Shown here: piece by piece, positions 1-64,000 of the stretch
Layout of the letters: each line of letters opens with the position of its first letter
Position numbering within the stretch: position 1 is the first letter of the stretch
Notes under the pieces: generated by a model
The model's database searches: none
What the model saw: only the letters and a program-made list of their open reading frames with translations
What the model was told of the DNA's origin: nothing
Position numbers and translations under genes: made by a program
Source of the DNA: SAR202 cluster bacterium
GTDB taxonomy: Bacteria; Chloroflexota; Dehalococcoidia; Lucifugimonadales; GCA-2719675
Assembly (NCBI GenBank): GCA_009392295.1
Contig: VFGW01000006.1
Coordinates: 62,001-126,000, forward strand
Length of the DNA stretch: 64,000 nucleotides
Reading direction: 5' to 3'

Positions 1-1117
1 TATAATTTTCAGCCAAAATTCCTGCTAACAAAGTTCCTAAAATACTTAATACATTTGTAAAATTAAATATCCCACCAAAACGTCCCCTAAGTTTATCAGG
101 AACCTCTGAACCTAAAAGAGATCTACCAATTGTAAGTATACTTATTAAGCCGAAATTAAGAAAAAACACACATATCAAGCCAATAGAAAGTGATTGCGCC
201 AAAGAAAAGGAATACATAGAAAAAAATACAAACATTAAATAGAAAAGTAACAAAGTCCCTTTTTTTACATAATTAACTAAAATTGAAAGGCTAAAATCAG
301 AAAAAAACCCACCCACTCCTAAAATTGCGAAAAGTAGTCCATATCCATCTGGCCCTGTTGAAAAGATATCAGCAGTATAAATTGGTAATAATCCATGCAC
401 AGCTGGTACTACTAAAACATTCACACTGGTTCTAAGTAATAAAGCACCTTGAAGTAATCGATTAGTTTTTAAAAAATTAATTAATTCTATAAAATTTTCT
501 TTAAAATTATTCTTAATCAATTTTTCTTGAGGACGTATAGTTTGAATCCTAGAATAAGCCAGCACAGAAATTAAAATCATTATCAACTGTCCTATTAATG
601 TGAAGCCAGGCCCAATTCTTTTTAATAATAATCCAGCAAAATAAGGAATTGAAAAATGTCCTACAAAATATGCAGAACCAGTAATTGCATACGCTGCAAA
701 TATAAGATTTCTTCTTGTTGGTACTAGCAATGGGATCAATGAAAAATCTGATGGACCTCCTAATGATTGAATAAATCCTACTGATAACAAAAAAATAAAT
801 AAATAATATGTATTAAAATTCCCAGAAATCACCAAATACGCAAACAAAAATATGAATATACTTTTAAGTAAAAAAACATTCACAATTACTTTTTGTCTAT
901 TCCATTTATCGGCAGCAAAACCACCAATAGGTGCAGATATCAGCCCAGATAACGCTCCAAATCCCCATGAAAGACTTGTTAAAAATGGTGACTGAGTGTA
1001 TTCATAAGTTAACCAACCTATCACAACAAATTGAAAAAAAGATGATGCTGAAGAGAAAAATCTTCCAAACCAAAGTAATCTAACATTCGAATAATAAAGA
1101 GGAGCTGGAAATATCAT
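1..1117 (-). CDS. MFS transporter, EntS/MFS_3-like (3' end outside window)
   Basis: The gene is not in the ORF track because it runs off the left edge; reading the minus strand from the ATG at 1117 gives 372 uninterrupted codons. The protein starts MIFPAPLYYSNVRLLWFGRF and has about ten hydrophobic segments. The loop after TM2 reads SAPIGGFAADKWNRQKV, which is the major-facilitator signature G-x-x-x-D-R/K-x-x-R/K. The later sequence LLGSEVPDKLRGRFGGIFNFTN fits the MFS_3 (enterobactin-exporter-like) subfamily. It should be an inner-membrane, proton-coupled exporter; the substrate cannot be read from the sequence. Only the last one or two helices are missing. The next gene ends 95 bp away, so it probably has its own promoter. 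Confidence 0.85.
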   Translation of the reverse strand, partial: MIFPAPLYYSNVRLLWFGRFFSSASSFFQFVVIGWLTYEYTQSPFLTSLSWGFGALSGLISAPIGGFAADKWNRQKVIVNVFLLKSIFIFLFAYLVISGNFNTYYLFIFLLSVGFIQSLGGPSDFSLIPLLVPTRRNLIFAAYAITGSAYFVGHFSIPYFAGLLLKRIGPGFTLIGQLIMILISVLAYSRIQTIRPQEKLIKNNFKENFIELINFLKTNRLLQGALLLRTSVNVLVVPAVHGLLPIYTADIFSTGPDGYGLLFAILGVGGFFSDFSLSILVNYVKKGTLLLFYLMFVFFSMYSFSLAQSLSIGLICVFFLNFGLISILTIGRSLLGSEVPDKLRGRFGGIFNFTNVLSILGTLLAGILAENY

Positions 1118-1212
1118 ATTTCAATTCATTAATTTATTTTATAAGCAATCAATATACTTACAAAAAATTAAAAATTCATCCGTTATTTCTCAAATATGCT
1201 TCAAAAGATTAA

Positions 1213-2541
1213 TTATTCTAAATAAGTCGCTGAAAAATTTATATTTAACTCAATCTTATCCTCTACATAAACAACATATATTTTTGGAATTTCTATGTCA
1301 AAATCTCCAAAAGAAAATTCCGTATTAGCTTTCCCTGTAATATTTCCACCTTCTAAAATCGCTTCCACATTCCATTCAGAAGGTCTTAAAACTCCATGAA
1401 TTTCTAAATCGCCAAATATTTTAAACTCCTTCATAACACCTTCTTCAAAAGGCCAATTTAGTCCTTCAACATTTGTTATATTCAATTTTAATTCTGGATA
1501 TTTATTTATTTCCAAAGAATTATTTTTTAAATAATTGTCTCTTAAGCTAGAATCACTTTTAAGTGCAGCTAAATTAACTACAATTTCAGAAGGATATTGT
1601 GGATGAATTTTTCCTGATGAATTGAAAATTATTGTACCTTCCAAATCATTAGTCACGCCTATAGCATATTGTGTAATTGGGTCAGACTTTCCTGGAATCT
1701 TAATCTGTTCTTTAATTTTATAATTTGCAGATGTTAAATATTGATTACAACAAAGAATCATATTAATAGATTCGTTTTTTTTGCTACCAACGATTTCTAC
1801 AGTTTGATTCAACCTTAACCAATCAGAATATTTACCATACCCTGATAAATATGAAACACACAGATGAATAAAACCTTGTTCATTAGGGAAAGAATCTTGA
1901 GGAACACTTACAGAGTTTTGCATAGAGTCTATAATTTTATACCATGATTTTGGAGAATCACAAAAATCATTAATTGATTCTGGTTTTTCATTATTTTTAG
2001 TATGAATAAATTTATATTTAAACCTAACATCTTGATTAATTGGTGCAGGAAGCAATACCGCAACAAATGACGCAAAACTTTTCGATAAACTTCCAGAAAC
2101 TAACTTATATGACCCAGAAGTGGCAGACTGTACTGTTGTAGCTGGTGTAGAAATTTTAACAGGTATATTAGTGGGAATTACATTTGATGTAGAAATCTGT
2201 TGTTTTTTGTTACAAAACATTTTTGTACATCCTAAATTACCATTTTGACAAAAACAATTGTTGCAAAAATTGTCTCCTGTATCTTTTCCTCTCCAACCAT
2301 TTCTAACTATCTCACCTCCAGATAATTCACAATCTTGTTCCGATTCAGAAATATCAGTTGATTTAGTAGAATTCATAGATTGTTCCAATTTAATTTCAGA
2401 AGATTTATGAGATTTTTGAGAATCTAAAATAGGTGAAGCTTCAGAAGAATTACAAGAAAAAATAGCTAAATTCAAAGCTAAATACAAAAATGTAAAAAAG
2501 AATTTTTTTCTCAGGCTTATATCTAAATTTAGCTGCTTCAT
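1213..2541 (-). CDS. Lipoprotein with pacifastin-like Cys-rich module and C-terminal YceI domain
   Basis: The N-terminus is a lipoprotein signal: basic residues, a hydrophobic stretch and a lipobox-like LAIFSC with Cys30. A Ser/Thr-rich linker leads to a cysteine module at residues 71-110 (C-x21-C-N-x-C-x-C-x6-C-T-x3-C), which matches the pacifastin/VWC-like spacing except for the first interval. The middle (about 140-245) is unassigned and beta-rich. Residues about 270-440 look like a YceI-type lipocalin-like domain: LEINKYPELKLNITNVEG, FGDLEIHGVLRPSEWNVEA and FSFGDFDIEIPKIYVV follow the family pattern. YceI folds bind isoprenoids or other amphiphiles, so an extracytoplasmic lipid-binding role is likely. 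It starts 6 bp after the threonine dehydratase stop and is probably cotranscribed with it. The two-domain assignment is fairly sure; the function is not. Confidence 0.72.
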   Translation of the reverse strand: MKQLNLDISLRKKFFFTFLYLALNLAIFSCNSSEASPILDSQKSHKSSEIKLEQSMNSTKSTDISESEQDCELSGGEIVRNGWRGKDTGDNFCNNCFCQNGNLGCTKMFCNKKQQISTSNVIPTNIPVKISTPATTVQSATSGSYKLVSGSLSKSFASFVAVLLPAPINQDVRFKYKFIHTKNNEKPESINDFCDSPKSWYKIIDSMQNSVSVPQDSFPNEQGFIHLCVSYLSGYGKYSDWLRLNQTVEIVGSKKNESINMILCCNQYLTSANYKIKEQIKIPGKSDPITQYAIGVTNDLEGTIIFNSSGKIHPQYPSEIVVNLAALKSDSSLRDNYLKNNSLEINKYPELKLNITNVEGLNWPFEEGVMKEFKIFGDLEIHGVLRPSEWNVEAILEGGNITGKANTEFSFGDFDIEIPKIYVVYVEDKIELNINFSATYLE

Positions 2542-2547
2542 ATACGA

Positions 2548-3504
2548 CTAATCCAATACATCTTTTAATTGAGACAAAGAAAGATTCCCTCCACTAGCAA
2601 TGAGAGCTACTTTTTTTCCTTTTAATTGATCTTTGATCTGTAATGCAGCTGCTAAAGAAGCTGCACCCGCATGTTCAACTATACTATGAGTTTTTTCAGC
2701 AAATATAGCTACAGCTTCAAGCAATTTTTGATCAGAAACCAATATGAAATCATCCAACATTTCTTGAAGAATTTGTTGTGTAAATTCATATCCCATTGAA
2801 GTAGCTAAACCTTCAGCTAATGATTTGTTATCTTTTTCTATAATTTTTCCATTTTTCCAAGAAAAATATGCTCCAGGTGAACTATGTGATTGCACACCAA
2901 TAACTTTAATTCTAGGATTAATTGCATTCGAAACAATACAAGCTCCACATGCTCCACTTCCTCCACCTATAGGGACAATAATGACATCTATATCTGGTTG
3001 ATCTTCTAATAGTTCTAAAGTATATGTTCCAGTCCCTTCAACTAACCTAGGTTCATTTGCTGAGTGTATATAATAATAACCTTCTTCAATTGATAATTTT
3101 TCAGCAAATTGCCTTGCCTCATCAAAACCTTCACCATGTTCAATGATTTTAGCTCCCAAATTTTTGATAGATGCTACTTTAGTTGATGTTGTATTTTCAG
3201 GAACTACTATTACAACATTAACACCAAATATTCGACCTCCATAAGAAACTCCTTGCCCAAAATTTCCGGTCGATGATGCTATAACTCCGCTACTTTTTTC
3301 TTCAAAAGTTAATTGGGAAATAGTGTTTAATGCGCCTCTAACTTTAAAAGAGCCTAAATGTTGATAATTTTCATGTTTTATAAAAACATTAGCATCTAAA
3401 ATTTCATCAATTGAGTAATAATTTAAAAGAGGTGTTCGAATTATATGAGGCATTATCCTTTTTCTAGCATTTAACACATTTTGCAACGTTGGTCTTTTTA
3501 TCAA
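2548..3504 (-). CDS. Threonine/serine dehydratase (PLP fold type II)
   Basis: This 318-residue protein has the tryptophan-synthase-beta fold signatures: the PLP-lysine motif NYQHLGSFKVRGALN with Lys54, an ASSTGNFGQGVSYGG substrate loop and the phosphate-binding PIGGGSGACG. It should deaminate L-threonine to 2-oxobutanoate or serine to pyruvate. The length matches catabolic or racemase-type enzymes lacking the C-terminal ACT domain, so it is not the allosteric biosynthetic IlvA. Serine racemase activity cannot be excluded. The start is TTG, chosen because AGGAG lies 6 nt upstream. A paralogue lies at 39755-40714. It is divergent from glnII, with about 155 bp of shared upstream DNA. Confidence 0.88.
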   Translation of the reverse strand: MIKRPTLQNVLNARKRIMPHIIRTPLLNYYSIDEILDANVFIKHENYQHLGSFKVRGALNTISQLTFEEKSSGVIASSTGNFGQGVSYGGRIFGVNVVIVVPENTTSTKVASIKNLGAKIIEHGEGFDEARQFAEKLSIEEGYYYIHSANEPRLVEGTGTYTLELLEDQPDIDVIIVPIGGGSGACGACIVSNAINPRIKVIGVQSHSSPGAYFSWKNGKIIEKDNKSLAEGLATSMGYEFTQQILQEMLDDFILVSDQKLLEAVAIFAEKTHSIVEHAGAASLAAALQIKDQLKGKKVALIASGGNLSLSQLKDVLD

Positions 3505-3581
3505 TTTATTCTCCTATAATTCAAACATATCTATTAAAAATGAAATCTTCTAAAACTAATGAGTTTTATTATAACTTCTTA

Positions 3582-3610
3582 ATGACAAAACTTGAATAAA
3601 ATTATACAAT
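3582..3610 (+). promoter_or_regulatory. Sigma-70-type promoter of glnII
   Basis: A -35 box ATGACA (3582-3587) and a -10 box TACAAT (3605-3610) are separated by exactly 17 nt, each one mismatch from consensus. The transcript would begin near 3617, leaving a leader of about 43 nt before the ATG at 3660. No NtrC-type or sigma-54 motif was seen. Confidence 0.6.
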
Positions 3611-3659
3611 CCTCACAAAATTGTGTGTCGTAATTTCACCAAATTTACAGGAGATTAAT

Positions 3660-4664
3660 ATGAGCGTGTACAGAGCAGAATATATTTGGATTGATGGTTC
3701 ATTACCAACCAATAAACTTCGTTCCAAAACAAAAGTAATTAAATCTGGTGAAGAACCTTCAATTTGGGGGTTTGACGGCTCTAGTACTAATCAAGCACCT
3801 GGAGATGAGTCTGACTGTGTTTTAAAACCAGTATTCACATGCCCTGATCCTCTTAGAGGCCCTGAAGATATTTTGGTAATGAATGAAGTTCTAACAACTG
3901 ATATGAAGCCCCATCCTTCTAATACAAGGGCTAAATGTGCAAGAGTAGAGAAAAAATACTCCGAATTTGACATGTGGTTTGGTATCGAACAAGAATACAC
4001 TCTTTTTAATGGAGTTCAGCCTCTTGGATGGCCATCAAATGGTTTTCCTGCACCACAAGGAGGATACTATTGTGGTGTTGGATCTGACGAAGTTTTTGGA
4101 AGAGAACTAATAGAAGATCATCTTGAGGCTTGCCTCGAAGCAGGGTTAGAAATTTCAGGTATAAATGCTGAAGTAATGCCAGCTCAATGGGAATTTCAAG
4201 TAGGACCAGCCGGACCAACAGCAGTGTCTGATCAACTATGGATTGCAAGATGGTTATTATATCGTATTGGAGAAGAACACGGAATCACTGCAACATTAGC
4301 TCCAAAACCTGTTAAGGGTGACTGGAATGGTGCTGGTGCACACACAAACTTCTCTACAAAACATATGCGTGAAAGTTATCAACCGTGTATTGACGCTGCT
4401 GAAGCCTTAGCTCCAAAACATAAATTACATATTGAGAACTATGGATCTGATATTCGTGATAGACTTACAGGCCAGCACGAAACAGCATCAGCTGATAGTT
4501 ATTCATATGGTGTTTCAGATAGAGGAGCTTCCGTACGAATTCCATGGCAAGTAGCAAGAGATCAAAAAGGTTATATTGAAGACCGACGACCTAACGCTAA
4601 TATGGATCCATATGTTGTGACTAGACTAATTACTGATACAGTTTGTGGTGCAGCTAAAAAATAA
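3660..4664 (+). CDS. glnII: Glutamine synthetase type II (eukaryote-like GlnII)
   Basis: The enzyme makes glutamine from glutamate, ammonia and ATP. At 334 residues it has type II length, not the ~450 of GlnA type I. It carries the type II signatures WGFDGSST near the N-terminus, GIEQEYTLF (metal-binding Glu), NAEVMPAQWEFQVGP and GASVRIP. The ORF track begins at 3621, but AGGAG sits just before the ATG at 3660 and the family N-terminus (AEYIWIDG) starts there. No adenylylation loop is expected in this type, so control is probably transcriptional. A 9-bp inverted repeat follows the stop. A pseudo-receiver gene lies 66 bp downstream. Confidence 0.95.
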   Translation: MSVYRAEYIWIDGSLPTNKLRSKTKVIKSGEEPSIWGFDGSSTNQAPGDESDCVLKPVFTCPDPLRGPEDILVMNEVLTTDMKPHPSNTRAKCARVEKKYSEFDMWFGIEQEYTLFNGVQPLGWPSNGFPAPQGGYYCGVGSDEVFGRELIEDHLEACLEAGLEISGINAEVMPAQWEFQVGPAGPTAVSDQLWIARWLLYRIGEEHGITATLAPKPVKGDWNGAGAHTNFSTKHMRESYQPCIDAAEALAPKHKLHIENYGSDIRDRLTGQHETASADSYSYGVSDRGASVRIPWQVARDQKGYIEDRRPNANMDPYVVTRLITDTVCGAAKK

Positions 4665-4670
4665 CAAATC

Positions 4671-4705
4671 AATTGATCATATTTTCTAATTACTTTTGAT
4701 CAATT
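4671..4705 (+). terminator. Inverted repeat after glnII, possible weak terminator
   Basis: AATTGATCA (4671-4679) and its exact complement TGATCAATT (4697-4705) are separated by 17 nt, 6 nt after the glnII stop. The stem is AT-rich and is not followed by a clean T-run, so termination is only a possibility. The TGATCA cores are themselves palindromic and could equally be protein-binding half-sites. Confidence 0.3.
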
Positions 4706-4730
4706 ATTTAAATAGTTTGGTGAAAATAAA

Positions 4731-5093
4731 ATGCAAGATGCTATATTACTAATTAGTAGTAATTTATTCTTTTTTCCTAGAATAAAAGCTGCTGCAAATA
4801 AATGTAATTTATCTACAAAAATGATTACAAATCCCGTCGATTTAGATAACGCCAAAAAAAATCACAATGTCCAATTTATTTTAATTGATTTAGAATTTGA
4901 AATTTGGGACGATATATTAAATTCCATTAAAAGTAAAGATATCCCATATAAATCAATTATAGCCTTCGGACCTCATAGCGATACTGATTCATTTGAAAAA
5001 GCTAAAAATTTAGGCTGTACTTCAGTTCTACCAAAAGGAACATTCTCAAACAAATTAAACGATCTTTTTAACGAATCCTCATTAAATGTTTGA
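4731..5093 (+). CDS. Receiver-like (CheY-fold) small protein, probably a pseudo-receiver
   Basis: The 120 residues have the alternating hydrophobic strand pattern of a response-regulator receiver domain: AILLISSN (strand 1), VQFILIDLEF (strand 3, with an Asp at the phosphoacceptor position), SIIAFGPHSD (strand 4) and TSVLPKGTF (strand 5 with the conserved Lys). The acidic pair that normally follows strand 1 is replaced by SSN, so magnesium binding and normal phosphorylation are doubtful. There is no output domain and no histidine kinase nearby. The reading frame overlaps the start of the D-aminoacylase gene by 8 nt, indicating translational coupling. The fold is inferred by eye. Confidence 0.6.
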   Translation: MQDAILLISSNLFFFPRIKAAANKCNLSTKMITNPVDLDNAKKNHNVQFILIDLEFEIWDDILNSIKSKDIPYKSIIAFGPHSDTDSFEKAKNLGCTSVLPKGTFSNKLNDLFNESSLNV

Positions 5094-6693
5094 CACCATC
5101 ATTTTAAATGGAATTATAATTGATGGCACAAAAAAAAGTAGATATCATTCTGACATAGGTATCTATAATGGAAATATTAAAGCAATCGGAAACTTAAATA
5201 ATTCTGAAGCGAAAAATTTCATAAATGCTGAAAATCTAATTGTTTCCCCTGGTTTTATAGATATTCACAGCCATTCTGATTTAAGTCTATTGGTTGACCC
5301 AGGTGGAGAAAGTAAAGTTCACCAAGGTGTTACAACAGAAGTTACAGGCAACTGTAGTCTTTCTCCATTCCCAACCGGTAAAGCTTCTCCTGAAATTTTA
5401 CAAAAATCTATAGTTGGACAAATATTAGACTCTGATATAAATTGGAAATGGAAGACTTTAGATGATTGGGCACAAAATTTAGAATCTAACGGATTAAGTA
5501 TTAATATTGCCCCTCAGGTTGGTCAAGCTGCATTACAAATTGCTACTGGAGCAACTAAAAATCAACCAGCTACTAAAAAACAAATTGAAGAAATGAAATT
5601 TTTATTAATAGAAACTATTGAACAAGGTGCGTTCTCACTTTCTACAGGACTTTCATTAGCACCATCCATATATTCTTCAACAAATGAGATTATTGAATTA
5701 TGCAAATCTATTTCTCAATTTCCTGATATTTTTTATGCAACACATGCAAGAGAAGCACCTGGGAATCAATTTAAAATGATTGAAGAAGCCATTCAAATAG
5801 GACAACAAGCAAATATACCCGTTCAATTTTCTCATATAGCTATAATTGATCACAGATTTTATGGGTCAGGTCCAAAAATGATTCGATTATTTGAAAAAGC
5901 ATTTTCTGGAGGGCTCGATATTTCATATGACATTTATCCATACACTGCTGCTGGAGCTGGCTTAAATCAAGCAGTTCCAACATGGGCTCAATCTGGTACT
6001 ATAAATGAATACTTAAAAAGAATTAAAAACTCTAAAAATAGGGAGAAAATTAAATCTGAAATCACAAATGGAATAGGTGGACTCAAACAAAAATGGAGTA
6101 ATTGGATTATTTCAGATATAAAAAATACAAATAATAAAAATATATTAGGTCTTTCAATCGAAGAAATCTCTCATCAAAGAAACATTTCTCCTGCAGAAAC
6201 AATTCTTCAAATTATTGAAGAAGAAAGAGGTGCAGTACCCACAACAGTACATAATAGATTGGAATCTGATGTTAAATATTTTCTGTCACATGAACTAGCT
6301 ATGATAGGATCTGATGGAAATGCAATTTCTCCAAATGGATTTTATAAAAATTCAATTCCTCATCCTAGATTTTATGGAACATTTCCAAGAATACTGGGTA
6401 GATATACTAAAGGAAACAAGAAAATATTATCTTTAGAAAATGCAATCTATAAAATGTCTGGATTTCCAGCAAAGCGCCTAAAAATGAAAAAAAGAGGGAC
6501 TATAAAAATCAACAACATAGCTGATTTAGTTATATTTAATCCAGAAACAATAATAGATCAAGCAACTTTTGAAAATCCCCATCAATATTCAATCGGAATT
6601 CATCATGTGTTAGTGAATGGAATTTCAGTAATAAAAAATGGAAAACATACTAATGCAATTCCAGGTAAAGTTCTTAGAAGAGGAAAAACTTAA
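5086..6693 (+). CDS. N-acyl-D-amino-acid deacylase family amidohydrolase
   Basis: This 535-residue amidohydrolase has the D-aminoacylase layout: an N-terminal beta-sandwich piece, then SPGFIDIHSHSDL with metal ligands His61 and His63, VTGNCSLSP with the bridging Cys90, YATHAREAPG and VQFSHIAI with further metal His residues, and AMIGSDGNA with the catalytic Asp. The C-terminal strands (INNIADLVIFNPE) complete the amidohydrolase sandwich. It is expected to hydrolyse N-acyl-D-amino acids or related dipeptides in the cytoplasm; relatives act on D-glutamate or dihydropyrimidine-like substrates. It is translationally coupled to the upstream pseudo-receiver gene. Family assignment is secure, substrate is not. 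Confidence 0.88.
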   Translation: MFDTIILNGIIIDGTKKSRYHSDIGIYNGNIKAIGNLNNSEAKNFINAENLIVSPGFIDIHSHSDLSLLVDPGGESKVHQGVTTEVTGNCSLSPFPTGKASPEILQKSIVGQILDSDINWKWKTLDDWAQNLESNGLSINIAPQVGQAALQIATGATKNQPATKKQIEEMKFLLIETIEQGAFSLSTGLSLAPSIYSSTNEIIELCKSISQFPDIFYATHAREAPGNQFKMIEEAIQIGQQANIPVQFSHIAIIDHRFYGSGPKMIRLFEKAFSGGLDISYDIYPYTAAGAGLNQAVPTWAQSGTINEYLKRIKNSKNREKIKSEITNGIGGLKQKWSNWIISDIKNTNNKNILGLSIEEISHQRNISPAETILQIIEEERGAVPTTVHNRLESDVKYFLSHELAMIGSDGNAISPNGFYKNSIPHPRFYGTFPRILGRYTKGNKKILSLENAIYKMSGFPAKRLKMKKRGTIKINNIADLVIFNPETIIDQATFENPHQYSIGIHHVLVNGISVIKNGKHTNAIPGKVLRRGKT

Positions 6694-6749
6694 TTAGATA
6701 TTCTTAAAAAAATTTGGCAATACACGCATATAATTAATCTTTCATTTTA

Positions 6750-6824
6750 TGGAGCGGGAGACGGGATTCGAACCCGCGACACCCTGCTTGGAAGGCAGGA
6801 ACTCTTCCGCTGAGTTACTCCCGC
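6750..6824 (-). tRNA. tRNA-Gly (anticodon TCC)
   Basis: The minus strand folds as a complete cloverleaf: acceptor GCGGGAG/CTCCCGC, D-arm ACTC/GAGT, anticodon stem CCTGC/GCAGG with loop CTTCCAA (anticodon TCC), and a T-arm with TTCGAAT. The CCA end is encoded (6750-6752). It is 75 nt long including CCA. No partial copy that would mark an integrated element was seen next to it. Confidence 0.97.
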
Positions 6825-6866
6825 GTAGGTAAATATTGTACCTCACTTTTAAATTCAACACAAAAA

Positions 6867-8081
6867 TTAAATTGTAAAAGAACTGTGAACTATTTTAACT
6901 ATATGATTAGCTATAGCCATACTAGACGTTGCTGCTGGAGAAGGTGCATTCAGAACATGTATTGAATTTTTTGTTTGAATTAAATGAAAATCTTGTAAAA
7001 TTTGCCCCTTGTTATCAACAGCTTGAGCTCTAACTCCTACACGTCTATTAATTAAATCTTTTGAAGAGATTTCCGGAACCAATTTTTTAAGAGAGTTAAC
7101 AAATATGGGTTTAATTAAAGATCTAATCTGTTCAGAAGTCGCAGTACGAATATTTTTTGCTGCCATTTTCCAAAACCCTAAGAATTTAACTATTTCAAAA
7201 GTATCTTTTAAATTTATAGAAAAAGAACCATATCCTTCTCTAGAAAAAGATAAAACTGCATTAGGTCCAGCTTCAACTGAACCATCGATACGTTTTGTAA
7301 AATGAACACCTAAAAATGGAAATCTTGGATCTGGAACAGGATAAATCAAACCTTTCACAAGCGACCTCGCATCTTTTGCCAATTCAAAATATTCACCACG
7401 AAACGGAATGATTTTAGTACCATAATCTAATCCCATCATTTTTGCTATCCTGTCAGAATTCAAACCACCACAATTAACTATGTTTTTTGTTTGAAAAGTA
7501 TCTTTTGAAGTTTGAACATGTAAAGTTTTTGTATCTACAGAAGTTATTGAATGAATCTCTGAATTCTTAATTATTGAAACACCCAATTCAATACAATCAT
7601 TAGCAAAATGTTCTGAAACCACTTTGAAGTCTACTATGGCAGTTGTTGGACAATAAATACCCATAGAACCTGTAGCATTAGGTTCAAATTTTTTTATCTG
7701 ATTCCCATCTAATATTTGTAATCCTTTGATCCCATTATTTTTACCTCTTTCCATTAAGCTTTTTAGAGATTTTTCTTCAAAAGAATTAGTAGCAACAATC
7801 AATTTTCCACTAGGATGAATTTCAATGTTTTTTAATGAACAATAATCTTTCAACAATCTTGAGCCAGATAAACAAAATTTTGCTTTCTGTGAACCTGGCT
7901 TATAATAAATCCCAGAATGAATCACTCCACTATTATGACCAGTTTGATGAAAGGCAATTTCTTTTTCTTTTTCCAAAACTCCAATTTGATATTTTGGATA
8001 TGCAATTTTCAACGCTCTAGCGGTAGCTAATCCTACTATTCCTGCACCAATAATTAAAATATCAAATTTTTCAGAAACCAT
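6867..8081 (-). CDS. lhgO: L-2-hydroxyglutarate oxidase
   Basis: This FAD-dependent oxidoreductase of the DAO family oxidises L-2-hydroxyglutarate to 2-oxoglutarate, feeding electrons to the quinone pool. The Rossmann motif FDILIIGAGIVGLATARALK is at the N-terminus, followed by HQTGHNSGVIHSGIYY and PGSQKAKFC, which are hallmarks of LhgO/L2HGDH. GVHFTKRIDGSVEAGPNAVL and RAQAVDNKG come later. The track starts at 8108. I prefer the ATG at 8081 because GGAG lies 6 nt before it and the flavin motif follows within ten residues, giving 404 aa. An extended -10 (TGATAGAAT) lies just upstream of 8108 and may drive it. Confidence 0.9.
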   Translation of the reverse strand: MVSEKFDILIIGAGIVGLATARALKIAYPKYQIGVLEKEKEIAFHQTGHNSGVIHSGIYYKPGSQKAKFCLSGSRLLKDYCSLKNIEIHPSGKLIVATNSFEEKSLKSLMERGKNNGIKGLQILDGNQIKKFEPNATGSMGIYCPTTAIVDFKVVSEHFANDCIELGVSIIKNSEIHSITSVDTKTLHVQTSKDTFQTKNIVNCGGLNSDRIAKMMGLDYGTKIIPFRGEYFELAKDARSLVKGLIYPVPDPRFPFLGVHFTKRIDGSVEAGPNAVLSFSREGYGSFSINLKDTFEIVKFLGFWKMAAKNIRTATSEQIRSLIKPIFVNSLKKLVPEISSKDLINRRVGVRAQAVDNKGQILQDFHLIQTKNSIHVLNAPSPAATSSMAIANHIVKIVHSSFTI

Positions 8082-8205
8082 TGAACACTCCATAACAACA
8101 AATTCCATACTGAAATTCTATCACTTACAGAATTAAAATTTTACTTAAATTAATTTCATGATATTCTATACAAAATTTTTAATGCAAAATATAGGAATAA
8201 AATTA

Positions 8206-8928
8206 ATGACAAAATTATTATGCCATGAAGATAGCTACATAAAATCTTTTTGTTCAAAAATTATAAATATTAACAATAAAGGATTAGTTCTTGACGAAAC
8301 AGCATTTTATCCAGGTGGTGGAGGCCAACCGTTTGACACAGGTGAAATCAAATATAAATCTGAAATTTTTGAAGTTAAAAAAATTTCCAAAATAAATGGT
8401 GAAATTACTCACGAAATACAAAATTTCAAGCCAGAAAAAGTTCAGATAGGTGAAATCATTACGGGTGAGCTTGACTGGAACAGACGATATCAATTGATGA
8501 GAACGCACACTGCTTTGCACATTATGTGTGGAATAGTTTGGCGAGATTATAATGCACATGTTACAGGAGGTGATATGAAACCTCTAAAGGCAAGAATGGA
8601 TTTCGAACTCGAAAAAATGTCATCTACTTTTGCACATGAAATTGAAGAAAAAGTAAATTTAGAAATCCAGTCCAAAAAAAATATTACTATAGATTTTATT
8701 CATAGAGAAGAAGCTCTGAAAATCCCTGATTTAATTAGAACAAAAATAAATCTTATCCCTGAGTCTATAAATATTATCAGAACAGTAAATATTGAAAGCT
8801 TAGATTTACAAGCTGATGGTGGTACACATGTAAATAACACAAAAGAAGTAGGCGCAATACGAGTCACAGGGCATGAAAGTAAAGGGAAAATCAACAAACG
8901 AATTCGTATCGAAATACTAAACATATAA
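8206..8928 (+). CDS. alaX: AlaX-type alanyl-tRNA editing protein (trans-editing deacylase)
   Basis: Freestanding homologues of the AlaRS editing domain remove serine or glycine from mischarged tRNA-Ala. The protein shows the small beta-barrel start (DETAFYPGGGGQPFDTG), the zinc motif RTHTALHIM (H-x3-H) and the second zinc half QADGGTHVNNTKEVG. In most family members the latter reads CGGTHV, so one expected zinc-ligand Cys is replaced by Asp here. The length is that of the medium AlaX-M form. I moved the start from 8158 to 8206 because AGGA precedes that ATG and the family N-terminus begins there, giving 240 aa. Confidence 0.85.
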   Translation: MTKLLCHEDSYIKSFCSKIININNKGLVLDETAFYPGGGGQPFDTGEIKYKSEIFEVKKISKINGEITHEIQNFKPEKVQIGEIITGELDWNRRYQLMRTHTALHIMCGIVWRDYNAHVTGGDMKPLKARMDFELEKMSSTFAHEIEEKVNLEIQSKKNITIDFIHREEALKIPDLIRTKINLIPESINIIRTVNIESLDLQADGGTHVNNTKEVGAIRVTGHESKGKINKRIRIEILNI

Positions 8929-8954
8929 CTTTTAAATCAATTAATTGCTCTAAT

Positions 8955-9878
8955 TTATTTACTGAAGTTATTTTTGAACCATTCTGATGTCTTATTCAAA
9001 CCTTCTTCCAGAGAAATTTTTGGGGCCCAATCTAAATATGACTTTGCTTTATCATTGGACAAAATTATACGATTTATATCACCTGATATTTTGCTTTTAA
9101 ATTGAGGTGAATCTTTATATAAAGTTTGAGTACATAATATTTTAAAAATCTCATTCACACTAGCACCTACTCCAGAGCTTATGTTAACTGTAAATGAAGA
9201 GGTGGATTTTAATGCAATTTCAACAGCATCCACAACATCAGAGATGAAAATAAAATCACGAACCTGTTCACCATCGCCATATATTTCAACAACATTATTT
9301 AAAAACATTTTTGATAAAAATATTGCAACTACACCACTAGCACCAGTATGGTCTTGCCTTGGGCCGTACACATTACCCAATCTCAAGACTTTCTTTAAAA
9401 TTGGTTCTGGCAAAATCAAATCCATATATCTTTCTAAAGTCCATTTGCTTAGTCCATATGGACTTATCGGGTTAATTGGATGTATTTCATCACAAGGCAG
9501 ATATTTAGGTTCACCATAAAGGGCTCCCCCAGTTCCTAGATATAATATTTGCCTCACGTTAGAATCAATTGCAATTTTCAATAAATTCAATCCAGATATT
9601 ATATTATTTTTTGCATCAAAAATTGGATCTGACTCAGAATCTTTAACAGAAATTTGAGCAGCACAATGTATAATTGCTTCTGGCTGAAATTTTAAAAATA
9701 TATTTTTTAAATTTGATGAATCAATATCAACATTTTCAAATTCAGCATATTGATTTAAATATTCGATTCTGCCAGTACTAAGATTATCTAAAACCAATAC
9801 CTCCTCACCGTTAAGAATTAATCTATCTACAATAGAAGAACCTATAAATCCTGCTCCCCCTGTAACAACTATTTTCAT
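8955..9878 (-). CDS. NAD-dependent nucleotide-sugar epimerase/dehydratase (GalE-like)
   Basis: This is a 307-residue extended SDR. It has the NAD-binding GGAGFIGSSIVDRL at the N-terminus, YLGTGGALYG for the catalytic Ser/Thr region, SPYGLSKWTLERY with the Tyr-x3-Lys pair, and LRLGNVYGPRQ. The closest role is a UDP-glucose or UDP-galactose 4-epimerase supplying a surface glycan. It ends a leftward cluster with the ManC-like and O-antigen ligase genes (gaps 53 and 31 bp), so the three are likely one operon. The start is supported by AGGAT just upstream. The exact sugar cannot be decided. Confidence 0.86.
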   Translation of the reverse strand: MKIVVTGGAGFIGSSIVDRLILNGEEVLVLDNLSTGRIEYLNQYAEFENVDIDSSNLKNIFLKFQPEAIIHCAAQISVKDSESDPIFDAKNNIISGLNLLKIAIDSNVRQILYLGTGGALYGEPKYLPCDEIHPINPISPYGLSKWTLERYMDLILPEPILKKVLRLGNVYGPRQDHTGASGVVAIFLSKMFLNNVVEIYGDGEQVRDFIFISDVVDAVEIALKSTSSFTVNISSGVGASVNEIFKILCTQTLYKDSPQFKSKISGDINRIILSNDKAKSYLDWAPKISLEEGLNKTSEWFKNNFSK

Positions 9879-9931
9879 TTTAAATCCTATTCAAATATAT
9901 TTTTTAAAATTGAATTTTTCAAAAATTATTA

Positions 9932-11338
9932 TTAATTCTTAAAAATAATTATACCTACAAAAATTTGATCTGAATTATTAGTAATTTTACATGATAAATT
10001 TGATTGTATCTCAAAAACATCAAATGGCAGTAATTCAAAAATTTTATTACACATTTCGATTTCTACTTTACCATTAATACCTATACATTTTTTCAGAACT
10101 AACCTTAACAAATCTAATGGGATTGAGAATCCTGGATTAAGTAAAAATTTCTTACAAATCATATCATCGGACTCATGAATTATTTCATAAGAACCCCATT
10201 TTTCTTCCACATAAATTGGGCTATCTACTTCTTTTCTATCTTCAGATTTTAATAAACCAACAACACTTTTCAACTGATCAAGTTTTTCAAAAGATGAAAC
10301 GATTGTTGCATCTTTTGAATCAATAAATACAATATTTTGTAAGCCTAAAGAAACTAAAAGTTTATTTCTAGACATCACAATAGAATCTTTAGAGTCAATC
10401 GCTACTACATCTCCATCTAATAAATTACCATCTTGATTTTTATCTGCAAAATCATGTATGGAATCCCAAGAACCAAGATCTAGCCATTCAGAGCTTAAAG
10501 ACACTACAAAACAACTAGGCAAAAAAGGGTCTTTTAAGTTGTGTTTTGGCAACAACTCTAAAACGGCATAATCAATTGACTCTGGTGAAATATTTTTAAA
10601 ATTATTTTTATCAAGATATAAAAAGCCATCTTCAAAATTTCCATTTTCTAAAGATTTTTTACAATAATTTTCAATTTCAGGTCTAAAAGATTTAATTAAA
10701 TTGATCCAAACTGAAGCTTTCAACATTAAAATACCAGAATTCCAATAATGTATCCCTGATTTGAAAAATGATTTTGCAGATTCAATACTTGGTTTTTCTA
10801 TAAAATCTTCTACAAGAGAAATATCTTCACATAAATCAATATCATTATTTTTTACTTTAATATAACCAAATTGAGTATCAGGTGATTTTGGTTTAATAGA
10901 AAAAAGAACAACATTACCATCTTGAGCATACTTATAACCACGATAAATATCATCATAAAATTTCTCAGAATTAAAAATAATATGATCTGAAGGTGCTAAT
11001 AAAACTATAGAATCACCTTGATCTCTTAAAATTTTCATACAAGCAATAGTCAATGAGGGAGCAGTATTTTTAGCCACAGGTTCTAAAATAATATCTGCAT
11101 TATTATAATTGATTTCATTCAACTGCCTCTTCAACAATATACGATGTTTTTCATTACCTATTATTGTTACATTTTCCAAATCTTGTAATCGTGAAATAGT
11201 TTTCTGAAATAAAGAATCTTGTTTATCAAAACTTAAAAAAGGTTTAGGATAAAGAAATCTAGAAACAGGCCAAAGCCTTTCCCCTGAACCCCCAGCCAAA
11301 ACAACAGGAAAAATCTTTTTTAAATCATAATATGACAT
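9932..11338 (-). CDS. manC: Mannose-1-phosphate guanylyltransferase (ManC-like) with degenerate cupin tail
   Basis: The N-terminal two thirds is a nucleotidyltransferase: VVLAGGSGERLWPVSRFLYPKPFL (the GGSGTRLWP-type motif and the lysine motif), LLAPSDHII and VEDFIEKPSIESA with YWNSGIL. It would make GDP-mannose from mannose-1-phosphate and GTP. The last ~100 residues align with the type II phosphomannose-isomerase cupin (EEKWGSYEIIHESDDMICKK), but the segment that normally carries the HHHR-x-EHW metal site reads PLDLLRLVLKKCIGING. The isomerase half is therefore probably inactive. It lies between the epimerase and the O-antigen ligase genes, consistent with polysaccharide assembly. Confidence 0.85.
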   Translation of the reverse strand: MSYYDLKKIFPVVLAGGSGERLWPVSRFLYPKPFLSFDKQDSLFQKTISRLQDLENVTIIGNEKHRILLKRQLNEINYNNADIILEPVAKNTAPSLTIACMKILRDQGDSIVLLAPSDHIIFNSEKFYDDIYRGYKYAQDGNVVLFSIKPKSPDTQFGYIKVKNNDIDLCEDISLVEDFIEKPSIESAKSFFKSGIHYWNSGILMLKASVWINLIKSFRPEIENYCKKSLENGNFEDGFLYLDKNNFKNISPESIDYAVLELLPKHNLKDPFLPSCFVVSLSSEWLDLGSWDSIHDFADKNQDGNLLDGDVVAIDSKDSIVMSRNKLLVSLGLQNIVFIDSKDATIVSSFEKLDQLKSVVGLLKSEDRKEVDSPIYVEEKWGSYEIIHESDDMICKKFLLNPGFSIPLDLLRLVLKKCIGINGKVEIEMCNKIFELLPFDVFEIQSNLSCKITNNSDQIFVGIIIFKN

Positions 11339-11369
11339 TTTAAATTCAACAAAAATGCTATAGTAATTT

Positions 11370-13661
11370 CTATTTTAATCTAGTATCAATTTCAGCTTTC
11401 AATTCAATAATTTTATTACCAACAAATTGATTACTCTTAATATGTAATTCAACCAACGAAGAAGCAAGTTGAATTTCATTTCTCATTAAATGATGTCTAG
11501 CCCTCAGATAAATCGTTCTGTCAGTTTGGGGTGCAATTAAACTAATTAATTCTATAGCTTTACTTTCTTCAATCAAAAAATTATTTCCATTAAATATCTC
11601 TTGTTGAAATTGATCAGTAAATACAAACAATAGCGATGTTAAATGAACTAATGAAGCTGGATCTTGATCTATATATTCAACAAGATCCTTAAAACCTTCT
11701 TTCAGGTTTCTTTCAGCAAAATTTTGTAACGCTTTAACCTGAAGAATTTCAATGCGATTTGGAGAAATTTTTTCTGCACGATCAACCAATTCTGAAGATT
11801 TTAAAAGCAAACTTGAGTTATAACTTGCAGAATATTGATAAATCCCTGCAGATGCTACATATATTCGCCAATCATAAGGATCTTCAACAATACCTGCTAT
11901 TTGAGTGTCATGTACAAAATCTATAATCAAATCAAATTCTTTTTGGTCAATAGTACTGAAGTCAGCTAGTACTTGATTCAAAAACATCATTCTATAATGA
12001 TTAGCAAGAGGTGGAAATGAATTAATTGAATCACTATAAATATCAACTCGAGTAGTCCAATCTAATTGAGGATTAATAGCTTTTATAATATTTTTTGAAC
12101 CTTTAAATATAGGAATATTTACAAAGAATATCAGAAAAATAGAAATTATAATCCCACTGATTCCAAAACTTAAATTTATATACCTAACAATAGAAAAAGA
12201 ATTTAAAAGTTTTTTATAGTTAGAAAATATTTTATTAAACTGTTTTAAAGATCTTTTAATTAGTGAAATTTGATTAGAATTCAAATCAACATAAGAAATA
12301 AAAGCAATCAAAATAAAAATCTGTAACTTAGAAACATGTGTCTCTTCAATAAAAATAATTTGAAAAAAATAACTGACAAGTGCACCAAAAATCACGATCA
12401 AAAATATCTGTCTATCTTTATCAAATTTCTGAATGTTACGAATCAATGAATAAAAAATTGACCCCCATAAAACTAGAATACTTATGAAACCAAATATTCC
12501 CAAGGAAATTATTTTTTCTACAAAATAATTGTAAGCCATTTGGCCACCATTATAAAAATAAATAGAAAAATTTGTACCAATATTAGACTCAAATGCAGTC
12601 AAAAAATTTCCAGGACCCCAACCAAAAATAGGCCTAGATAACAAAGAACTCAACTGCACTGATAAATGTCCAAAATAACTAAGTCCTCCACTTTGATATC
12701 CAGCAATTAAAGAATCAAATTGATTGTTAAAATCAACCAAGGAAGCTAATAAAACCGGTACAAGAACCAAAAAACAAATTGCAAAAGTTCTATAAAGATT
12801 AACTTTACCATACAAAAGATAGAGACCGCTAAAAGCAATAATTCCCAATGAAAAAGTAATCCAATGAAAATCAATTGCAACAAAATAAAAAAGTACCAAT
12901 GTTAATACCAAACAAATAGACCAAAATATTCTTGGTGTAAATAAGCTATCAAACACAGGCGCATCCAATTTTTTAGAAGCTCTTCGTTTAGAAGCCCTAG
13001 TAGTTATAATCTCACCTTTATCAGCAAGAAATGAACTAGATAAAAGTGCAAATGCAATAAAAAAATTAATCGATAAATAAAATGCTACATAACTAGAATT
13101 ACCTAAAGTTACAGGATTTTCAATACCAGACAAAATAAATGGAACTGAATCTAAACCTAAGACGTCTAACAAGCCAATAAAGACAAAAATCAAACCAATA
13201 ATTAATTGATAATTGAAATATTTTATCCAGTCATTCCAATTATGATGAATAGAAATCAATATCAAAAAATATACAAACCAATGAAATAAATCAATTGAGC
13301 CTTGCATAATATCTAAAGTTGACCAAAAACTTTTATTTATATCTACAGAAAAAAGAGAGGATACAACAGATATAAATAAAAACAAACTCAAAGAAAAAAA
13401 TAAAAGTGAACTTCTTGGTTTAAATTTTGAATTTATAAAAAGTAATAAAATCCACAAGACCAACATAACTTCTATAGTAATTCTAAAAAATAATACCTTG
13501 CCGATCAAATAAGGAAAAATTGTATCAGGTAAAGGAGCTACACTAACTACAAGTGGTAGCAACAAAACAAAAACTAGCAAAAACCGTAGTAAAGTTACCA
13601 AAAAATTTTCATAAATCTCTGTTCGAGTAAAATTTGGCAAAAATATTTTTGTAGACAACAT
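11370..13661 (-). CDS. O-antigen ligase/polymerase-family membrane protein with C-terminal TPR-like region
   Basis: Of 763 residues, roughly the first 480 form ten or more transmembrane helices. A periplasmic loop contains LSSLLSRPIFGWGPGNFLTAFE, the Wzy_C/WaaL signature (RPxxGxGxGxF). After another helix around residue 500, the C-terminal 230 residues are soluble and helical, with repeats such as KISPNRIEILQVKALQNFAE that resemble TPRs; this layout is common in large bacterial Wzy/PglL-like proteins. It should transfer or polymerise lipid-linked glycans at the outer face of the membrane. It is the first gene of the leftward polysaccharide operon and has a good promoter whose -10 lies 7 nt before the ATG. 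Confidence 0.82.
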   Translation of the reverse strand: MLSTKIFLPNFTRTEIYENFLVTLLRFLLVFVLLLPLVVSVAPLPDTIFPYLIGKVLFFRITIEVMLVLWILLLFINSKFKPRSSLLFFSLSLFLFISVVSSLFSVDINKSFWSTLDIMQGSIDLFHWFVYFLILISIHHNWNDWIKYFNYQLIIGLIFVFIGLLDVLGLDSVPFILSGIENPVTLGNSSYVAFYLSINFFIAFALLSSSFLADKGEIITTRASKRRASKKLDAPVFDSLFTPRIFWSICLVLTLVLFYFVAIDFHWITFSLGIIAFSGLYLLYGKVNLYRTFAICFLVLVPVLLASLVDFNNQFDSLIAGYQSGGLSYFGHLSVQLSSLLSRPIFGWGPGNFLTAFESNIGTNFSIYFYNGGQMAYNYFVEKIISLGIFGFISILVLWGSIFYSLIRNIQKFDKDRQIFLIVIFGALVSYFFQIIFIEETHVSKLQIFILIAFISYVDLNSNQISLIKRSLKQFNKIFSNYKKLLNSFSIVRYINLSFGISGIIISIFLIFFVNIPIFKGSKNIIKAINPQLDWTTRVDIYSDSINSFPPLANHYRMMFLNQVLADFSTIDQKEFDLIIDFVHDTQIAGIVEDPYDWRIYVASAGIYQYSASYNSSLLLKSSELVDRAEKISPNRIEILQVKALQNFAERNLKEGFKDLVEYIDQDPASLVHLTSLLFVFTDQFQQEIFNGNNFLIEESKAIELISLIAPQTDRTIYLRARHHLMRNEIQLASSLVELHIKSNQFVGNKIIELKAEIDTRLK

Positions 13662-13668
13662 ATATATA

Positions 13669-13698
13669 ATTCTATAATTCCAAATGTATATTGGTCAA
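13669..13698 (-). promoter_or_regulatory. Promoter of polysaccharide operon, leaderless geometry
   Basis: On the minus strand, TTGACC (13693-13698) and TAGAAT (13669-13674) are 18 nt apart. The ATG of the O-antigen ligase gene follows the -10 after only 7 nt, and no Shine-Dalgarno sequence intervenes. The transcript should therefore start at or within a base or two of the start codon. Confidence 0.55.
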
Positions 13699-13790
13699 AA
13701 TATAAATTTACTACAACCACGCAACTAATGTCTATAGATTAGCCTAATAGAGACGAGATAAACTACCACCTCAGGTTAAACTGCTACATA

Positions 13791-13827
13791 CTTGGAGTTA
13801 TTCTGTAAACAACAGGATAACTCCAAG
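13791..13827. terminator. 16-bp hairpin downstream of the 46-aa ORF
   Basis: CTTGGAGTTATTCTGT (13791-13806) and ACAGGATAACTCCAAG (13812-13827) pair over 16 bp with a single G-U wobble around a 5-nt loop. This is the strongest hairpin seen in the intergenic DNA of the window. It begins 2 nt after the stop codon of the minus-strand microprotein, so it is best read as that gene's transcript end. There is no long T-run on the minus strand; on the plus strand TTT follows. Confidence 0.6.
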
Positions 13828-13829
13828 TT

Positions 13830-13970
13830 TCAGCTGAATATAAAAAACACTAATATTGCCCCTAAAATAAAACCACTAAATCCTGCATGCCATAGCATTT
13901 GATAATCAGATATACCAGTTTTATTTTGCCAATTATGGATTATTTGTTTATGCCATTTGATTAACTTCAT
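13830..13970 (-). CDS. 46-aa single-pass membrane microprotein
   Basis: This gene is too short for the ORF track. The protein has a basic, Trp/His-containing N-terminal half (MKLIKWHKQIIHNWQNKTG), a short middle and one C-terminal transmembrane helix (HAGFSGFILGAILVFFIFS). The ATG is preceded by TATAAT 8 nt upstream with no ribosome site, the leaderless pattern seen at several genes here. A 16-bp hairpin follows the stop immediately. The promoter, start, single helix and hairpin together support a real gene. The function is unknown; I do not recognise a family. Confidence 0.5.
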   Translation of the reverse strand: MKLIKWHKQIIHNWQNKTGISDYQMLWHAGFSGFILGAILVFFIFS

Positions 13971-13978
13971 AATCTCAA

Positions 13979-14026
13979 ATTATACACCACTTCTGATTAG
14001 GCAGACTTCTTAATTAGTTGTATACT
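13979..14026. promoter_or_regulatory. Divergent leaderless promoter pair between two microproteins
   Basis: In the 62 bp between the two microprotein start codons there is a minus-strand -10 TATAAT (13979-13984, 8 nt before the ATG at 13970) and a plus-strand -10 TATACT (14021-14026, 6 nt before the ATG at 14033). Neither has a convincing -35 box. The two would share this region face to back. Confidence 0.45.
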
Positions 14027-14032
14027 TGAACA

Positions 14033-14125
14033 ATGAATTTACGAGAAGATTGGTTTTATTGGTTAATAGTTATTGTAGTATTCGTAGCAATACTCATTTT
14101 TGATATTTGGAGACTAAATTGGTAA
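14033..14125 (+). CDS. 30-aa single-helix membrane microprotein
   Basis: The 30-codon ORF encodes MNLREDWFYW, then a hydrophobic run of about 14 residues (LIVIVVFVAILIF) and the tail DIWRLNW. This is typical of single-helix microproteins attached to membrane complexes. A TATACT -10 box lies 6 nt before the ATG and no ribosome site is present, consistent with leaderless translation. The FMN dehydrogenase gene follows after 33 bp and could be cotranscribed. No family was recognised and coding is not proven. Confidence 0.4.
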   Translation: MNLREDWFYWLIVIVVFVAILIFDIWRLNW

Positions 14126-14158
14126 ATCTTACTTTCAACAATTTCCCTGGAGTAAAAA

Positions 14159-15313
14159 ATGTTTAAAAAATTAAAGAATTGCCATAATTCAAAAGACTTC
14201 AGGTCTCTAGCACAACAAAGAATTCCTTCTCCAATTTTTCATTATATAGATGGTGCAGCTGACGACGAAATCACCCTTCAGCAAAATACTAAAGCTTTTG
14301 AAAAATGTGACTTAGTTCCCAATATATTAAGAGGTGTTGAAAAAATTGATTTGGGTGTAACTTTGATGGGTAAAAAAATCAATTTACCTCTTTTTTTCTC
14401 ACCTACAGCATTACAAAGATTATTTCATCATCAAGGAGAATTAGCCGTTGCTAAAGTTGCTGAAAAATTTGGCACATTTTTCGGAATTTCATCTTTAGCT
14501 ACTGTAAGTATTGAAGAAATAGCTAACAGCTATTCCTCTCCAAAAATGTTTCAATTATATGTACATAAAGATAAAGGGCTTAATAACAGTATGATTGAAA
14601 AATGTATAGAGAACAATTTTGATGCCATAGCTGTAACTGTTGACACAATAGTCTCTGGAAATCGAGAAAGAGATTTTTATACTGGATTTACTTCTCCACC
14701 TAAATTAACTTTAGGTAGCTTAACTAGTTTTGCAACGCACCCTAATTGGACATTAAATTATCTACTTAGAAAAAAATTTGAATTGCCACAATTACAAAAT
14801 CATGTTAAACAAGGAACTGATATTACTGTATCAGTAGGTGATTATTTCAACACAATGTTAGATCAAAATATGAATTGGGAAACTATTGAAGAAATAAAAA
14901 AGAAATGGGGAAAACATCTTTGTATAAAAGGTGTTATGTCAGTTGAAGATGCAAAAAAAGCCGTTGATGTTGGAGCAACTGCAATTATGGTATCCAATCA
15001 TGGTGGCCGACAATTAGATGGATCTAGAGCCCCTTTTGATCAATTAGCTGAAATCGTTGATGCCGTCGGAGATAAAATCGATGTAATATGTGATGGTGGT
15101 ATACGCAGGGGCACACATGTTTTAAAAGCCTTATCAGTCGGTGCAAAAGCATGTTCTGGTGGTAGAATGTATCTTTATGCTTTAGCAGGTGCCGGAGAAC
15201 AAGGAGTTTCAAAAGCCATGGGACTTATGAAAGAAGAAATAGAACGAGGCATGAAATTGATGGGCTGTAAATCGATTAAGGAATTAGGACGACATAATTT
15301 AAGATTTCGATGA
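14159..15313 (+). CDS. FMN-dependent alpha-hydroxy-acid dehydrogenase/oxidase
   Basis: This 384-residue TIM-barrel enzyme belongs to the lactate dehydrogenase (LldD)/glycolate oxidase family. It has FHYIDGAADDEITL near the N-terminus, PLFFSPTALQRLFH, FQLYVHKDKGL, a conserved barrel lysine in KHLCIKGVMS, the catalytic-base motif SNHGGRQLDGSRAPFDQL and the FMN phosphate site CDGGIRRGTHVLKALSVGA. It oxidises an L-2-hydroxy acid to the 2-oxo acid, probably passing electrons to quinone or oxygen; L-lactate and glycolate are the likely substrates. Together with LhgO and the glycine cleavage operon it points to use of small hydroxy and amino acids. The start ATG at 14159 follows CCCTGGAG. Confidence 0.9.
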   Translation: MFKKLKNCHNSKDFRSLAQQRIPSPIFHYIDGAADDEITLQQNTKAFEKCDLVPNILRGVEKIDLGVTLMGKKINLPLFFSPTALQRLFHHQGELAVAKVAEKFGTFFGISSLATVSIEEIANSYSSPKMFQLYVHKDKGLNNSMIEKCIENNFDAIAVTVDTIVSGNRERDFYTGFTSPPKLTLGSLTSFATHPNWTLNYLLRKKFELPQLQNHVKQGTDITVSVGDYFNTMLDQNMNWETIEEIKKKWGKHLCIKGVMSVEDAKKAVDVGATAIMVSNHGGRQLDGSRAPFDQLAEIVDAVGDKIDVICDGGIRRGTHVLKALSVGAKACSGGRMYLYALAGAGEQGVSKAMGLMKEEIERGMKLMGCKSIKELGRHNLRFR

Positions 15314-15372
15314 ATTTTATTTCTAATATAATTTACTAACAATTACAATCAAAAAGATGGTAATTTAGATTG

Positions 15373-15969
15373 ATGACTTTAATTCTTATAATAACTGCTT
15401 ATATTTGTGGAGCAATTCCTTGGGCAACATTGCTTTCCAAAGCCACTAAATGTCCTCCTCTAAATACTATAGGAGATGGAAACCCAGGTGCTGCAAACTT
15501 GTGGAAAGCTAAAGGTTGGAAAATTGGGTTAATTGGTGTGTTACTTGAAATTTCCAAAGGATTCATACCAATATATTTTATACTAAATTTTTATCAATTA
15601 AACTTAACTGATCTAGAAAAAATTATCATATCTTTAATGCCAATTCTTGGCCATGGCTTTTCGCCATTTCTAAAATTTATAGGCGGAAAATCATTAGCTG
15701 TCACGTGGGGAACATGGATTGGATTAACTCATGGACTAGCACTACCAATAGGTTGTATATATTTACTAACTATGCATTTAATTCAAAAGAATCATGCATG
15801 GACGGTCTTAATAAGCTTAATTGGAATGTTAATTACATTTACTTATATTTTTACACAAACATTTATGTTTATTACGATGACATTAAATATTTTATTTATT
15901 ATATTTAAACACAAAAATGAATTTTCAAAAAAAATTGAACTAAGAAACTGGATTAAACAGAATAAATAA
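15373..15969 (+). CDS. plsY: PlsY-like glycerol-3-phosphate acyltransferase family protein
   Basis: The protein is about 198 residues with five or six transmembrane helices. The PlsY signatures are present but divergent: GDGNPGAANLWK for S-G-N-x-G-A-T-N, VLLEISKGFIPIY for the L-D-x-x-K-G motif (Asp replaced by Glu), and LGHGFSPFLKFIGGKSLAV for the third motif. PlsY acylates glycerol-3-phosphate from acyl-phosphate at the membrane. The divergence and the adjacent CrtQ-like glycosyltransferase (1 bp away) leave room for acylation of another polar lipid. The track start at 15370 is TTG directly followed by ATG; I chose the ATG. No PlsX lies in the window. Confidence 0.75.
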   Translation: MTLILIITAYICGAIPWATLLSKATKCPPLNTIGDGNPGAANLWKAKGWKIGLIGVLLEISKGFIPIYFILNFYQLNLTDLEKIIISLMPILGHGFSPFLKFIGGKSLAVTWGTWIGLTHGLALPIGCIYLLTMHLIQKNHAWTVLISLIGMLITFTYIFTQTFMFITMTLNILFIIFKHKNEFSKKIELRNWIKQNK

Positions 15970-15970
15970 T

Positions 15971-17119
15971 ATGCTAATAATTGAACATACGATTATATTA
16001 GTATTTTCTATATCAATACTAATTATTGCAAAAATAAATTCTAGATCAATAACAAGTTTATTTAATGTGGAAAATAAAAAAATTAATTCATCTTTATCAA
16101 TTTTAATCCCTGCTAGGAATGAAGAAAATAACATTGGAAAATGTTTGAAATCTTTAATAGAAGATCCTAATCCAGATTTCGAATTTTTAGTATTAGACGA
16201 TAATTCAACAGATAAAACAAGCCAAATAGTTAGTAAATTATCCGAAATTGATCCCAGAATCAGATTGATCAAAGGAAAAAAATTACCAAACGATTGGACT
16301 GGTAAAAATTGGGCATGTCATCAATTATCATCCCAAGCGCAAGGAAAGCTTATATTGTTTATTGATGCAGATACTTGGGTTTCCAATCAAACAATAAATA
16401 AAGCTGCAACTTATATGGAAGGAACACAATGTGATTTACTTACAGTAATTCCAAAAAGAAATCCCAATTGTTTAATCGAAAAAATTATGTTTCCTTTTAT
16501 TGATTGGGTAACAACAAGTTTTCTACCAATCAAATTTGCTGGTTCTATTAAAACCCCCTATATCTCAGCAACTTTCGGACAATTTATGATGTTTCAAAAA
16601 GAAAAATATTTTGAGGCTGGTGGTCATTCATCATTAAAAGGAAATGTATTAGATGATATTGAACTGGGCAGGTCAATTAAAAGAAAAGGACTTAATTGGA
16701 AATTACTTGATGGTAAAAAAAGTGTTGAAACTGAAATGTATCAAACAAATATTGAAGCAATAAAAGGATTATCTAGAAGTATTTTCCCAACTTTTGAATA
16801 TAGAATCAGTACTTTCTTAGCAGCAGCTATTATTCTGTTCCTTGTTTCTTTAGGCCCTTACATTTCAATTTACTTATGGTTAAGTGGTTACTACCAAAAT
16901 GAAATTATAGCCATGATTTCATTAAGTACATTATTTTTCATATTATATTCGTGGATAATAATATGTTCTTATTTTAATCACAATAAAATCACAACTATTA
17001 TTTATCCTTTTATAATTTCTGTGATTTTTATAATTGCAATCCATTCTTTCTTTTCGTATATATTTGGATTATCTAAATGGAAAGATAGATCTATTAATAA
17101 ATATAAAATTAAACTATAA
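15971..17119 (+). CDS. Membrane glycosyltransferase family 2 (CrtQ/HpnB-like)
   Basis: A single N-terminal helix is followed by a GT-A domain: LSILIPARNEENNIGKCLKS, EFLVLDDNSTDKTSQIVS (DDNS nucleotide site), GKLILFIDADTW (DxD) and an acceptor region GNVLDDIELGRSIKRKG with the catalytic ED-like acidic pair. Three or four C-terminal helices anchor it to the membrane. The DWTGKNWACHQL motif is typical of the GT2 group that includes carotenoid (CrtQ) and hopanoid (HpnB) enzymes, so the acceptor is likely a membrane lipid. Only 1 bp separates it from the PlsY-like gene, so the pair is translationally linked. No carotenoid genes are in the window. Confidence 0.8.
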   Translation: MLIIEHTIILVFSISILIIAKINSRSITSLFNVENKKINSSLSILIPARNEENNIGKCLKSLIEDPNPDFEFLVLDDNSTDKTSQIVSKLSEIDPRIRLIKGKKLPNDWTGKNWACHQLSSQAQGKLILFIDADTWVSNQTINKAATYMEGTQCDLLTVIPKRNPNCLIEKIMFPFIDWVTTSFLPIKFAGSIKTPYISATFGQFMMFQKEKYFEAGGHSSLKGNVLDDIELGRSIKRKGLNWKLLDGKKSVETEMYQTNIEAIKGLSRSIFPTFEYRISTFLAAAIILFLVSLGPYISIYLWLSGYYQNEIIAMISLSTLFFILYSWIIICSYFNHNKITTIIYPFIISVIFIIAIHSFFSYIFGLSKWKDRSINKYKIKL

Positions 17120-17202
17120 GTTTATTTATTGATACGAATTCCACTCGAATTACTTTAATAATGGTTTAACTTATTTCAAATATCTAATAAAATATCAGCC
17201 TA

Positions 17203-17288
17203 GCCCGGGTGGCGGAACGGTAGACGCGCTGGACTTAAAATCCCGTGCCCTTTAGGGCGTGTGGGTTCGATTCCCACCCCGGGCACCA
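17203..17288 (+). tRNA. tRNA-Leu (anticodon TAA)
   Basis: The acceptor stem GCCCGGG/CCCGGGC, a class II long variable arm (GTGCCCTTTAGGGCGT), the anticodon loop CTTAAAA (anticodon TAA) and the T-loop TTCGATT are all present. CCA is encoded at the 3' end. It is 86 nt long. The second position of the anticodon stem shows a T-C mismatch as read, which is not unusual for this isoacceptor. Confidence 0.97.
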
Positions 17289-17301
17289 TTCTTCATTGAT
17301 A

Positions 17302-17592
17302 TTATATTAATTTAATCAGTTCAATTTCTCTGTGTGCGAGATGACTTCTAACAAAATTAACATTTTCTTTCCACCAGTCACTTCCGTAAAAATCAGCTTC
17401 CTTTTTTTCTAAATCATTTTCATCAGAAAAACATCTCACCCAAATAAATTTCGTATTTTCTTCATTAGTGGCTGAAAGTTTAACTTCCATTCCTGATGCA
17501 ATAACCCTAGGCATAATTTCATTTTGAAAAATTTCAATCCAACTTTTCATCATTCCAGTGTTAATTGTATAAGTTCTAATTTGAGCAATCAT
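17302..17592 (-). CDS. NIPSNAP-family small protein
   Basis: The 96-residue protein begins MIAQIRTYTINTGMMKSWIE, then EIMPRVIASGMEV and FIWVRCFSDENDLEKKEADFYGSDWW. This is the pattern of NIPSNAP (dimeric alpha-beta barrel-like) proteins. Such bacterial proteins often sit beside degradative genes and are thought to bind small substrates, though their chemistry is largely unproven. It is the last gene of a four-gene leftward operon (zinc-ribbon, SDR, aldolase, NIPSNAP) with gaps of about 40 bp, and it ends 13 bp from tRNA-Leu. Confidence 0.75.
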   Translation of the reverse strand: MIAQIRTYTINTGMMKSWIEIFQNEIMPRVIASGMEVKLSATNEENTKFIWVRCFSDENDLEKKEADFYGSDWWKENVNFVRSHLAHREIELIKLI

Positions 17593-17630
17593 ATTTCACC
17601 TTCAAAAATATCAACAGTATTCTTGTTAGA

Positions 17631-18425
17631 TTATTTTTCTAACATTTTACGTAATTCACCACAGTTATCTTTTGCAAACTGATAAAGAATATGCCAATCA
17701 GTTCCCATAGCAAAATGCTTTACCCCCATCTCCATCCATGGAATAGCAGCTTCAGGAGAACCAATTGCTACTCTAGGATGAACTCCCATCTTCAATGCCG
17801 TTTTATAAGTGTATTCTATAGCTTCTTTCACCTCTGGATCTCCTTTTTCAAAAGCCCTAGGTTTACCTAAACTCAAGGAATAATCATTAGCTCCAAAAGT
17901 AACCATATCTATACCACCTAAACTTAAAATATCTTCTAAATTTTCAACTGCCTCACGTTTCTCAATCATTAATGCAATTACACAGTCGTCTAAAACTTTA
18001 ACATACTCATCAGTCCCACCTTCTAGTCCATAACTTGAAAATCTTCGATCAGCAGCTCCAAATCTTCCTCCAGATTGAGGAGTATCAGCTCTTACTGCAG
18101 AAATACAAGCTTTTGCATCTTCAACAGTTCTTGTATCAGAAAACAAAATGTTCTGAATTCCAGACCCAATAGCCCTTTGAGCAACAAAAGCTTTATTTTC
18201 AATATCAACTTTAATCATTGAAGAAATCCCATTCAATTCTGTTGCTCTAGCAAAATTATCAAAATCATATAAATCATATGGCCAATATTCTGCTAATACC
18301 TCTATATAATCTACAGTACCAGTTTTCCCAATTATTTCAGCTAAATCAGGACTAGGTGAACTAATATGCATAGCTAAACTAGGTTTATCCTCATTAAGTA
18401 ATTGTCTTAAACGATTAGATCTCAA
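17631..18425 (-). CDS. HpcH/HpaI-family aldolase/citrate-lyase-like
   Basis: The 264-residue barrel has the family's start (LAMHISSPSPDLAEIIGKTG), the acidic strand VDYIEVLAEY, ALMIEKREAVENLEDIL (metal-binding Glu region) and GGIDMVTFGANDYSLSLG with the C-terminal metal Asp. Family members cleave 4-hydroxy-2-oxo acids to pyruvate and an aldehyde with a divalent metal. In the neighbourhood of an SDR and NIPSNAP it is likely part of a catabolic pathway for a keto-deoxy sugar acid or aromatic-derived acid. The usual active-site Arg and His are less clear than in HpaI itself, so the reaction is not certain. Confidence 0.8.
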   Translation of the reverse strand: MRSNRLRQLLNEDKPSLAMHISSPSPDLAEIIGKTGTVDYIEVLAEYWPYDLYDFDNFARATELNGISSMIKVDIENKAFVAQRAIGSGIQNILFSDTRTVEDAKACISAVRADTPQSGGRFGAADRRFSSYGLEGGTDEYVKVLDDCVIALMIEKREAVENLEDILSLGGIDMVTFGANDYSLSLGKPRAFEKGDPEVKEAIEYTYKTALKMGVHPRVAIGSPEAAIPWMEMGVKHFAMGTDWHILYQFAKDNCGELRKMLEK

Positions 18426-18468
18426 AATACACCTCCAATTAAAAAAGTTTATAAAAAATTAATTTAAA

Positions 18469-19209
18469 CTAATAAGTGGCTCTACCTCCACTTATATCAA
18501 ACACAGCACCAGTACTTGCTGAACATTCTTTAGAAGATAACCAAGAAACAATACTCGCTACTTCTGAAATTTCAACAGTTCTTTTCATTGGTATTTTTTC
18601 AACCATGTAATCAAGAACTTCCTCTGTAACTTGCTCTAGAAGTTTAGTCTTAACTACTGCAGGAGTCACACAATTAACTCTAATTCCAGTTTCTGCTAAC
18701 TCTTTACCTAGAGATTTTGTCAAACCAATAACTGCAGCTTTAGTTGAAGAATAGGGAGACATTTTAGGATTACCTTCTTTACCAGCAATCGAGGCAATGT
18801 TAATTATTCGACCATAATTTTTTTGAAGCATAATAGGAGTAACAACATTACACATTAAAAAAACAGATCTTAAATTAGCAAAATAAACACGATCCATTTC
18901 TTGAACAGAAGTTTCCCAAAGGTTATTAGGAGATCCTGTAATACCAACGTTATTCACTAAAATATCCACCTGTTGAAACTTTTCTTTGACTAGGTTCATC
19001 GAGTTTAAAACAGATTTTTCATTTGTAACATCAGTATCAAAAAAATACGCTTCAATACCTTGATTAATCAAATCTTCAGATGCCTTATCACCACCTTTAG
19101 AATCAAAATCAAAAATTATCACTTTACAACCATCAGCTCCTAAACGTTGAGCTATACCATTACCTATCCCTCTAGCTGCTCCAGTAATTATAGCAACTTG
19201 TTGATTCAT
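18469..19209 (-). CDS. Short-chain dehydrogenase/reductase (FabG-like)
   Basis: This is a classical SDR of 246 residues: the TGAARGIGNGIAQRL cofactor loop, NNVGITG, the Ser of NIASIAGKEG, the YSSTKAAV catalytic Tyr-x3-Lys and RVNCVTPAVVKT. An acidic residue after strand 2 (IIFDFD) suggests NAD rather than NADP. It probably oxidises a hydroxyl on the substrate of the neighbouring aldolase; a fatty-acid role is less likely because no fab genes are nearby. It lies 43 bp before the aldolase and 37 bp after the zinc-ribbon gene. Confidence 0.88.
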   Translation of the reverse strand: MNQQVAIITGAARGIGNGIAQRLGADGCKVIIFDFDSKGGDKASEDLINQGIEAYFFDTDVTNEKSVLNSMNLVKEKFQQVDILVNNVGITGSPNNLWETSVQEMDRVYFANLRSVFLMCNVVTPIMLQKNYGRIINIASIAGKEGNPKMSPYSSTKAAVIGLTKSLGKELAETGIRVNCVTPAVVKTKLLEQVTEEVLDYMVEKIPMKRTVEISEVASIVSWLSSKECSASTGAVFDISGGRATY

Positions 19210-19246
19210 ATATTATTCTCAAACAGAAATATATATTTACAATCTA

Positions 19247-19450
19247 TCATTTAGATACAGGTAACATTTCTATTCCACAACAAGATGGAGACTTTATTTT
19301 CCCACAACCTTTTGGGCATTGAGAAACTCCAACAACACTACCGTCAGGTTTAACCAAATCATTATGTTCAAGAGGTCCACCACATTTAGAACAAGATAAT
19401 CCAGTTACACCCATACCACAAGTTGAATCAGAACAGTTATATGACGCCAA
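19247..19450 (-). CDS. 67-aa cysteine-rich zinc-ribbon-like protein
   Basis: The protein contains CSDSTCGMGVTGLSCSKCGG near the N-terminus, then a second group QCPKGCGKIKSPSCCG; the CxxC pairs suggest one or two zinc ribbons. The start is TTG (read as Met), chosen because AAGGAG lies just upstream. It leads the SDR/aldolase/NIPSNAP operon. Similar short proteins are common in this group of bacteria, but I know of no assigned function. A redox or zinc-binding role is a guess. Confidence 0.65.
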   Translation of the reverse strand: MASYNCSDSTCGMGVTGLSCSKCGGPLEHNDLVKPDGSVVGVSQCPKGCGKIKSPSCCGIEMLPVSK

Positions 19451-19635
19451 TTTAAACTCCTTAAAAAATATTTTCTAAATTGTACAATTTTGTTCGAAAT
19501 ATTCCACAAAATTTTACTAACAATTACGATATTAACATATCAATTCATTATCATCATTTGAATAGTTAAAATAATTATATAATTTCATGATTAAATTAAC
19601 CGAATATTTAAATCAATCAAACAAAAATTACTAGA

Positions 19636-19663
19636 TTGACAATTTTTTAAATAGTACTATCCT
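19636..19663 (+). promoter_or_regulatory. Promoter of addBA
   Basis: A perfect -35 TTGACA (19636-19641) and a -10 TATCCT (19658-19663) are 16 nt apart. Transcription would start near 19670, about 68 nt before the addB ATG. The rest of the 287-bp gap back to the zinc-ribbon gene is AT-rich without other recognised features. Confidence 0.5.
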
Positions 19664-19737
19664 GTAATTGCAATTTATCTCTAAAAGCAAAACATCGTTA
19701 AAATTAATTAGCTTTAGCCCAGCAAAAAAGTACAAAA

Positions 19738-22700
19738 ATGATTTTTCAAGACAAAAAAATTCTTTTTTCTACACCAAAAAATTGTATTGAAAATCTTTTG
19801 GCGAATATTAATTTTGTAGAAAACAAAGATGAAAAAATTACTTTAATAGTTCCTTCTAAAGAATTAGTAACTTCATTAACTGAAATAATTCCAAAAAAAG
19901 AAAAAACAAAAATTAATTTGCTTGAATTTAACCAGTTTGTGTCAGAAATTTCTTATGAATCTAACTCAAAAAATAAGTTGGGAACATTAACAAATTCACA
20001 ACATTATCATATGGTACAAAAAAGTATAAAAAATTCTAAATTAGATTCCTTAGATTTTAATGATAGTAATACCTTATTTGAAAACCTCAAAGAATCAATA
20101 GAAACATTCACAAATATTCCCAATCCTGCCCTTACAAAATTAAAGAATCAAAACTTAAATATTACCAATTATGCAATAAAAATTTTTGAAATATATCAAA
20201 AACTAAAAAGCCAATATATTGACTCAAATCAACTATTAGTAAAAGCGATTTCAGAAATCCAATCAAATAACATCAAATTACACAACAAAATTGGGCATAT
20301 TATTTTTTTCCTTGATAGGTACCATTTGGAAAATGAAATTAAATTTATTTCTTTAATTCTTAAAAATTTTCCCAGCAATTTATTAGTAATCACTCAAAAT
20401 CAAAAATCTATTGATAATTTGACAAAAAAATACTCATTGAATCCTGCGGAAATTCAAATTGATCACATAAAAAATAAAATAACAACCAATTACGAAATAG
20501 TAATAGCTAAAAACCAAATTGAAGAAGTAAAACAAGCAATTAGAAAAATTTTATTTGCTGTTAACAATGGCACAAAATTATCTGAAATTGCATTGATATT
20601 TGATGAGGAATTTCCATATTTAGATATAATCAAAACTCAACTAAATTCAGCTAAAATACCATATACTGGACACATAGAAAATAAATTGTTGAATACTGGG
20701 CCTGGGCAAGTATTAATAGGGCTTTTAGAAATCATCGAATCAGGAATTTCATATGAAAAATTTTCAAATTGGATTAGTAACTCACCAGTAAATATATTTT
20801 ATAAAAATTCCGATCCAAATGAATGGAATGAAATATCAAAAAAGATCGGAATTGAATCCAACTTTAATACTTGGAAAAATAAATTATACTCATACGTGGA
20901 TCAAACTAAAAATTCTGCCCCAAGTAGCTGTCAGAAAGCATTACAACTAATCAAATTTCTTGAACATTTGAAAAATGACATTGATTCTATCCCTAAGTAC
21001 AATTTCAAAAATAAAGATATAGATTTAATATCTTTATTTTTCAATAAATATTTAGACAAAACAAAAATCCCAAACATTGAAAAAGATTCATACTCAGAAA
21101 TCCAAAACAGAATTTTAGAGATCAAAAAAATTGAAAAACTTCAAGTACACTTCCTTGAAATAAAAAAAATCATTCTAAATAATTTAAATGAAAAAATTTC
21201 TTCAACAAACATAAATCAAAAAGGGATTTTTATTTCATCCATTAAAAATATTATCGGAATGCATTTTGAATATATACATGTTTTAGGATTATCTGAAGAA
21301 AAATTTCTTCAACAAAAACAAGAAAATCCATTTATTTCAGATTTTTCGAAAATAATTTGTGGAGGCAAAACAGTTGGATTACCAACAAATTCAGAAATAC
21401 ATCAAATTAAAAAAACAGACTTTGAAATAATTTCATCCATTCCTCAAAAACTGATACTTTCATATCCAAAAAATGACATAGAAAATCATGAAATATTATC
21501 TCCGTCAATCTTACTGAAAAATATCGCTAAATCAATAGATCATGAGTGCTTTTCAAATTCACAAAAACTAAATCCTAATAATAAAAATTGGTTACAAATA
21601 ATTGATTCAAAACAATCAGGTTTAAATTTTGGTCAACAAACATGCTTCATTAATAAGAATGAATTGGAAGAATATATTTTATTAGAAGCAAAAAAATATA
21701 AAATACCCTTCCAAAAAATCCCATTTTTATACAAATCTGAAAGTTTAAAAAATTACTTATTAATGAGTAAATCAATTGAATCTCCTAAATTTGGTCAATG
21801 GGATGGAAAAATAAATTTTTCAAATATAATTAGTAAAAGAACAAAAATAGAATCATATGCAAAATGTCCTTACCAGTATTTCCTAAATGAATTAATTAAA
21901 ATTCAACCGAAAAATTCTGATGAGGAAACGTTGTTTATAGATCCAAAAGAAAAAGGATCTTTACAACATAAGATTTTAGAGCAATTTTTCAAAACTGTTC
22001 TTTCTGAAAATACACAACCTCAAATCAATGAAAAATGGAACCAAAAACATCAAGAGGTTCTAACAAAAATTATAGAAAAAAATTTCTCACTCTGGGAAGA
22101 AGAAGGTAAGACGGGTAAAAAAATCTTCTGGGATTTTACAAAAACTGAAATTCGTTCCACATTAGCAACTTTTCTTAGAGAAGAAAAAAAATTAAGAGAA
22201 AAATTCCAGGTAAAATTATTCGATTCTGAAAAAAGTTTTGGTGTCGAAGAAAATCTTTCTGACAAAAAATCTTCATGGAACTCCGCAAATATGGAAGTTG
22301 AAAATTCAAAAAAAACTTTAGATTTCAGAGGATTTATTGATCTGATTTACTTGTCTGCAGATTTAAAAACCGCCCTAATATTAGATATTAAAACTGGGAA
22401 GTCAATTACATACAACAAAATCAAAAACAATCCCATTGATGGTGGTCAAAATTTACAACTTCCAGTATATTCACTAGCAGTTTCTCAAAATCTAAATCAA
22501 ATCAATTCAATTTTATCTTCTTATTGGGTCGCAACATTCGAAGGTGGTTTCAAACTTTACCCTGAAATACCAATTAAATGGACCGAAATTCAAGAAGAAT
22601 TTTCAAAAATTCTAGAAATTTTATACAAATCTAATTTAAATGGATTATTTCCAGCAAATCCAGGTAAATATGATTCATTTAATAAAAAAGGATTAAATTG

Positions 22701-22821
22701 TAATTTCTGTGATTTTGATCAAATTTGCAGTGAAAATAGAATAGACTTGTGGGAACGAAAAAGTAAATCAGACCCTGCTTTAAAAGAATTTATAAATATT
22801 AATACAAACATTCCGGAGTAA
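19738..22821 (+). CDS. addB: AddB-type ATP-dependent nuclease subunit (PD-(D/E)XK, Fe-S cluster)
   Basis: The 1027-residue protein is the nuclease partner of a RecBCD-like AddAB complex that processes double-strand breaks. The N-terminal two thirds is a decayed helicase-like fold with no obvious Walker A. The C-terminal domain has TKIESYAKCPYQYFLNEL (first cluster Cys), EKGSLQHKILEQFF, the nuclease motif LDFRGFIDLIY...LILDIKTGKS, and CNFCDFDQIC supplying the remaining Cys residues of the 4Fe-4S staple seen in AddB. It is slightly shorter than Firmicute AddB (~1150). addA starts 5 bp after its stop. Confidence 0.86.
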   Translation: MIFQDKKILFSTPKNCIENLLANINFVENKDEKITLIVPSKELVTSLTEIIPKKEKTKINLLEFNQFVSEISYESNSKNKLGTLTNSQHYHMVQKSIKNSKLDSLDFNDSNTLFENLKESIETFTNIPNPALTKLKNQNLNITNYAIKIFEIYQKLKSQYIDSNQLLVKAISEIQSNNIKLHNKIGHIIFFLDRYHLENEIKFISLILKNFPSNLLVITQNQKSIDNLTKKYSLNPAEIQIDHIKNKITTNYEIVIAKNQIEEVKQAIRKILFAVNNGTKLSEIALIFDEEFPYLDIIKTQLNSAKIPYTGHIENKLLNTGPGQVLIGLLEIIESGISYEKFSNWISNSPVNIFYKNSDPNEWNEISKKIGIESNFNTWKNKLYSYVDQTKNSAPSSCQKALQLIKFLEHLKNDIDSIPKYNFKNKDIDLISLFFNKYLDKTKIPNIEKDSYSEIQNRILEIKKIEKLQVHFLEIKKIILNNLNEKISSTNINQKGIFISSIKNIIGMHFEYIHVLGLSEEKFLQQKQENPFISDFSKIICGGKTVGLPTNSEIHQIKKTDFEIISSIPQKLILSYPKNDIENHEILSPSILLKNIAKSIDHECFSNSQKLNPNNKNWLQIIDSKQSGLNFGQQTCFINKNELEEYILLEAKKYKIPFQKIPFLYKSESLKNYLLMSKSIESPKFGQWDGKINFSNIISKRTKIESYAKCPYQYFLNELIKIQPKNSDEETLFIDPKEKGSLQHKILEQFFKTVLSENTQPQINEKWNQKHQEVLTKIIEKNFSLWEEEGKTGKKIFWDFTKTEIRSTLATFLREEKKLREKFQVKLFDSEKSFGVEENLSDKKSSWNSANMEVENSKKTLDFRGFIDLIYLSADLKTALILDIKTGKSITYNKIKNNPIDGGQNLQLPVYSLAVSQNLNQINSILSSYWVATFEGGFKLYPEIPIKWTEIQEEFSKILEILYKSNLNGLFPANPGKYDSFNKKGLNCNFCDFDQICSENRIDLWERKSKSDPALKEFININTNIPE

Positions 22822-22826
22822 ATCTG

Positions 22827-25580
22827 TTGAATTACAAAATAGATTCTGAATCTAGAATACAAATAAAAAACAACCTAAATACATCGTACTACGTTGAAGC
22901 TGGTGCAGGCACAGGTAAAACAACCGTTTTAGTTGACAGGATCGTATCATTAATTTTAAAAAACAAAACCCCAATAAATAAAATTGCAGCTATCACTTTT
23001 AATAAGTCTGCAGCAAAAAATATCAAAGATAAAATAAGAACTTCATTAGAATCTATTTTAATCAAAGAAGATATTTCCAATGAGGTCCAAAAAAATATAA
23101 CACAAGCACTTAACGGTCTAGAAACTTCATCTATCCAAACACTTCATAGTTTTGCTGACAAAATAATTCGACAATTCCCCATAGAATCTGGTGTTGCTCC
23201 AGGCTTTAAAATTTTGTCTGAATCAGAAAATAACAACCTCTTCGAAAAAAAATGGAACAATTGGATTTCTTCAAATCAAGAAAATATAAAATTTGAAAAA
23301 TCATTTAACTGGTTGATGTGTTTAAATGTTAATCCTAATAAAATCAAATCTATTGCAAAGATATTTTGGAATAATTTTGAAAATGTAGAAACATCTAAAT
23401 TTGAAAACAATATTAAAATTCCCCAAATCAACTTCGAGAAATTTAAAAAACTATGTAATAATCTAAAAAATCTTTCTGTCACCCTCTGTAATAATCCCGC
23501 TGACCCATTATTAGTCCATATTAACGATTTCACAGAAGAATTCGAAGAAGTTATATTTTCACTTAATGATTGGAATTTTGATAACTCAATCACCTTATAT
23601 AATCTATCTAAATTTTCGAAAAATATCACAGGCAATGATTGTTACAAATCTATTTCCACCAATAAGGGAAATAAGAAAAATTGGGATAAAGATCCTTATT
23701 CTCAACAAAATTCTAAAATTTTAGTGACCTCCATACTTTCTGAAATACAAAATGATATAGATGATTTTTTATTAAATTCTGGAAAATTTGCATTAACAGA
23801 TTTACTTGCCGAATTGAAAAAATTCTCCCTAATAGAAGCTCATAAAAGAAAACAAAGAGGAGAAATAACTCATGACGACTCATTGATATGGGCTAGGAAT
23901 CTAGTAAAAAATCATTACTCTGTTAGAAAACATTTTATTTTAAATTACGAAAATATTCTTATAGATGAATTTCAGGATACAGATCCAATACAAGCAGAAA
24001 TTGCAGCATTTATCTCCGAAAGCATAAGCAAAGAAAAAGCAGACAAATTGGAAACTGATTGGACTAAAATAAAACCTCAAAATGGAAAATTGTTTGCAGT
24101 AGGTGACCCTAAACAATCTATATATAAATTCAGAAAAGCTGATTCAAGCATTTCACAAATAATTCAACAAAATCTAACTGACAATACTATTTATTTAACA
24201 GAAAATTTTAGATCTACAAAATCAATCATCAAATTCGTAAATCAAATTTTCGAAAATTTATTTGAAGAATCAGAAACCCAACCTAAGTATGTAAATTTAA
24301 CTTATCCTAAAAAAAACGGTTCAAAAAAATTAAATTTTGGTAGTGTCCAGTTCTTCGGCGAATCCATAGAAGATAACAAAACAACAGATCAAATTAAAAA
24401 AGAAGAAGCGAAACAAATCAGTACAATAATTAATGATATTATTTCTAAAAAATCTAAAATTCGCGATGAACAAATTAATTCAGAAATACCCAAAAAAACT
24501 GTAACATATAATGACATTTGCATCCTAGTAGAAAAAAATGCAGACATACCAATCATAGAAAATGAATTGAATTATTTGGCCATACCTAATATCAATCAAA
24601 ATTCAGCAATTAATTATCAAGCACAAGAAATAAAAGACATCATTAATTGCCTTAAAGCAATAAATAATCCTTACGATAAAATTTCAATTATTGCAGCATT
24701 AAAATCTCCAGCATTCAGTTGTTCAGATGAAGATTTATTTCGACATGTTAAAGATAATAAAAGTTTCAATTACATAGAAAATCACCACAAAGGTTCATCC
24801 AAAATAGATGGATACTTAAAAATTTTAAATGAGTTCCATACTAAAAAAAATTACACTCCAACCACAGAAATAATCGAAGAATTTTTCACTTCTAGACACC
24901 TAAATTCGGCTGCTATACTGCATGAACATTCTGAAAATATTTTAAATCATTATGAATTCATTATGGCTACTGCTATTTCTTTGTCAAAAGATAATTATTT
25001 AACGATTATTGAATTAATAAATTATCTTGAAAAAGACCTAAATCAAAATAACAAAATCCCAAATAATGATTCGTCTAATACAGTAAAAATTATGACTTTC
25101 CATGGCGCAAAAGGATTAGAATTTCCAGTTGTGATTATGACAGGATTAGGTTTCATTTCGGAAGTTCCTTCAACAGAAAATAATGTTTTTTTCGATAAAA
25201 AAACTCAACAATTAGAAGTAAGAATTTCAAAAAACATACAAACATCTAACTTCGAAAATTTACTGCAAAAAGAAATGCAAAATACTTTAGAAGAAAAAAT
25301 CAGATTGCTTTATGTAAGTGCGACTAGAGCAAAAGATTTTCTAATAATAAGTCTATTTAAAAAAGGTCCCAGAACAAAATTGCTGTATCACTTATTTACA
25401 AATGCCGCCCAGAAACAAAATGTAGATTGGAATAAAATTGAGTTGACATCTTCAGCCCCTGGGAATTTAAATGGAATTCCTAGTCAAACAAAAAAGGTTG
25501 ATCAGGGATCTATTCTTCAAGAATTCGAAATGTTGGAAAAAAAACAGAAGCAACTACTTGAAAAATTAATTTCTGAATAA
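22827..25580 (+). CDS. addA: AddA-type UvrD/Rep helicase lacking the C-terminal nuclease domain
   Basis: This superfamily 1A helicase has the Walker A YYVEAGAGTGKTTVLVDRI, the DEXX box ILIDEFQDTDPIQ, motif III FAVGDPKQSIYKFRKAD, motif V VKIMTFHGAKGLEFPVVI and motif VI RLLYVSATRAKDFLII. AddA proteins are usually about 1200 residues and end in a second PD-(D/E)XK nuclease. Here the protein stops at 917, about 70 residues after motif VI, and only 8 bp separate its stop from the convergent DegT gene. The complex therefore probably carries a single nuclease, in AddB. Its start is TTG with GGAG upstream inside the addB end. Confidence 0.87.
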   Translation: MNYKIDSESRIQIKNNLNTSYYVEAGAGTGKTTVLVDRIVSLILKNKTPINKIAAITFNKSAAKNIKDKIRTSLESILIKEDISNEVQKNITQALNGLETSSIQTLHSFADKIIRQFPIESGVAPGFKILSESENNNLFEKKWNNWISSNQENIKFEKSFNWLMCLNVNPNKIKSIAKIFWNNFENVETSKFENNIKIPQINFEKFKKLCNNLKNLSVTLCNNPADPLLVHINDFTEEFEEVIFSLNDWNFDNSITLYNLSKFSKNITGNDCYKSISTNKGNKKNWDKDPYSQQNSKILVTSILSEIQNDIDDFLLNSGKFALTDLLAELKKFSLIEAHKRKQRGEITHDDSLIWARNLVKNHYSVRKHFILNYENILIDEFQDTDPIQAEIAAFISESISKEKADKLETDWTKIKPQNGKLFAVGDPKQSIYKFRKADSSISQIIQQNLTDNTIYLTENFRSTKSIIKFVNQIFENLFEESETQPKYVNLTYPKKNGSKKLNFGSVQFFGESIEDNKTTDQIKKEEAKQISTIINDIISKKSKIRDEQINSEIPKKTVTYNDICILVEKNADIPIIENELNYLAIPNINQNSAINYQAQEIKDIINCLKAINNPYDKISIIAALKSPAFSCSDEDLFRHVKDNKSFNYIENHHKGSSKIDGYLKILNEFHTKKNYTPTTEIIEEFFTSRHLNSAAILHEHSENILNHYEFIMATAISLSKDNYLTIIELINYLEKDLNQNNKIPNNDSSNTVKIMTFHGAKGLEFPVVIMTGLGFISEVPSTENNVFFDKKTQQLEVRISKNIQTSNFENLLQKEMQNTLEEKIRLLYVSATRAKDFLIISLFKKGPRTKLLYHLFTNAAQKQNVDWNKIELTSSAPGNLNGIPSQTKKVDQGSILQEFEMLEKKQKQLLEKLISE

Positions 25581-25588
25581 TTTAGCTT

Positions 25589-26938
25589 CTAAACTTTTGA
25601 AGCAAAATAATTAGAGACCTTTTTCATAGCGTTTGCAATATCCATAACGTCTGTTTCCGTATAAGAGTTTCTCAACAAAATACTACCTGTATTAGGTAAT
25701 TCTTTCTCAATTACAGGCAAATTAGTATTTTGATAATTTTTCAATCCGGAATCTATATCTGTATTGAAAGGATAAGAAGAATTTCCATAAGTTTTTCCTT
25801 CACTAAATAAAGGATATTTATAAAGTGCTTTCCCATCTAAATATGTGCCAAAACAATCAGGAATTCCTTCAGCCCTAACTGCCTTTGCAAACTCATCTGA
25901 AGTAATTCCTGATTGTTTTGAATTAACTCGATAAGGATAAACGTAATAAGAATGAATATCTCCAGTTCTAACGTATGGAGGTGTAAATCCAGGTAAATTT
26001 TCAACAGTCTCGCTCAATAACTCAGCCGATCTAATTCTAATTCTTGTAGCTTCATCCCATTTCTCATATTGAGCTAAACCGACAGCTGCTTCAAGATCAG
26101 TCATAGCATAAAATGCACCAAGAAAAGAACAATAGTTATTCCTTGGTGCAGTAGAAGTAGACCTTGGTGGAGGTGTGCTACCAAATGGAGAATCAACACC
26201 ATCCCTATTTTCTGTTTGCACAGAAACTCCTTTATTTACAAATCCGGTTGCTCTAGTAGCTAATTTTTCTGAATTAGTTAATAACATACCACCCTGTCCA
26301 GTTGAAAGTGTTTTTCCTCCAAGTGACCAAATTCCAATATCACCCAATGTTCCAACTAATTCTCCCTGATACTTAGCTAAATGTGCCTGTGAACAGTCTT
26401 CAATTATAGGGATATTATATTTCTCTTTTATTTTTAAAATCCTACCCATATCACAAGGATTTCCATATATATGTGTAGCTATAATAGCTACTGTTTTTTT
26501 AGTAATTTTTCTTTCAATATCATCAGGATCAATATTCATAGTTGCTGACTCAGAATCTGCAAAAACTGGAACACAATTTTGCAACATAATCCCTAAAACT
26601 CCACCTGTATCTGTAACTGGAGTAGTAATAACCTCACTACCAGGATCAGGGTCAATAGCAGCTATAGCAGCATGAATCGCACTTGTAGCCGAATTTGTAG
26701 GAACAGCATATTTCATTCCATGTCGTGTGGCAAAAATATCACAAAATTCTTTTACTTTATTCCTTGAACGCCAACCTTTTCCATTCAAATTATCAAAATC
26801 AAATTCTATTACCTCATCAATCACTTCAAGTAACTGATCTTTTTCATCTTGGCCAAAAACCCATCTTGGACCAAATGGGTGGTTTCTTAATTTTGGACCA
26901 CCATGAATCGCTAGTTTCTCGGAAAATTGACTCGCCAT
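25589..26938 (-). CDS. DegT/DnrJ/EryC1/StrS-family aminotransferase-like protein
   Basis: The 449-residue PLP enzyme begins KLAIHGGPKLRNHPFGPRW, a start typical of the AHBA-synthase/StrS branch. It has TNSATSAIHAAIAAI, the cofactor Asp region IIEDCSQAHLAKYQG and the PLP-lysine motif IWSLGGKTLSTGQGGM. Relatives transfer an amino group to a keto-sugar or to aminoshikimate-like rings. No sugar-nucleotide genes flank it; instead it is followed, 28 bp upstream on the same strand, by a CehA-like PHP protein, and the two may act together. The exact substrate is unknown. Confidence 0.82.
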   Translation of the reverse strand: MASQFSEKLAIHGGPKLRNHPFGPRWVFGQDEKDQLLEVIDEVIEFDFDNLNGKGWRSRNKVKEFCDIFATRHGMKYAVPTNSATSAIHAAIAAIDPDPGSEVITTPVTDTGGVLGIMLQNCVPVFADSESATMNIDPDDIERKITKKTVAIIATHIYGNPCDMGRILKIKEKYNIPIIEDCSQAHLAKYQGELVGTLGDIGIWSLGGKTLSTGQGGMLLTNSEKLATRATGFVNKGVSVQTENRDGVDSPFGSTPPPRSTSTAPRNNYCSFLGAFYAMTDLEAAVGLAQYEKWDEATRIRIRSAELLSETVENLPGFTPPYVRTGDIHSYYVYPYRVNSKQSGITSDEFAKAVRAEGIPDCFGTYLDGKALYKYPLFSEGKTYGNSSYPFNTDIDSGLKNYQNTNLPVIEKELPNTGSILLRNSYTETDVMDIANAMKKVSNYFASKV

Positions 26939-26966
26939 AACTACTCCATTTCATTTATTTGAAAAA

Positions 26967-29537
26967 TTATATTTTGACACCAAGATCTTTAATGCGATTA
27001 TTTATTGCATCTCTTGCTTCAAGAAAAGGTTTACTTAAATAATCGATGTGTTCAGATTCTGTATGCCTATGTGTAACTAAACCTTTAGGATATCTACCTG
27101 CTATATTATTAATATATGATAGATCTCCTTCAATAAGGTCAAGCATATGCTTCGTAACTTCTTTATCAAACATCCACCAAGAATTTTCACAAGATACATA
27201 TACTGGACCTGTATGTGCATAAATACCTCTACCTACACCACCGCCAGCAAAAAATTTTAATGTATCATTTTTAGGAGGACCGTAATATGAAGGACTCCCA
27301 ATTCTAATTGCAAACCAATTATTAGCATTCACTTTGATTTTCTTTTTAATTTCTAACTTACTAGTACCTTCTTCTGAAAATACTGTCCCCACAATTTCTC
27401 CCCCCATTAGTACATCTAATCGATGAATTGGTAAAATGCTTTCAGCTGAAGCAACTACATCAACATAACCGGAAGAATTAATCTTTACAGTACTGCCAAC
27501 TTCATAACCATTAACAGTAAAATCAATTATTGGGGCTGCAGTCATAAACGTTTTACCCAAAGTAACATTTTTACACCAATTATCTAATGTAAAATCTTCT
27601 CCATCAGAAAATTTCACATATGTTCTATAATAACCAATTGGTGTTTCCGTTGACATTTTATCGGTTCCACCAATTAATGGAATTTGATACCCGTTATTTA
27701 AAATTTTATAATACTCTTTATGTGTATATTCCCTTTGGTGTCCTTTAAATTCTAGGGCATCAATCCTACCTGTAGGTACTAGTGCAACCATTTCTCTATT
27801 AAAACCCCAAAAATGAGCTGAAATTACTGTTCCACCTTGTGCATGACATTCGTCAGCCCAATGACTCAAAGTAGTATCCATAGTACCACCAATTTCAGCC
27901 TCACCTTTACCATCAGTACAAAATGGCATCACAGGTTTTTTTAAATTTAATAACAACAAGTGACTCATAAAACCTTGTCTGTTTTCTTGACAAACAGAAA
28001 CAATATTTTTTCCATCATCAGAAATAAAAGGAGTCCCTAAAAACTCATCTACAGTTAAAAAAGCTCCTCCTGATTGAGTTTGTTCAACGTGAACCAAATT
28101 CACGCCCTCACTTCTACCTTCATTAAAAGCACTAATAGTAGAAACAAAATGAGTATGAGGATCACCTGAATACCAGCCTAAATCATTCATATTAATCCAT
28201 CTTTTTAGACGAAATTCTATCTCTCTAGTTTTTGGATTAATAAATACTTTTTCTCGCAAGGGTTGATATTCAAAACCACAAGCAATATCAACAAATACAT
28301 CCCCCCTAGGTAACCAACCTTCACAAGTCCCATCTATATATGCATATGTTGATTGACCTATTCGAATATCTGCCCCTACATCAAAGTTGAAAGTATTTTC
28401 CAAATTAGAGTTCACATGGCTTTGGTGACCATACGGTTGAAAGGGAATTCCCTCAGGAGTACGAAAATGAATCCTACAAGGCAAAAGCTCATTAGTCTGA
28501 TCATCAAAAACTTTAACATTTACCCAATTTTTTCCAGTATCTAGCAAATCAACTTTTAAAAAAGTTTTTTCAATAGAACCAAATTTCTCTAAGTCTCCCC
28601 AATTGAATTCTTCTAAAATAACACCTTCTTGTTTAACCTTAACTGTAGCAGATGAAATAGCATTTATATTGACATAAGCTGGACTAGATTTTTCATTTTT
28701 CTCATCTCCCCATCCACGATAAGGGTCTTTAAGAAATTCTTCTGGACTCCTATCAGACAATGGGTAAGTATAATTTGATCTTCCTCTATCTACCTCAACT
28801 TCTAAATCAAACTTCTTTTCAGAATGTTTTTTATTTTTCAAAGTGATTCCAATTGGTCTATTACCATTTCGTGCAAAAGGATGTTCATCTAAACTAGATA
28901 AAGTAATTCCTCCAATCAAAATTCTTAAATCAACCGGAACTAAATCAATAAATTCAATCATTTTCTCAGGATTTGGATTTTCCCAAGACCATAAAAAATA
29001 TCTACGTAAGGGGTCTCCTCTTGCTTCAGACTTTCTAAAGCCTGTAACTTCCCATTCACCAGAATACCTTGGATAAACCTTAGCATACTCATCTGTTTCA
29101 GCTTCCAATATTGTATATCCCCCTGGAGTTTGAGCAACTCCAGGTATCGTTCCTAAATGAAATTTTTCTTTGATTGCAACTTTTTCACTTGAACCATCAG
29201 AATAGTTAAAAATATAATCAGCAACATGTTTCCCCCAGATGCCATCTTGATCAACTGTGCTATTTAATAAACTATGAGCAAAAATTACTTTTTTAGCTCT
29301 AGCATTAATGTTAATTCTTTTTGTACCACTATTAGAACCAATTGTTAAAAATTTTTCCTTTGAAGATCCTTTAGAATTGCCCACATTGAACGGTAAACCT
29401 TTCATTAAAACCAAACCTGTTTCATTAACATCAATAGTATTAGAATTATTAGGTTGTGGAATTGGATCGCTAGAAAGTATTTCGTCTGAAACAGTATTAC
29501 ACTCAGCAGAAATATCAACCGGTTGATAATCTTTCAT
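26967..29537 (-). CDS. CehA/McbA-family PHP-domain metallohydrolase
   Basis: The 856-residue protein has an N-terminal beta-sandwich region (to about 430) followed by a PHP-type metal site: LGWYSGDPHTHFVST (GDxHxH), HVEQTQSGGA, VISAHFWGFNREM, DALEFKGHQREY and LIGGTDKMSTETP provide the expected His and Asp ligands. A C-terminal beta domain (IDFTVNGYEVGSTVKI) is typical of CehA/McbA proteins. Known members hydrolyse carbaryl, but most act on unknown esters or amides. There is no signal peptide, so it is cytoplasmic as read. GGAG precedes the start. It likely forms an operon with the downstream DegT gene. Confidence 0.75.
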   Translation of the reverse strand: MKDYQPVDISAECNTVSDEILSSDPIPQPNNSNTIDVNETGLVLMKGLPFNVGNSKGSSKEKFLTIGSNSGTKRININARAKKVIFAHSLLNSTVDQDGIWGKHVADYIFNYSDGSSEKVAIKEKFHLGTIPGVAQTPGGYTILEAETDEYAKVYPRYSGEWEVTGFRKSEARGDPLRRYFLWSWENPNPEKMIEFIDLVPVDLRILIGGITLSSLDEHPFARNGNRPIGITLKNKKHSEKKFDLEVEVDRGRSNYTYPLSDRSPEEFLKDPYRGWGDEKNEKSSPAYVNINAISSATVKVKQEGVILEEFNWGDLEKFGSIEKTFLKVDLLDTGKNWVNVKVFDDQTNELLPCRIHFRTPEGIPFQPYGHQSHVNSNLENTFNFDVGADIRIGQSTYAYIDGTCEGWLPRGDVFVDIACGFEYQPLREKVFINPKTREIEFRLKRWINMNDLGWYSGDPHTHFVSTISAFNEGRSEGVNLVHVEQTQSGGAFLTVDEFLGTPFISDDGKNIVSVCQENRQGFMSHLLLLNLKKPVMPFCTDGKGEAEIGGTMDTTLSHWADECHAQGGTVISAHFWGFNREMVALVPTGRIDALEFKGHQREYTHKEYYKILNNGYQIPLIGGTDKMSTETPIGYYRTYVKFSDGEDFTLDNWCKNVTLGKTFMTAAPIIDFTVNGYEVGSTVKINSSGYVDVVASAESILPIHRLDVLMGGEIVGTVFSEEGTSKLEIKKKIKVNANNWFAIRIGSPSYYGPPKNDTLKFFAGGGVGRGIYAHTGPVYVSCENSWWMFDKEVTKHMLDLIEGDLSYINNIAGRYPKGLVTHRHTESEHIDYLSKPFLEARDAINNRIKDLGVKI

Positions 29538-29844
29538 TTACTTACTCCAATAACTTAGATGAAATATTTCACATAATTCAACATTACATAGATATTTTGT
29601 CAAGATATAACTGATACCATAAAGTTAAATAATCGATAATCTAGTGTATACGAAAACAAAGCACAAAAATCAGATCGAAAAGCACAGAAATTTACTATGT
29701 GGAGAATTATTAAAAATATACTATAATAAAGATATAAATATATAAATTCACCAATTGAATAGAATGTGTATATTCAATGATGTAAAATTAGACTTATATC
29801 TTACAACTTACAAAAATCCAATTTTATCTAGTTAATAATTTCTG
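29538..29844. other. 307-bp divergent intergenic region between the PHP gene and glnS
   Basis: The region is AT-rich and holds no ORF of note. AAAGCACA occurs twice about 20 nt apart near 29665-29690. TATAAT occurs near 29722 without a matching -35. An 8-bp inverted repeat lies at 29754-29778. It must contain both divergent promoters, but I cannot place them firmly. Confidence 0.4.
29754..29778. repeat. 8-bp inverted repeat upstream of glnS
   Basis: ATTGAATA (29754-29761) and TATTCAAT (29771-29778) are exact inverted copies with a 9-nt spacer, about 66 nt before the glnS ATG. The geometry suits a dimeric operator or a small leader hairpin. No T-box features were seen. Confidence 0.4.
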
Positions 29845-31548
29845 ATGGGAAACAAATCTGAATTGCCAAATCAAATAAGCAATAATTTCATACAAGAAAT
29901 TATTGAAAATCAAATTAATTCTAATGAATCTGATCAGAAATTAGTAACTAGATTTCCACCAGAACCAAATGGATATTTACACATAGGACATGCAAAATCT
30001 ATTTCAATTAATTTTGAACTTGCAAAAATTTATGAAGGGAAATGTCATCTAAGATTTGACGATACTAATCCAACTAAGGAAAGTCCACATTTCATTGAAT
30101 CTATAAAAAAAGATATAAAGTGGCTAGGATGGGATTGGGGCTCTAACTTGTTTTATGCTTCTGATTATTTCCAACAATTATTTGAATACGCAACAAAATT
30201 AACTTTAGATGGTAAAGCTTACGTAGATGAATCCAGCCAAGAACAAATTCGAGAATTAAGAGGAACTTTAAATTCTCCTGGACTTGAAAGTAAATATCGT
30301 AATCGACCAATAAGTGAAAATATTTCCCTACTAAACAGAATGAAGAATGGTGATTTTGAAGAAGGTGCTATGGTACTTCGTGCAAAAATCGACATGAAAT
30401 CTGGAAATATCAACTTGAGAGACCCCGTACTTTACAGAATCATTAAAACACCTCATTTTAAAACTGGTACACAATGGAAAATTTACCCTACATATGACTT
30501 TGCCCATGGGCAATCAGATTCTATTGAAAAAATTACCCATTCAATTTGTACTATGGAATTTGAAGATCATAGACCATTATATAATTGGTTAATAGAAAAT
30601 ATTAATATACATCACCCGCAACAAATAGAATTTGCTAGATTAAACCTGAGCTACACTGTTTTAAGTAAAAGGAAATTATCTGAACTAGTAGAAAATAAAC
30701 ATGTTCAAGGCTGGGATGATCCAAGGATGCCAACAATTTCTGGATTACGTAAAAGAGGATATACTGCAGAATCAATTAAAAACTTTTGCAACAAAATTGG
30801 AGTAGCTAAGAGGCAAAACACTGTTGAAATCCAACTTCTAGAGCACTGTGTTAGAGAAGATTTAAATAAAAATTGCAAACGTATAATGGGAGTAATAAAT
30901 CCTCTGAAAGTTGTGATTACCAATTATCCTGAAAACAAATCAGAAAAACTAGAAGCTATTAACAACCCAGAACAACCTGAAATGGGATCTAGGCAAATCG
31001 AATTTAGTAGAGAAATTTACATTGACTCAGATGATTTCATGGAGAATCCTCCTAAAAAGTATTTCCGTCTTTCACCTGGCAAAGAAGTTCGGCTCAGATA
31101 TGGCTACATTATAAAATGTACTAATGTAATTAGAGATAAGATTTCAAACAAAATTATCCAAATTGAATGTGAATACGATCCACAAACTAAAGGTGGATAT
31201 GCACCTGACGGCAGAAAAATCAAAGGTACAATTCATTGGGTTTCATCTGCAAATTCATTCACAACTCAAGTAAATTTATTCCATAATCTCTTTACAGTAG
31301 AAAAACCAGATGAACATGATTCTATCACAGAAGTTCTCAACCCAAATTCTATAGAAGTTTTTAGTGAAGCAAAAATCGAAAACCACTTATTACAAGCAAA
31401 ACCAGATGAAAAATTTCAATTCGAACGACTTGGCTATTTTTGTGTAGATCAAATTAATCCTAATAACAATCTACCCATATTCAATCGAACTGTTACTTTA
31501 CGTGATTCGTGGAATAAGATCCAAAAATCAAATAAATCTTCGTCTTAA
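29845..31548 (+). CDS. glnS: Glutaminyl-tRNA synthetase
   Basis: This is a class I synthetase of 567 residues. The HIGH motif is in TRFPPEPNGYLHIGHAKS, followed by LRFDDTNPTKE; the KMSKS equivalent is YTVLSKRKLSELVE, and VQGWDDPRMPTISGLRKRG is diagnostic of the GlnRS/GluRS-eukaryal branch. The C-terminal anticodon-binding barrels run from about residue 345 (RIMGVINPLKVVITNYP) to the end. It charges tRNA-Gln directly, so the organism need not use the GatCAB route for glutamine. An MFS gene follows 6 bp after its stop. Confidence 0.95.
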   Translation: MGNKSELPNQISNNFIQEIIENQINSNESDQKLVTRFPPEPNGYLHIGHAKSISINFELAKIYEGKCHLRFDDTNPTKESPHFIESIKKDIKWLGWDWGSNLFYASDYFQQLFEYATKLTLDGKAYVDESSQEQIRELRGTLNSPGLESKYRNRPISENISLLNRMKNGDFEEGAMVLRAKIDMKSGNINLRDPVLYRIIKTPHFKTGTQWKIYPTYDFAHGQSDSIEKITHSICTMEFEDHRPLYNWLIENINIHHPQQIEFARLNLSYTVLSKRKLSELVENKHVQGWDDPRMPTISGLRKRGYTAESIKNFCNKIGVAKRQNTVEIQLLEHCVREDLNKNCKRIMGVINPLKVVITNYPENKSEKLEAINNPEQPEMGSRQIEFSREIYIDSDDFMENPPKKYFRLSPGKEVRLRYGYIIKCTNVIRDKISNKIIQIECEYDPQTKGGYAPDGRKIKGTIHWVSSANSFTTQVNLFHNLFTVEKPDEHDSITEVLNPNSIEVFSEAKIENHLLQAKPDEKFQFERLGYFCVDQINPNNNLPIFNRTVTLRDSWNKIQKSNKSSS

Positions 31549-31554
31549 GTTATT

Positions 31555-32751
31555 ATGAATACTCATCAAAAACAATTACTTTACTTCACTTGTTTTGCAC
31601 ATGCTGTGTCTGATTCATGGCATGTACTTTTTCCTACATTATTATTTCTAATTACTAAAGATTATGACAACATAGCAATTCTAGGATTATTTAACAGCAT
31701 AATTTTGGTAGCTGCTGGAATTTCAGGTGTATTAGCAGGATATCTATCCGATAAATATTACTCTGATAAAATGATTGGTTATTTTGGAATATTTAGTACT
31801 ATTGGATGTTTAATAATATTTTTTTCATCCAATCAAACAATATTAATGCTAGGACTTATAGTCTTTGGGATTGGTACAGGAATTTATCACCCTGTAGGTC
31901 TTTCTTTAATAACTAGAAATATTAAAAAAGCAGCAAATGCATTAGGAATTCATGGAATGTCAGGGCTATTAGCGTTGGGCATAATTCCAATTACAGCCAT
32001 TACAATAGGCTTAGAATTCGGTTGGAAAATCAACTTTTTATTAGCTGGAATAATTTCTTCATTAGTAATTTTGTCAGTACCTTTAATTCCTAAAAACTAT
32101 AGAAATCCAAAAAACAAGGATTCGGAAAACGATTCTGTAAATATCAATTCATTTAAAAAACTACTCCTTGAAAAACATATAATAATAATTTTTGCATCAT
32201 CTACGCTACGTCAATTTACTCTTATAGCTTTTTTTACATTTATAGCATTCGGAATTGCAACCACAGGTGGAATTGGTGAAAATAAATTTGGTATCTTTTC
32301 AACAACAGGTATATTAACAACAATAATTTTTTTAATTGGAGCTATAGGCAATTTTATTGGCGGTAAAATAGGGTCTCAATTCTCTGTAGAAAAAACTTTG
32401 ACAATTTACACATTCTTGCTTATTCCATTTTTGTTACTATTAGGGACATTGGAAAAATATCCATTTATATTATCAGCAGCAATTACTGCATTAATACTTA
32501 ATGGTATAGACCCTCTTTTACAAAGCTTAATCGGAAAATTTACACCAAGAAATATGCAAGGTAAGGCCTTCGCAATTTTATATGGTATAGGTCAAACACT
32601 TGGATCATCTTCTAGCTATTTTTCAGCAATCATATTAAGTAGATTTGGACTAAAGTATGTATTTCTAATTTCTTCAATATTTCCTTTAGTTACTATACCT
32701 CTATTAATTTCTGGGTTTTGGATATATAAGTCAAAAAAACAACTTTATTAG
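31555..32751 (+). CDS. MFS transporter, fosmidomycin-resistance (Fsr)-like
   Basis: The 398-residue protein has about twelve transmembrane helices. The first helix region HAVSDSWHVLFPTLLFLITK and the loop GVLAGYLSDKYYSDK match the Fsr branch of the major facilitator superfamily. FGIGTGIYHPVGLSLITRN follows with the expected gating residues. It is probably a drug or metabolite exporter. It starts 6 bp after glnS, so it is likely cotranscribed, though no functional link is evident. Confidence 0.82.
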   Translation: MNTHQKQLLYFTCFAHAVSDSWHVLFPTLLFLITKDYDNIAILGLFNSIILVAAGISGVLAGYLSDKYYSDKMIGYFGIFSTIGCLIIFFSSNQTILMLGLIVFGIGTGIYHPVGLSLITRNIKKAANALGIHGMSGLLALGIIPITAITIGLEFGWKINFLLAGIISSLVILSVPLIPKNYRNPKNKDSENDSVNINSFKKLLLEKHIIIIFASSTLRQFTLIAFFTFIAFGIATTGGIGENKFGIFSTTGILTTIIFLIGAIGNFIGGKIGSQFSVEKTLTIYTFLLIPFLLLLGTLEKYPFILSAAITALILNGIDPLLQSLIGKFTPRNMQGKAFAILYGIGQTLGSSSSYFSAIILSRFGLKYVFLISSIFPLVTIPLLISGFWIYKSKKQLY

Positions 32752-32817
32752 AAATCTAATGAAATTTAAAGTACAATATAAAAATATATATAAATATCTA
32801 GCACCATGGAGATTAAA

Positions 32818-33366
32818 ATGAAAAGTAGACTTTCCCTTTTAATTCTAACTATAATATCAACATCATTGATGATCAATTGTTCTGGAGGAGATAATTCTAG
32901 TGGACAAGGTGTATTACTAGCCCCAACAGTTTCAAAAACAATTACATCTACACAATCAGTCCAACAAAACCAAACAGCTAAGGAAACTGCTATGACTGAA
33001 TTAGAGTTAACAGGCTGGGATTCTTTCGAATACAAAAACTTAACAATTAGTGCTGGGCACGTTACTGGAGGTGGCACCACCAAAGTAGAGTTTTGTATGC
33101 TTGATGGTGATGGTATGCCACTTGGTTCAGCTATAGGTTCTGGGGTTGAAATTCTTGATGAAGCACGCTGTATGTATACAAATATTACAGGTGGTGAAGG
33201 TGCAAAACGATATATGGTTGGTTTAACAAAAGTCAGGATCCCCTGTCATGCGGCTGAATCATGTATATTTATGGACAAATGGGTTCTTAGCTCTGGAGTT
33301 AAAAGAGTAGACACTAATTACAGGCCTGTTCAAGAACAACAAAAAGCTGGAAATAAAAGAGATTAA
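32818..33366 (+). CDS. Small putative lipoprotein, unknown function
   Basis: I start the gene at 32818 instead of the track's 32806, because GGAG lies 6 nt upstream and the signal peptide then begins properly (MKSRLSLLILTIISTSLMINCSGG). Cys21 could be lipidated, although Asn at -1 is not the classic lipobox residue. The mature part has a Ser/Gln/Thr-rich linker and a small domain with four cysteines (CMLDGDG, ARCMY, RIPCHAAESC). It is 182 residues. I do not recognise the domain. The next gene starts 49 bp downstream and begins the LLM/glycosidase group. Confidence 0.6.
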   Translation: MKSRLSLLILTIISTSLMINCSGGDNSSGQGVLLAPTVSKTITSTQSVQQNQTAKETAMTELELTGWDSFEYKNLTISAGHVTGGGTTKVEFCMLDGDGMPLGSAIGSGVEILDEARCMYTNITGGEGAKRYMVGLTKVRIPCHAAESCIFMDKWVLSSGVKRVDTNYRPVQEQQKAGNKRD

Positions 33367-33415
33367 TTCGAATATTTATTCACCTTCCCTAACTTAACAA
33401 TATAGGGATTTTTAA

Positions 33416-34339
33416 TTGAAGATAGGGTTAAAACTTCATCATTCTGGTTCTGGAGCATCACCAGAACATATGTTGAGTTGGCTAAATTTCGCAGAAAAAA
33501 TTGGTGTCCACTTGCTTATGACTTCTGATCACATTGCTTTAACACCTGAAGTTTTAGAAATGTATCCAGAACCATACTTTGAACCTTTCACAAATTTAGC
33601 TTGGCTAGCTGGTCAAAGCAAGAAAATTGAACTAGGTACTAGTGTAATAGTAGTTCCATACAGGCATCCTTTAACAACTAGTCATTTAGTAGCAAATATA
33701 GATCAACTAAGTAATGGAAGATTTATTTTGGGAATCGGTGTAGGTTATGTAGAAAGTGAATTCACGGCACTAAATATCCCTTTTAAATCTAGGGGGAAAA
33801 TTACAGATGATTATTTAGAAGCAATGAAAAATGCATGGACTCAAGAAACTGTTGCACATCAAAGTAAATTTTTATCTTATTCAAACATTAAAATTTCTCC
33901 TAAACCTATCCAAAAACCCCACCCTCCAATTTGGGTAGGTGGAAACTCTATTTATGCAATCAAAAGAGCCGTAATATTTGAATCAAGTTGGCATCCTATA
34001 GAAATTACTAAAAAATGGTTACATGAAAAAGGCCTGCCCTTACTGCAAAAAATATCAATTGAACATAATAAACCAATTCCTCAAATTTGCCCAAGAATCT
34101 TATGTCAAGTTTATAAAGAAAAATTACCCGAAGACTCCAGAAGACTTGGAGAAGGTAGTATCAATCAAATACATGAAGATTTAAAATTCTTGGATTCGAT
34201 CGGGGCAAAATATGTTATATTTGATACTAAAAGATATAGTAAAACTTCTAACCTTCATACACACCATAGAGAAGCTTGGCGAAATTTTTCTATGATTGTA
34301 AATAAATCACTTGATTTAGAAAATCAAAGAATCAGATAA
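33416..34339 (+). CDS. LLM-class (luciferase-like) F420-type oxidoreductase
   Basis: The 307-residue barrel has LLMTSDHIAL, the conserved segment IELGTSVIVVPYRHPLTTSHLVANIDQLSNGRFILGIGVGY (quoted in parts in the family's usual form), YSNIKISPKPIQKPHPPIWVGGNS and a short C-terminus. These mark the F420- or FMN-dependent luciferase-like monooxygenase superfamily. The cofactor is likely F420 if the host is a Chloroflexota, but that is inference. The start is TTG with AGGGA upstream. It lies 28 bp before two tandem propeller glycosidase genes. Confidence 0.83.
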   Translation: MKIGLKLHHSGSGASPEHMLSWLNFAEKIGVHLLMTSDHIALTPEVLEMYPEPYFEPFTNLAWLAGQSKKIELGTSVIVVPYRHPLTTSHLVANIDQLSNGRFILGIGVGYVESEFTALNIPFKSRGKITDDYLEAMKNAWTQETVAHQSKFLSYSNIKISPKPIQKPHPPIWVGGNSIYAIKRAVIFESSWHPIEITKKWLHEKGLPLLQKISIEHNKPIPQICPRILCQVYKEKLPEDSRRLGEGSINQIHEDLKFLDSIGAKYVIFDTKRYSKTSNLHTHHREAWRNFSMIVNKSLDLENQRIR

Positions 34340-34367
34340 TTAATGAAAATATTCATAGGATAATAAC

Positions 34368-35816
34368 ATGACACAAACTAGAATAGACGCAAAAACATTT
34401 AGACAATTATTTTTAGATGATTTTATTATCGAAAGATCAATAAATATTTCAAAATCATTACATTCTCCTGAACCAAAAGGCACTGTTTTAACCGGTGATC
34501 AAACCTTTCAACAAGTAGGTGTACAAACCAGATCAGCACCTCAATGGAATTCTCAAAAACAAATTTGGGAATGGTTTTACTGGGCATACTATGACAATAA
34601 TACAGATGCTAGAAAAGATCATTATGCAATATCAAAAGATGGAATCAATTGGGAAACTCCTAATCTAGGATTATATGAATTTAATGGAGCAAAAAATATT
34701 CCATTTGACATATCAGATAATCCTATAGCTTATGGTGACTATATGTACCATATCTTAAGAGATGAAAATGAAGAAAACCCTGATAAAAGATATAAGGGGT
34801 TCTTTGGAGCAAGTGGTAGAAAAGTTGGATTCTCACCAAATGGATTAGAATGGACATTTCCTAATATTCCAAAAATTCCTAGTTATGATGAATCACATTT
34901 AACATATGATGAGCAATCAAATCAATTTATTGCATCCGTAAAACTTCATACTGAATGGGGAAGATCTATATTTCTAACTAAAAGTGATAATTTTCTTGAA
35001 TGGAGTACTCCAAAATTAATATTCCATTCTGATGAAATAGATAACCAAAATAGAATCAAAAGAATTCAATTTGCAGCAGATCATCCAGAATATCTTGCTC
35101 CACCTGTGATTGAAGATAATGGGTATATTGCTCAAGTTTACCAAATGGCTATAATGCCATACCAAGGAATATATGTTGGATTTCCATTAATGTTTAACCC
35201 TGCTGGACCAAGTAAAAATAATTTCACTGGATTAAACCAAACCGAATTAACAGTCTCAAGGGATCTTGAAAATTGGGATAGGGTAGCAAATCGAGAACTG
35301 TTTTTAGGCATAGAAAAATACGACACTAAAAACTTTGGTTATCAACAAATCTTGCCTACAAGTAGACCCATCATAAAAGATAATGGAGAAATTTGGGTTT
35401 ACTATAATGCATTTAGATTTAGAGGATTACCCGAACAATTCTCTAAACCATTCCAAAAATTTATTAAATCAAATCAAAAAAGTGCTATATGTTTAGCTAC
35501 ATTAAGACCAGATGGCTTCGTATCTTTAGATGCTAAAAATCAAGGTATTGTTATTACTAAACCTATAAAAATTGATGACAAATCATCAATTCATATCAAT
35601 GTTGATTCAGCAAATGGATATTTAGCTGCTGAAATATTAGATCCAGTATCTATGGAGCCTTTGTCTGGATATACATTTGAAAATTGTGAAAAAATATCTG
35701 AAGATTCTACTAACAAAAAAATTAACTGGAATAATACAGACAAAATAAATACTGAAACAGTGAGACTAAAATTTATATTAGAAAAATCTAGCTTATACTC
35801 CTTCTGGATTAAGTAA
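34368..35816 (+). CDS. Five-bladed propeller glycosidase-like protein (GH32/43-like), copy A
   Basis: The 482 residues carry repeated blade motifs such as HYAISKDGINWETP, VGFSPNGLEWTFP, SIFLTKSDNFLEWS and LTVSRDLENWDR, in which a Trp-containing strand closes each blade; this is the GH32/GH43/GH62-type five-bladed propeller. A C-terminal sandwich piece (AEILDPVSMEPLSGYTFENC) resembles that of GH32. A short Asp-containing N-terminal motif (QLFLDDFIIER) could be the nucleophile site. No signal peptide is seen, so it would work in the cytoplasm or be exported another way. It is followed 25 bp later by paralogue B. Confidence 0.65.
   Translation: MTQTRIDAKTFRQLFLDDFIIERSINISKSLHSPEPKGTVLTGDQTFQQVGVQTRSAPQWNSQKQIWEWFYWAYYDNNTDARKDHYAISKDGINWETPNLGLYEFNGAKNIPFDISDNPIAYGDYMYHILRDENEENPDKRYKGFFGASGRKVGFSPNGLEWTFPNIPKIPSYDESHLTYDEQSNQFIASVKLHTEWGRSIFLTKSDNFLEWSTPKLIFHSDEIDNQNRIKRIQFAADHPEYLAPPVIEDNGYIAQVYQMAIMPYQGIYVGFPLMFNPAGPSKNNFTGLNQTELTVSRDLENWDRVANRELFLGIEKYDTKNFGYQQILPTSRPIIKDNGEIWVYYNAFRFRGLPEQFSKPFQKFIKSNQKSAICLATLRPDGFVSLDAKNQGIVITKPIKIDDKSSIHINVDSANGYLAAEILDPVSMEPLSGYTFENCEKISEDSTNKKINWNNTDKINTETVRLKFILEKSSLYSFWIK
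35671..35723 (+). repeat. 53-nt identical tract, copy A
   Basis: The stretch beginning TATACATTTGAAAATTGTGA is identical, including third codon positions, to 37159-37211 in the neighbouring paralogue. It codes for the YTFENCEKISEDSTNKK segment of the C-terminal sandwich. Confidence 0.85.
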
Positions 35817-35828
35817 GTGTAACTATAA

Positions 35829-35840
35829 AGGAATATTCCT
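35829..35840 (+). promoter_or_regulatory. Palindromic ribosome-binding site of copy B
   Basis: AGGAATATTCCT is a perfect 12-nt palindrome immediately before the GTG start of the second glycosidase gene. The AGGA half serves as the ribosome site and could pair with TCCT in a 4-bp hairpin, reducing initiation. Confidence 0.3.
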
Positions 35841-35841
35841 A

Positions 35842-37305
35842 GTGAATAATGAACCCATTGATACAAAAAAATATAAACAATTATTTTTGGATAATTTTGC
35901 AATAGAAAGATCTAGTAATGTTTCACAAACACTACACCAACCCGACCCCCAAGGACCTGTATTAGAAGCAAATTCTAATTTCAACCAAACAGGCACTCAA
36001 ACTAGATGTTCGCCTCAATGGAATTCACAAAAAAAAGCTTGGGAATGGTGGTATTGGGCATTTTATGGTGAGGTAGCTGAAGCTAGAAAATGTCATTATG
36101 CAATTTCAAAAGATGGAATCAATTGGGAAACCCCTGATCTAGGATTATATGAATTCAATGGAGCAGGTAATATACCTTGGGATATACCTGGAGAACCAAC
36201 TTCTGATGGTGATTATCTATATCATGTAATATTGGATGAGTCATCACAAAACAAAAAAGAAAAATACAAAGGATTATTTGGTACTCTACATAGAAAAATT
36301 GGAATTTCTTCAGATGGATTGAAATGGGAATTTCCTGATATTCCAAAAATTCCATCCCATGACGAATCTCATTTGACTTTTGATGAACAATCAAATCAAT
36401 ATATTGCTTCCATAAAACATGAAACACAATGGGGACGTTCAGTATATTTATCTACCAGCAAGAATTTTTATGAATGGACTGAACCAAAACTGATTTTTCA
36501 CACTGATGAAATAGATAACGAAAATAGAATTAAAAGAATCCAATTTGCTACTAATCATCCAGAATACTTATCTCCAGAGATAATTGATGAAACAGCAGGT
36601 GGATATACCGCTCAAGTCTACAATATGGCTATAATGCCTTATCATGGAATATATATCGGTTTCCCTCTGATTTTTAACCCCTCTGGACCAAGTAGAGGTA
36701 ATCATGACGGATTAAATTTAACTGAACTAACAGTATCTAGAGATCTTCATAAATGGGATAGAGTAGCAAACCGAGAACTATTTTTAGGCCTAGAAAAATG
36801 GAAATGGGATGGCAGTAATTATGCAACTGCACAAAATTTAATTACTGGAAGACCTATTATCAAAGAGGATGGCGAAATTTGGATTTACTATAACGGACTT
36901 CGATTCAGAGGACATCCAAATTCCCCTTCAGATAAAATGAATGCATTTTTACAAACACATAAAAAGATGACTGGGATTTGTTTAGCAAAACTAAGAGCAG
37001 ATGGTTTCGTTTCAATGGACGCAAAAAAACAAGGGATTATTATAACTAAACCAATAAAAATAAATCAGTCAAAATCTATCCATGTCAATATTGATTCAAC
37101 TGCTGGATATTTTGCTGCAGAAATACTAGACCCTATATCTATGGAACCATTACCTGGCTATACATTTGAAAATTGTGAAAAAATATCTGAAGATTCTACT
37201 AACAAAAAAATCAATTGGAACACTACTGAAAAAATAAATACTAAAACAGTGAGAATAAAATTTATTTTGGAAAAATCTAGCTTATACTCTTTCTGGACAA
37301 GGTGA
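35842..37305 (+). CDS. Five-bladed propeller glycosidase-like protein (GH32/43-like), copy B
   Basis: This 487-residue protein is a tandem paralogue of the upstream gene, with about two thirds identity by eye and the same blade motifs (HYAISKDGINWETP, IGISSDGLKWEFP, LTVSRDLHKWDR) and C-terminal sandwich. The start is GTG. The 3' ends of the two genes share a 53-nt stretch without a single difference, although the genes otherwise differ at many silent positions. Substrates may differ slightly: the third-blade and near-C-terminal loops (KWKWDGSNYATAQN here versus KYDTKNFGYQQ in copy A) are the most variable. Confidence 0.65.
   Translation: MNNEPIDTKKYKQLFLDNFAIERSSNVSQTLHQPDPQGPVLEANSNFNQTGTQTRCSPQWNSQKKAWEWWYWAFYGEVAEARKCHYAISKDGINWETPDLGLYEFNGAGNIPWDIPGEPTSDGDYLYHVILDESSQNKKEKYKGLFGTLHRKIGISSDGLKWEFPDIPKIPSHDESHLTFDEQSNQYIASIKHETQWGRSVYLSTSKNFYEWTEPKLIFHTDEIDNENRIKRIQFATNHPEYLSPEIIDETAGGYTAQVYNMAIMPYHGIYIGFPLIFNPSGPSRGNHDGLNLTELTVSRDLHKWDRVANRELFLGLEKWKWDGSNYATAQNLITGRPIIKEDGEIWIYYNGLRFRGHPNSPSDKMNAFLQTHKKMTGICLAKLRADGFVSMDAKKQGIIITKPIKINQSKSIHVNIDSTAGYFAAEILDPISMEPLPGYTFENCEKISEDSTNKKINWNTTEKINTKTVRIKFILEKSSLYSFWTR
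37159..37211 (+). repeat. 53-nt identical tract, copy B
   Basis: This is the partner of 35671-35723 in the second paralogue. Sequence before and after it diverges at several silent sites. Confidence 0.85.
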
Positions 37306-37354
37306 TCACGTATATAAGCATATAAAAAAATTTAATTAAAATAGCTACAAAAAA

Positions 37355-37654
37355 TCAATGCCAAGACAAACGGATATCTCTCCAAAACCTTAAAGGTAAT
37401 TGAATCCCTGAATGATCATTTATATAGTTAGTTTGTATAAACCAGTCAATAATATCGAAAGAATAAATAGGTACTATGAGTAAACCAATAGAAAATATTA
37501 TTGAAAAAATATTGTTCATAGATTTATAAACAACAGGATAATTTTCAAATACTTTAAAAAATTTTAAATTTTTTAAAGTATTTGAAATGTAAAGTGAAAT
37601 AACGAAATAAGAAATCCAAAAAATTATAGCCAGTATGACAATAAATGTATACAT
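37355..37654 (-). CDS. Small membrane protein of unknown function
   Basis: The 99 residues contain an N-terminal helix (MYTFIVILAIIFWISYFVISLYI), a second (IFSIIFSIGLLIVPIYSF) and a charged C-terminal tail with several Trp. No family was recognised. A TATAAT -10 box (37662-37667) lies 7 nt before the ATG with no ribosome site, again a leaderless layout. Codons for the segment NTLKNLKFFKVFEN lie in a 45-nt near-perfect palindrome, which is unusual inside coding DNA and is the main reason for caution about this gene. Confidence 0.45.
   Translation of the reverse strand: MYTFIVILAIIFWISYFVISLYISNTLKNLKFFKVFENYPVVYKSMNNIFSIIFSIGLLIVPIYSFDIIDWFIQTNYINDHSGIQLPLRFWRDIRLSWH
37543..37587. repeat. 45-nt near-perfect AT palindrome (22-bp arms, 1-nt centre)
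   Basis: The left arm begins TTTCAAATACTTTAAAAAAT and the right arm is its exact reverse complement, with one unpaired base in the middle. It lies within the small membrane-protein ORF, about 240 bp after the glycosidase stop. It could form a cruciform in DNA or a long hairpin in RNA from either strand. Confidence 0.9.
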
Positions 37655-37661
37655 AAATAAA

Positions 37662-37667
37662 ATTATA
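37662..37667 (-). promoter_or_regulatory. -10 box, leaderless position, for the 99-aa membrane gene
   Basis: TATAAT on the minus strand lies 7 nt before the ATG. No good -35 was found at 16-18 nt. Confidence 0.35.
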
Positions 37668-37838
37668 CAGAGTTTCTAATACTAACAAAAGATACACTGA
37701 AAAATTAACAATCACAGTAAAATGAACACATAAATTTTTTGTATAGTAATAACTGTTCTATTGTTAATTATTCAAAATAACTTTAAAGTGCAAAAGTAAA
37801 TTTCTACAAAACAGATAACTTAATCACGTATTTTTATA

Positions 37839-38249
37839 CTATCCAAGTTCGTGAAGTTCCCAAGTAGCTATGCCTTCAGCATCTACATTCCAGTAATAAA
37901 CAACACACATTCCATTTAGTTTAGACAGTGATGGGGCAGAAGTTTGAAAATAACAAACACCTTTCCATGCACTACCACCATCAGGTGTATTAACTCCAAC
38001 TCCAGTAGCAGAGAATGTAGCTACTCCATCAGAAACCGCAATAAAGCCTGAATCTGGGCACTCGCCTTGCCAATGACCGCCAGGCTTCATTTCAGCTTGA
38101 TAAGTGGCAAAAGAACCAAATACATCAACATCTAAAATATTACCCGATATGCCAACAGCAGTAACTTCCATCCTAGGTCTACCTTCTATAGAGGGTAAAA
38201 CTCTTGGAGAAGTAGAAGATTTTATAGTTCCAATTTTTTTTAATGACAT
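37839..38249 (-). CDS. 136-aa beta-rich protein of unknown function
   Basis: I start at 38249, not the track's 38306, because AAAGGA precedes this ATG with good spacing. The protein has a short basic Ser-rich N-terminus (MSLKKIGTIKSSTSPRVLPS) and then alternating beta-type sequence with many Gly and aromatic residues (GKILDVDVFGSF-like strands, GGHWQGECPDSG, WKGVCYFQTSAPS, MCVVYYWNVDAEG). Three Cys (GEC, GVC, GMC) may pair or bind metal. There is no signal peptide. No family was recognised. It sits alone in an accessory-looking patch. Confidence 0.5.
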   Translation of the reverse strand: MSLKKIGTIKSSTSPRVLPSIEGRPRMEVTAVGISGNILDVDVFGSFATYQAEMKPGGHWQGECPDSGFIAVSDGVATFSATGVGVNTPDGGSAWKGVCYFQTSAPSLSKLNGMCVVYYWNVDAEGIATWELHELG

Positions 38250-38690
38250 ATTGATTCCTTTATTTTTTATAATAACTTTTAATTTATTTTTGTTATATAG
38301 AAGCATTATATCAAGTATATAAGATTAAGTTAATTAGAAGCAATCGACTATTTCCATACAGAATTCATACGTATTAGATTATATTCAAAAGATATTTTAA
38401 AAAATGTTGAATTACATAAACGCTCTAAAAACATATATATCTAATCCAGCAAAATAATATGCATTTAATAATTTATATTTTTATAATATACGCATTTATA
38501 TTTTATATTTACAAATATTACGAATAAATAAATTATCATTATTAAATATAATTTAATTAAAAAAAATATAATATCTATAAAAATGCATTAAAAATTAAAA
38601 TTTTAGAAAAAAACGCATGAATAAATATAATTTTTATATATTTTATGCAAAAACTATTGATTTTTAATAAATTAGTGCTAAAATAGCAAA
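38250..38690. other. 441-bp extremely AT-rich spacer with repeated GCAT-containing motifs
   Basis: The stretch from about 38440 to 38690 is roughly 90% A+T. Short motifs recur: ATGCATTTA (38459), ACGCATTTA (38490), ATGCATTA (38583), ACGCATGA (38613) and ATGCA (38645), that is, RYGCA(T) four or five times in under 200 bp. No gene was found here. The right end carries the promoter of the 323-aa gene. Confidence 0.6.
38657..38684 (+). promoter_or_regulatory. Promoter with leaderless geometry for the 323-aa gene
   Basis: TTGATT (38657-38662), 16 nt, then TAAAAT (38679-38684) preceded by TGC (extended -10). The ATG follows after 6 nt, so the transcript should begin at about the start codon. No ribosome site is present. 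Confidence 0.6.
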
Positions 38691-39662
38691 ATGACTAGAC
38701 CTAAAATACAACAATCAACTATAGAGAAAATATTAACCGTATGGATTAATTCAGGAGGGTTAAATAAAGATTTCTCTCTGCCTGCAACAGAAATTCATAG
38801 GCGCATAAAAGCTCTTTACGGAGAAATAGTTTCTATCCGAAAAGTACAACAAATAATTTCAGATTTTAAACAATCGAATTCTGCATTGCTATTCAACAAA
38901 TTTCCAATATTGACATGGGAGCCTGAAAATGAAGGTAGTGAAAACAGAGCTTTACTTTTTAAAATGAGAAAATTGAAAACTCAATGTTATTTAAATCAAG
39001 ATGGTATAAATGAAGATTGTTTATTATATGAACATGAAGCCAAATGGGCAATTAAGAATAATTATTCTTTAGCTACAGCAAATGATTTAATAAATATTTT
39101 AATCACATTGCTATATTCGAATCGTGAGAAATTAGGATATTATATGCAGCCTTCAACTTCATATAAAGACTTAGACTCTATTCTTACTTGGCAGCCTTGG
39201 TTAGGCGGAAAGTATTTTCGTGACTATGAAAATACTATATTACTAGGAATATCTGAAAAACCCAAAGTCACCTTTGTAGATTACGACGAAATGAATATAC
39301 CAAAAGTATTTCTAGAGGGTGTTGATGCATTATTATTTGGATTTTGTTCGATAATTTATAATCCAAAAACAATCAATTGCATGGTTAAATCAACTGAAAA
39401 ATTTGATTTTTTCCATTCCTCAAATGTTACTAATCATTCGTCAATCGAACATTCAAAATCTAAATCGGTTCAATCAATACCAAAGATACTAACAGGTGAA
39501 AATTTATTTAAAAATCCACATCCAACAATCAAGCATTTAACACAAAAAGAAAAAATAGAATTAGCAAATTGGTTAGCTGTTTCGCATAATGTAAAAGGTA
39601 AAGACTCTGAATATGTAAAATCTTGGGAACACGAAATAGCGGAAACGTACGGCGGAAAATAA
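38691..39662 (+). CDS. Unknown 323-aa protein with putative N-terminal DNA-binding helices
   Basis: I do not recognise this gene. Residues about 5-60 (STIEKILTVWINSGG, TEIHRRIKALYGEIVSIRKV, QQIISDFKQS) read as a chain of amphipathic helices and could be a winged-helix or HTH segment. The rest is mixed alpha-beta with several Trp and aromatic clusters (LTWQPWLGGKYFRDYEN) and a charged helical C-terminus (LTQKEKIELANWL, SWEHEIAETYGGK). It follows an AT-rich spacer with repeated motifs and has a leaderless promoter, features that fit an accessory or mobile-element-derived regulator. Function is unknown. Confidence 0.5.
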   Translation: MTRPKIQQSTIEKILTVWINSGGLNKDFSLPATEIHRRIKALYGEIVSIRKVQQIISDFKQSNSALLFNKFPILTWEPENEGSENRALLFKMRKLKTQCYLNQDGINEDCLLYEHEAKWAIKNNYSLATANDLINILITLLYSNREKLGYYMQPSTSYKDLDSILTWQPWLGGKYFRDYENTILLGISEKPKVTFVDYDEMNIPKVFLEGVDALLFGFCSIIYNPKTINCMVKSTEKFDFFHSSNVTNHSSIEHSKSKSVQSIPKILTGENLFKNPHPTIKHLTQKEKIELANWLAVSHNVKGKDSEYVKSWEHEIAETYGGK

Positions 39663-39754
39663 TATAGATCTCTTGGGTTGAGCAGTCTGTATGAAAACTT
39701 GGGTTAGAATTTCTCCTGCAAGCGTGCATTGGTTAAAAATTTTTAGGAAAATAA

Positions 39755-40714
39755 ATGAGCATATATAAAAATATAGATATTAAAGAAATTGAAAAAGCAA
39801 AAAAACGCATAAAAGAAAAAATATTAAGAACGCCTTTAGTTAAATTAAATTACCCTGAAAAAAATTGCGAGATATTTTTAAAATTAGAATCATTGCAATC
39901 AATTGGTTCATTCAAAATTCGTGGCGCAGCAAACAAAATTCTCAAAATGAATTCTTCGGAATTAGAAAATGGTGTTTGGACATGCAGTGCAGGTAACATG
40001 GCCCAAGCTGTAGCTTGGATGGCCAGAGAATTGAAAATTGATTGTACTACAATAGTACCTAACACTGCACCACAAACAAAACTAGATTCAATAGAAAGAT
40101 TGGGGGCACATTACCTAAAAGTTTCATTTGAAGAATTTGAAGAGATTTTTGCTACTAGAGAGAAAAAAGGAATCAAAGGAACTATGATCCACCCTTTTAG
40201 TGACTTAGATGTTATAGCAGGTAATGGAACTATTGGGTTAGAAATACTGGAAGATTTAAACGATGTAGATTCAATCATTGTTCCATATGCTGGTGGTGGT
40301 TTGATATGTGGAATTGGTTTAGCTATAAAATCACTCAAACCAAAAACTATTATTTATTCATCAGAGGTTTCTACTGGAGCACCTTATGCTGCTTCAAAAG
40401 CTAAAAACCAACCTGTAGAAGTAGAGTATGAGCCTAGCTTTGTAGATGGAATCAGTGGTTCAAAAGTATTCCCAGAAATGTTTAATTTAGCTCAAAAAGT
40501 TGTTGATAAAACGATCGTAAGTTCTTTGAAAAATATTGAATATGCAATTAAAATTACCGCTGAAAGAAATAATATTATTGCTGAAGGAGCAGCAGGTTCA
40601 GCGATTGCAGCAGCAATATTTGACAAATCATTAACTGGCAAAGTAGTGTGTATTTTGTCAGGTGGTAATATTAACTCGATGAAATTGTCTGAAATTCTTT
40701 CGAAAAACTTATAA
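39755..40714 (+). CDS. Threonine/serine dehydratase-like PLP enzyme (second copy)
   Basis: The 319-residue fold type II enzyme has SLQSIGSFKIRGAANKI with the PLP lysine, CSAGNMAQAVAWMAREL as the substrate loop, PYAGGGLICGIG as phosphate loop and CILSGGNINSMKL at the C-terminus. It differs from the copy at 2548-3504 in the substrate loop (SAGNMAQ versus SSTGNFGQ), so the two likely act on different amino or hydroxyamino acids. AGGAAAA precedes the ATG. It has no ACT domain. Confidence 0.87.
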   Translation: MSIYKNIDIKEIEKAKKRIKEKILRTPLVKLNYPEKNCEIFLKLESLQSIGSFKIRGAANKILKMNSSELENGVWTCSAGNMAQAVAWMARELKIDCTTIVPNTAPQTKLDSIERLGAHYLKVSFEEFEEIFATREKKGIKGTMIHPFSDLDVIAGNGTIGLEILEDLNDVDSIIVPYAGGGLICGIGLAIKSLKPKTIIYSSEVSTGAPYAASKAKNQPVEVEYEPSFVDGISGSKVFPEMFNLAQKVVDKTIVSSLKNIEYAIKITAERNNIIAEGAAGSAIAAAIFDKSLTGKVVCILSGGNINSMKLSEILSKNL

Positions 40715-40730
40715 ACTAGATCTTCGATTT

Positions 40731-41222
40731 CTAAAAATCTATTGTTTTGATCATTTGCGTTCTGAAATCAAAAATTTTATCCAAGTCAGATTTAATTATC
40801 AAAGAATCTAGCAAAGTATCAATTTTTTTATTCCCAATAATTTTATAAAAAACAATGTCTGTAACAACTGTACCCTGATTTTGAGATTTGAAATAATGAA
40901 AATGAACCCACTTTTTATAAGGACCTTTGATTTGTTCATCAACAAAAAAATATGGTGGATCCCATTCACTTATATTGCTAATCCATTTAATTGGAAAGCC
41001 TCTATATTTCAACTGGTAACTGATATGTGTATCTTTAGAAATAGATATAGGCATTTCCGTAATAATATTAAAATTTAACCACCTAGGAGTTAATATATCT
41101 AAATTACTTGCATCTGAAAAAAAATTAAAAACTTTATCTATTGGATCATTCAAAAAAACTTCTCTTGAAATATTCAAGTAACCATCTCTTAGAAATTTTT
41201 CAATGATTTTATTTTTCACCAT
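40731..41222 (-). CDS. SRPBCC (START-like) ligand-binding protein
   Basis: The 163-residue protein has the helix-grip fold pattern: ISREVFLNDPIDKVFNFFSDASNLDILTPRWL, a mid-strand SYQLKYRGFPIKWISNI and WDPPYFFVDEQIKGPYKKWVHFHYF. This matches the cell-division/polyketide-cyclase-like SRPBCC group that includes proteins often annotated as YfiT/CoxG-like. It is expected to bind a hydrophobic small molecule in the cytoplasm. It converges with the dehydratase and runs in the same direction as the GHL10 and pxp genes, 42 bp after the GHL10 gene. Confidence 0.72.
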   Translation of the reverse strand: MVKNKIIEKFLRDGYLNISREVFLNDPIDKVFNFFSDASNLDILTPRWLNFNIITEMPISISKDTHISYQLKYRGFPIKWISNISEWDPPYFFVDEQIKGPYKKWVHFHYFKSQNQGTVVTDIVFYKIIGNKKIDTLLDSLIIKSDLDKIFDFRTQMIKTIDF

Positions 41223-41264
41223 TTATTCTTCATTACTCCTAACAAAATCATATGAAACAAATAT

Positions 41265-42320
41265 TTACATTTCATCCAAAACAGACCAAAGATTTAACTG
41301 TTCTACACTTTGAGCTTTATAAACTCCAACAGCGTTAGCACCCTTAGATTTTGCTACACTTGAAGCTTTTAATATTTCTTCTCTATTTTGAAAACTTCCT
41401 GGATGATAACAAGAAAACTCAGCAATTACTGGGCAAATACCGTTAACTTTTCTAACAAAATTATTAACGCCATCGGAAACTTCTTCTAATTTATTAGTAG
41501 TTCTAAACCAAATATATAACTCATCAACCAACCCATCCAAAACCCATTTTTCCCAATCTTGACCAACTTTTAAATACCCAGTTTCTTCTCTATAAATCAC
41601 AGTGGCAGATATTCGAATTGACGAATCAATAGCTTTCCTTAAATCTTTTAAAAATAAAGTGGTTTGATTAGCTCTAAATTGAACCCATTCCATATCATCA
41701 TTTTTAACATCTTTAATAGAGCGCCCTGTCTCTTTCTCAAATAAATTTATCATATCATTTTGATAACCTGAGAGGCTAAAACCATTTTGATCTTCATTAC
41801 CTAAAACAAATTCAACTTGTAATCCATTAGGTTTAGATTCTTGGTACATATCAGAATATTTTGCTATCTCATGTTCTCGCACAATTGAATTTGCAAAACT
41901 CAAAGTAAGTCTTTCACCTGGTTTTAATTCCTTACTATCTAAACTACTCATAGACCATAATTGAGGGTTATCAGAAGCAAAATCCGTGATTTTTAATTCT
42001 GGAGGTGTATAATCATAAATAGGTCTATGATTATCAATTATATTTCGTGCATCCTTTGACTCAACATTAGGCAATGCATAATTTAGTGACCAATTATATG
42101 CAGATGAATACTCGCCATGATAATTTAATGCAACATAAGAATCTACTTCAATATCAAGTTTTTTTGCAGATTCAACAAGTTCTGGCGAAGCATGTCCTGC
42201 AATAATTCTGTCAACACCATTTTTGTGACATTTTTTTAAAAATAAATCTATAGATTCAGAAACTGGCATCCATGGCTTAATAGTATGAAATCCATTCGGA
42301 TCAGCCCATAAAATTGCCAT
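41265..42320 (-). CDS. GHL10/DUF187-type glycoside-hydrolase-like TIM-barrel protein
   Basis: The 351 residues follow the pattern of the family related to GH10 (FenI/DUF187): an N-terminal barrel half beginning ILWADPNGFHTIKPWMPV, EWVQFRANQTTLFLKDLRKAI in the middle and LDGLVDELYIWFRTTN with VIAEFSCYHPGSF towards the end. Family members are thought to hydrolyse carbohydrates, with acid residues in the barrel that I cannot assign safely. There is no signal peptide. It is the last gene of the leftward pxpABC operon, 19 bp after pxpC. A role with 5-oxoproline is not obvious. Confidence 0.6.
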   Translation of the reverse strand: MAILWADPNGFHTIKPWMPVSESIDLFLKKCHKNGVDRIIAGHASPELVESAKKLDIEVDSYVALNYHGEYSSAYNWSLNYALPNVESKDARNIIDNHRPIYDYTPPELKITDFASDNPQLWSMSSLDSKELKPGERLTLSFANSIVREHEIAKYSDMYQESKPNGLQVEFVLGNEDQNGFSLSGYQNDMINLFEKETGRSIKDVKNDDMEWVQFRANQTTLFLKDLRKAIDSSIRISATVIYREETGYLKVGQDWEKWVLDGLVDELYIWFRTTNKLEEVSDGVNNFVRKVNGICPVIAEFSCYHPGSFQNREEILKASSVAKSKGANAVGVYKAQSVEQLNLWSVLDEM

Positions 42321-42339
42321 AATATTCCTTTCAAATCAA

Positions 42340-43476
42340 TTAATTATTCTCTATTTCAGCATCTAAGTTGAATATTTCATCTTCAACATGAATTTCAGCT
42401 GCAAATTGACTTTTTTTTGTAGATTCATTTTGCAACGAACTATAAGAAAAAATTTCACCATCATCTGAAACTACTTCCAATAAATCTCCATCAATTTTCA
42501 CAGAACTTTTGTATATTTTCGAATTAAAATCAGTTCCTAATACAACATGTTCTATAAACTTTTCTTGCCTAATAAATGCATTTCTAGCTTCGTCTAAAGA
42601 AACTTCCGTAAAAGATATCGAATCACCGGGCATTAATTGGGCTAACAAATTCAAATCTGCATTAATAACAGAAGCAATTTTTGAATATCCACCTATTGTG
42701 CCTTTATCTGACAATAAAATAGTCATCACACCATCTCCTGAAACTTGAATAGCTCCAGGTGCATTACCTTCAGAAATAATATCTGACGAATTATTTATCT
42801 CTATCAAAGAACCTTCTAGTAAATAACCTACTCTATCAGAATCATTAGAAATTTTATAATCAGAATTATAAAGCTTATCCAACTCAGAAATTGAAAAATT
42901 TTCTCGTGACCCTATAACAATTCTTATATCTTTTATATCTGCATAATTCGGCTCTACAAATTCTGAAGGCATTAATTTAGTTTCCGGATTATGATTCGCC
43001 GAAATAGAACTTAAAACATCACCTTTTTGCAGTGCCCTACCATGATAGCCACCAAAATTACCTGGTAAATAAGTTGATCTACTTCCCATTACTATGGGGA
43101 CATTAAATCCATTACCGGAAACAGCTAAATAGCCTCTTGCGCCATCCCTGCATTCACCAAAAGATAATTCGGAACCCTTTTTCACATTTATTGGTTGCCA
43201 CCTAACAATAGCTTCACCATTCAATCTGGGACTTAAATCTGCTCCAGTTAAAGCAACAATAACATCTTCTAAGAAAATTAATTTAGGACCTAAAATTGTT
43301 ATTTCTAATACAGCATCATTTTCAGAATTGCCAATTAAAATATTTGCCAATCTAGATTGCACGGAATCCATCGAACCAGAAACTGGAACACCTAGATCCT
43401 GGTAACCAAATCTCCCTAAATCCTGAACCGTAGTCAAAAGTCCTGGATAATCAACTCTTAAAACAGGCATACTCAA
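42340..43476 (-). CDS. pxpC: 5-oxoprolinase subunit C (PxpC/KipA-like)
   Basis: The 378 residues begin LRVDYPGLLTTVQDLGRFGYQDLGVPVSGSMD, the canonical KipA/PxpC start, with GPKLIFLEDVIVALTGADLSP and RGYLAVSGNGFNVPIVMGSRSTYLPGNFGG further on. With PxpA and PxpB it forms the ATP-dependent prokaryotic 5-oxoprolinase, which converts pyroglutamate to glutamate. The gene lies 13 bp after pxpB. The last ~60 residues (after KSSVKIDGD) look like a short acidic extension. The gene order pxpA-pxpB-pxpC is the usual one. Confidence 0.9.
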   Translation of the reverse strand: MSMPVLRVDYPGLLTTVQDLGRFGYQDLGVPVSGSMDSVQSRLANILIGNSENDAVLEITILGPKLIFLEDVIVALTGADLSPRLNGEAIVRWQPINVKKGSELSFGECRDGARGYLAVSGNGFNVPIVMGSRSTYLPGNFGGYHGRALQKGDVLSSISANHNPETKLMPSEFVEPNYADIKDIRIVIGSRENFSISELDKLYNSDYKISNDSDRVGYLLEGSLIEINNSSDIISEGNAPGAIQVSGDGVMTILLSDKGTIGGYSKIASVINADLNLLAQLMPGDSISFTEVSLDEARNAFIRQEKFIEHVVLGTDFNSKIYKSSVKIDGDLLEVVSDDGEIFSYSSLQNESTKKSQFAAEIHVEDEIFNLDAEIENN

Positions 43477-43489
43477 ATTTCTTCAACCT

Positions 43490-44200
43490 TTACTTATTTT
43501 TCTCTATTTTAGAAATTTGATCAAATTCATCTATAGAAGCAATTTGAAAAAATTTCACTTTATCTCCAGGTTTTAACCTAGACGGAGACTCTAAATTTGA
43601 ATCAAATAATTCCAAAGGAGTCCTACCAATTATATTCCAACCACCACCACTTTCGAAAGGATATATTCCAGTTTGGGCACCAGTAATAGCCACAGAACCT
43701 TGTGGAACCTTCAGTCTTGGTTTTTTTAGTCTTGGCATATCCAATTTTTTATCCAAATCAGCTAAGTAAGGAAATCCAGGAGTAAATCCCATCGAATAAA
43801 CAATATATTCTTTACTTGTATGTAGTTTGATAATTTCTGAAATATTCAAACCAGTATGATTTGAAATTCTATCTAAATCTAATCCAAATTCTTCTGAATA
43901 TAAAACTGGAATCTTAAGAATTTTTTGATCAAAAACTTTATTTTTCTTTAATTTGGTCTTTACAATTTCTTTGATTTTTTTCTCAAATAAATAATGCGAA
44001 ATCAACAAAGAATTAAAAGTGATTAATACAGTTGAATAACTTGGAAGAATATCTAGAATTTCAGGAATTTGATTATTTCTTAAATATGAAGCCAAAGAGA
44101 CAACATTGGAATTAATTTTAGGACTAATTTCTTCACCAAATTTCACCAAAATTGAATTATCTCCACTACAAATGTATTGTGGATACAAATTTTTCTTCAT
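43490..44200 (-). CDS. pxpB: 5-oxoprolinase subunit B (PxpB/KipI-like)
   Basis: The 236-residue protein has CSGDNSILVKFGEEISPKIN at the start and the family core EYIVYSMGFTPGFPYLADL followed by PRLKVPQGSVAITGAQTGIYPFESGGGWNIIGRTP (here cited as the PGSVAIAG...GGW pattern). It partners PxpC in the kinase-like half of 5-oxoprolinase. Its start overlaps the pxpA stop by 4 nt, so translation is coupled. Confidence 0.9.
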   Translation of the reverse strand: MKKNLYPQYICSGDNSILVKFGEEISPKINSNVVSLASYLRNNQIPEILDILPSYSTVLITFNSLLISHYLFEKKIKEIVKTKLKKNKVFDQKILKIPVLYSEEFGLDLDRISNHTGLNISEIIKLHTSKEYIVYSMGFTPGFPYLADLDKKLDMPRLKKPRLKVPQGSVAITGAQTGIYPFESGGGWNIIGRTPLELFDSNLESPSRLKPGDKVKFFQIASIDEFDQISKIEKNK

Positions 44201-44961
44201 AGAAAATCACCCATTGATTGTATTTGAACTCCAGATTTTTTCAATTCTAAGTTAACTAATCTTGCTATCTCAGGAGCATTAGGTGTATCACCATGAATAC
44301 ATATAGTATCTGCTTGAAGTGCAATTTCTTCACCAGAAATTGCTTTAACAACCCCATCATTTACTATAGACAAAGTTCTCGCAATTACTTGATCAACATC
44401 ATCCAATACAGAGCCTTTTAATGATCTGGAAACCAAAGATCCATCAGAATTAACTGCTCTGTCAATAAAAGCTTCCCTAGCAACTCTAACGCCCATATCA
44501 TTTGCAACATCTACCCATGTTGAGCCAGTTAACGCAACAAGAATCAAATCTGAATTCACATCCAAAATTGCTTCACAAATATTCTTAGCATGAATGGGAT
44601 TGTTTACAGCTACATTATACATAGCACCATGAGGTTTAACATGTTGTATATTACCAGTTTTAGTAAAAGCCGACAACGCACCTATTTGATAAACAATATC
44701 TGCTTTAAGTTGATCAGGGCTAATTTCAATTTTTCTTCTACCAAATCCTACAATATCAAAATAACTAGGATGAGCTCCAACTTTCACACCATTTTCTTCA
44801 GCTAACTTCACTGTTTTTTTCATGTTTAAAGGGTCTCCTGCATGAAACATACAAGCAACATTAGAAGATGAAATATATCTGATCACTTCTGAATCATTAC
44901 CTAATTGATATATACCAAAGCTTTCACCCATATCGCAGTTGATATCTATTTTTTTAACCAT
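44197..44961 (-). CDS. pxpA: 5-oxoprolinase subunit A (PxpA, LamB/YcsF family)
   Basis: The 254 residues begin KKIDINCDMGESFGIYQLG, with NVACMFHAGDPLNMKKTV, VGAHPSYFDIVGFGRRKIE and HVKPHGAMYNVA, all diagnostic of the LamB/YcsF family. It is the subunit that hydrolyses the ring of 5-oxo-L-proline. It heads the leftward pxp operon. Usual relatives read CGFHAGDP; here the residue pattern is CMFHAGDP. The divergent oad-type genes start 226 bp away. Confidence 0.93.
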   Translation of the reverse strand: MVKKIDINCDMGESFGIYQLGNDSEVIRYISSSNVACMFHAGDPLNMKKTVKLAEENGVKVGAHPSYFDIVGFGRRKIEISPDQLKADIVYQIGALSAFTKTGNIQHVKPHGAMYNVAVNNPIHAKNICEAILDVNSDLILVALTGSTWVDVANDMGVRVAREAFIDRAVNSDGSLVSRSLKGSVLDDVDQVIARTLSIVNDGVVKAISGEEIALQADTICIHGDTPNAPEIARLVNLELKKSGVQIQSMGDFL

Positions 44962-45187
44962 AAACTCACATTCAAAAACATTAGAATTATTTATGTTATA
45001 TTAGTAAAACTATGTTGAAAATAAATAACAAAAATTAAAAGTTGTCATCAAATCAACACGATATATATTAACACAACAAAATTTATTACAAAATGATATC
45101 AATTTGTATTTGAATTAAGACTATATGTGATGATACTGTAGAATAATAGTTTAATAAAATTTGCATAATATCTTGGAAAAATAACCG

Positions 45188-45415
45188 ATGACATTAGATT
45201 CTGAAATCCTTAATCAAGCAATCAAATTAACCACACTTGGAATGGGTATAGTTTTTGGTTTGCTAATAGTTTTAACTTCAGTTGTTTATGCAATTGGGCT
45301 AATTAATAAAATTGAATCTCAAAAGAACAAAAAAAATGAAATTAAGAAAAATTATTCTATAGCAGCTTTTGCTGCAGTCTCTGCAATTAAAACAAGACAA
45401 TCTCAAGAAAAATAA
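45188..45415 (+). CDS. OadG-family sodium-pump decarboxylase gamma subunit
   Basis: The 75-residue protein has one N-terminal transmembrane helix (TLGMGIVFGLLIVLTSVVYAIGLI) and a charged tail (IESQKNKKNEIKKNY), then AAFAAVSAIKTRQSQ, matching OadG/MmdD. It anchors the carboxyltransferase to the beta subunit. The beta subunit and biotin carrier follow with gaps of 49 and 16 bp. No alpha (carboxyltransferase) gene is nearby. Confidence 0.75.
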   Translation: MTLDSEILNQAIKLTTLGMGIVFGLLIVLTSVVYAIGLINKIESQKNKKNEIKKNYSIAAFAAVSAIKTRQSQEK

Positions 45416-45464
45416 TATAAAATTTAACTATGTTAAAACCCATAAAATCTAAAATGGAAATTCA

Positions 45465-46610
45465 GTGCAAGAACTAATAAATTTCTTTAATTCTTCAGGA
45501 GCTTATTCAATTACTTGGCAACAGCTTGTAATGTTGTCAGTTGGAATTTTCTTTATATACTTAGCTATACAAAAAGAAATGGAACCTTATGAATTATTAC
45601 CTATTGGATTAGGTGTGATTATTGCAAATCTTCCTCTCACAAACATGCTTGCAAGCCCTGAAAATGCAGTTAATTATCAGGAAGCAGGTTTATTTGGAAT
45701 AATTTTCTATTACGGATTAGCTTTTTGGAATATATTACCTCCTATAATTTTCTTAGGAATCGGATCATTAACAGATTTTACTTCTCTAATTGCAAATCCA
45801 AAAACACTACTCTTAGGCGCAGCAGCACAAATAGGAATTTTTATAGCATTCTGGGGTGCAATACTAACAGGGCAATTTAATATTTCCCAAGCAGCATCTA
45901 TTGGAATAATAGGTGGGGCTGACGGTCCAACAACAATATTCCTATCCGCATTAATTGCTCCAGAACTTCTTGGAATTACAGCTGTAATAGCTTATTCATA
46001 TATGGCTACAATTGCTTTTATACAACCACCAATCATGAAACTTCTGACTACAAAAAAAGAACGTGGCATCATAATGGCTGCACCTAGAGAAGTTTCAAAA
46101 CTCGAGAAATTACTCCTACCACCTTTAGCAATGGTAATTATCATTCTGATTGTTCCAAAATCTGCACCTCTCATTTCTATGCTTATGATAGGTAATTTAT
46201 TCAAAGAAAGTGGTGTTGTACCAAGGCTAACAAATGCATCTTCAAATGAAATACTTAATATCGCCACAATTTTTTTAATGTTAACTGTAGGCACTCAATT
46301 ATCTGCAGAAAGAGTTTTTAATATCGAAACTTTGTTAATTCTATGTCTTGGCTTATTAGCATTTTCTTGTGGTACTGCTACAGGATTATTATCTGCAAAA
46401 TTTATGAACGTTTTTTTGAAAAAGAAGATCAATCCTCTAATAGGATCTGCTGGAGTATCTGCTGTTCCTATGGCTGCAAGAATCTCACACCACATTGGCC
46501 AAGAGTCAGATAACAAAGTATTTTTGTTACCTCATGCAATGGGCCCAAATGTAGCTGGTGTAATAGGCTCTGCAGTAGTAGCCGGAGTATTTGTATCATT
46601 TTTAGCTTAA
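45465..46610 (+). CDS. Sodium-translocating decarboxylase beta subunit (OadB/MmdB/GcdB family)
   Basis: The 381 residues form about ten membrane helices. The signature GIIGGADGPTTIFL holds the conserved Asp used for decarboxylation-coupled sodium transport, and HIGQESDNKVFLLPHAMGPNVAGVIGS near the C-terminus is typical. It decarboxylates carboxybiotin and pumps sodium outwards. The start is GTG as read by the track (AGTGCAAG); I keep it. The partner substrate (oxaloacetate, methylmalonyl-CoA or glutaconyl-CoA) depends on the alpha subunit, which is not in this window. Confidence 0.92.
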   Translation: MQELINFFNSSGAYSITWQQLVMLSVGIFFIYLAIQKEMEPYELLPIGLGVIIANLPLTNMLASPENAVNYQEAGLFGIIFYYGLAFWNILPPIIFLGIGSLTDFTSLIANPKTLLLGAAAQIGIFIAFWGAILTGQFNISQAASIGIIGGADGPTTIFLSALIAPELLGITAVIAYSYMATIAFIQPPIMKLLTTKKERGIIMAAPREVSKLEKLLLPPLAMVIIILIVPKSAPLISMLMIGNLFKESGVVPRLTNASSNEILNIATIFLMLTVGTQLSAERVFNIETLLILCLGLLAFSCGTATGLLSAKFMNVFLKKKINPLIGSAGVSAVPMAARISHHIGQESDNKVFLLPHAMGPNVAGVIGSAVVAGVFVSFLA

Positions 46611-46626
46611 TAATAGAAACTAATCA

Positions 46627-47061
46627 ATGAAAAAATATCAAAAACAACAACAAGTCAGAGTTAAATTCATGAATGATTGGTATGATGTTGAAATAATAGA
46701 CATTGATTCCAATCCAGCTAAAGTAGTAGTCAACGGAGTTCCTGTTGATGTAAAAATTGAAGAAAAGCCAATAATCCAAGAAAAACCTCAGCAAGAAAAA
46801 CCTAAAGTAATTCAAGAAAATAAATCAGATTCCAATCCTCATTCTGGGAAAAAGCAATTTAAATCACCTATGCCTGGAACAATCATTTCATACTCTGTAA
46901 AAGAGGGAGACACTATTATTACTGGAGATGAAGTCTGTATTTTAGAAGCAATGAAAATGCAACAATCTCTAAAAGCAGAACTTTCAGGAATAGTAAAATC
47001 TATAAATTTTCAACCTGGTGCACAAGTAGCTACAGACGATATCCTTGTAGAACTCGAATAA
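46627..47061 (+). CDS. Biotin carboxyl carrier protein of the decarboxylase
   Basis: The 144 residues have an N-terminal small beta segment (KYQKQQQVRVKFMNDWYDVEI), a Pro/Lys/Gln-rich linker (about 45-75) and a C-terminal biotinyl domain (SPMPGTIISYSVKEGD) with EAMKMQ and Lys110 as the biotin site. The domain layout matches the carrier subunit of sodium-pump decarboxylases. It lies 16 bp after the beta subunit and 20 bp before the transaldolase. Confidence 0.9.
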   Translation: MKKYQKQQQVRVKFMNDWYDVEIIDIDSNPAKVVVNGVPVDVKIEEKPIIQEKPQQEKPKVIQENKSDSNPHSGKKQFKSPMPGTIISYSVKEGDTIITGDEVCILEAMKMQQSLKAELSGIVKSINFQPGAQVATDDILVELE

Positions 47062-47081
47062 ATAACAGATAGGCATTCTAA

Positions 47082-48191
47082 ATGATTTCAAAAACTGTCA
47101 ATCAAATTAAAAAAACAGGACAATCCGTTTGGTATGATGATTTATCTAGAGAACTGATTTTATCTGGTAAATTAGAAAAACTTGTCCAACGTGGAATTAC
47201 TGGTGTCACTTCAAACCCTTCAATATTTAACAAAGCAATATCATCTGGGAACGAATATGATCCTTCATTAATTAAACTAAGTCAAAAGAAATTTAACATA
47301 GAAGAAATTTATGAGAGTTTAACTATAGAAGATATAAAAAATGCTGCTCAAATCCTAAAACCAGTTTATGATAAAACTAATATGCAAGATGGGTATGTAT
47401 CACTAGAAGTAAATCCACATTTTTCTAATGATATATCTTCTACAATCACTGAAGCAAAAAAACTATTCGATATATTAAACCAACAAAATGTAATGATAAA
47501 AATACCAGCAACAGATGAAGGTATTGAAAGTGTCGAATATTTGATTTCTGAAGGTGTAAATGTAAACATTACTTTAATATTTTCATTAGAAAAATATAAA
47601 AAAGTTAGAAATGCATACATTAAAGGCTTAACAAAACGTTTAGAATCTGGAAGAAAAATAAATGAAATTGCTTCTGTTGCGTCATTTTTTATAAGTCGTG
47701 TAGATACTAAAATAGATCCTTTAATTGAATCAAATAATAATTTATCTCAAACTCAAAAAAACAAATTATTAGGTACTATTGCTATTTCAAATGCAATAGT
47801 AGCTTACAAAGATTTTATTAGGGATTTTTCAAGTGAAAAATTTGAAAAATTAAAAGAAAATGGTGCAATGGTACAAAAACCACTTTGGGCAAGCACTAGC
47901 ACAAAAAACCCTAAATACAGCGCTACTTATTATGTTGAAAACCTATGTATGAAAAATACTATCAATACAATGCCAAAAGACACTTTTGAATCAACTGAAA
48001 AAGGATCGCTTAAATCAGTAAAATCATCCCAACATAATTCAGAAAATAATATCGATTTACTACAAAATAACAATATAAATCTTGATAATATTACACAAGA
48101 ACTTTTAGATGATGGTATAAAATTATTTGAAGATTCATATGACGAACTAAAAAAAAATATATCTCAAAAATTAAATTACTTAAACTCATAA
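47082..48191 (+). CDS. tal: Transaldolase
   Basis: The 369-residue aldolase of the pentose phosphate pathway moves a dihydroxyacetone unit between sugar phosphates. It has SVWYDDLSRELILSGKL and GITGVTSNPSIFNKAI near the N-terminus, MIKIPATDEGI with the Schiff-base lysine and ASVASFFISRVDTKID. The length and SNPSIF motif fit the long bacterial type often seen in actinobacterial and Chloroflexi genomes. It lies in the same operon-like run as the decarboxylase genes, 20 bp after the biotin carrier. Confidence 0.9.
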   Translation: MISKTVNQIKKTGQSVWYDDLSRELILSGKLEKLVQRGITGVTSNPSIFNKAISSGNEYDPSLIKLSQKKFNIEEIYESLTIEDIKNAAQILKPVYDKTNMQDGYVSLEVNPHFSNDISSTITEAKKLFDILNQQNVMIKIPATDEGIESVEYLISEGVNVNITLIFSLEKYKKVRNAYIKGLTKRLESGRKINEIASVASFFISRVDTKIDPLIESNNNLSQTQKNKLLGTIAISNAIVAYKDFIRDFSSEKFEKLKENGAMVQKPLWASTSTKNPKYSATYYVENLCMKNTINTMPKDTFESTEKGSLKSVKSSQHNSENNIDLLQNNNINLDNITQELLDDGIKLFEDSYDELKKNISQKLNYLNS

Positions 48192-48206
48192 AAGGATATC
48201 AAAAGC

Positions 48207-49094
48207 ATGTACAAAATAGGCTTCTTAGGTTCAGATAATAGCCATGTCGAAAAATTTTGTGAGATCCTAAATTTAAGTAATCATAAAAAATATTGGGCTG
48301 AAAGTGGAGTGAAAGTTACGGGTATTTGGGGAGAAGACAAAGATTTAACAAAAAAAATGGCAACCTATGGAGAAATAGATAAAATAGAAACTAGCCCAGA
48401 GAATCTTGTAACAAATAGTGACATAGTTTTTGTAATTACTAGACAGCCAGAAAAACATTTCGAATACGCCAAATTTGCTATAGATCAAAAAAAACCTCTA
48501 TTCGTTGAAAAACCAGTGACTCAAACGGTAAGTGAAGCCAAAAAACTTATCGACCTTGTAAAAAAATCAAACATTATCATGACATCCTTTTCAACATTAA
48601 GATTTTCATCAGATACACAAAATCACATCAATCAATTAAACAAAATTGGTCCTTTAACTTACGGAAATTATTTGGGGCCTGCATCAAAATATAAAAGTCT
48701 CCTATTCTATGGAATCCATATAATTGAATTAATGCTACATATTCATGGTGATGATATAGAACTTATTAGTGCTGTAGAACATCCTAGAAATGCTGTAGAG
48801 TCAAATGTACAAGCATTATGTCAGTATAAAAATGGTTCTTTAATCTCGCTTTCATTTATTGGAAAAGGTGTCTACCAATTTCAAATGACAGGACTAAGCA
48901 AAAATGGTGTGGTAAACACTCAAATCAATTCTGATGATTTCTATGAACAGGGAATGAAAAAACTAATTCCAGTTTTAACTAATAAAGAAAAAAACCCTGT
49001 GTCGTTTGATCAAATGATTAGAAGTATACAAATTGCTGAAGCAATAGAAGTAAGTCTAAAAAATGGTGAAGCAGTAAATCCCAAAGATTTATGA
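48207..49094 (+). CDS. Gfo/Idh/MocA-family NAD(P)-dependent oxidoreductase
   Basis: The 295-residue protein has a Rossmann-type start (YKIGFLGSDNSHVEKF), DIVFVITRQPEKHFEYAKFAI and the family motif KPLFVEKPVTQTVSEAKKLI with the catalytic Lys-Pro. The C-terminal half is the alpha-beta dimerisation domain. It likely oxidises a sugar, inositol or related polyol; the substrate is not evident. AAAGGA precedes the start. Its last 6 nt overlap the end of the convergent secA gene. Confidence 0.85.
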   Translation: MYKIGFLGSDNSHVEKFCEILNLSNHKKYWAESGVKVTGIWGEDKDLTKKMATYGEIDKIETSPENLVTNSDIVFVITRQPEKHFEYAKFAIDQKKPLFVEKPVTQTVSEAKKLIDLVKKSNIIMTSFSTLRFSSDTQNHINQLNKIGPLTYGNYLGPASKYKSLLFYGIHIIELMLHIHGDDIELISAVEHPRNAVESNVQALCQYKNGSLISLSFIGKGVYQFQMTGLSKNGVVNTQINSDDFYEQGMKKLIPVLTNKEKNPVSFDQMIRSIQIAEAIEVSLKNGEAVNPKDL

Positions 49095-51716
49095 CTCTGT
49101 AGCACAACATTTTTTATATTTTTTACCACTCCCGCAAGGACATTTTTCATTCCTGCCAACTTTTTTATTAGAATCTAATCCCTGATGACTTTTTTGTGAC
49201 TCAACAACACTAGACATCACACTTTTTTTACTTATCTTTCTAACACTATTAGTCTTAATATTTGAAGATAAATTTATTGAATCCCTTATAGAAAAAATTC
49301 CCCTCGCTATATCATGTTCGATTCTTGCTAACAAATCTTGAAATTGATCATGTGCCTCTTTTTTGTATGCAACTAAAGGATCTCTTTGACCAACAGCTTG
49401 CAAACCAATTCCTTGTCTAAGATTTTCCATGGAAGTTAAATGAAACACCCAATGTCCATCAATAATATGTAACAATAATTGCTTTTCAAATTCTCTCATT
49501 TGATCATCCCCCGCAGCATTTTCAGTTTCATAATATAATTGCTTATATGAACTAAAAAGCAAATCTTGGATCTGATCCGACTCTAAATCTTGTAATTCTG
49601 TAATCCCAGGTACTACATGACTATTATTTAAAATACCAGAAACTTCTTTAATCAAGCTTGGAATATCCCATTCTACTTTTGATAATCCGCTAGTGTAATT
49701 ACCCACAATTTCCGAAATTTCTTTTTCTACTATAGAAAGTATATGTACTGTCAACTTTTCCGAATTTAAAATTTTTTCACGTTCAGAGTAAATTATAGTT
49801 CTATGTGCATTAACTACGTCATCATATTCAACTAAATTCTTTCTTATATCAAAATGATACCCTTCTACTTTAACTTGAGCACTTTCTATTTGACGTGTAA
49901 TCATTTGATTTTCTATAGGAATATCTTTATCCATTCCAGCCATATCCATAAATTTACGAATTGTATCTCCACCAAATCTTTTCATCAAATCATCATCAAG
50001 AGCTACAAAAAATCTAGAATTCCCAGGATCACCCTGTCTACCTGCTCTTCCTCTAAGCTGGTTGTCAATTCTTCTAGCTTCATGTCTTTCAGTCCCAATA
50101 ATATGCAATCCGCCTAAGTGTAGAATATTTTCATGGTCAGTATTCCATTGGTCTTGAGAAATATTCAATGATTCAGGATTACCCCCCAAAACAATATCAG
50201 TACCTCTACCTGCCATATTTGTTGCAATAGTCACTGAAGATTTTTTCCCAGCTTGTGCAACTATCTCGGCTTCTTTTTCATGTAACTTCGCATTCAGCAC
50301 TTGGTGAGGAATATTTTTCGTTTTTAACAATCCACTAATCAATTCAGACTTAGCAATATCAGTTGTCCCAACCAAAACAGGAATTCCATTGCTATAAAGT
50401 AACTGAATCTCAGATACAACAGCATTATATTTAGCTTTTTGATCTCTAAATATAAGATCATTCTTATCTTCTCTAAGCATAGTCTTATTTGTTGGGATTT
50501 CAACAACATCAAGCTTGTAAATTTTATGAAATTCTTCTGATTCAGTTGCCGCAGTACCAGTCATTCCTGACAATTTAGGATACATACGAAAATAATTTTG
50601 AATCGTAATTGAAGCAAAAGTCATGGTTTCACGTTGTATAGACAAATTTTCTTTAGCTTCCAGTGCTTGATGAATTCCATCTGAATATCGCCTTCCATAC
50701 ATTAATCTACCTGTAAATTCATCGACAATCACAATACTTCCATCTTTAATAACATATTCAACATCTTTTTTGTATAGCGCATTTGCCTTTAGCGCATTTT
50801 CAGCAAAATGAACTAATTTTAAATTGTTATAATCATATAAATTTGAAACATTTAAAAGTTGTTCTAAACGAGAAATACCTTCTTGAGTTAAAGAAACGGT
50901 TCTATGTTTTTGTTCGATCACATAATCAGACTCCGGTGATAAATTTGATACCAACCTAGAAAATCTTTTATATTCATTAGTTGATTCTTGAGCAGGACCA
51001 CTTATAATCAATGGAGTTCTAGCCTCATCAATTAAAATATTATCTACTTCATCTACAATTGCAAAATTCAGAGGTCTTTGAACTCTATCTTCAAGATTAG
51101 AAATCATATTGTCTCTTAAATAATCAAAACCAAATTCACTATTCGTACCATAAGTAATATCAGCATTGTATGCTTCCTTACGAGATATTTCTTTCAACTT
51201 TTCTTGCCCTTCAATTGAAGAGTCATATATATAAGCAGTTTTATTCTGTAAAGCAGCTGTAGATATTCCTAAAAATCCAAAAACCGAACCCATCCATTGA
51301 GCATCCCGTTTAGACAAATAATCATTCACCGTGATCACATGAACCCCTTTAGATTCAAGAGAGTTTAAATATGCAGCTAAAGTTGCAACCAAGGTCTTAC
51401 CTTCACCAGTTTTCATTTCTGAAATTCTACCTTGATTAAGTACTATACCTCCCATTAATTGAACATCAAAATGTCTCTGCCCTAACACTCTTTTAGCAGC
51501 TTCTCTAACCAAAGCAAAAGCTTCTGGCAAAATTTCATCTAAAGATTCACCACTTTGAACTCTCTCTTTAAACAAAAAAGTAGTTTCGAATAATTTTTCA
51601 TCTGGAAATTCTTGGTAAAATTTTTCTAAGCCATTAATTTTTTCAATTATTGGCTGCATTTTATTTAACAAACGATGATTGGATCCTGGGAAAAATTTTG
51701 ATAGTCCACTAAGCAT
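49089..51716 (-). CDS. secA: SecA preprotein translocase ATPase
   Basis: The 875 residues have all SecA landmarks: SGESLDEILPEAFALVREA, GMKTGEGKTLVATLAAY-type Walker A (MKTGEGKTL), VDEVDNILIDEARTPLIISG, the preprotein cross-linking segment, TIATNMAGRGTDIVLGG, RIDNQLRGRAGRQGDPG and a C-terminal zinc motif CPCGSGKKYKKCC. It drives protein export through SecYEG. GGAG is found upstream of the ATG. It lies 56 bp after prs on the same strand. A convergent oxidoreductase overlaps its 3' end by 6 nt, so no room remains for a separate terminator. Confidence 0.97.
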   Translation of the reverse strand: MLSGLSKFFPGSNHRLLNKMQPIIEKINGLEKFYQEFPDEKLFETTFLFKERVQSGESLDEILPEAFALVREAAKRVLGQRHFDVQLMGGIVLNQGRISEMKTGEGKTLVATLAAYLNSLESKGVHVITVNDYLSKRDAQWMGSVFGFLGISTAALQNKTAYIYDSSIEGQEKLKEISRKEAYNADITYGTNSEFGFDYLRDNMISNLEDRVQRPLNFAIVDEVDNILIDEARTPLIISGPAQESTNEYKRFSRLVSNLSPESDYVIEQKHRTVSLTQEGISRLEQLLNVSNLYDYNNLKLVHFAENALKANALYKKDVEYVIKDGSIVIVDEFTGRLMYGRRYSDGIHQALEAKENLSIQRETMTFASITIQNYFRMYPKLSGMTGTAATESEEFHKIYKLDVVEIPTNKTMLREDKNDLIFRDQKAKYNAVVSEIQLLYSNGIPVLVGTTDIAKSELISGLLKTKNIPHQVLNAKLHEKEAEIVAQAGKKSSVTIATNMAGRGTDIVLGGNPESLNISQDQWNTDHENILHLGGLHIIGTERHEARRIDNQLRGRAGRQGDPGNSRFFVALDDDLMKRFGGDTIRKFMDMAGMDKDIPIENQMITRQIESAQVKVEGYHFDIRKNLVEYDDVVNAHRTIIYSEREKILNSEKLTVHILSIVEKEISEIVGNYTSGLSKVEWDIPSLIKEVSGILNNSHVVPGITELQDLESDQIQDLLFSSYKQLYYETENAAGDDQMREFEKQLLLHIIDGHWVFHLTSMENLRQGIGLQAVGQRDPLVAYKKEAHDQFQDLLARIEHDIARGIFSIRDSINLSSNIKTNSVRKISKKSVMSSVVESQKSHQGLDSNKKVGRNEKCPCGSGKKYKKCCATES

Positions 51717-51772
51717 TTATTGAATATACTCCAAATTATTATTCGAAATTAAAATAAAATTTATTCAATCAA

Positions 51773-52723
51773 TTAATGACCAAACATAGCACCTACAGAC
51801 AACCCAGAGTGAATTCTAGTAATAGCCTCACCAAGCATGTCTGAAACAGAAACCACTTTCAAATTAGAAATCATTTTACTAGGTGGTATTGGTAAAGTGT
51901 CTGTAACAATAATTTCTTCAATATCACTTTGAGCTAGTAAATCAGCTGCATTACCAGATAAGACAGGATGAACAGCACAACAATATATCTTATTTACACC
52001 GAATTTTGTTAAAATTTTTGAGGCAGCAATTACAGTACCCCCTGTTCCAATCTCATCATCAACTATCAATGCACATTTACCTTTAACATCCCCAATCAAA
52101 TTAACTGCTTCTACAGTATCTTCATTACCATATCTTTGTTTTTCAATAATAGCCATAGGAGTATTTAATATATCAGCTAAATCATGTGCACGTTTAGCAG
52201 CTCCTACATCAGTAGCTACAACAACTAAATTTTTAATATCTCTATCTTGGTATTGTTTAGCAAGCAATGGAATAGAAGTTAATTCATCTAAAGGAATATT
52301 AAAAAATCCTTGAATTTGCCCAGCATGTAAATTCATAGTGAGTACTCTGTCGGCACCAGCTGTGATAATAAAATCAGCTATCAATCTAGCTGTAATAGCG
52401 ACTCTAGGTTGATCTTTTTTATCAGTTCTACCATAAGCATAGTAAGGAATCACAACAGTTATCCTGCCCGCAGAAGCTCTCTTTGCCGCATCTATCATTA
52501 TAAAAAGTTCCATTAAGTTATCATTAACTGGAGAAGAAATAGGTTGCACTAAAAAAACATCTTTTTCACGAACATTTTCTCGTATCCTAACAAAAGTTTC
52601 ATCATTACTAAACTTAAAAACTTCAGATTCACCCAAAGGGATTTTTAAATATTTACAAATATCTCGCGCTAATTGCGGATGAGAGTTGCCAGAAAAAACT
52701 TTAATTTCATCAAATAATGACAT
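51773..52723 (-). CDS. prs: Ribose-phosphate pyrophosphokinase
   Basis: The 316-residue enzyme makes PRPP from ribose-5-phosphate and ATP. It has VFSGNSHPQLARDICKYL, FSNDETFVRIRENVREKDVF, VIPYYAYGRTDKKDQPR (flexible-loop motif), NLHAGQIQGFF and the PRPP-binding loop ALIVDDEIGTGGTVIAA. The length and motifs fit the class I bacterial form. It lies upstream of secA in a likely operon. Confidence 0.96.
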   Translation of the reverse strand: MSLFDEIKVFSGNSHPQLARDICKYLKIPLGESEVFKFSNDETFVRIRENVREKDVFLVQPISSPVNDNLMELFIMIDAAKRASAGRITVVIPYYAYGRTDKKDQPRVAITARLIADFIITAGADRVLTMNLHAGQIQGFFNIPLDELTSIPLLAKQYQDRDIKNLVVVATDVGAAKRAHDLADILNTPMAIIEKQRYGNEDTVEAVNLIGDVKGKCALIVDDEIGTGGTVIAASKILTKFGVNKIYCCAVHPVLSGNAADLLAQSDIEEIIVTDTLPIPPSKMISNLKVVSVSDMLGEAITRIHSGLSVGAMFGH

Positions 52724-53075
52724 ATAAACACCAACTAGTAATTTTTATACAATATACATCTAATTGATACAACTATGCACTAATTTAATTAGTGGTTATT
52801 AAGAAAAAACAAAAATTATGATTTAAATAATTACTTTAAGTAAAATTATTTAATTTTTTCTTGAATCTAAATAGTTATTTATATGAATTCAACAACTATT
52901 TTTTCTTTCTATAATATTGATTATTTATATCAAAAATGCTACACTTTATTTGCTTTTGAAAGCACAATTTTTTGTCCAGCAAGTGCTGAATTACGCAATT
53001 TTACTATTAGGGCTAAACTAATTTTGACTTACAAATCTATAAAGATTGAAATTTTAAAAAATCTGTGTGATCACC
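52724..53075. other. 352-bp divergent region between prs and gltA
   Basis: It contains the gltA promoter at 52917-52945. The track ORF at 52883-53086 spans this promoter, has no ribosome site and overlaps the gltA start, so I do not count it as a gene. The remainder is AT-rich and includes no recognised prs promoter. Confidence 0.5.
52917..52945 (+). promoter_or_regulatory. Promoter of gltA
   Basis: TTGATT (52917-52922), a 17-nt spacer, then TACACT (52940-52945) preceded by TGC as an extended -10. The start point would be near 52952, leaving a leader of about 120 nt before gltA. No riboswitch fold was recognised in the leader. Confidence 0.6.
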
Positions 53076-54221
53076 ATGAGTACTGAAGATTCAATTGAGT
53101 TAAAAAAGGGACTGAAAAACGTCTACTTTGACAAAACAAGTATTAGTGATATTGATGGAAAAAATGGCTTCTTAAGCTATCGTGGTTACAATATCGACGA
53201 TTTAGCTACCAGTTCTACATTTGAAGAAGTTTGTTTCCTATTACTGTATAAGCATTTACCAAATCAATCCGAATTAAAAAAATTCACCAATCAACTCAAT
53301 GAAATCGACCATATTCCCAAAGTTGCACTTGATGTAATTTATAGTCTCAAAGAATCTCATCCAATGGATGTACTTCAATCAGCAATTTCAACCATTGGGT
53401 CTGCCGAAAAAAAACCTCCTGTTTTTAAATATGATTCAACTATAGATATGGGTATCAAATTAATTGCATATACTCCTATGATAGTTGCAGCTCACCATAG
53501 AATCAGAAATCAACAAACACCCATTAATCCACAAAAGAAATTTTCATTAGCAGAAAATTTCTTGCATATGTTATTCAATACAACTCCTACAGAATCAGAG
53601 TCAATTGCTATAGACAAAGACTTCATATTACATGCTGAACACGGAGTAAACGCATCTACTTTTTCAGGAAGAGTTTCTGCTTCAACTGGAGCAGATTTTT
53701 TCTCTTGTATGACTGCTGCAATTTCAGCTCTAAAAGGCCCTAAGCATGGGGGTGCAGCTGAAGGTGTAATGAAAATGGCAAACGAAATTGGAAATGAATC
53801 TAATGCTAACGCTTATGTTGAAAAAACTTTACAAAATGGAGAAAGAATTATGGGTTTTGGTCACCCCGTATATAAAACAACAGACCCTAGATCAAAACAC
53901 CTTAAAATAGCTGCAAAAGAGTTAGCAAAAATCAAAGGACAACCTAAATGGTTTTCTATTATTCAAGCAGTCGTAGATACTGACGCTATGCAAAGTAGAG
54001 CTCGAATAGGCCTCCATCCAAATGTTGACTTATGGGCAGGTGCATCTTATTCATTATTAGATATTCCAGAAGATTTATTTGTACCCATTTTTTGTATCGG
54101 TAGAATACCAGGATGGGTTGCTCACATTATTGAACAATATGAAAAAAAAGATATTCTAAGGCCTAGGCTTTTATATTCTGGAAAAAACAACATTAAATAT
54201 AAAAAATTAGAAGATAGATGA
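53076..54221 (+). CDS. gltA: Citrate synthase (type II short form / 2-methylcitrate synthase family)
   Basis: The 381-residue enzyme has GLKNVYFDKTSISDIDGKNG and LSYRGYNIDDLA at the N-terminus, HAEHGVNASTFSGRVSAST, the catalytic His regions ALKGPKHGGAAEGVM and MGFGHPVYKTTDPRS, and the Asp region HPNVDLWAGAS. It condenses oxaloacetate and acetyl-CoA; propionyl-CoA cannot be excluded from sequence alone. The track starts at a GTG (53067); I prefer the ATG three codons later, though neither has a clear ribosome site. The small zinc protein follows after 27 bp. Confidence 0.93.
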   Translation: MSTEDSIELKKGLKNVYFDKTSISDIDGKNGFLSYRGYNIDDLATSSTFEEVCFLLLYKHLPNQSELKKFTNQLNEIDHIPKVALDVIYSLKESHPMDVLQSAISTIGSAEKKPPVFKYDSTIDMGIKLIAYTPMIVAAHHRIRNQQTPINPQKKFSLAENFLHMLFNTTPTESESIAIDKDFILHAEHGVNASTFSGRVSASTGADFFSCMTAAISALKGPKHGGAAEGVMKMANEIGNESNANAYVEKTLQNGERIMGFGHPVYKTTDPRSKHLKIAAKELAKIKGQPKWFSIIQAVVDTDAMQSRARIGLHPNVDLWAGASYSLLDIPEDLFVPIFCIGRIPGWVAHIIEQYEKKDILRPRLLYSGKNNIKYKKLEDR

Positions 54222-54248
54222 TTTGCTAATTTTATCCAAGGAAATTCT

Positions 54249-54464
54249 ATGGAAAACGAAACTGAACAGCAAATTGAATGTGTGCATCAATGGCTTATTG
54301 ATAGCCCTAATGGTCCTATAAGTAAAGGTGAATGTTTAGATTGCGGCAAAATTTCTGAATTTAAAAACTCTATGCCTGTTTCAGGATGGGATAGAACTGA
54401 TAATACTAAGTCAAATGATAAAAACTCCAATGACTCGAAAGCTGAAAAACCTGGAAAAAAGTAA
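54249..54464 (+). CDS. 71-aa zinc-finger-like small protein
   Basis: The N-terminal half contains CVHQWLIDSPNGPISKGECLDCGKISEFKNS, a Cys/His-x-Cys-x2-Cys arrangement that could bind one zinc; the C-terminal half is polar, Lys/Asp/Ser-rich and probably disordered. Short proteins with this motif recur in Chloroflexota and Actinobacteria but have no established role that I know. AAGGAA precedes the ATG. The methyltransferase gene starts 6 bp later. Confidence 0.65.
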   Translation: MENETEQQIECVHQWLIDSPNGPISKGECLDCGKISEFKNSMPVSGWDRTDNTKSNDKNSNDSKAEKPGKK

Positions 54465-54470
54465 CATTCA

Positions 54471-55667
54471 GTGGTTATAAATTTGACTGAAACAGAAAAA
54501 TTTATCAGAGAAGATATTCTTGATAAAGGAAAAATTTCATTCGCTAGATTTGTTGAAATTGCTTTATATCATCCTGAATTTGGTTATTATTCAAAAATCA
54601 ATCCTATAGGTATCAATTCTCACTATATTACTAGTCCATATATCCATCCAGCATTCGGATCTGCAATTTCTAAACATATTTTTTTAATGTGGAAATTTAT
54701 GAAAACCCCAAATAAATTTCAAATTGTAGAATTAGGATGTTCGACTGGGATATTAGCAGAAACTATATGTTCATATGCAAAAAATATTTCTAAAGATTTT
54801 TCAAATGCTATCGATTATTTTGGAATTGATAGATCGATAAATAAAAAATATAATTTCCAATCAATTAAAAGTAATTTACTTCCATTAAAAAACATTTCTG
54901 GATGCATCATCTCAAATGAATTGATCGATTCTTTGCCCTTCCACAGATTCAAAATTATCAATCACGAAATTAAAGAGATCTATGTCACAATTGAAAATGG
55001 AACCTTTACTACAATATTAGACAAACCATCCTCAAAAAAAATAGAACAAAAATTAAATACATTAAAATTTAAATTACCAAACAATTTTGAAGGAGAAATT
55101 TGTCTTGAAATTGAAAAACTTTTTTCTTCAATCAATAAAACACTTACTCAAGGATTCATAATAACAATCGATTACGGCGAAGAACGTGAATATCTATATG
55201 AAAATAAACCCCATGGCACAATGCAAACTTATTTCAAACATACAACTGGTGCAAGTCCTTTTAATAGAATTGGGGAGCAAGACATAACAGCAAACATAGA
55301 TTTTTCTTCTCTTATTGAAGCCGGAATATTAAATAAAATTAGACCTGTAACTTTATGTTCTCAAAAAGAATTTTTAGAAATTTTTGGAATCAAAAAATGG
55401 ACTGAAAAAATACAAAGTTCAAAATCACTCAAACAAATAGAGAAACAAATTAACCTGATGAATATTAAAAAATTAGTTCAATATCCAGGTTTAGGAAATT
55501 TCAAAATACTTATTCAAGAAAAAAACACTGGACTAAATAAGTCGAACAAAATTCTTCCGGAAATTGACTCTCAAAAAGAAATCTTTTCAAATTTACCAAT
55601 TCCAGTTAACAATATTTCGAATTATGAAAATAAATATTCTCAATTTGGCAACTTTATAATTGACTAG
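54471..55667 (+). CDS. SAM-dependent methyltransferase, MidA/NDUFAF7 family
   Basis: The 398 residues show the MidA pattern: DILDKGKISFARFVEIALYHPEFGYYS, YITSPYIHPAFGSAISKHIF, the SAM motif IVELGCSTGILAETI, SNELIDSLPFHRF and IITIDYGEE with PHGTMQTYF. Eukaryotic NDUFAF7 methylates an arginine of complex I; the bacterial role is assumed to be similar. The start is GTG with no clear ribosome site. Its stop abuts the stop of the convergent peroxiredoxin gene with no spacer. The last ~60 residues are Asn/Ile-rich and not conserved. Confidence 0.8.
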   Translation: MVINLTETEKFIREDILDKGKISFARFVEIALYHPEFGYYSKINPIGINSHYITSPYIHPAFGSAISKHIFLMWKFMKTPNKFQIVELGCSTGILAETICSYAKNISKDFSNAIDYFGIDRSINKKYNFQSIKSNLLPLKNISGCIISNELIDSLPFHRFKIINHEIKEIYVTIENGTFTTILDKPSSKKIEQKLNTLKFKLPNNFEGEICLEIEKLFSSINKTLTQGFIITIDYGEEREYLYENKPHGTMQTYFKHTTGASPFNRIGEQDITANIDFSSLIEAGILNKIRPVTLCSQKEFLEIFGIKKWTEKIQSSKSLKQIEKQINLMNIKKLVQYPGLGNFKILIQEKNTGLNKSNKILPEIDSQKEIFSNLPIPVNNISNYENKYSQFGNFIID

Positions 55668-56174
55668 TTATAAACCATCAACCACTTCAATCAAATCTTT
55701 TACATTAAAATTTAAATCAACAATACCATAACCATTAGGCCCTACAACTGATTTATATTCATACATATTCACTTGCCGAACGATTCCATTTTTATCAATA
55801 ATCACAGCTGATCTATCAGCAGTTCCTATTGAAGAATTAAACAATTTATACTTCTTTGTTACTTCGCCATGAGGATAAAAATCACTTAACAATTGCACTG
55901 GATAACCTAGGGATGGTCCAAATGAAAGATTGTAAGCAGCCAAGGCAGCTGTTGAGTCACAACTAATACCCAAAACTTGGGTATCTCTTCTTGAAAATTC
56001 GGATTGAGATTTCCTTAATTCCAAGATTTGGCTAGTTCAACCATCAGTAAAAGCCAAAACAAAAAAAACAAGAATCACATTTTTTTTACCAAGAAAATTT
56101 TCCAATGAAACAGCTTTTCTATTATGATCCATTAATGTAAACAATGGTGCTTTATTACCTGGTGAAAGACTCAT
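55668..56174 (-). CDS. AhpE-like peroxiredoxin with in-frame TGA at the peroxidatic Cys: likely selenoprotein
   Basis: The track lists two ORFs, 56037-56237 and 55668-56024, but both lie in one frame and are joined across a single TGA (56037-56039). I start at the ATG at 56174, which has GGAGG just upstream. Reading TGA as Sec46 gives 168 residues: LSPGNKAPLFTLMDHNRKAV, then VLAFTDG-U-TSQILELRK in place of the usual LAFTPVCTSEL, LGISCDSTAALAAY (Cys72), and GTADRSAVIIDKNGIVRQV with the conserved Arg121. The family length and both halves are intact, with no decay elsewhere. Thiol-dependent peroxide reduction is the expected role. It follows valS by 16 bp on the same strand. No sel genes are in the window. 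Confidence 0.85.
56001..56042 (-). promoter_or_regulatory. Candidate bacterial SECIS element on the TGA
   Basis: In the mRNA, GGUUGA (which includes the UGA) can pair with UCAA-U-CC 30-36 nt downstream with one bulged U, and inside it UCUU pairs with AAGG around a GGAAUU loop 15-20 nt after the UGA. Bacterial SECIS hairpins place a G-starting apical loop at about this distance. A competing small hairpin, CCAA-AUC-UUGG, overlaps it. The fold was made by eye. Confidence 0.4.
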
Positions 56175-56190
56175 TAAAACCTCCAATATT

Positions 56191-58914
56191 TCAGAAACTG
56201 ATTTCAGTTTCAAAATTAGAATATCCATTACTTTCAACTACAACAATTTCTATATTTTCAGCTCTTGCTGCTGCACGAATATCATTTAAGACCAATGATA
56301 ATTCTAATTTAACTTTTTCATCTCCAAAAATCTTAACATTGTCCAATTGAGAACCCAAACCAATACCTGAATTATTTTTAGCTTTCCTAATAGAAGAAAT
56401 TGCAAGACAAGCTGAATTAAATGAATTGATATTTTTTGGTTCCCCTACTACAGAAAAATCATACTTCGAATTCTTATTTAAATCTGAAAATCCTTCTGGC
56501 AAATCCATTTGGAAATTTGAATCAAAATCAACAATAGGCCAAGGTGAAATATGAATTGATTGGCACCCAACTTCATCCGCAAAAACCCAAGACCAAATTT
56601 CATCGGTTATGGTAGGTAAAAATGGTGAGAAAAGCCTAAGAAAAACATTAAGCGCAAATCTTAAAGTTGATAATCCCGAAGAACGTCCAATAATATCTGA
56701 ATCATCTCTAATTCTACCTTTCACTAATTCTATATAATTATCTGTAAATCCTTTCCAAAAAAAATCTTCAATATTCTGTAATGCTATAGCAAAATCATAT
56801 TTTTCAAAAGCTATTGTGGATTTTCGAACAATTTCCTTTAATTCGTTAATAAAAGCTAAATCTAGTTCGTGAGATATTTCACCTTCAAAACCTTCCTGAG
56901 ACAGAACAAATTTAGATGCATTGAATAATTTTGTTACTAATTTACCTCCAATTTTAAACATAGATTCATCATATGCCATATCCATACCCAATCTAGCATT
57001 GCTTGCCCAATATCTCACAGCATCAGAACCATATTTCTCTAAAAGAGGAATTGGAGTCACCACATTCCCTTTAGACTTACTCATCTTTTTTCGATCTGGA
57101 TCCAAAATAAATCCTGATATAGCTGCATTTTTCCATGGAATACTATTTTGATGCAACATAGATTTAACTATTGTGTAAAAAGCCCAAGTACGAATAATTT
57201 CATGTGCTTGGGGCCTCAAATCCATGGGGTAAAGCAAATCCATCCTATCATTTTCCTCACCCCAATTAGCTACAATTTGCGGAGTTATTGATGATGTAAA
57301 CCAAGTGTCAAGAACGTCTTTCTCAGCATCAAAACCATTTGGTTGACCACGCTGAGATTCATCAAAGCCAGGAGGATTTTTTTCAACTGGATCAATTGGC
57401 AAAATAGATTCATCCGCTAATATATAATCATCATAAATTCTATTGCCATTTTTATCTAATTTGTACCAAATTGGAATTGGAACACCAAAATATCTTTGTC
57501 GACTAATCGACCAATCATGAGCTAAACCATTCGTCCAATTAGAATACCTTTTTTCCATAAACTCAGGATGCCACTCAACTTTTGAACCTTGTTTTATAAG
57601 TTGTTTCTTTTTATCCATGATTTTCACAAACCATTGTCTGGAAGTTAAATATTCAATAGGGTTATCACCCTTTTCATAAAATCTAACTGCATGTTCAATA
57701 ACACGTGGCTCAGATTTTAGAGGTGGAGAATTACCGTTATAAGAACTTTTTGGATCTTTAAGTATTTCCACAATCAAAGACTTTGCTTGATAAATTTTCT
57801 TACCAACAATTTTTTGATAATTCAAATTAGCAAGATTATGATTTAAACTAAACCATACTGAATCATTAGAATCTTGAAAATTAATATCAATTACTCTGCC
57901 TGATTGATCTATCATTTGTTTAAGCATTAATTTTTCTTCCCGCCACCATTCTACATCGACTTGATCGCCAAAGGTACATACCATCAATATGCCTGTACCT
58001 TTCTCAGGATCAACTTTTTCACTAGGGAAAATAGGGACTTCAGAAAAAAAACACGGTGTAATTGCTTTCTTCCCAAATAGATGTTTATATCTTAAATCAT
58101 CTGGGTGAGCAGTAACCCCAACGCAAGCAGGTAATAATTCTGGTCTAGTAGTAGAAATAATAAATGATTCATTCTCTTGATTACCCAATACTGAAAACTC
58201 TATATCGTGAAATGCACCATTTTTAATTCTATCTTCTACTTCTGCTTGGGCAACTGCTGTTTGAAAGTCCACATCCCACATTGTTGGCAATTCGTGATTA
58301 TAAATGTGACCTTTAGCATATAGATCTAAAAAGCTTCTTTGTGAAATCCTTCTTGATTTATTATCAATTGTAGAATATTCTTCTAACCAATCAATTGACA
58401 AACCTAATCGTTCAAATAAATTCTTAAATGCTTTTTCATCTTCTTCAGTAACTTTGTGGCAAAGTTCAATAAAATTCCCTCTTGAAATTTCTAATTGTTT
58501 TTTAGAGTCTAAATTTAATCTCTTTTTTTCTAAATCAACATCAAAATTCTTAATATATTTTATATCTGGATTAGTCCGTACATTGAAAAAATTTTGCACC
58601 CTACGTTCTGTTGGTAATCCATTGTCATCCCAACCCATAGGGTAAACAACATTCCAAGAATTCATCCTTTTATATCTTGCAATCAAATCTTGGTGAGTAT
58701 ACGAAAAAATATGGCCTTGATGTAATTCACCACTAGCAGTTGGTGGTGGTGAATCTATAACATAATTTCTCTCTCTTGGAGAAGAACGATCATATTTGTG
58801 AATTTCAAATTCATCCCATTTATTGCGCCAAGAAACATCTTTAGTAGCAAAATCAAATCTCTTGCTAATAGCATCGGGATTAATAAAATTAACTTTTTTA
58901 TTTCTCATTTTCAT
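56191..58914 (-). CDS. valS: Valyl-tRNA synthetase
   Basis: This is a class I synthetase of 907 residues. The HIGH motif appears in SPPPTASGELHQGHIFSYTHQD, GWDDNGLPTERRVQ follows, the editing domain is in the middle (ISTTRPELLPACVGVTAHPDD), the WFTS motif is DVLDTWFTSSITPQ and the KMSKS site is RKKMSKSKGNVVTP. An anticodon domain and a short C-terminal tail complete it. It charges tRNA-Val and edits threonine. The peroxiredoxin gene begins 16 bp after its stop and probably shares its mRNA. No T-box leader fits in the 126 bp upstream. Confidence 0.96.
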   Translation of the reverse strand: MKMRNKKVNFINPDAISKRFDFATKDVSWRNKWDEFEIHKYDRSSPRERNYVIDSPPPTASGELHQGHIFSYTHQDLIARYKRMNSWNVVYPMGWDDNGLPTERRVQNFFNVRTNPDIKYIKNFDVDLEKKRLNLDSKKQLEISRGNFIELCHKVTEEDEKAFKNLFERLGLSIDWLEEYSTIDNKSRRISQRSFLDLYAKGHIYNHELPTMWDVDFQTAVAQAEVEDRIKNGAFHDIEFSVLGNQENESFIISTTRPELLPACVGVTAHPDDLRYKHLFGKKAITPCFFSEVPIFPSEKVDPEKGTGILMVCTFGDQVDVEWWREEKLMLKQMIDQSGRVIDINFQDSNDSVWFSLNHNLANLNYQKIVGKKIYQAKSLIVEILKDPKSSYNGNSPPLKSEPRVIEHAVRFYEKGDNPIEYLTSRQWFVKIMDKKKQLIKQGSKVEWHPEFMEKRYSNWTNGLAHDWSISRQRYFGVPIPIWYKLDKNGNRIYDDYILADESILPIDPVEKNPPGFDESQRGQPNGFDAEKDVLDTWFTSSITPQIVANWGEENDRMDLLYPMDLRPQAHEIIRTWAFYTIVKSMLHQNSIPWKNAAISGFILDPDRKKMSKSKGNVVTPIPLLEKYGSDAVRYWASNARLGMDMAYDESMFKIGGKLVTKLFNASKFVLSQEGFEGEISHELDLAFINELKEIVRKSTIAFEKYDFAIALQNIEDFFWKGFTDNYIELVKGRIRDDSDIIGRSSGLSTLRFALNVFLRLFSPFLPTITDEIWSWVFADEVGCQSIHISPWPIVDFDSNFQMDLPEGFSDLNKNSKYDFSVVGEPKNINSFNSACLAISSIRKAKNNSGIGLGSQLDNVKIFGDEKVKLELSLVLNDIRAAARAENIEIVVVESNGYSNFETEISF

Positions 58915-58973
58915 GTATTTTTAAAATTAAGTATAAAAACTCTATGAGAACAATATACATAATAGATCGATAT

Positions 58974-59001
58974 TTTAAAACAAATATTAATATGTTTTAA
59001 A
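58974..59001. repeat. 9-bp inverted repeat between valS and surE
   Basis: TTTAAAACA (58974-58982) and TGTTTTAAA (58993-59001) are exact inverted copies around a 10-nt AT spacer. They lie in the 126-bp divergent region, 60 nt before the valS start and 40 nt before the surE start. The spacing suits an operator for a dimer. A TATACT that could be the surE -10 lies just downstream. Confidence 0.45.
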
Positions 59002-59040
59002 TGATATACTTAACCTTATTATATTTAATGAGGTTAAATC

Positions 59041-59826
59041 CTGTCTATCTTAATTACAAATGATGATGGTATCGATGCTCCTGGACTATGGACAATAGTT
59101 AATCATCTGAAACCATTCTACAAAATTACTGTAGTTGCACCAGCTAATAACCAAAGTGGGACAGGTGCTTCAATGACTCTTAAATCTACTGTCAAACTAA
59201 TAGAAAAACCCAATTACGAAGACAATGTTGAAGTTTTTACTGTTGAAGGGACTCCTGCAGATTGTGTGATATTAGCTTGCGAAAAAATTTTTAATACTCC
59301 ACCAAAATTAATAGTTTCTGGAATTAATTCAGGCGCAAATTTAGGATTAGATGTTATGTTATCAGGTACAGTAGGTGCCGCAATACATGGTTATTTACGA
59401 AATATCCCTTCCATAGCAATTTCATCATCTTATAAAAGTGAAAGTGAATTACGCTTTGATGTAGCTGGATTAATAATTGAACAATTAGTAATGAATTCAA
59501 CTAAAAAAATTTCTTCAAAACCATTTCTACTAAACGTTAATGTCCCTTCAGTAAATCTTGATGTAATTAAAAAGTTAAAATTAACTTTTCTAGGAAAATC
59601 TAATTACCAGCAAAATATTGAAAAAGATCATACATCTGAACAACAAAATTTCTGGATAAAACCAGATAAAAAAAACTATGAAAAACCAGCTGTAGGAAGT
59701 GATATCTGGGCTGTAGAAAAAAATTACATTTCTATAACAAAAATAGAACCTTTTTATTCTAGTATACTAGATGACAGTATTATCTCAGATATTATTGAAA
59801 TAATTAACTTAAAATATTTCAAATAA
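59041..59826 (+). CDS. surE: 5'/3'-nucleotidase SurE (CTG start)
   Basis: The track begins at an internal Met (59173), which would delete the active site. Reading back in frame gives x-SILITNDDGIDAPGLW, where NDDG holds the metal ligands, then VVAPANNQSGTGASMT. A TAA lies two codons before, so the only plausible start is CTG at 59041, with GAGG 7 nt upstream. Its position corresponds exactly to the Met of other SurE proteins (M-x-I-L-x-x-NDDG). The full length of 261 residues is normal. SGINSGANLGLDVMLSGTVGAA is the second family motif. The enzyme removes phosphate from nucleoside monophosphates. Confidence 0.85.
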   Translation: MSILITNDDGIDAPGLWTIVNHLKPFYKITVVAPANNQSGTGASMTLKSTVKLIEKPNYEDNVEVFTVEGTPADCVILACEKIFNTPPKLIVSGINSGANLGLDVMLSGTVGAAIHGYLRNIPSIAISSSYKSESELRFDVAGLIIEQLVMNSTKKISSKPFLLNVNVPSVNLDVIKKLKLTFLGKSNYQQNIEKDHTSEQQNFWIKPDKKNYEKPAVGSDIWAVEKNYISITKIEPFYSSILDDSIISDIIEIINLKYFK

Positions 59827-59940
59827 ATCATAACCAAATATATTTATACCTGAAAAATATCTTACCAACTGAAAAAATATGTATTAAAATTAAAAAGAAT
59901 CAAATATATATTCTAAACTTCGTATAGAAAACATCTAACA

Positions 59941-61068
59941 GTGACAAAAAACAACAAAACACCCTTATACCAAAAACATATTGCATCTAAAGCCAGAATT
60001 GTAGATTTTGGTGGTTGGGATATGCCAGTCCAATATGAAAGTATCCTTAAAGAAGTCGAATACGTACGAACTGATGTAGGTATGTTTGACGTTTCACATA
60101 TGGGTAGAGTTAATATTACTGGAAAGGATTCTGAAAATTTTCTGAACAGGGTTCTTAGCTTTAATACAAAAAATCTTAAACCTGGGAGAATCAAGTACGG
60201 TGTAATTTGCAATAAAAATGGTGGGATAATTGATGATTGTGTAACTCTAAGAAAAAACGAAACCGATTTCATGATAATCCCTAACGCTTCTAACACTAAT
60301 TTAGTCTTAGACTGGTTTAACAAAGTTTTAGTTTCTGATAAATACCAACATAGTATTACTACCTCTAAATGGACCGATATAAGTATAGATAACTCGACTA
60401 CAACTACTGCGATGATAGCTATACAAGGTCCACAAGCTGAAAATAAATTATCAAATATAATTAATAAAGATTTATCCAAAATCAAATATTTTGGTTCACT
60501 TCAAACAACATTCGATAATCAAGACATCCTAATATGTAGAACTGGATATACTGGTGAAGATGGATTCGAATTGATTTGTTCCGCAGAATTTGCACCTGTT
60601 TTTTGGGATGCACTCAAAAAATCACAAGTGTCTGAATGTGGTTTAGGGAGCAGAGATATTTTAAGATTGGAAGCGGGTCTGTTACTTATGGGTAATGACA
60701 TGAACTCTAATACAAATCCATTTGAAGTAGGTTTGGGAAAATTTATTGACTTATCCAGAATCAATTATATTGCCTCTGATGCTCTCAAAATAATTCAATC
60801 AAATCCAACAAATAATAAATTAGTTGGATTTGTAATGGAAGATAAAGGTATACCAAGACATGGATATCAAATAAAATATAACGATCAAATAATAGGTCAA
60901 GTAACAAGTGGAGGAGTCTCACCTACTCTAGACAAAATTATTGGTCTTGGGTATATTGCAAAAGAATTTTCAACATTAGAAACAAAAATTTCTATAGAAA
61001 TCAGAAATAAAAACTTATCCGCTAAAATAACTAAAATACCATTTTATATACGGAGAAAAAATGTCTAA
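59941..61068 (+). CDS. gcvT: Aminomethyltransferase, glycine cleavage T-protein
   Basis: The 375 residues have KARIVDFGGWDMPVQYESILKEVE, TDVGMFDVSHMGRVNITG, KYGVICNKNGGIIDD and, near the middle, ICRTGYTGEDGFELIC with the folate-binding Glu; LGSRDILRLEAGLLLMGND follows. It releases ammonia from the aminomethyl-lipoyl H-protein and makes methylene-THF. The start is GTG and has no strong ribosome site. It overlaps gcvH by 8 nt. The 114 bp upstream shows no glycine-riboswitch-like structure. Confidence 0.94.
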   Translation: MTKNNKTPLYQKHIASKARIVDFGGWDMPVQYESILKEVEYVRTDVGMFDVSHMGRVNITGKDSENFLNRVLSFNTKNLKPGRIKYGVICNKNGGIIDDCVTLRKNETDFMIIPNASNTNLVLDWFNKVLVSDKYQHSITTSKWTDISIDNSTTTTAMIAIQGPQAENKLSNIINKDLSKIKYFGSLQTTFDNQDILICRTGYTGEDGFELICSAEFAPVFWDALKKSQVSECGLGSRDILRLEAGLLLMGNDMNSNTNPFEVGLGKFIDLSRINYIASDALKIIQSNPTNNKLVGFVMEDKGIPRHGYQIKYNDQIIGQVTSGGVSPTLDKIIGLGYIAKEFSTLETKISIEIRNKNLSAKITKIPFYIRRKNV

Positions 61069-61453
61069 AACACAAGAAATGTACTACAGTGATGAACATG
61101 AATGGGTTCTAATGGAAACAGATAATATTGCATTAATTGGCATAACTAAATTTGCATCTGATAATTTAGGAGACATTGTATTTGTTGAACTTCCTGATTC
61201 AGGAACCACTGTAAATCAATTTGAACAATTTGGAGAAATTGAATCTGTAAAAGCTGTGTCCGAGCTATACAGTCCTATAAGTGGAACTATCAAAGAGATC
61301 AATGATTCAGTTGTACAAAATCCAGAAATATTAAGTGAAAGTCCTTTCGAAAAAGGCTGGTTACTTAAAGTTGAGTTAAAAGACACATCTGAGCTCGATA
61401 ATTTAATGAATTTAGAAGCATATGAATCTTTTTTAGAGTCTGGAAAGAATTAA
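61061..61453 (+). CDS. gcvH: Glycine cleavage H-protein
   Basis: The 130-residue lipoyl carrier has MYYSDEHEWVLMETDNIALIGIT, FVELPDSGTTV, the lipoylation motif GEIESVKAVSELYSPISG with Lys64, and KGWLLKVEL. It shuttles the aminomethyl group between P- and T-proteins. GGAGA inside the end of gcvT serves as ribosome site. gcvPA follows after 10 bp. Confidence 0.95.
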   Translation: MSKTQEMYYSDEHEWVLMETDNIALIGITKFASDNLGDIVFVELPDSGTTVNQFEQFGEIESVKAVSELYSPISGTIKEINDSVVQNPEILSESPFEKGWLLKVELKDTSELDNLMNLEAYESFLESGKN

Positions 61454-61463
61454 TAATTTAGAT

Positions 61464-62792
61464 ATGGACACCAAAAATTATATTTCTAGATATACACCTA
61501 ACACTTCTCAACAAAAAAATGAAATGTTAAAAGATATTAAAGGTGTAAATTCATTAAATGACCTTTTTGCTGATTTACCTTCAAATTTAGTTAACCCACA
61601 GCTCAATTTACCTGGACCTTTATCTGAACTTGAATTGAAAAATGAGCTGACATATATCTCAAAACTTAATCACACTCCGGGAGAATTTTCATCTTTTCTA
61701 GGAGCTGGATCATATAGACATTTTATCCCTTCGATCGTTAGGCAAATAACAAGTAGAAGCGAGTTCATGACATCTTATACTCCTTACCAACCTGAAATAT
61801 CTCAAGGAACTTTGCAAGCACATTATGAATTTCAGTCGATGATTTGCCAATTAACAAATATGGAAATTGCTAATTCAGGAATGTATGACGGTGCCACATC
61901 CATGGCTGAAGCTGCTTTAATGGCTGTTAGAATCACTAAAAAAAAGAGAATTGCTGTCTTGAACACGGTATCTCCATTTTATATAGAAGTGCTAAAAACT
62001 TTTCTTGAAGCCCCCGAAATTGAAATTGATATTATCCATAATTCAAACTCGTTAAGCCCAGACACTGCTTGTATAATCCTACAACAACCTAGTTTTCTTG
62101 GAAATTTAGAAGATATTGAACAATTTTCAAACTTAGCTAAAAAAAATGCCTCATTGTTAGTTGTGAGTGTTGATCCAATATCATTGGGTATGATCAAACC
62201 CCCTGGTGATTATGAAGCTGACATAGTAGTCGGTGAAGGACAGGCACTAGGAATAGCTCCTACATTTGGAGGGCCATATGTAGGTATATTTGCTACCAAA
62301 GAAAAATTTATTCGCCAAATGCCAGGCAGAATCGTTGGACAAACAGTTGATACTAACGGCAACCCAGGTTATGTGCTTACAATGCAAACAAGAGAACAAC
62401 ATATTAGACGTGATAAAGCAACTTCAAATATCTGTACCTCTGTAGGATTAATTGCTTTGGGGGCAACAGTCTATTTAGCAGCTTTAGGAAAATCTGGCTT
62501 AGCACAGATTTCAAATTTGTGTTATGAAAAAGCTCACTATGCAGCAAATTTAATTGATTCAATTCCAGGATATCAAGTCATAGACAATGGATTGTTTTTC
62601 AGAGAATTCGTAGTCAAATGTCCGATATCTCCCAAAAAAATAAATACCTTATTAATTGAAAATAAAATTATTGGTGGCTTGGATGTGAGTGATCAAATAG
62701 AAAATGGCATGCTTCTTTGCTTTACAGAAATGAATTCTAAAAAAGAAATTGATCATTTGGTTGATAATTTAAAAAATATACAGGCAAAATGA
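61464..62792 (+). CDS. gcvPA: Glycine decarboxylase P-protein subunit 1
   Basis: The 442 residues correspond to the N-terminal half of the single-chain P-protein: YISRYTPNTSQQKNEMLKDI, FLGAGSYRHFIPSIVRQI, TPYQPEISQGTLQAHYEFQSMI, ANSGMYDGATSMAEAALMA and VGEGQALGIAPTFGGPYVG. With GcvPB it forms the heterotetrameric PLP enzyme that decarboxylates glycine. The TGA stop is directly followed by the gcvPB start. The pure split form is typical of Gram-positives, Thermus and Chloroflexi-type bacteria. Confidence 0.95.
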   Translation: MDTKNYISRYTPNTSQQKNEMLKDIKGVNSLNDLFADLPSNLVNPQLNLPGPLSELELKNELTYISKLNHTPGEFSSFLGAGSYRHFIPSIVRQITSRSEFMTSYTPYQPEISQGTLQAHYEFQSMICQLTNMEIANSGMYDGATSMAEAALMAVRITKKKRIAVLNTVSPFYIEVLKTFLEAPEIEIDIIHNSNSLSPDTACIILQQPSFLGNLEDIEQFSNLAKKNASLLVVSVDPISLGMIKPPGDYEADIVVGEGQALGIAPTFGGPYVGIFATKEKFIRQMPGRIVGQTVDTNGNPGYVLTMQTREQHIRRDKATSNICTSVGLIALGATVYLAALGKSGLAQISNLCYEKAHYAANLIDSIPGYQVIDNGLFFREFVVKCPISPKKINTLLIENKIIGGLDVSDQIENGMLLCFTEMNSKKEIDHLVDNLKNIQAK

Positions 62793-64000
62793 ATGAATAG
62801 TCATCAAATTCCAAACGAACATCACATAAAACAACAGTCACTAATTAGAAAACTTCTAATGGATAGAAGCCAACCTGGTAGAATTGGTGCACATATTCCC
62901 CAATCTGATGTTCCAAAACAACAACAACTACCTAATAAATACCTTAGAAAAGAGTTACCTCTTCCTGAAGTTAGTGAAAGTGAAATTGTCAGATACTTTT
63001 CCCAATTAAGCCAATTCAATTTTTCTATTGATCATAATTTTTACCCACTTGGTAGCTGTACTATGAAGTACAATCCAAAAATTAATGATGAAATTGCATC
63101 ATTACCGGGATTATCAGAAATTCACCCCCTGCAACCTGAAGAATCAATTCAGGGAGCTTTAAAAATTATTTTCGAGTTACAAAACTTACTCGCAGAAATA
63201 ACTGGCTTTGATTCAACTTCTTTAGCTCCTATGGCTGGTGCAGAAGCAGAATTAGCAGGAATGCTAATTACTAGATCATTCCATAAAAATAATGGTGACA
63301 CTCATAAAACTAAAATTTTAATTACTGATTCTGCTCACGGAACAAATCCTGCGTCTGCAGTAATGGCTGGATTTGACGTAATTTCTATTCCATCTGATAA
63401 AAATGGAAATACAGATATAGAAGCTTTAAAAGCTGCAATTAATGATGACCTCGCTGGATTAATGCTCACTCAACCAAGTACGCTTGGTTTATTTGACACA
63501 AATATTATTGAAATATGTAAAAGAGTCAAAGATGCTGGTGGTATTTTATATGGAGACGGTGCAAATTTAAACGCACTATTAGGACGAATCAAGCCAGGAG
63601 AGCTTGGATTTGATATTCTACACTCTAATCTACATAAAACATTTACCCAACCTCATGGAGGTGGCGGTCCTGGAGCTGGTGCAATCATGGTTAGTAAAAA
63701 ACTAACACCATATCTACCATCTCCAATAGTACAATATTCAAAAGATGAAGATTTTTATTCCATTTATACGCCCAAAAAAAGTATCGGTAGAATGGGAGGA
63801 TTTCACGGAAATTTTGGAGCATTAGTTCGCGCATATTCATACATAAAAACTTTAGGTAAAGAAGGTATTGATCAAATTAGCAAAAACGCAGTAATTAATG
63901 CGAATTATATTAAATCCAATCTAGAAGAATATTTCGAATTGCCAATTAAAAGAATATGTATGCATGAAGTTGTTTTTTCTGCTAGTAATTTTAAAAAACA
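62793..64000 (+). CDS. gcvPB: Glycine decarboxylase P-protein subunit 2 (3' end outside window)
   Basis: The gene is not in the track because it runs off the right edge. From the ATG at 62793 there are 402 open codons: RSQPGRIGAHIPQSDVP, DHNFYPLGSCTMKYNPKINDE, TDSAHGTNPASAVMAGF, LYGDGANLNALLG and SNLHKTFTQPHGGGGPGAG with the PLP-binding lysine. About 80 residues at the C-terminus are missing. It begins immediately after the gcvPA stop. An overlapping ATG at 62789 leads to a stop after three codons, so it is not the start. Confidence 0.96.
   Translation, partial: MNSHQIPNEHHIKQQSLIRKLLMDRSQPGRIGAHIPQSDVPKQQQLPNKYLRKELPLPEVSESEIVRYFSQLSQFNFSIDHNFYPLGSCTMKYNPKINDEIASLPGLSEIHPLQPEESIQGALKIIFELQNLLAEITGFDSTSLAPMAGAEAELAGMLITRSFHKNNGDTHKTKILITDSAHGTNPASAVMAGFDVISIPSDKNGNTDIEALKAAINDDLAGLMLTQPSTLGLFDTNIIEICKRVKDAGGILYGDGANLNALLGRIKPGELGFDILHSNLHKTFTQPHGGGGPGAGAIMVSKKLTPYLPSPIVQYSKDEDFYSIYTPKKSIGRMGGFHGNFGALVRAYSYIKTLGKEGIDQISKNAVINANYIKSNLEEYFELPIKRICMHEVVFSASNFKK

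Follow-up and report, generated by a model that had tools for sequence, protein, structure and literature searches.

A probable selenocysteine-containing AhpE-type peroxiredoxin in a SAR202 cluster bacterium and its distribution within the order

A gene on the minus strand of a SAR202 cluster bacterium very probably specifies a functional AhpE-type peroxiredoxin, with its UGA codon 46 decoded as selenocysteine (Sec). It was found in the window, i.e. the whole stretch of 64,000 nucleotides that was analysed (C6:62001-126000 of the host genome G000, a draft of 1.45 Mb with ~91% completeness). At the sequence level, this reading is supported by the position of the codon, the Sec machinery of the host, purifying selection, UGA throughout the family and RNA structure that only the Sec forms show; Sec insertion, activity, substrate and reductant are inferred. 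The gene belongs to a known selenoprotein family and is not a new kind, and its proline-less active site and order-wide spread are unusual. A preliminary description, made from the letters of the DNA, had proposed a selenoprotein here; it contained neither the strand (minus), nor the loss of the signature proline (V39), nor the spread through the order.

Gene structure and relation to known peroxiredoxins

The CDS (55668..56174, minus strand) encodes 168 aa and runs from an ATG (56172-56174, minus strand) to a TAA (55668-55670, minus strand), with a single in-frame TGA. When the TGA is taken as one residue, the readthrough product starts MSLSPGNKAPLFTLMDHNRKAVSLENFLGKKNVILVFFVLAFTDGUTSQ. Mechanical ORF finding yielded two fragments in one frame (56037-56237 and 55668-56024), between which only the stop codon and ACT AGC CAA ATC are located, followed by the TTG of the second ORF; the preliminary description of two same-frame ORFs split by TGA ACT AGC CAA ATC TTG agrees with these coordinates. 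A GGAGG ribosome-binding site (56180..56184, minus strand, reading CCTCC on the forward strand) lies 5 nt 5' of the ATG. Directly upstream, on the same strand and after a 16-nt gap, is a valine--tRNA ligase-like gene (56191..58914, minus strand; named from sequence features and not from a family search), with which the peroxiredoxin gene is probably co-transcribed.

Pfam analysis of the product identified an AhpC-TSA match at residues 5-134 (E 1e-26, 93.7 bits against a gathering score of 26). Codon 46 (UGA, 56037..56039, minus strand), the putative Sec codon, aligns with the peroxidatic Cys of the Cys homologues. The active-site Thr (codon 43, 56046..56048, minus strand) and Arg (codon 121, 55812..55814, minus strand) of the AhpE subfamily are both invariant in the alignment and present in every clear family member; the preliminary description had noted the conserved flanks with Arg121, the full length and the GGAGG before the ATG. 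At codon 39 (56058..56060, minus strand), Val is encoded where PxxxTxxC/U has its signature Pro, as seen in the sequence and in the alignment.

By sequence, the best solved relatives are the M. tuberculosis AhpE entries, and the TGA is aligned with their Cys. An AlphaFold2 model (mean pLDDT 89, pTM 0.87) was compared with the PDB, and the twelve best matches were all M. tuberculosis AhpE, with 32-33% identity and TM-scores of 0.84-0.86 (query length). M. tuberculosis AhpE (Rv2238c), a 1-Cys peroxiredoxin, shares the fold and the catalytic Thr and Arg with the window protein, but has Cys and Pro where the latter has Sec and Val; moreover, the C-terminal region of the window protein is ~15 residues longer, and mycothiol/mycoredoxin, the reductants of AhpE, are not known from the SAR202 host. 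Cys72 is present in the window protein, in a column that varies among C, T, V, A and S in the homologues. PrxU (NCBIfam NF040737), a thioredoxin-dependent peroxiredoxin of the same superfamily, was matched at E 4e-11; the window protein was not assigned to this equivalog because its 42.9 bits fell short of the cut-off of 270.

The Sec peroxiredoxins with the motif TxxU (pfam00578), which are bacterial and also marine, have in common with the window protein the AhpC/TSA domain, a peroxidatic position occupied by Sec and Thr three residues earlier, and differ from it in the Pro of PxxxTxxU, which is Val in the window. Twelve Sec-containing peroxiredoxins were known in 2006 (PMC1794560), 253 sequences were recorded in the Global Ocean Sampling data (PMC2398784) and 91 were listed in 2016 (PMC5029168); the earlier statement that such enzymes occur in bacteria, including marine metagenomes, refers to a long-known family (PMC1794560, PMC2398784). 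SelA and SelB co-occur in sponge symbionts of various phyla (PMC5649159). No paper combining SAR202 and selenoproteins was found in the open-licence literature, and given this scope the absence is weak.

Conservation of the UGA codon and the selenocysteine machinery

A total of 197 genomes of the order were searched for homologues, and 193 of them contained a match. One in-frame TGA was present in nearly all of the matches listed, with none in only seven of those listed. An alignment of 122 homologues, into which those lacking TGA were deliberately taken, showed TGA on exactly codon 46 of the window in 97 rows and Cys in nearly all of the others, two of the Cys rows being a different redoxin type. 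The recurrence of TGA at the peroxidatic codon is far beyond chance, and the proposed comparison of this codon among homologues gave TGA or Cys as anticipated. A SAR202 single-cell genome gave a partial match (L096), and the named relatives are Chloroflexi/Dehalococcoidia genomes. Beyond the order, Sec forms were found in other Chloroflexota, Bacillota, Nitrospirota and Zixiibacteriota, and Cys forms in Acidobacteriota and others. In one genome (G035:C118:1361-3422), a Pro-containing Cys gene and a Pro-less Sec gene of the AhpE type (L136 and L137) lie within ~2 kb of one another on opposite strands.

The same TGA codon is present in a genome of the same genus (G008) and in dozens of independent assemblies, among which are the near-complete G010 (2 contigs) and G033 (1 contig). 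The window protein and the G008 copy are 84% identical, and comparison of G000 with G008 gave a dN/dS of 0.17 before the TGA and 0.09 after it, which indicates that the part after the TGA is translated and strongly constrained. The gene neighbourhood (valine--tRNA-ligase-like gene upstream and convergent methyltransferase-like gene downstream) is kept in G008; it is not kept in G010, the protein of which is 54% identical.

The preliminary description had surmised a Sec system in the host, and all of its components were detected in the genome: selA (C20:12181-13524, 526 bits, cut-off 268), selB (C12:6847-8667, 337 bits, cut-off 242), selD (C6:13221-14147, on the contig that also contains the window and corresponding to L019:1501-2427; 344 bits, cut-off 125) and selC, the tRNA-Sec with anticodon UCA (C20:22087-22180, 70.7 bits). 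The selD gene has an in-frame TGA of its own at the active site (NCGGUASK), which makes SelD a selenoprotein as well. Since selA scored above the cut-off in 170 of the 197 genomes of the order, Sec decoding is the rule there. A second, weaker peroxiredoxin match of the host, without TGA, is located ~15 kb from the Sec gene (G000:C6:133270-133548).

A coding-potential scan of the window revealed no further convincing in-frame TGA, the candidates being ordinary gene ends or apparent antisense readings of real genes. As had been stated, TGA terminates other genes of the window, e.g. a citrate-synthase-like gene (54219-54221). Elsewhere in the window (34368-37305), two adjoining similar proteins (482 and 487 aa), the C-termini of which are nearly identical, represent an apparent tandem duplication.

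RNA structure after the UGA codon

The stems of bacterial SECIS hairpins overlap codons, and little sequence is shared between one hairpin and another; each gene was therefore compared with its own synonymous-codon shuffles, in which the protein and the codon usage were preserved, over 54 nt from the UGA. Folding was more stable in the Sec forms than in the shuffled versions (mean z -2.19, n=92, 87% below -1). The mean z of the Cys forms at the same place was -0.22 (n=22), and the same test 25, 45 and 65 codons further downstream gave values of -0.07 to -0.24; excess RNA structure right after the UGA is thus confined to the Sec forms. No consensus structure emerged from RNAalifold with either 95 or 69 ungapped sequences, for which reason per-sequence folding against shuffles and direct counting of pairs were used. 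In the lower stem of the family, numbered from the U of UGA, nt 14-21 pair with nt 45-52. This stem was formed in 76% of cells across 93 distinct Sec sequences, compared with 45-58% when slid by 1-3, 27% for Cys forms and 23% for five Cys genes nested among the Sec forms.

In the window, a putative bacterial SECIS hairpin was located at 55989..56026 (minus strand), with a stem of nt 14-21/44-51 in the same numbering, one position out of register with the family stem, and an apical stem of nt 26-28/37-39. Its folding energy is -10.6 kcal/mol, with p 0.04 for codons 0-17 and p 0.011 for codons 4-17, and dinucleotide shuffles gave z of -1.2 to -1.7. A SECIS-like hairpin just after the UGA is present at the family level, and the copy in the window is moderately significant and putative. 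No Rfam match of SECIS type was obtained in the window at gathering scores. In the bSECIS consensus, G occurs within the first two positions of the loop (PMC13188914), and the window hairpin has no G there.

Loss of the signature proline and alternative explanations

Peroxiredoxins carry the motif PxxxT(S)xxC. Among the 97 Sec homologues, the signature Pro is replaced by Val, Ile, Leu or Thr in 70, mostly in one clade. In a tree of 144 columns, 73 Pro-less rows formed one group (support 97/76) beside the Pro-containing Sec forms of the order; with many weak forks and no established root, the tree can only suggest the direction of change. One family (f23, L131-L135) is a supported Cys clade among the Sec forms in which Pro has not been regained, the SECIS-like stem is gone and four of the five genomes keep a full selA. 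Judging from its position in the tree, this clade seems to have reverted from Sec to Cys and to have lost the hairpin.

The possibility that only Sec enzymes have lost the Pro was considered and rejected, as Val is found in Cys forms of other Chloroflexota (L198, L204, L207 and L209, with YVGAFSSIC). Further Sec forms have Ala or Val for Pro (L191-L193, L200 and L215). Because both Pro-less Cys forms and Pro-less Sec forms exist elsewhere in the phylum, the loss is not exclusive to Sec forms. Val39, at position -7 of the window protein, lowers its match to PxxxTxxU but does not affect its family assignment, because the Pro lies outside the TxxU definition (PMC2398784). We suggest tentatively that the order possesses a distinct subfamily of Sec peroxiredoxins that has given up the active-site proline, nearly universal elsewhere, and has a (V/I)xxxTxxU site, that Sec possibly made the Pro dispensable, and that one family went back to Cys without Pro and without the SECIS hairpin.

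Pro loss also bears on the function of the protein. PxxxTxxU was described as "highly conserved" in Sec enzymes and crucial for catalysis in a 2026 review (PMC13188914), and loss of the whole motif in other peroxiredoxins has been taken to point to possible inactivity (PMC8945050). The window protein, with Val39, could on these grounds be a Sec-containing relative that is not a peroxidase, the missing Pro, replaced in 70 of the 97 Sec homologues, marking a redox sensor, reductase or chaperone. However, Thr43 and Arg121 are retained in every clear family member and the AhpE fold appears to be kept in the predicted model, which makes such a function unlikely.

The other explanations concern the codon itself. 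A single-base change would turn it into TGT or TGC, and the genome is a draft assembly, so an ordinary Cys peroxiredoxin might have been misread by a sequencing or assembly error; the same TGA in G008 and in dozens of independent assemblies, including G010 and G033, leaves this with hardly any probability. Standard ORF calling gives two fragments, as would be expected of a pseudogene in which a nonsense mutation had split a Cys peroxiredoxin. The preliminary description had considered a random nonsense mutation unlikely, and the dN/dS of 0.09 downstream, the retention of TGA across many families of the order, the intact Shine-Dalgarno sequence, the full length and the hairpin restricted to Sec forms make the case still firmer, a pseudogene being exceedingly improbable. 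Reading of UGA as Cys, Trp or another residue, through an altered genetic code or simple readthrough, has no specific support, although occasional misreading under selenium starvation is conceivable; with TGA ending the citrate-synthase-like gene, UGA exactly at the catalytic redox position, all Sec genes present and no other convincing in-frame TGA within the window, it is highly improbable. Taken together, the conserved TGA, purifying dN/dS, Sec-specific RNA structure and Cys revertants without the hairpin make sequencing error, pseudogene and code reassignment very unlikely.

If UGA 46 is decoded as Sec, SelB and Sec-tRNA(UCA), guided by the hairpin just after the UGA, would insert Sec instead of termination. 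The selenolate would attack hydrogen peroxide or an organic hydroperoxide held by Thr43 and Arg121, giving a selenenic acid, and an external thiol reductant would regenerate the enzyme, in which none of the Cys residues is a strictly conserved resolving Cys.

Under standard annotation, this gene and its relatives each appear as two fragments, and a likely antioxidant enzyme has therefore probably been missed in genomes of uncultured Chloroflexota. With selA so widespread, Sec decoding is a lineage-wide trait of the order. The f23 clade offers a natural Sec-to-Cys reversion with hairpin loss for study, and the proline-less active site provides a chance to test the role of the conserved proline of peroxiredoxins.

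Follow-up and report, generated by a model that had tools for sequence, protein, structure and literature searches.

A surE gene is located near the end of the window, i.e. the whole stretch of 64,000 nt of SAR202 cluster bacterium DNA that was analysed (contig VFGW01000006.1, positions 62,001 to 126,000 of the forward strand), and its frame, closed by a stop codon at 59824-59826, reads from a CTG rather than from a canonical start codon (Table 1). This CTG is separated from a Shine-Dalgarno (SD) word by a spacer at 59034-59040, the last three nucleotides of which (59038-59040) read ATC. A preliminary description of this DNA had proposed CTG as the start on the grounds that GAGG precedes it by 7 nt, that TAA closes the frame two codons before it, that the NDDG motif lies 5' of the first ATG, GTG or TTG, and that the N-terminus is in register with SurE. 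All of these sequence readings were borne out, the CTG standing at the Met column of the SurE family with no canonical codon before codon 45.

Table 1. Features of the surE locus and of genes with near-cognate or candidate near-cognate starts in the genomes compared; positions refer to the window unless a genome and contig are given (G000, window genome; G001, congener).
Feature	Position	Strand	Remarks
surE CDS	59041..59826	+	261 codons + stop, CTG start; direct reading, profile matches, orthologues
Putative CTG start codon	59041..59043	+	invariant in three species
Shine-Dalgarno GAGG	59030..59033	+	7 nt to CTG; anti-SD GGATCACCTCC at 16S 3' end of the genome
In-frame stop TAA	59035..59037	+	two codons before CTG; stop likewise in both relatives (TAA, TGA)
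NDDG catalytic/metal-binding motif	59059..59070	+	codons 7-10, 5' of first ATG/GTG/TTG
First in-frame canonical start, ATG	59173..59175	+	codon 45; rejected as real start
Putative extended -10 promoter element TGATATACT	59002..59010	+	common to three species
infC	L043 ORF, G000:C4:15323-15832; G001:C18:12226-12735	-; -	ATT/ATC start
MFS/ATG22-like transporter	L149, G000:C12:71820-73064; G001:C16:67006-68250	-; +	candidate ATC start
SDR oxidoreductase	L038:2834-3685 (G000:C6:42834-43685); G001:C2:65940-66770	+; -	candidate ATT start

Predicted Product of surE

Translated from the CTG, the protein begins (M)SILITNDDGID..., with (M)SILITNDDGIDAPGLWTIVNHLK as the predicted N-terminal peptide. The Pfam SurE profile (PF01975) matches as a full-length domain from residue 3 (E-value 5e-56, 189.9 bits for a cutoff of 22.1) and TIGR00087 from residue 2 (202.6 bits for a cutoff of 135.1). 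Regarding solved chains, residue 3 aligns with residue 4 of 2wqk and residue 2 with residue 2 of both 1ilv and 5ksq; in chains with native numbering, the partner of residue 2 is thus residue 2 or 3, and the CTG accordingly occupies the Met column of the family. Aspartates D8 and D9 of NDDG, S39 in NQSG and N96 in SGIN, which from SurE structures we take to be the metal-binding and catalytic residues, are invariant in the alignment of the three species compared below and aligned to the solved SurE chains. The product is predicted to be an ordinary SurE 5'/3'-nucleotidase, sharing with known members (PF01975, TIGR00087; PDB 1ilv, 2wqk, 4xep) the full-length domain, the x-I-L-x-T-N-D-D-G N-terminus, NQSG and SGIN, and differing from them by its start codon only.

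Conservation of the CTG Codon and Competing Starts

The window genome (G000) is a metagenome-assembled genome (MAG) of 1.45 Mb in 25 contigs. Its surE was compared with those of a MAG of the same genus, the one congener compared (G001, Chloroflexi bacterium isolate SP301; PBID01000012.1), and of the nearest further genome, a MAG of the same order but of another family (G032), the SurE proteins being 71% and 62% identical to that of the window, respectively. The start position of close homologues, which the preliminary description had suggested inspecting, holds CTG in both, i.e. GAGGTTAAGTT-CTG-GCT-ATA-TTA in G001 and GAGGTGAAAC-CTG-AAT-ATA-CTT in G032, in the same alignment column as in G000. 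The SD regions read GAGGTTAA, GAGGTTAA and GAGGTGA in G000, G001 and G032, with 7, 7 and 6 nt between GAGG and CTG, and an in-frame stop occupies codon -2 in all three. Between this stop and the essential SurE N-terminus, none of the three genomes has an ATG, GTG or TTG. Around the fixed CTG, codons -1 (ATC/GTT/AAC), 2 (TCT/GCT/AAT), 3 (ATC/ATA/ATA) and 4 (TTA/TTA/CTT) all vary. In G000, CTG makes up only 3.0% of the Leu codons, and an internal CTG aligned to Leu is still CTG in G001 in only 14% of cases; with codons so rare and so poorly kept, an internal Leu codon would seldom appear as CTG in three species.

A base error at 59041, where the true codon would be ATG, TTG or GTG, was raised as a possibility in the preliminary description and could be suspected in a fragmented MAG, since single-base errors happen; the identical CTG in two other species nevertheless makes it extremely improbable. 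Initiation at the ATG of codon 45, the upstream similarity being a relic, has in its favor that this is the first canonical start, yet its product would lack NDDG, and the position of the first canonical codon shifts among the orthologues (codons 45, 32 and 23 in G000, G001 and G032). Besides, codons 2-43, located 5' of that start, show protein-coding evolution, the differences between G000 and G001 falling 6/3/19 at codon positions 1/2/3 (p=2e-4), and coding constraint on this segment extends to the three species, so that a start at codon 45 is scarcely credible. Conservation of the CTG in the orthologues and the coding character of codons 2-43 thus practically exclude both an error in the sequence and a start further downstream. 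As judged from these alignments, the surE CTG is best regarded as a real, inherited exception and not as a sequencing error.

Regarding starts further upstream, an ATG at 59028 overlaps the SD word in another frame, from which a frameshift could be envisaged, as could readthrough of the TAA. This ATG is missing in both G001 and G032, and the stop closes the frame at the same place in 3/3 species, two codons before the CTG, which leaves hardly any room for such a start and equally counters the possibility, mentioned in the preliminary description, that homologues begin at an upstream ATG. A start at codon 3, a near-cognate ATH (ATC in G000, ATA in G001 and G032), would remove two residues from the protein and deserves consideration as the genome does have ATT or ATC starts, namely in infC and, as candidates, in the MFS and SDR genes described below. 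It would, however, stretch the SD spacing to about 13 nt, codon 3 corresponds to the conserved Ile of the family and not to the Met column, it is variable where CTG is invariant, and AUA is a poor initiator codon; a start there is considered improbable. CTG 59041 remains the preferred start.

Upstream of the CTG by some 30-40 nt, sequence comparison reveals that the element TGATATACT is kept in G000, G001 and G032. A consensus promoter scan did not report it and, for that reason, its designation as a promoter is kept putative; if it functions as such, the surE leader would measure roughly 20-25 nt. Further upstream of this element, where the window carries a divergent valyl-tRNA-synthetase-like gene, G032 differs. 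A near-perfect hairpin at 59011-59036, which would mask the surE SD, has a fold z of -2.2 in G000. It was rejected as a conserved SD-sequestering device, as the fold comparison predicted no such hairpin in either relative and most of its 5' arm is probably located upstream of the transcript start.

The preliminary description also held that automated tools would truncate surE by 44 residues, which is right for those restricted to ATG, GTG and TTG, as the mechanical open reading frame demonstrates, but overstated for tools in general. Such restricted gene finders would deliver SurE proteins deprived of the catalytic motif and 44, 31 and 22 residues short in G000, G001 and G032, respectively. 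For the window, the resulting 217-aa protein scores 140.3 bits against TIGR00087, just over the cutoff, and would thus probably be named SurE despite the loss of the catalytic motif.

Start Codons of SurE Across the Class

In a scan of 393 genomes of the class with the pattern (A/C/T)TG before the SurE N-terminus, 71 ATG, 41 TTG and 5 CTG were found, GTG being outside the pattern and seen in a separate orthologue comparison. Two of the five CTG matches are the genes of G000 and G032. The CTG of G316 and of G370 were rejected as starts, with a usable ATG five codons and a usable TTG three codons upstream, respectively. A further CTG match in the class, in G777, is not a SurE. The three genes with conserved CTG group in one clade, with 100/100 support and on a long branch, in a tree built from 32 SurE proteins. 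At the start column of the closest surE genes of the order, the commonest codon is TTG and, with TTG common at this place, the simplest origin of the CTG would be a TTG ancestor changed by one transition.

Of note, another of the five CTG matches, a distant SurE in G269 (L155:523; G269:C81:20522, + strand), reads GAGGAGAGCATC-CTG in a frame open to an upstream GTG, and may possibly represent an independent CTG start.

Translation Initiation and Proposed Mechanism

IF3 is present in G000, G001 and G032, and an initiator-type tRNA stem GGGCTCATAACCC (GGG...CCC anticodon stem, CAU) is exact in 3/3 genomes. Both G000 and G032 have an intact 16S 3' end, GGCTGGATCACCTCCTTTCT. In G000, an SD-like word precedes 45% of first canonical starts vs. 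13% of internal positions. Altered decoding was discarded as nothing unusual was seen in the initiator tRNA, the anti-SD or IF3; with such machinery, SD-guided near-cognate initiation suffices and no exotic decoding is needed.

We infer that surE is initiated at CUG. The 30S subunit would be placed by pairing of GAGG with a normal anti-SD, after which fMet-tRNA would pair with CUG despite a mismatch at the first position. It would be stabilised by the favorable placement of the SD and by IF2, a factor that helps keep the mRNA in place at a CUG start (PMC11497404). The SurE N-terminus would then be fMet-Ser-Ile-Leu-Ile-Thr-Asn-Asp-Asp-Gly. Synthesis would be limited by initiation and SurE output is probably low. 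The CTG would have become fixed before two GTDB families diverged, and would have been retained since. Taken as a whole, this explanation, i.e. an ordinary SurE gene with SD-guided initiation at CTG 59041, is very probably correct.

In E. coli, CUG drives 0.86% of AUG expression and, at 0.024% of bacterial start codons, it is by far the rarest NTG (PMC11497404); a reporter study in mycobacteria saw no selection of CTG, even when an SD was provided (PMC4633059). Few bacterial CTG starts are known, namely plasmid repA, E. coli ano and Deinococcus deserti rpsL (cited in PMC5960689), and a literature search on SAR202 and start codons returned no relevant report. Like these genes, the window surE has a predicted CTG start and no usable canonical one; it differs from them in that sequence comparison shows its CTG to be conserved in three species of two families. 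Its membership of this very rare class is well-supported by the sequence comparisons. This conservation is what lifts the case above a curiosity, as a CTG that has persisted in two bacterial families would constitute natural evidence for CUG initiation as a stable, working state and not a transient flaw.

Near-Cognate Starts Elsewhere in the Genome

Some 1.03 Mb of G000 was surveyed against 1.17 Mb of G001, i.e. 633 coding pairs, for proteins conserved over at least 10 codons 5' of the first ATG, GTG or TTG, a criterion that starts near an ATG escape. Within these 633 ortholog pairs, surE came out as the only clear CTG/CTG start, and a genome-wide CTG habit was dismissed on that count. Two other CTG:CTG columns follow SD-like words but lie within genes that have an ATG further upstream.

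The gene infC is the classic textbook case of a non-canonical start, with AUU or AUC and IF3 autoregulation. Its recovery by the survey, with ATT in G000 and ATC in G001 after AGGAGA, provides a positive control. In the same genomes, infC and surE share a near-cognate start of the kind discriminated against by IF3, surE differing in having CTG and not ATH. Two further genes carry candidate starts of this sort. In an MFS/ATG22-like transporter, the N-terminus is conserved 5' of any ATG, GTG or TTG and the candidate start is ATC in both genomes, after AAGG. In an SDR oxidoreductase, the first canonical codon falls within the Rossmann motif and the candidate start is ATT in both genomes, 7 nt after AAGGA.

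It could be speculated that surE, infC and the MFS/ATG22-like and SDR genes form an IF3-controlled group whose near-cognate starts are under selection, though we deem this unlikely and, to our knowledge, no link between surE and IF3 is known. If true, translation of the whole group, a stationary-phase survival enzyme included, would track IF3 discrimination.

Lastly, a uvrC-like gene (L050:14885-16756, + strand) has GTC in G000 opposite the GTG start of the congener, so that in G000 no canonical start occurs before codon 30, within the conserved PGVYLM. This GTC could reflect an erroneous base or be a further non-canonical start.
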